Shown here in pieces: positions 1 to 11,761 of a stretch of DNA of 11,761 bases. Source of the DNA: Burkholderiaceae bacterium. Its GTDB lineage: Bacteria > Pseudomonadota > Gammaproteobacteria > Burkholderiales > Burkholderiaceae. Under the pieces are notes generated by a model, which saw only the letters and a list, made by a program, of their open reading frames with translations, searched no databases and was not told where the DNA came from. The position numbers and the translations under genes were made by a program. Numbering within the stretch: the stretch's first letter is position 1; the number at the start of each line of letters is the position of its first letter. The stretch is taken from positions 1-11,761 of the forward strand of contig CANHLB010000031.1 of the NCBI GenBank assembly GCA_947461335.1, given 5' to 3'.

Positions 1-1015
1 AAGCTAATAAAGCTTCTTCTTTTGGCAATGCATCTGCACCCATCCCTACCTGTGGTAACAAATCCATTAAGTCGCTGGGCGGCAAGCGAAACCAGGTCAA
101 CCATTGATGACTAAGGGGGTGTTGCAAACTTAAAGCGTAGGCATGTAATGCCTGACGCTCAAAAGGGAGTAATTTGGCGACTCCAGGGGTCTTCTTGTGG
201 TAAACGGGGTCTCCTAAAAGCGGAAAACCTAAGGATTCGAGATGAACACGGATCTGGTGAGTGCGCCCTGTTTCTAAGCGACATTCGAGCAAGGCGACTA
301 TTGACTCATTAAATACACCCTTTGCCAGACGACGAAATAAGGTTGCCGCTGGCTTTCCTTGAGCGCTCCCTGCTGCCATTCTGAGGCGATCCCGCTGATC
401 TCTGCCTACTGAAGCCAAGACTTTTCCTTGACTTGGTGTATCACCCCAAACCCAGGCTAAATAGCGACGTCCAACCGTTCTTTCTTGAAGTTGCCTGACC
501 AAGGAGGTTTGGGCTTGAGCAGTACGGGCTACTACCATCAGACCCGAAGTATCCTTATCTAAACGATGGACTATCCCCGCCCTCGGAAGGGATTTAAGTT
601 CTGGGTAGCGGAATAAAAGCCCATTCAATAAAGTTCCAGACCAATTACCAGCGGCAGGATGAACTACCAGCCCTGACTGCTTATTGATCACGATGAGGCT
701 TTCATCTTCATAAACAACGTCCAGTGAGATATCTTCTGGGCTAAAGGCAAATTGCTCAGGCATTTCTTGTGGAAAAACCTTAATACTCTCGCCGCCCCTG
801 AGTAAATAACGCGCCTTAGTGACTTTTCCATCCACCATGACTGCCCCGGCCTCTACCCATGCCTTGAGTCGGTTACGGGAATAATCCGGTAAAGACCCTG
901 CCAATACCTTGTCGAGCCTCTCCCCAGCCATCTCTAAAGGAATATCTAGGGAGATGAAATCCTCTTCATCGATATAATCGGAAGGATTCGATTCAGGAGT
1001 TTGCGGCAATGCCAC
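1..1015 (-). CDS. rluD: 23S rRNA pseudouridine synthase RluD (3' end beyond window)
   Basis: This gene encodes an RluA-family enzyme that isomerises uridines to pseudouridine in helix 69 of 23S rRNA during 50S assembly. About 338 codons are open from the start to the window edge with no stop, so the C-terminus is missing; E. coli RluD has about 326 residues, so little should be lost. An S4-type RNA-binding domain spans roughly residues 30-80 (GERLDKVL, then PDYSRNRLKAWV). The catalytic domain follows, with the signature HRLDKDTSG at 150-158; Asp153 is the expected nucleophile. RTHQIRVHLESLGFPLLGDP is also typical. I chose the GTG at 1015 because AAAAGG lies 10 bases upstream; the TTG at 1009 is an alternative. 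The only nearby ATG, 28 codons in, would cut into the S4 domain. The gene diverges from bamD and overlaps its longest reading frame by 7 bp. The family is clear. RluD is favoured over RluC or RluA by the S4 domain and the bamD neighbour. Confidence 0.93.
   Translation of the reverse strand, partial: MALPQTPESNPSDYIDEEDFISLDIPLEMAGERLDKVLAGSLPDYSRNRLKAWVEAGAVMVDGKVTKARYLLRGGESIKVFPQEMPEQFAFSPEDISLDVVYEDESLIVINKQSGLVVHPAAGNWSGTLLNGLLFRYPELKSLPRAGIVHRLDKDTSGLMVVARTAQAQTSLVRQLQERTVGRRYLAWVWGDTPSQGKVLASVGRDQRDRLRMAAGSAQGKPAATLFRRLAKGVFNESIVALLECRLETGRTHQIRVHLESLGFPLLGDPVYHKKTPGVAKLLPFERQALHAYALSLQHPLSHQWLTWFRLPPSDLMDLLPQVGMGADALPKEEALLA
995..999 (+). promoter_or_regulatory. Shine-Dalgarno AGGAG supporting the upstream bamD ATG
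   Basis: AGGAG lies 9 bases before the ATG at 1009, a textbook spacing. It is the main argument for the longest bamD frame. It also lies inside the rluD coding sequence on the other strand, so it could be chance. Confidence 0.4.
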
Positions 1016-1923
1016 GCTTAAAGAGCCTTTTAGTTATGTCCGACGTAATATCAGACGCCAGTTTAAGGCTTGCAGGGAATGTCGCTCCACAAAAAGTGCA
1101 CAATCTTTTTAAATCCAGGCCTTTCTATCTCCTTTTATTGGCTCTGGGCGCCTTACTCATCCTTACTGCTTGCGCAGGAAGTGGGGGCCAGAAGGACGAT
1201 ACCGATATTTGGTCAGAATCTAAGCTTTACTCAGAGGCGACCGACAAATTAAATGATGCCGACTTTGCCAAATGCGGTAAATACTTTGACAAGCTTGAAG
1301 CACGTTTTCCATTTGGCCCTTATTCGCAGCAAGCACAAATCAATGCCGCCTATTGCTACTGGAAAGCACAAGAGCAAACTCAAGCACTGGTTGCAATCGA
1401 TCGCTTCATCAAACTGCATCAAGGTAGCCCAAACTTAGATTACGCCTACTATCTCAAAGGACTCATCACCTTTAATGATGACTTGGGTTGGCTTGGCAAA
1501 TTTACAGGGCAAGATTTAAGCGAGCGTGATCCAAAAGCCGCTAAAGAAGCATTTGAATCCTTTAAGGTTGTCGTTGAACGATTCCCTAATAGTAAATACG
1601 CTCCAGATGCTCTAGATCGGATGCGCTATATCGTGAACTCACTTGCGGAGGCAGATGTCATTGTTGCGCGTTTTTATTATCAGCGTGGAGCCTATTTAGC
1701 CGCTGCAAACCGTGCCCAGTTAGTAATTCGGGACTACGATCGTGCTCCCGCCGTGGAAGAAGCACTCTATCTGCTTTATAAATCCTATGAAAAGTTAGGC
1801 ATGGTTGATCTCAGTAACGATACTGCACGAGTCTTCAAGTTGAATTTTCCTGACAGTCAAATGCTAGTGACTGGGCAACGCGTTCAGAAGGAACGTAAAT
1901 GGTGGCAGATCTGGAATCGATAA
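1009..1923 (+). CDS. bamD: Outer membrane protein assembly factor BamD (ComL lipoprotein)
   Basis: BamD is the essential lipoprotein of the BAM complex. It sits on the periplasmic face of the outer membrane and helps BamA insert beta-barrel proteins. The frame has 304 codons. A hydrophobic stretch (FYLLLLALGALLIL) ends in the lipobox LTAC, with Cys55 as the lipidated residue. The roughly 250-residue mature part is rich in TPR-like helices; the segments CGKYFDKLEARFPFGPYSQQ, FESFKVVVERFPNSKYAPDA and LYLLYKSYEKLGM are typical of the family. The start is uncertain. ATG 1009 has AGGAG 9 bases upstream but gives an unusually long, weakly charged leader before the hydrophobic core. ATG 1036 has only a weak AAGAG. 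GTG 1096 has no clear ribosome site but gives an ideal 26-residue lipoprotein signal starting near HNLFKSRPFY, and a -10-like TAATAT at 1046-1051 would suit it. The mature protein is the same in all cases. A hairpin terminator follows the stop. Confidence 0.95.
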   Translation: MPRLKSLLVMSDVISDASLRLAGNVAPQKVHNLFKSRPFYLLLLALGALLILTACAGSGGQKDDTDIWSESKLYSEATDKLNDADFAKCGKYFDKLEARFPFGPYSQQAQINAAYCYWKAQEQTQALVAIDRFIKLHQGSPNLDYAYYLKGLITFNDDLGWLGKFTGQDLSERDPKAAKEAFESFKVVVERFPNSKYAPDALDRMRYIVNSLAEADVIVARFYYQRGAYLAAANRAQLVIRDYDRAPAVEEALYLLYKSYEKLGMVDLSNDTARVFKLNFPDSQMLVTGQRVQKERKWWQIWNR

Positions 1924-1952
1924 TCCCAATAGCCTAACTCCATCAGATAAGA

Positions 1953-1985
1953 AAAAAACCCCATTCGATTTGAGTGGGGTTTTTT
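1953..1985. terminator. Bidirectional intrinsic terminator between bamD and alr
   Basis: AAAAAACCCCA (1953-1963) and TGGGGTTTTTT (1975-1985) form a perfect 11-bp stem around an 11-base loop. The GC core CCCCA/TGGGG is followed by a T run on the plus strand, and the A run at 1952-1958 gives a T run on the minus strand. It lies 29 bp after the bamD stop and 24 bp after the alr stop, so it can end both convergent transcripts. Confidence 0.9.
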
Positions 1986-2009
1986 GTTTGCTACCGTTTT
2001 ATTTCAAAA

Positions 2010-3125
2010 CTATTTGACAACCACAGGTACTCGTTGAGCTAGAGCACAAAGCAACTCATACCCAATGGTATCGCTCATATGGGCTACCTCATCAACAGGA
2101 ACCTTGTCACCCCAAAGCTCTACAACGCTACCTATTTTTGCTTCAGGAGCTTGGCGCAGATCAATCGTTAACATGTCCATCGATACGCGACCAACAATGG
2201 GGCATATCATGCCATTGCCATGGTTTGCATCGCCAACCCAAACTGGAGTGCCATCTTTGGCATGCCTGGGATATCCATCTGCATAACCACAAGCCACTAC
2301 ACCAATACGCATATCTTCAGGAGCTTCATAGCGACCGCCATAACCGACATGATCTCCCTTTTTAAGCTCCTGAATATCAATAATTTCACTTTGAAGTTGC
2401 ATTACCGCTTGCAAGTGTGCATGCTTAATATCTGCATAAATGCCCGTCGGTGATGCACCATAGAGCATGATCCCAGGCCTTACCCAGTCACCTAATGCAT
2501 TTCGATGCCAGAGAATGGTAGCGGAATTCGCCAAAGAAGTTGGAGCGTTCAAGCCTTCAATCGTTTCGTTAAAAAGTTCAAGCTGACTACCAACTGTCGG
2601 TAAGCGATCAACGTGATCAGCATTTGCAAAATGCGTCATATGGTGCATTTTGTAGCCAGCAGCGTGTAGGCGATGAAATGCTGTTCTATAGGCTGCAGGC
2701 TTAAAACCAAGGCGATTCATGCCAGTATTCATTTTTAGAAACACATTCATAGGCTTGTGTGGCTTATAAGATTCAAGCCATTGCACCTGCGCCTCACAAT
2801 GAACAACTAGATCACAGGCTAACTTTTCTGCTAAAGCAACTTCATTTTCATGAAATAACCCTTCTAAAAGTAGGATTCGACCTTGCCAACCATCCTCCCT
2901 AAGTCGGCCAGCATTGTGGATGCTTAAAAGCGCAAAACCATCAGTAGAAGCCAATCCTTTTAAGGCGGCCTCAAAAGAATGCCCATAAGCTCTAGATTTA
3001 ATAACAGACCAAATCTTGGATTGCGGCGCAAGTTCACGAACTCTGTTTAAATTATGCTGAAAGGCATCAGTGTGAATGGATGCCAAAATTGGTCTATTAA
3101 TCAGGCCATTAGCTGAGCTGCTCAT
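2010..3125 (-). CDS. alr: Alanine racemase (PLP-dependent)
   Basis: This enzyme interconverts L- and D-alanine in the cytosol and supplies D-Ala for peptidoglycan. It has 371 residues, a usual length. The N-terminal TIM-barrel starts with the PLP-lysine region VIKSRAYGHS (Lys43). Phosphate and substrate sites are seen in NSATILW and RPGIMLYG. The C-terminal beta domain carries GYGGRYEA, with the expected second catalytic base Tyr, then GYADGYPR, VGRVSMDM and IGYELLCALAQRVP. The open frame extends to a GTG at 3131, but AGGAGG (3133-3138) is 7 bases before the ATG at 3125 and only 1 base before the GTG, so I start at 3125. One oddity is that the usual KANAYGHG reads KSRAYGHS here, although the Lys, Tyr, Gly and His are kept. 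The gene converges on bamD and diverges from lplT. A single alr/dadX-type gene is visible; nothing points to a catabolic dadAX context. Confidence 0.96.
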   Translation of the reverse strand: MSSSANGLINRPILASIHTDAFQHNLNRVRELAPQSKIWSVIKSRAYGHSFEAALKGLASTDGFALLSIHNAGRLREDGWQGRILLLEGLFHENEVALAEKLACDLVVHCEAQVQWLESYKPHKPMNVFLKMNTGMNRLGFKPAAYRTAFHRLHAAGYKMHHMTHFANADHVDRLPTVGSQLELFNETIEGLNAPTSLANSATILWHRNALGDWVRPGIMLYGASPTGIYADIKHAHLQAVMQLQSEIIDIQELKKGDHVGYGGRYEAPEDMRIGVVACGYADGYPRHAKDGTPVWVGDANHGNGMICPIVGRVSMDMLTIDLRQAPEAKIGSVVELWGDKVPVDEVAHMSDTIGYELLCALAQRVPVVVK

Positions 3126-3132
3126 ATTCACC

Positions 3133-3140
3133 CCTCCTTT
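3133..3140 (-). promoter_or_regulatory. Strong Shine-Dalgarno that fixes the alr start
   Basis: On the minus strand the sequence is AAAGGAGG, nearly the full anti-16S complement. Its spacing of 7 bases to ATG 3125 against 1 base to GTG 3131 rules out the longer frame. Between alr and lplT (3126-3175) I also see a minus-strand TACAAT at 3172-3167 as a possible -10 box for alr, without a convincing -35. Confidence 0.85.
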
Positions 3141-3175
3141 CGTGTTTTAATTGAATGAATGACTAGATTGTACGA

Positions 3176-4495
3176 ATGAACCGCAGTTTTTACATCATTA
3201 TGGCGGCGCAATTTTTTTCGTCGCTTGCTGATAACGCCCTCCTAATTGCTGCTATTGCTCTTTTGGCCCAGCTACATGCTCCGGCCTGGATGACTCCTTT
3301 ACTCAAATTGTTCTTTGTATTGTCTTATGTCGTCTTAGCTGCATTCGTAGGCGCCTTTGCAGACTCCCGACCAAAGGGTAATGTTATGTTCATTACCAAC
3401 ACTATCAAATTTGTGGGTTGTGTGGTCATGCTATTTGGTAGTCACCCTTTATTTGCCTATGCCATTGTTGGCCTAGGAGCAGCTGCATACTCTCCAGCAA
3501 AATACGGCATTCTTACCGAACTGCTACCCCCAGAAAAATTAGTTGCTGCAAATGGCTGGATTGAGGGCCTCACAGTAGGGTCAATTATTCTTGGAACGGT
3601 TTTGGGTGGTGTCTTAATTAGCAACACTGTCTCTCAAGGTCTACTCTCTTTAGATATTCCTGCGATCGAAACTGGGGTTGATACACCTGCTGAATCAGCC
3701 ATCATGATCATTATGATGATTTATATCATTGCTGCACTGATTAACCTCAAGATTCCAGATACAGGTGCACGTTACGTTTCTCAAAAAGCGAATCCCATTG
3801 AATTAATAAAAGACTTTTCAGTGTGTTTTAAAACACTCTGGAATGATCGTCTCGGCCAAATCTCTTTAGCAGTAACCACCTTATTTTGGGGTGCTGGTGC
3901 TACGCTGCAATTTATTGTGATTAAGTGGGCTCAAGTTGCACTTCATATGACCTTATCTCAAGGCGCTATTCTTCAGGCTATTTCTGCTGTAGGCGTGGCT
4001 GGCGGAGCCGTATGGGCCGCTTGGCGCATACCTCTTCGTAATTCATTAAACGTTCTACCCTATGGTATTGCAATGGGTTTAGTAGTCTGTGTAATGGCTG
4101 TGTATAACTCCGATATGCTGCCCAATACAACTGTCATGACGATTGGTAAATTAGAAATTTCTCTCAACCTATTGCCCGCCTACTTTTTATTAATTTTAGT
4201 GGGATGGTTAGCGGGTTATTTTGTGGTCCCAATGAACGCCCTATTGCAACATCGTGGTCACGTTCTCATGTCTGCCGGTCATTCAATTGCCGTGCAAAAT
4301 TTTAATGAAAATATTTCCGTATTAATGATGCTCCTAATTTACTCACTACTGATTTGGTTAGATGTTCCAATCTCTGCAGTCATCATTGGATTTGGAGTTA
4401 CTGTCAGTCTGATTATGTGGTTAGTCATCAAAAGGCATGCTAGAAATCAGGCGGAATACGATTCTATGCATCTCATTGGAGAGCACAAGGTTTAA
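3176..4495 (+). CDS. lplT: Lysophospholipid transporter LplT (MFS)
   Basis: LplT is an inner-membrane major facilitator that flips lysophospholipids such as lyso-PE to the cytosolic leaflet for re-acylation. The 439-residue product is hydrophobic throughout, consistent with about 12 membrane helices. It matches remembered E. coli LplT motifs closely: SLADNALLIAAIALL near the N-terminus, FVGAFADSRPKGNVM in the first cytoplasmic loop, GLGAAAYSPAKYGIL, TLFWGAGATLQF in the middle, and FVVPMNALLQHRG followed by GHSIAVQNFNENISVLMM near the C-terminus. It is about 40 residues longer than the E. coli protein; much of the excess lies in a polar insertion after the fifth helix region (around residues 145-175). 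In enterobacteria lplT sits beside aas, the acyltransferase that uses its substrate; no aas is seen here and the neighbour is alr. The ATG at 3176 has no clear ribosome site, but the protein begins properly at MNRSFYIIMAAQFF. Confidence 0.93.
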   Translation: MNRSFYIIMAAQFFSSLADNALLIAAIALLAQLHAPAWMTPLLKLFFVLSYVVLAAFVGAFADSRPKGNVMFITNTIKFVGCVVMLFGSHPLFAYAIVGLGAAAYSPAKYGILTELLPPEKLVAANGWIEGLTVGSIILGTVLGGVLISNTVSQGLLSLDIPAIETGVDTPAESAIMIIMMIYIIAALINLKIPDTGARYVSQKANPIELIKDFSVCFKTLWNDRLGQISLAVTTLFWGAGATLQFIVIKWAQVALHMTLSQGAILQAISAVGVAGGAVWAAWRIPLRNSLNVLPYGIAMGLVVCVMAVYNSDMLPNTTVMTIGKLEISLNLLPAYFLLILVGWLAGYFVVPMNALLQHRGHVLMSAGHSIAVQNFNENISVLMMLLIYSLLIWLDVPISAVIIGFGVTVSLIMWLVIKRHARNQAEYDSMHLIGEHKV

Positions 4496-4509
4496 CTGCG
4501 GCGGGCTTC

Positions 4510-5004
4510 CTAAATATTTTGCAGGACGGACTTCGCTAGCAATAGATCCTGCCAAAACAAAGCCTTATCTTGTGGTTTAGCAAGGATATGAGCCAAGTCA
4601 AAAGTTGCAATGACTGGAATTTCTTCTTCACTTCCAGAGTGAAGGGCTAAAACGGTTTCACGCAACTGCGGTAAAGCATCCTTCTCACCAGTGATTTTTT
4701 GAGCCACAGAGCCCCCAAATGCGACAGCAACTACCGGCACACCATTACTGGGAAGCACAAGTTGACTGAGAGTTTCAGAGGGGTTTTTCCAACTCCATTC
4801 TTGGGAACTCAGGCCCAATACCCGAATCACATTCTCAAATAAAGCCTGGGCATCACCTTGGGCCAGATTGCCAAAGAACCACCAATTCGCCTGTGGTGGT
4901 CTACTTAGAACGCTTGGCTCGGCTAATAGCTCTTGAGGGCTATCTTTGGAGGTCCACTGGGTAACGCCCATTTCTTTGAGGAAGCTTGCATGTGTATTGC
5001 TCAT
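4510..5004 (-). CDS. Candidate DNA polymerase III psi subunit, uracil-DNA-glycosylase-like (HolD-like)
   Basis: I assign no certain function. The 164-residue product begins like E. coli HolD: FLKEMGVTQWTSK matches QLQQLGITQWSLR, with the Trp at position 17 in both. That N-terminal peptide binds the clamp-loader collar in E. coli. Two further stretches also resemble psi: LFENVIRVLGLSSQEW (55-70) against LVSDVLRALTVSPDQV, and ILAKPQDKALFWQDL against LRANPTARAALWQQI. The body also follows family-4 uracil-DNA glycosylases: WWFFGNLAQGD where LIGEAPG stands, VPVVAVAFGGSVAQ (89-102) for PRVIVALG..AAQ, and IPVIATFDLAHILAKP (129-144) for PVIVTYHPAYLLR. The protein has no cysteine, so no Fe-S cluster; the HP of the catalytic motif is DL, and the segment carrying the PFVGRAG-like motif is missing. 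Enzyme activity is therefore unlikely. Its ATG overlaps the rimI stop (ATGA), which suggests translational coupling; E. coli holD is also next to rimI. An automatic pipeline may call it hypothetical or a uracil-DNA glycosylase. Confidence 0.85.
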   Translation of the reverse strand: MSNTHASFLKEMGVTQWTSKDSPQELLAEPSVLSRPPQANWWFFGNLAQGDAQALFENVIRVLGLSSQEWSWKNPSETLSQLVLPSNGVPVVAVAFGGSVAQKITGEKDALPQLRETVLALHSGSEEEIPVIATFDLAHILAKPQDKALFWQDLLLAKSVLQNI

Positions 5005-5537
5005 AGCTCTAGCTTAATGGATTTAGCCATGACAATGGCATCTTCACGCTTACCTGTTTGAGCATCTAATGGGTAGTAGTTATTTCTGACACCAATCTGC
5101 TCATAAGCCAATGATTGGTACAAATTCACAGCAGCAATATTAGAAGGCCTTACTTCCAAAATAATTCTAGGCATCTTTTGCTGGGCTGCTACCCCCTCAA
5201 TTGCTGACATCATTCTCGAACCAAGCCCCAGTTTTCGTAATTGAGGAGACACAGTAATATTGAGCAAATGTAATTCATCTACAGCAGGAAACAGGATGCA
5301 GTATGCCCAAAGTATTGCGGGATCTAAGTAGGATCCTTTAATCGCCTGATCTACTTGTGGACGAATACAGTAAGCCCAGTGTCCAGCTGCCAAGGAATCT
5401 GTAAAGTTGCCTCTTGTCCAGGGATGAAGATGGGAGGTAGCTTCTATTTTTAGCACTTCATCTAAGTCTACAGTCTGCATTGGCAAAAAGGAGAGCTCAG
5501 CTATTCCTGCGGAAGGATTGGTAACAGACTCGGACAT
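5001..5537 (-). CDS. rimI: Ribosomal protein-alanine N-acetyltransferase RimI
   Basis: This is a GNAT-fold enzyme that acetylates the N-terminal alanine of ribosomal protein S18 using acetyl-CoA. The 178-residue product shows the fold in order: EATSHLHPW for the substrate-side helix, ELHLLNITVSPQLRKLGLGS with the acetyl-CoA pyrophosphate loop at 99-106, LEVRPSN with the likely catalytic Glu128, and NLYQSLAYEQIGVRNNYYP with the likely general acid Tyr140. The 12-residue spacing between those two equals that in enteric RimI, and REDAIVMA closes the family pattern. The protein is about 30 residues longer than E. coli RimI because of an N-terminal tail and an insertion near residues 60-75. The start ATG is read from TAATG shared with the tsaB stop, with TTGAGG about 10 bases upstream. 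The tsaB-rimI pairing is very common and supports the call. Confidence 0.94.
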   Translation of the reverse strand: MSESVTNPSAGIAELSFLPMQTVDLDEVLKIEATSHLHPWTRGNFTDSLAAGHWAYCIRPQVDQAIKGSYLDPAILWAYCILFPAVDELHLLNITVSPQLRKLGLGSRMMSAIEGVAAQQKMPRIILEVRPSNIAAVNLYQSLAYEQIGVRNNYYPLDAQTGKREDAIVMAKSIKLEL

Positions 5538-6259
5538 TATTTAAATGCCTCAATACGCTCTTGCGTTGTTAAGGCAACTTTGTTGCGAATATAGAGAGGC
5601 TCAAGATCTTGCACATGACATTGCTGACCAGCCGACCACATTTGTTGGGCACACTCCAAAATGCCTAAGGCAGAAATATGAATTTCTGAATCTAGGGAGC
5701 TTGATGGCAGCTTCTGAGCAATACCACTCATAAGGCGCTCACCATAGGTCTTTAGAGCACTTCCAGCTAAAAACTCAATACCAAGAAAGTCGATCTCTTC
5801 GGGTTTAGAAAGATGGATATCGCCGACGCGGGCGGGTAATTTTTGATGAATCGTTTCGTACTTAGCCCAGTAAATTTCATCCATGCGCGCATCTAGGGCT
5901 ACAACAAAGTGATTAGGCTTTGCTTGGTCAAAAGATTGTGTATGACTTAATTGTGCTGCAACAGCATCAAAACTGACTACAGGTAAAACGGATAGAGCAT
6001 TGGAGATTGCAAGTCCTTGCACTGCAGCCACAGCAAGCCGGACACCTGTAAATGCTCCAGGACCAATACCAATGGCTATCGCATCAAGCTCTGCTAGTTT
6101 TACATTTGCTTCACTTAAAAGTTCTTCAATCCATGGAAGTAATAGCTGGCTAGCGCCAGCCGATACCAATTCATGTCGGAGTATTGGCGCACTGTCATCT
6201 AAAGATAAAGCCACCGAACACCAAGCAGTTGATGTGTCGATGGCTAGAATACGTGTCAA
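5537..6259 (-). CDS. tsaB: tRNA t6A biosynthesis protein TsaB (YeaZ)
   Basis: TsaB is the non-catalytic scaffold of the TsaBDE complex, which adds threonylcarbamoyl to A37 of ANN-decoding tRNAs in the cytosol. The 240-residue product has the ASKHA-like N-terminal core: ILAIDTSTAWCSVAL at 4-18, the hallmark GIGPGAFTGVRLA at 64-76, and LDARMDEIYWAKY. The C-terminal LEPLYIRNKVALTTQER is also diagnostic. Length matches the family (about 230). The start is a TTG at 6259: it places MTRILAIDTS where the family begins, and an in-frame TAA lies about 14 codons upstream with no other start between. Its ribosome site is weak. The gene lies 33 bp after the epimerase stop, and no terminator is seen in the gap, so it may be read from the propionate module or from a promoter I cannot identify. 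Confidence 0.94.
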   Translation of the reverse strand: MTRILAIDTSTAWCSVALSLDDSAPILRHELVSAGASQLLLPWIEELLSEANVKLAELDAIAIGIGPGAFTGVRLAVAAVQGLAISNALSVLPVVSFDAVAAQLSHTQSFDQAKPNHFVVALDARMDEIYWAKYETIHQKLPARVGDIHLSKPEEIDFLGIEFLAGSALKTYGERLMSGIAQKLPSSSLDSEIHISALGILECAQQMWSAGQQCHVQDLEPLYIRNKVALTTQERIEAFK

Positions 6260-6292
6260 TTTGAACTCGTTTAATTTGCTAAGAAAGTCAAA

Positions 6293-6763
6293 TTATGAAC
6301 CCAATCCGACAATGACTTCGGGTGGCGCCTGAACAAGCTCAATAAGCACCCCTTCCCCACAAATTGGGAACTCATCGTTCCCCCTTGGGTGCACAAAGGT
6401 AATGTCATAGCCTGCTGCGCCCTTACGAATGCCCCCAGGAGCAAAACGTAAGCCTTTGGCAGTGAGCCATTCAACCGCCTTAGGAAGATCATCTACCCAT
6501 AATCCAATGTGATTTAGAGGGGTTTGGTGTACGGCTGGTTTCTTTTCAATATCAAAAGGCTGCATCAGATCTACTTCAACTTCATTAATACCTTTACCAA
6601 TAGCGCAAATATCTTCATCTACGTTTTCACGCTCAGAAACAAACGTGCTCTTATATTCAAAGCCCAACATATCAACCCATAATGTCTTGAGGCGTTCTTT
6701 ACTTTCTCCACCAATAGCAATTTGTTGTATACCTAAAATTTTGAATGGCTTATTTGACATCAT
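6293..6763 (-). CDS. VOC-family protein, probable methylmalonyl-CoA epimerase
   Basis: This is a 156-residue protein of the glyoxalase/bleomycin-resistance (VOC) fold with two beta-alpha-beta-beta-beta repeats: one begins at [12 protein letters not shown], the second at [19 protein letters not shown]. Placed 6 bp after pccA and in one run with pccB, meaB and the mutase, it is the natural candidate to convert (2S)- to (2R)-methylmalonyl-CoA, the step between carboxylase and mutase. Metal ligands by position appear to be Gln14 (where epimerases usually have His), Asp65 in VEVDLMQP, His85 in LNHIGL and Glu142 in GVLIELVQ. A Gln-acid-His-Glu set is known in human glyoxalase I, so metal binding is still plausible, but the enzyme is not a textbook epimerase and could be another VOC lyase. 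Two ATG codons are adjacent (6763 and 6760); AGAGG is better spaced for the second. Confidence 0.9.
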
Positions 6764-6769
6764 TTCCTC

Positions 6770-8806
6770 TCATTCGAAACGAATGATCAATTGATCCACC
6801 GCTAAGCTATCGCCCTCAGTAGCGCAGATCTCTGCAACTACTCCATCTTGCATAGCAGAAATAGTATTTTCCATTTTCATGGCTTCAATAGATGCTAGCT
6901 TTTGTCCAGCCGTAACGGCATCGCCAGCTTTAACTGCGATCTTTGTTAAAAGACCAGGCATTGGAGACATGACCAACTTAGAGTTATCTGGCGGCAGCTT
7001 CACTGGCATACGACGCTGAAGCTCAGCACCTAATGGGCTCAACACCATACACTCATAATGAGCACCATCTAACACTAAAACGTATTTCACGCCACGGCGC
7101 TCAACCTGGGCTGTCACTTTATGAGTACCATTGATAGTGGCATTCAGACAAATTTGACCTGGTCGCCAGTTGCTAACGATGTCGTAACGACTAACGCCAT
7201 CTGCTTCATCGATATAGACAGAATAAATTCCATCCTTTAGTTCAACTCGAATAGGCACTTCGATTGGGTCAGCCATTGAGCCTGTTTTTTTACCTGTGAC
7301 AACAACAAACTTCTTGGCAATAATCATTTCATGTCCCGCTAGCTGGCCATCAATCATCTTAATGTGCTCAAGATAGCGATAACGCATAAATGCAGCTAAG
7401 GCTGCTAAGCGTTTAGGATCCACCGGCTGCACAGAATCCTTTTTGAAGCCTTCTGGATATTCTTCTGCAATAAAACCCGTTGTGAAATCGCCATTCACAA
7501 AGCGTGGATGTTGCAACAAAGCAGATTGAAAAGGAATATTGGAATGAATACCGCGAATCACAAAGTCATTTAATGCAGCACGCATCTTTTCAATGGCTTC
7601 AGCTCGATCTTTTCCATGAACAATCAACTTTGCAATCATGGAGTCGTAGTACATGGGGATCTCACCACCCTCATATACGCCAGTATCTACCCGCACACCA
7701 TTTTCACACTCTGGCGGACGATATTTCACTAGGCGGCCAGTAGAAGGCAAGAAATTGCGGAAGGGATCATCGGCATTAATACGGCATTCCATTGACCAAC
7801 CGTCAAGTTTTACATCTTCTTGCTTGAATGCCAATTTTTCACCAGCAGCAACACGAATCATTTGTTCAACGAGGTCAAGACCTGTGATGCTTTCAGTTAC
7901 TGGGTGCTCTACTTGTAAACGGGTATTCATCTCAAGGAAGTAGAAAGACTTATCCTTACCCACCACAAACTCCACTGTACCTGCGGATTGGTAATTGACT
8001 GCACGTGCCAAAGCAACTGCTTGTTCGCCCATTGCCTTACGGGTGGCAGGATCAATGAATGGGGAAGGCGCTTCTTCGATGACCTTTTGATGACGACGCT
8101 GAATCGAGCAGTCACGTTCATTGAGATACACCAAGTTGCCATGGGCATCACCTAATACCTGAATCTCAATATGGCGTGGGCCTTCAACAAACTTCTCAAT
8201 GAAGATACGATCATCGCCAAAGCTATTCAATGCTTCTGTTTTGCAAGCTACAAATCCTTCTGCTGCCTCTTTATCATTAAAAGCCACTCGCAGACCTTTG
8301 CCGCCGCCTCCCGCAGAAGCCTTAATCATGACTGGGTAGCCAATGCCTTGAGCAATCTTGACCGCCTCTTCAGGAGTAGCAATAGCCTCGTTATGACCTG
8401 GAATAGTATTGACTTTAGCCTCTATAGCAAGCTTCTTAGAAGCGATCTTGTCACCCATGGCTGCAATCGATTGGTACTTGGGTCCAATAAAGACAATACC
8501 CTCTTCTTCACAACGTTTAGCGAACTGCTCGTTTTCAGACAAAAATCCATAGCCTGGATGCACCGCTTCTGCTCCTGTATCTTTGCAGGCCTGAATGATG
8601 CGATCGATTAGTAAATACGACTCTCTTGAAGGGGCCGGCCCAATGCATACAGCCTCATCCGCCAATTGCACATGACGCGCCTCTTTATCAGCCTCAGAGT
8701 AAACCGCAACAGTCTTAATCCCCATCTTCTTAGCTGTTTTGATCACACGGCAAGCAATCTCGCCACGATTCGCAATTAATATTTTCTTAAACATTTTCGT
8801 AGTCAT
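6770..8806 (-). CDS. pccA: Propionyl-CoA carboxylase alpha subunit (biotin carboxylase and biotin carrier)
   Basis: This subunit uses ATP and bicarbonate to carboxylate its own biotin, then delivers CO2 to the PccB site that forms methylmalonyl-CoA. The 678 residues fit the PccA class. The biotin carboxylase part spans about 5-450: FKKILIANRGEIACRV, AVHPGYGFLSENEQF (81-95), the ATP-grasp glycine loop KASAGGGGKGLRV (162-174), EMNTRLQVEHPVTE (292-305) and MECRINADDP. A BT-type linker domain follows (about 480-600) that contacts the beta subunit. The C-terminal carrier ends with EAMKMEN, where Lys644 should carry biotin. The fusion with carrier and BT domain separates it from AccC. ATG 8806 has AAAGG 12 bases upstream; the ATG four codons later would begin at the common family start MFKKILIANRGE and is an alternative. 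It lies 14 bp after pccB. A 3-methylcrotonyl-CoA carboxylase is less likely given the mutase neighbours. Confidence 0.95.
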   Translation of the reverse strand: MTTKMFKKILIANRGEIACRVIKTAKKMGIKTVAVYSEADKEARHVQLADEAVCIGPAPSRESYLLIDRIIQACKDTGAEAVHPGYGFLSENEQFAKRCEEEGIVFIGPKYQSIAAMGDKIASKKLAIEAKVNTIPGHNEAIATPEEAVKIAQGIGYPVMIKASAGGGGKGLRVAFNDKEAAEGFVACKTEALNSFGDDRIFIEKFVEGPRHIEIQVLGDAHGNLVYLNERDCSIQRRHQKVIEEAPSPFIDPATRKAMGEQAVALARAVNYQSAGTVEFVVGKDKSFYFLEMNTRLQVEHPVTESITGLDLVEQMIRVAAGEKLAFKQEDVKLDGWSMECRINADDPFRNFLPSTGRLVKYRPPECENGVRVDTGVYEGGEIPMYYDSMIAKLIVHGKDRAEAIEKMRAALNDFVIRGIHSNIPFQSALLQHPRFVNGDFTTGFIAEEYPEGFKKDSVQPVDPKRLAALAAFMRYRYLEHIKMIDGQLAGHEMIIAKKFVVVTGKKTGSMADPIEVPIRVELKDGIYSVYIDEADGVSRYDIVSNWRPGQICLNATINGTHKVTAQVERRGVKYVLVLDGAHYECMVLSPLGAELQRRMPVKLPPDNSKLVMSPMPGLLTKIAVKAGDAVTAGQKLASIEAMKMENTISAMQDGVVAEICATEGDSLAVDQLIIRFE

Positions 8807-8820
8807 TATTTTTTGCGCCT

Positions 8821-10353
8821 TTACAGAGGAATATTGCCGTGTTTACGGGCAGGATTCTTCAAGTCTTTGTCTTTTAACATTGCTAAGGAGCGAGCGATAC
8901 GTTTACGTGTTTCATGAGGCAGGATAACGTCGTCAATATAACCACGACGGCCAGCTACAAAGGGATTGGCAAACTTTGCTTTGTATTCAGCCTCGCGAGC
9001 GGTAATTTTTTGTGGATCCGATTTCTCTTCACGGAAAATAATTTCTACCGCACCCTTTGGTCCCATTACTGCAATTTCTGCCGAAGGCCAAGCAAAGTTG
9101 ACGTCACCACGTAAGTGCTTTGACGCCATCACATCATATGCTCCGCCATACGCTTTGCGGGTAATCAATGTCACCTTTGGTACAGTACAGTCTGCATAGG
9201 CGTAAAGTAATTTCGCTCCATGCTTAATGATTCCGCCATATTCCTGTGCAGTACCCGGCATAAATCCAGGCACATCAACTAAGGTAACTACAGGTATATT
9301 GAATGCATCACAGAAGCGCACAAATCGTGCTGCCTTAATGGATGCCTTGATATCTAAGCAACCCGCTAAGACCAGGGGTTGGTTTGCTACGATGCCGATA
9401 GAGCGCCCTTCCATACGTGCAAAACCAATCACAATATTTTTGGCGTAGTCAGGCTGAAGCTCAAAAAATTCAGCATCGTCTGCAATCTTGCAAATCAACT
9501 CTTTCATGTCATACGGTTGATTTGGATTGGATGGAACTAAGGTATCTAATGAAAAATCAGGCTCTTCTGTGCGATTAGCTCCCTTAATAAGAGGCGGCTT
9601 TTCTCGGTTTGATAGCGGGAGATAATTGAAGAAACGGCGCAACATCATGATGGCATCAACATCATTGTCAAAGGCAAGATCGCACACGCCCGATATGGTG
9701 GAGTGAGTCACTGCACCGCCCAGCTCTTCAGAAGTCACATCCTCATGGGTAACCGTCTTCACGACTTCTGGACCAGTTACAAACATGTAGGAGCTATCTT
9801 TGACCATAAAGATAAAATCGGTTAATGCTGGTGAGTACACAGCTCCACCAGCACAAGGCCCCATGATCAAAGAAATCTGGGGGATCACCCCTGAAGCGGT
9901 GACGTTGCGTTGGAAAATCTCCGCATAACCGCCTAGAGAAGCAACACCCTCTTGAATGCGTGCACCACCAGAGTCATTTAATCCGATAACTGGAGCGCCA
10001 ACCTTAAGGGCTTGATCCATGATCTTGCAGATCTTTTCAGCATGGGCCTCTGATAAAGAGCCGCCCAATACAGTGAAGTCTTGTGAAAAAACAAAGACCA
10101 AACGACCGTTGATCATTCCATAACCAGTGACTACACCATCGCCTGGGACAGTTTGATCAGCCATTCCAAAATCATGACAACGATGCTCAACGAACATATC
10201 CCACTCTTCGAAAGTGCCTGCATCAAGTAAAAGTTCAATCCGCTCGCGGGCAGTGAGCTTGCCCTTTGCATGTTGAGCTTGAATACGCTTTTGTCCACCA
10301 CCTAATCTGGCAAGCTCACGCTTCGCTTCGAGTTGTTGAATGATTTCCTTCAT
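8821..10353 (-). CDS. pccB: Propionyl-CoA carboxylase beta subunit (carboxyltransferase)
   Basis: PccB transfers the carboxyl group from biotin to propionyl-CoA, forming (2S)-methylmalonyl-CoA; the family works as a beta6 core. The 510 residues are normal for the family and hold two crotonase-like halves. The N-half carries [13 protein letters not shown] (125-137) and [17 protein letters not shown] (164-180), forming the first oxyanion hole. The C-half carries [20 protein letters not shown] and [15 protein letters not shown]. Asp407 in AYGGAYD stands where Streptomyces PccB has the Asp reported to favour propionyl-CoA, whereas acetyl-CoA enzymes have a hydrophobic residue; this supports PCC over ACC. 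The ATG start is firm: AAGGAG lies 6 bases upstream, overlapping the meaB stop codon. Confidence 0.96.
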
Positions 10354-10359
10354 TTCCTA

Positions 10360-10365
10360 CTCCTT
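10360..10365 (-). promoter_or_regulatory. pccB ribosome binding site overlapping the meaB stop
   Basis: Minus-strand TAAGGAG combines the meaB stop codon TAA with a strong AAGGAG site, 6 bases before the pccB ATG. This fuses termination of meaB with initiation of pccB and suggests translational coupling in one transcript. Confidence 0.75.
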
Positions 10366-11389
10366 AGAAAAATTCATGCCCCATGGACTCTAGTAAGCGT
10401 CTTGCAGCTACTGAAGCGGCCATGGTTCCTGCATTTACCTGTGCAATTAAGATTGGCAATAGTTCTTGAACTTCTGAATTGTTACGAAACGCATTTTTTA
10501 GTCCTGCATCGATGCGATCCCACATCCATGCTCCCGCTTGTTGTTTGCGACGGGATTCAAATTTGCCATTCGCTTTTTGTAATTTTTCAAAATGGGTGAC
10601 TTTATTCCATAGTTCAGGCACGCCCTTGCCATCAAGAGCACTTAAGGTAATAACGGTTGGATGCCACAACTCTTGATCATGGGATGCATGATCTGGATTG
10701 CCTTGAAAACCTAGCAAGCGCAATGAGCTCGTAATGAACAATTGCGCGCGCATTGCTGCATCTGGGTCAATATCTACTTTATTTATAGCTATCAAATCAG
10801 CAATTTCCATTACACCTTTTTTAATTGCTTGTAGATCATCGCCAGCGTTAGGTAGTTGCATGAGTAAGAACATATCTGTCATGCCTGCTACTGCAATTTC
10901 GCTTTGCCCAACTCCAACCGTTTCAACGATGATGATGTCAAAACCGGCTGCCTCAGCAACTAACATAGCTTCGCGAGTCTTCTCTGCAACACCTCCAAGC
11001 GTTCCTGAGGATGGGCTTGGACGAATAAAAGCATCTTCTAAAACGGAGAGGCGCTCCATACGGGTTTTATCACCTAGAATTGATCCGCCAGATAAACTCG
11101 AGGACGGATCAATTGCCATGACAGCAACACGATGGCCTTTTTCGATGAGATAAAGTCCTAAGGACTCAATCAAGGTTGACTTACCTACACCTGGAACTCC
11201 TGAGATACCTAAGCGAAATGACTTTCCTGTTTTAGGAAGAAGCGTATTGAGGACTTCATCAGCACGCCTGCGATGGTCTAGACGGGTTGATTCAAGTAAA
11301 GTAATGATCTTCGCTAGAGCGCGTCGCTGCTGGGGCGAAGGCGCACCAGTGAGATCATTGACTAAGGCTTGATCAGCAGCTTGGAGCAT
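10364..11389 (-). CDS. meaB: Methylmalonyl-CoA mutase chaperone GTPase MeaB (ArgK family)
   Basis: MeaB is a SIMIBI-class GTPase that gates adenosylcobalamin loading onto methylmalonyl-CoA mutase and protects the enzyme from inactivation. The family was once labelled ArgK, an arginine transport kinase, which is considered a misannotation. The 341-residue product has an N-terminal helical arm (RRALAKIITLLEST), the P-loop GVPGVGKST (64-72), AIDPSSSLSGGSILGDKTRM (92-111) typical of MeaB, the switch-like ETVGVGQSE (156-164) and the guanine-specificity motif NKVD (203-206). The C-terminal helices that dimerise end at MGHEFF. It starts 15 bp after the mutase stop with only a weak ribosome site; an in-frame TAA (the mutase stop) sits just upstream, so no longer start is possible. 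Adjacent mutase and PCC genes make the role secure. Confidence 0.95.
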   Translation of the reverse strand: MLQAADQALVNDLTGAPSPQQRRALAKIITLLESTRLDHRRRADEVLNTLLPKTGKSFRLGISGVPGVGKSTLIESLGLYLIEKGHRVAVMAIDPSSSLSGGSILGDKTRMERLSVLEDAFIRPSPSSGTLGGVAEKTREAMLVAEAAGFDIIIVETVGVGQSEIAVAGMTDMFLLMQLPNAGDDLQAIKKGVMEIADLIAINKVDIDPDAAMRAQLFITSSLRLLGFQGNPDHASHDQELWHPTVITLSALDGKGVPELWNKVTHFEKLQKANGKFESRRKQQAGAWMWDRIDAGLKNAFRNNSEVQELLPILIAQVNAGTMAASVAARRLLESMGHEFF

Positions 11390-11404
11390 GCAATTGGATC
11401 CGAG

Positions 11405-11761
11405 TTAAGTTGGTTTTACTGATTTACGAATTTGCTCAAGCACATCCTTCGCTGAAGCGGGAATTGGTGTACCTGGGCCATAAATTCCCTTTACACCTGC
11501 CTCATAAAGGAATTCGTAATCTTGTCTTGGAATAACTCCCCCCACAAAGACGATGATGTCATCTGATCCCTGTTTCTTGAGCTCGGCAATGATTGCCGGA
11601 ACTAAGGTTTTGTGACCAGCTGCAAGTGTCGAAACGCCTAATGCATGAACGTCGTTTTCAATGGCCTGACGCGCACATTCTTCAGGGGTTTGAAACAAGG
11701 GCCCGATATCTACATCAAAACCTAAGTCTGCATAAGCAGTTGCCACCACTTTAGCGCCACG
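11405..11761 (-). CDS. Methylmalonyl-CoA mutase, C-terminal B12-binding end (5' part beyond window)
   Basis: Only the last 118 codons are present; the frame is open to the window edge. They form most of the cobalamin-binding Rossmann-like domain: [18 protein letters not shown] begins at the edge, where RG should be the end of the DxHxxG motif with its axial His just outside. [10 protein letters not shown] and [12 protein letters not shown] (the SxL element) follow, then [20 protein letters not shown] and [19 protein letters not shown]. This matches the C-terminus of the large mutase subunit, which converts (2R)-methylmalonyl-CoA to succinyl-CoA. An isobutyryl-CoA or ethylmalonyl-CoA mutase small subunit would look similar here, but meaB plus pccBA and an epimerase candidate favour the methylmalonyl enzyme. 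It is the first visible gene of the minus-strand block. Confidence 0.93.

Follow-up and report, generated by a model that had tools for sequence, protein, structure and literature searches.

Psi, a subunit of the DNA polymerase III clamp loader, is known only from the gamma-proteobacteria, and its partner chi occurs in the alpha, beta and gamma classes; a 2012 review leaves open whether psi has elsewhere diverged beyond detection or is truly missing (PMC3290774). A 2011 paper describes chi proteins whose psi site is conserved although psi itself cannot be found (PMC3197488). As these sources summarize it for E. coli, psi attaches through its N-terminus to domain III of the three DnaX subunits and through its core to chi, which in turn binds the SSB tail (PMC3290774, PMC3197488). 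A short gene beside rimI in a Burkholderiaceae contig raises the question of what has become of psi there, as a first, sequence-only reading had described its product as psi-like but resembling a dead uracil-DNA glycosylase. Our main reading, to which we give a probability of about 0.88, is that its product is the clamp loader's psi subunit, with a core that is a decayed family-4 uracil-DNA glycosylase (UDG4) with an ancestral docking peptide.

The window is the whole stretch of DNA analyzed, the 11,761 nucleotides of contig CANHLB010000031.1; its source assembly measures 1.68 Mb, is 78.6% complete and belongs to a genus that we take to be Polynucleobacter. The gene order is tsaB, rimI and the psi-like gene, whose start codon lies inside the rimI stop in an ATGA overlap (Table 1). 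Farther 5', on the same minus strand at 6293-11749, lie open reading frames that, judged by eye, presumably represent methylmalonyl-CoA epimerase, propionyl-CoA carboxylase chains, a MeaB-type GTPase and part of a B12-dependent mutase. Homologues were gathered from whole genomes and named contigs; of the 61 genus genomes, 59 have one, among them all 51 that are well assembled. A separate, clear holD elsewhere in the genome would speak against the sequence-only reading, and none was found in the 78.6% complete assembly.

Table 1. Features of the psi-like locus (positions in the window; residues are those of the psi-like protein)
Feature	Position	Strand	Basis or remark
psi (HolD)-like gene with decayed family-4 UDG core	4510..5004	-	164 aa
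Putative N-terminal clamp-loader docking peptide, residues 3-20 (LKEMGVTQW at 9-17)	4945..4998	-	genus motif and E. coli psi register
Linker between docking peptide and core, residues 21-38	4891..4944	-	low AlphaFold2 pLDDT
UDG-fold core, residues 39-164	4513..4890	-	
D136-L137, aligned with the catalytic His-Pro of family-4 UDGs	4594..4599	-	alignments
C-terminal helix, residues 144-164, with K147...W151 signature	4513..4575	-	
rimI, directly 5' of the psi-like gene	5001..5537	-	TIGR01575 92.1 bits, cut-off 86.4
tsaB, next gene 5' of rimI	5537..6259	-	TIGR03725 168 bits, cut-off 69.3

A plain phmmer search of the protein against PDB sequences was uninformative, returning one irrelevant chain (E 0.16), and profiles were therefore needed. 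The psi family PF03603 matched residues 5-78 with 25.5 bits (E 1.6e-5), above its cut-off of 22.2, giving the psi match that had been anticipated; the general UDG family PF03167, proposed along with it, gave no match. The UDG4 model TIGR00758 aligned its last two fifths to residues 90-161 with 22.6 bits (E 7.2e-5), so that the resemblance to family-4 enzymes first seen by eye is real in the profile search at a score far under the cut-off of 125.3. Against the NCBIfam psi equivalog, the only psi model listed, the protein reached 12.7 bits vs. 201; two proteins above the Pfam psi cut-off (L098 and L082) also fell below the NCBIfam psi cut-offs. The Pfam score, the docking peptide with Trp17, the rimI adjacency and the psi fold thus all speak for psi; for UDG4 there is the fold, and the curated score, the Fe-S cysteine ligands and the GEAPG, PFVG and HP motifs are all lacking. 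With neither the cluster ligands nor the motifs nor the score of a UDG, the gene should not be filed as one; it is to be filed as a psi subunit, most likely one whose catalysis has been lost.

The putative docking peptide had been likened to that of E. coli HolD with the Trp at the same position, and indeed five of the nine residues 9-17 are identical, Trp17 is present in both proteins, and L9, G13 and W17 stand in register with E. coli psi. The motif is kept in 32 of the 33 genus loci read, the sole exception being cut by a contig end. In an alignment of 16 UDG4s with 31 genus rows, made up of the window's protein and 30 of its relatives, L9, W17, L55, G97, R115, P130, K147 and D153 are invariant, the invariance of the Trp being there by construction as the rows were picked by patterns that hold it. 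Between peptide and core, the AlphaFold2 pLDDT is below 50 at residues 21-30 and averages 72 over residues 31-40.

The 164-residue protein has no cysteine, the HP of the glycosylases aligns with D136-L137, and both PFVG and GEAPG are absent, much as the sequence-only reading had described for the first three of these. Its placing of the gene at a late stage of decay fits as well: by pattern, the cysteine pair, GEAPG and PFVG occur in none of the 31 genus rows and HP in 10 of them, the window's protein not included. What is retained is the C-terminal helix, in which W151 is nearly as invariant as K147 across the genus rows and the 16 UDG4s; K-x3-W is present in 31/31 genus rows, 47/50 UDG4s and 18/20 short psi proteins, E. 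coli psi lacking it with an R in place of the K. The predicted structure of the protein alone (pLDDT 85.6), also suggested at the outset as a check, has solved UDG4s as its best Foldseek matches and E. coli psi as the next family. These features also bear on the idea that the protein is an unusual but working base-excision enzyme without a cluster and not a part of the clamp loader. The UDG fold and the weak UDG4 profile match are in line with it, but the cysteine pair, GEAPG, PFVG and HP are all lost, the docking peptide is kept in 32 of the 33 genus loci read, and another PF03167 protein scoring above the cut-off exists in 56 of 61 genus genomes (not in the incomplete source assembly); we regard it as barely credible. 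Given this separate protein, the loss of catalysis need not cost the genus its uracil repair.

PF03603 matched only 11 of 185 genomes of the class and is too narrow to map psi in it; we therefore surveyed the neighbors of rimI instead. Several weak PF03603 matches were set aside as noise, the frames being RpoN-like by eye or containing stops. Of 120 Burkholderiales genomes, 116 had a UDG4 match and 100 one above the cut-off. Where the match was below 1e-30 (104 genomes), the UDG4 was the immediate 3' neighbor of rimI, in the same orientation, in 100; the complete family-4 enzyme that the sequence-only reading had placed here in related genera is thus present. Of the other four, one had no rimI match, two had the gene elsewhere and one had it about 1.7 kb away, beyond the distance limit. 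Among the 15 Burkholderiales rimI genomes without such a UDG4, three belong to the window's genus, two (G093 and G137) have a short psi-like frame 3' of rimI, and ten have a frame there with the docking peptide or a near variant, five found by pattern and five by eye. A candidate psi thus adjoins rimI in 115 of the 120 sampled genomes, 100 as UDG4 and 15 as psi-like genes.

In the class as a whole, 143 of the 185 genomes had a UDG4 at 1e-20 and 136 one above the cut-off; among the 125 with both a UDG4 and a listed rimI, the UDG4 was directly 5' of rimI in 105, 3' in one and apart in 19. The position 5' of rimI in the gamma class is also where holD stands in E. coli; it adjoins rimI there, as had been noted, and in K-12 the two genes overlap, with prfC two genes on. 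Within the short flanks retrieved, prfC was seen 3' of rimI in 23 of 71 loci with a UDG4 5' of rimI (17 from 15 genomes and six from named contigs). The gene order differs between the groups, the glycosylase or psi gene being on the 5' side of rimI in gamma loci and on its 3' side in Burkholderiales.

On a rival account, psi and UDG4 are unrelated alpha/beta folds, the likeness of their cores is convergent, and UDG4 gained just the psi peptide by fusion. Rossmann-like folds are generally alike, and weak flavodoxin-like rows do appear in the Foldseek results, but they are separate from the rows for UDG4 and psi. We compared cores with the peptide removed. The cores of 20 short psi proteins (six passing PF03603 in whole-genome searches, the rest chosen by rimI adjacency and peptide) aligned with UDG4 at an hhalign probability of 97.2% (E 3.9e-11), the gamma cores among them reached 96.1% against out-of-class UDG4s, and the genus cores 98.8% against the latter; controls with reversed profiles and with rimI gave 0.1-0.4%. 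The docking peptides alone aligned at 97.9%, in rows that had been chosen by the peptide. A set of five Pfam HolDs and E. coli psi matched UDG4 at 95.5%, falling to 74-83% without E. coli psi, and the E. coli psi core alone had no sequence match to UDG4 (2.1%); against the genus the same core reached 35.5%, with the controls of that run below 1%. Searched against PDB sequences, a profile of the rimI-adjacent short and intermediate proteins found E. coli psi at 5e-9 and its core-only chain 1em8_B at 5e-5, and one of genus and UDG4 rows found UDG4s at 3e-20, with E. coli psi no better than E 1.3. The smaller HolD sets and E. coli psi by itself thus leave some room for fusion and convergence, but the larger peptide-free sets align at 95-98.8% against controls below 1%, and there are graded intermediates in which HP persists although the cysteine pair is gone; we consider this account very improbable. 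Psi is most likely, by these profiles, a decayed family-4 UDG, and docked full-length glycosylases would hold its place in much of the class. The proposal that betaproteobacterial psi shares ancestry with a repair glycosylase is thereby upheld by core profiles, fold, gene position and intermediates as far as the ancestry goes, and its confinement to the beta group is not, as the relationship spans the gamma class.

Among the intermediates, one protein (L102) scores above the psi cut-off and lacks the cysteine pair but still has a THHPSHLL segment, and remnants of HP are seen as SYHPAWLL (L207), TYHPLDLL (L205) and DHPARLL (L229). At 16 rimI loci from class genomes without a UDG4, a psi-like gene lay 5' of rimI in 11 (eight found by pattern, three by eye) and not in the other five; at four rimI loci with the UDG4 elsewhere in the genome, it was present in one. 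Strong UDG4s were found in none of the seven genomes with a short Pfam HolD vs. 143 of the 178 others, and in three further PF03603 genomes with a UDG4 the match was to the peptide of the UDG4 itself. At one locus (L205:899-1374, G242), the psi-like gene 5' of rimI is split over two frames that overlap, the docking peptide lying in one and TYHPLDLL in the other, owing to a frameshift or a sequencing error.

In a quick tree, a further check named at the outset, one side (SH-aLRT 95) was made up of the gamma/beta UDG4s and the decayed forms, and 22 of the 23 beta UDG4s grouped with the genus (SH-aLRT 100); as long branches meet in this search, it supports only the position of the decayed forms among the gamma/beta UDG4s and gives no firm count of losses. 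Four families (f1, f4, f19 and f49) each combine one genome with a full UDG4 (G177, G156, G124 and G108, respectively) with genomes carrying decayed forms, and because of this mixture the direction is most simply read as from glycosylase to psi, more than once.

The docking peptide, assigned to psi by the sequence-only reading, is present there, but the assignment needs widening, as full-length glycosylases carry it too. The motif L-x2-[LIM]-x-[ILV]-x2,3-W precedes the first cluster cysteines in 27 of 28 gamma UDG4s and 23 of 29 beta UDG4s (20 of 29 when only the last 130 residues are counted); shuffled N-terminal extensions give it at 0.5-0.9%, and most of the seven gamma/beta UDG4s missing it have a near variant by eye. 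It was found in none of 18 UDG4s from other classes of the phylum. Among UDG4s of named genomes, including Burkholderia, Ralstonia, Nitrosomonas, Herbaspirillum, Thauera, Methylomonas and Thioalkalivibrio, 61 of 78 have the motif, 12 more a near variant and five neither; in 25 of these that we aligned, the linker behind the peptide is not conserved and the catalytic motifs are intact. In full UDG4 frames, PF03603 can match the peptide only (G086, G233, G246 and G260), and in one such frame (L105) it scores above its cut-off with the UDG domain at 3e-34. As the peptide is also on full-length glycosylases, it therefore probably predates the loss of catalysis.

Among the out-of-class UDG4s, ten of the 18 (L168, L171-L175, L177, L179, L182 and L184) have a peptide of the type Y[LY]R[EQ]IGV before the cluster, for example YLREIGVQTP, without the Trp. 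These align with the gamma/beta docking peptide at an hhalign probability of 77.4% (reversed 0.4%), and the other eight at 11.3%; such peptides might be diverged docking peptides and could then account for chi outside the gamma class. One UDG4 frame (L015:1468-2883) has a stretch that by eye resembles a small transposase before the UDG domain and no docking motif.

The chi gene (holC) is present in the source genome (G000:C170) and in 156 of the 185 class genomes, and UDG4 occurs in 132 of the 156 chi-positive vs. 11 of the 29 chi-negative genomes (p 5e-7). The 11 genomes with a UDG4 and no chi match, some of them incomplete, are G183, G190, G194, G216, G240, G250, G255, G274, G342, G354 and G359. 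They would suit a different view of the peptide, namely that on UDG4s it binds another partner, such as SSB or the beta clamp, and that DnaX binding came later, in HolD. The co-occurrence of chi and UDG4, the match of the Leu, Gly and Trp of the motif to L9, G13 and W17 of E. coli psi (with one extra residue ahead of the Trp in most beta UDG4s) and the recognition of the peptide by PF03603 within full UDG4 frames argue against this, and we judge it unlikely, though less so than the two accounts above.

On our preferred reading of a clamp-loader psi with a glycosylase-derived core, and by analogy with E. coli, the N-terminal peptide L9...W17 would dock on the collar of three DnaX subunits and the folded core would hold chi, which grips the SSB tail, so that the clamp loader would be tied to SSB-coated DNA. 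The ancestral form in the gamma class, beta included, was probably a full-length Fe-S glycosylase near rimI that already had the peptide; short psi, as in the window and by extension E. coli HolD, would have lost the Fe-S ligands and the catalytic motifs and kept the peptide and the C-terminal helix, and uracil repair in the genus could fall to the separate UDG-superfamily protein. More broadly, it seems rather likely that psi in most beta and many gamma species is an active Fe-S uracil-DNA glycosylase, tied by its docking peptide to DnaX and via chi to SSB and seeking uracil where DNA is copied; E. coli psi would be one of several remnants with lost catalysis, and the glycosylase the missing psi of chi-bearing species.

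The candidate beside rimI would explain the "missing" psi of the chi-bearing beta-proteobacteria. The work traces the origin of a replisome subunit and points to a repair enzyme as the source of a replication component, the graded series showing how an enzyme decays into a structural part. In animal cells UNG2 rides on PCNA and RPA, and our reading predicts a glycosylase on the bacterial replisome that would be comparable both to this and to vaccinia virus D4. The D4 literature offers a precedent for the UDG fold as a replisome component with a catalysis-independent role; D4 is, however, a different UDG, its partner A20 is not a bacterial clamp loader, and the event was presumably independent (PMC1936997).

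Compared with E. coli psi (HolD; PF03603; 1em8_B and 3sxu_B), the window's protein is 17% identical over the structural match, and the gene order is rimI, psi in place of holD, rimI. From family-4 UDGs (TIGR00758; 4zbx, 1ui0 and 1vk2) and UdgX it differs in lacking cysteines, GEAPG and PFVG, in having DL for HP, and in its shortened core and psi docking peptide. Pseudomonas aeruginosa psi (PA4679) is likewise divergent and missed by plain homology searches; as two reports describe it, its core was modelled on E. coli psi and its gene was never hit in several transposon studies, but it differs in having double the length of the E. coli protein and, at its N-terminus, a long disordered region with affinity for single-stranded DNA (PMC3197488, PMC8879598). 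In the titles and abstract openings of the literature searched, we found no link between psi and UDG, and the likeness may be noted in the psi structure paper, the Pseudomonas psi paper or fold databases. Psi has been likened to dinucleotide-binding folds. Of 65 papers found in a search on the essentiality of the full-length genes, the 12 listed do not name uracil-DNA glycosylase in their texts. By term counts, the word "glycosylase" is absent from the main texts of PMC3197488, PMC3290774, PMC8879598 and PMC13213242.

Some rimI-adjacent UDG4s (L014, L016, L019, L022, L237 and L279) have Ser for the cysteine of KCRPP, giving KSRPP, which is found in 2 of 73 proteins of the named-genome set; the other motifs are intact in the four that were aligned (L014, L016, L019 and L022). 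We assume that this cysteine is a cluster ligand, and the change is perhaps a first step of decay.
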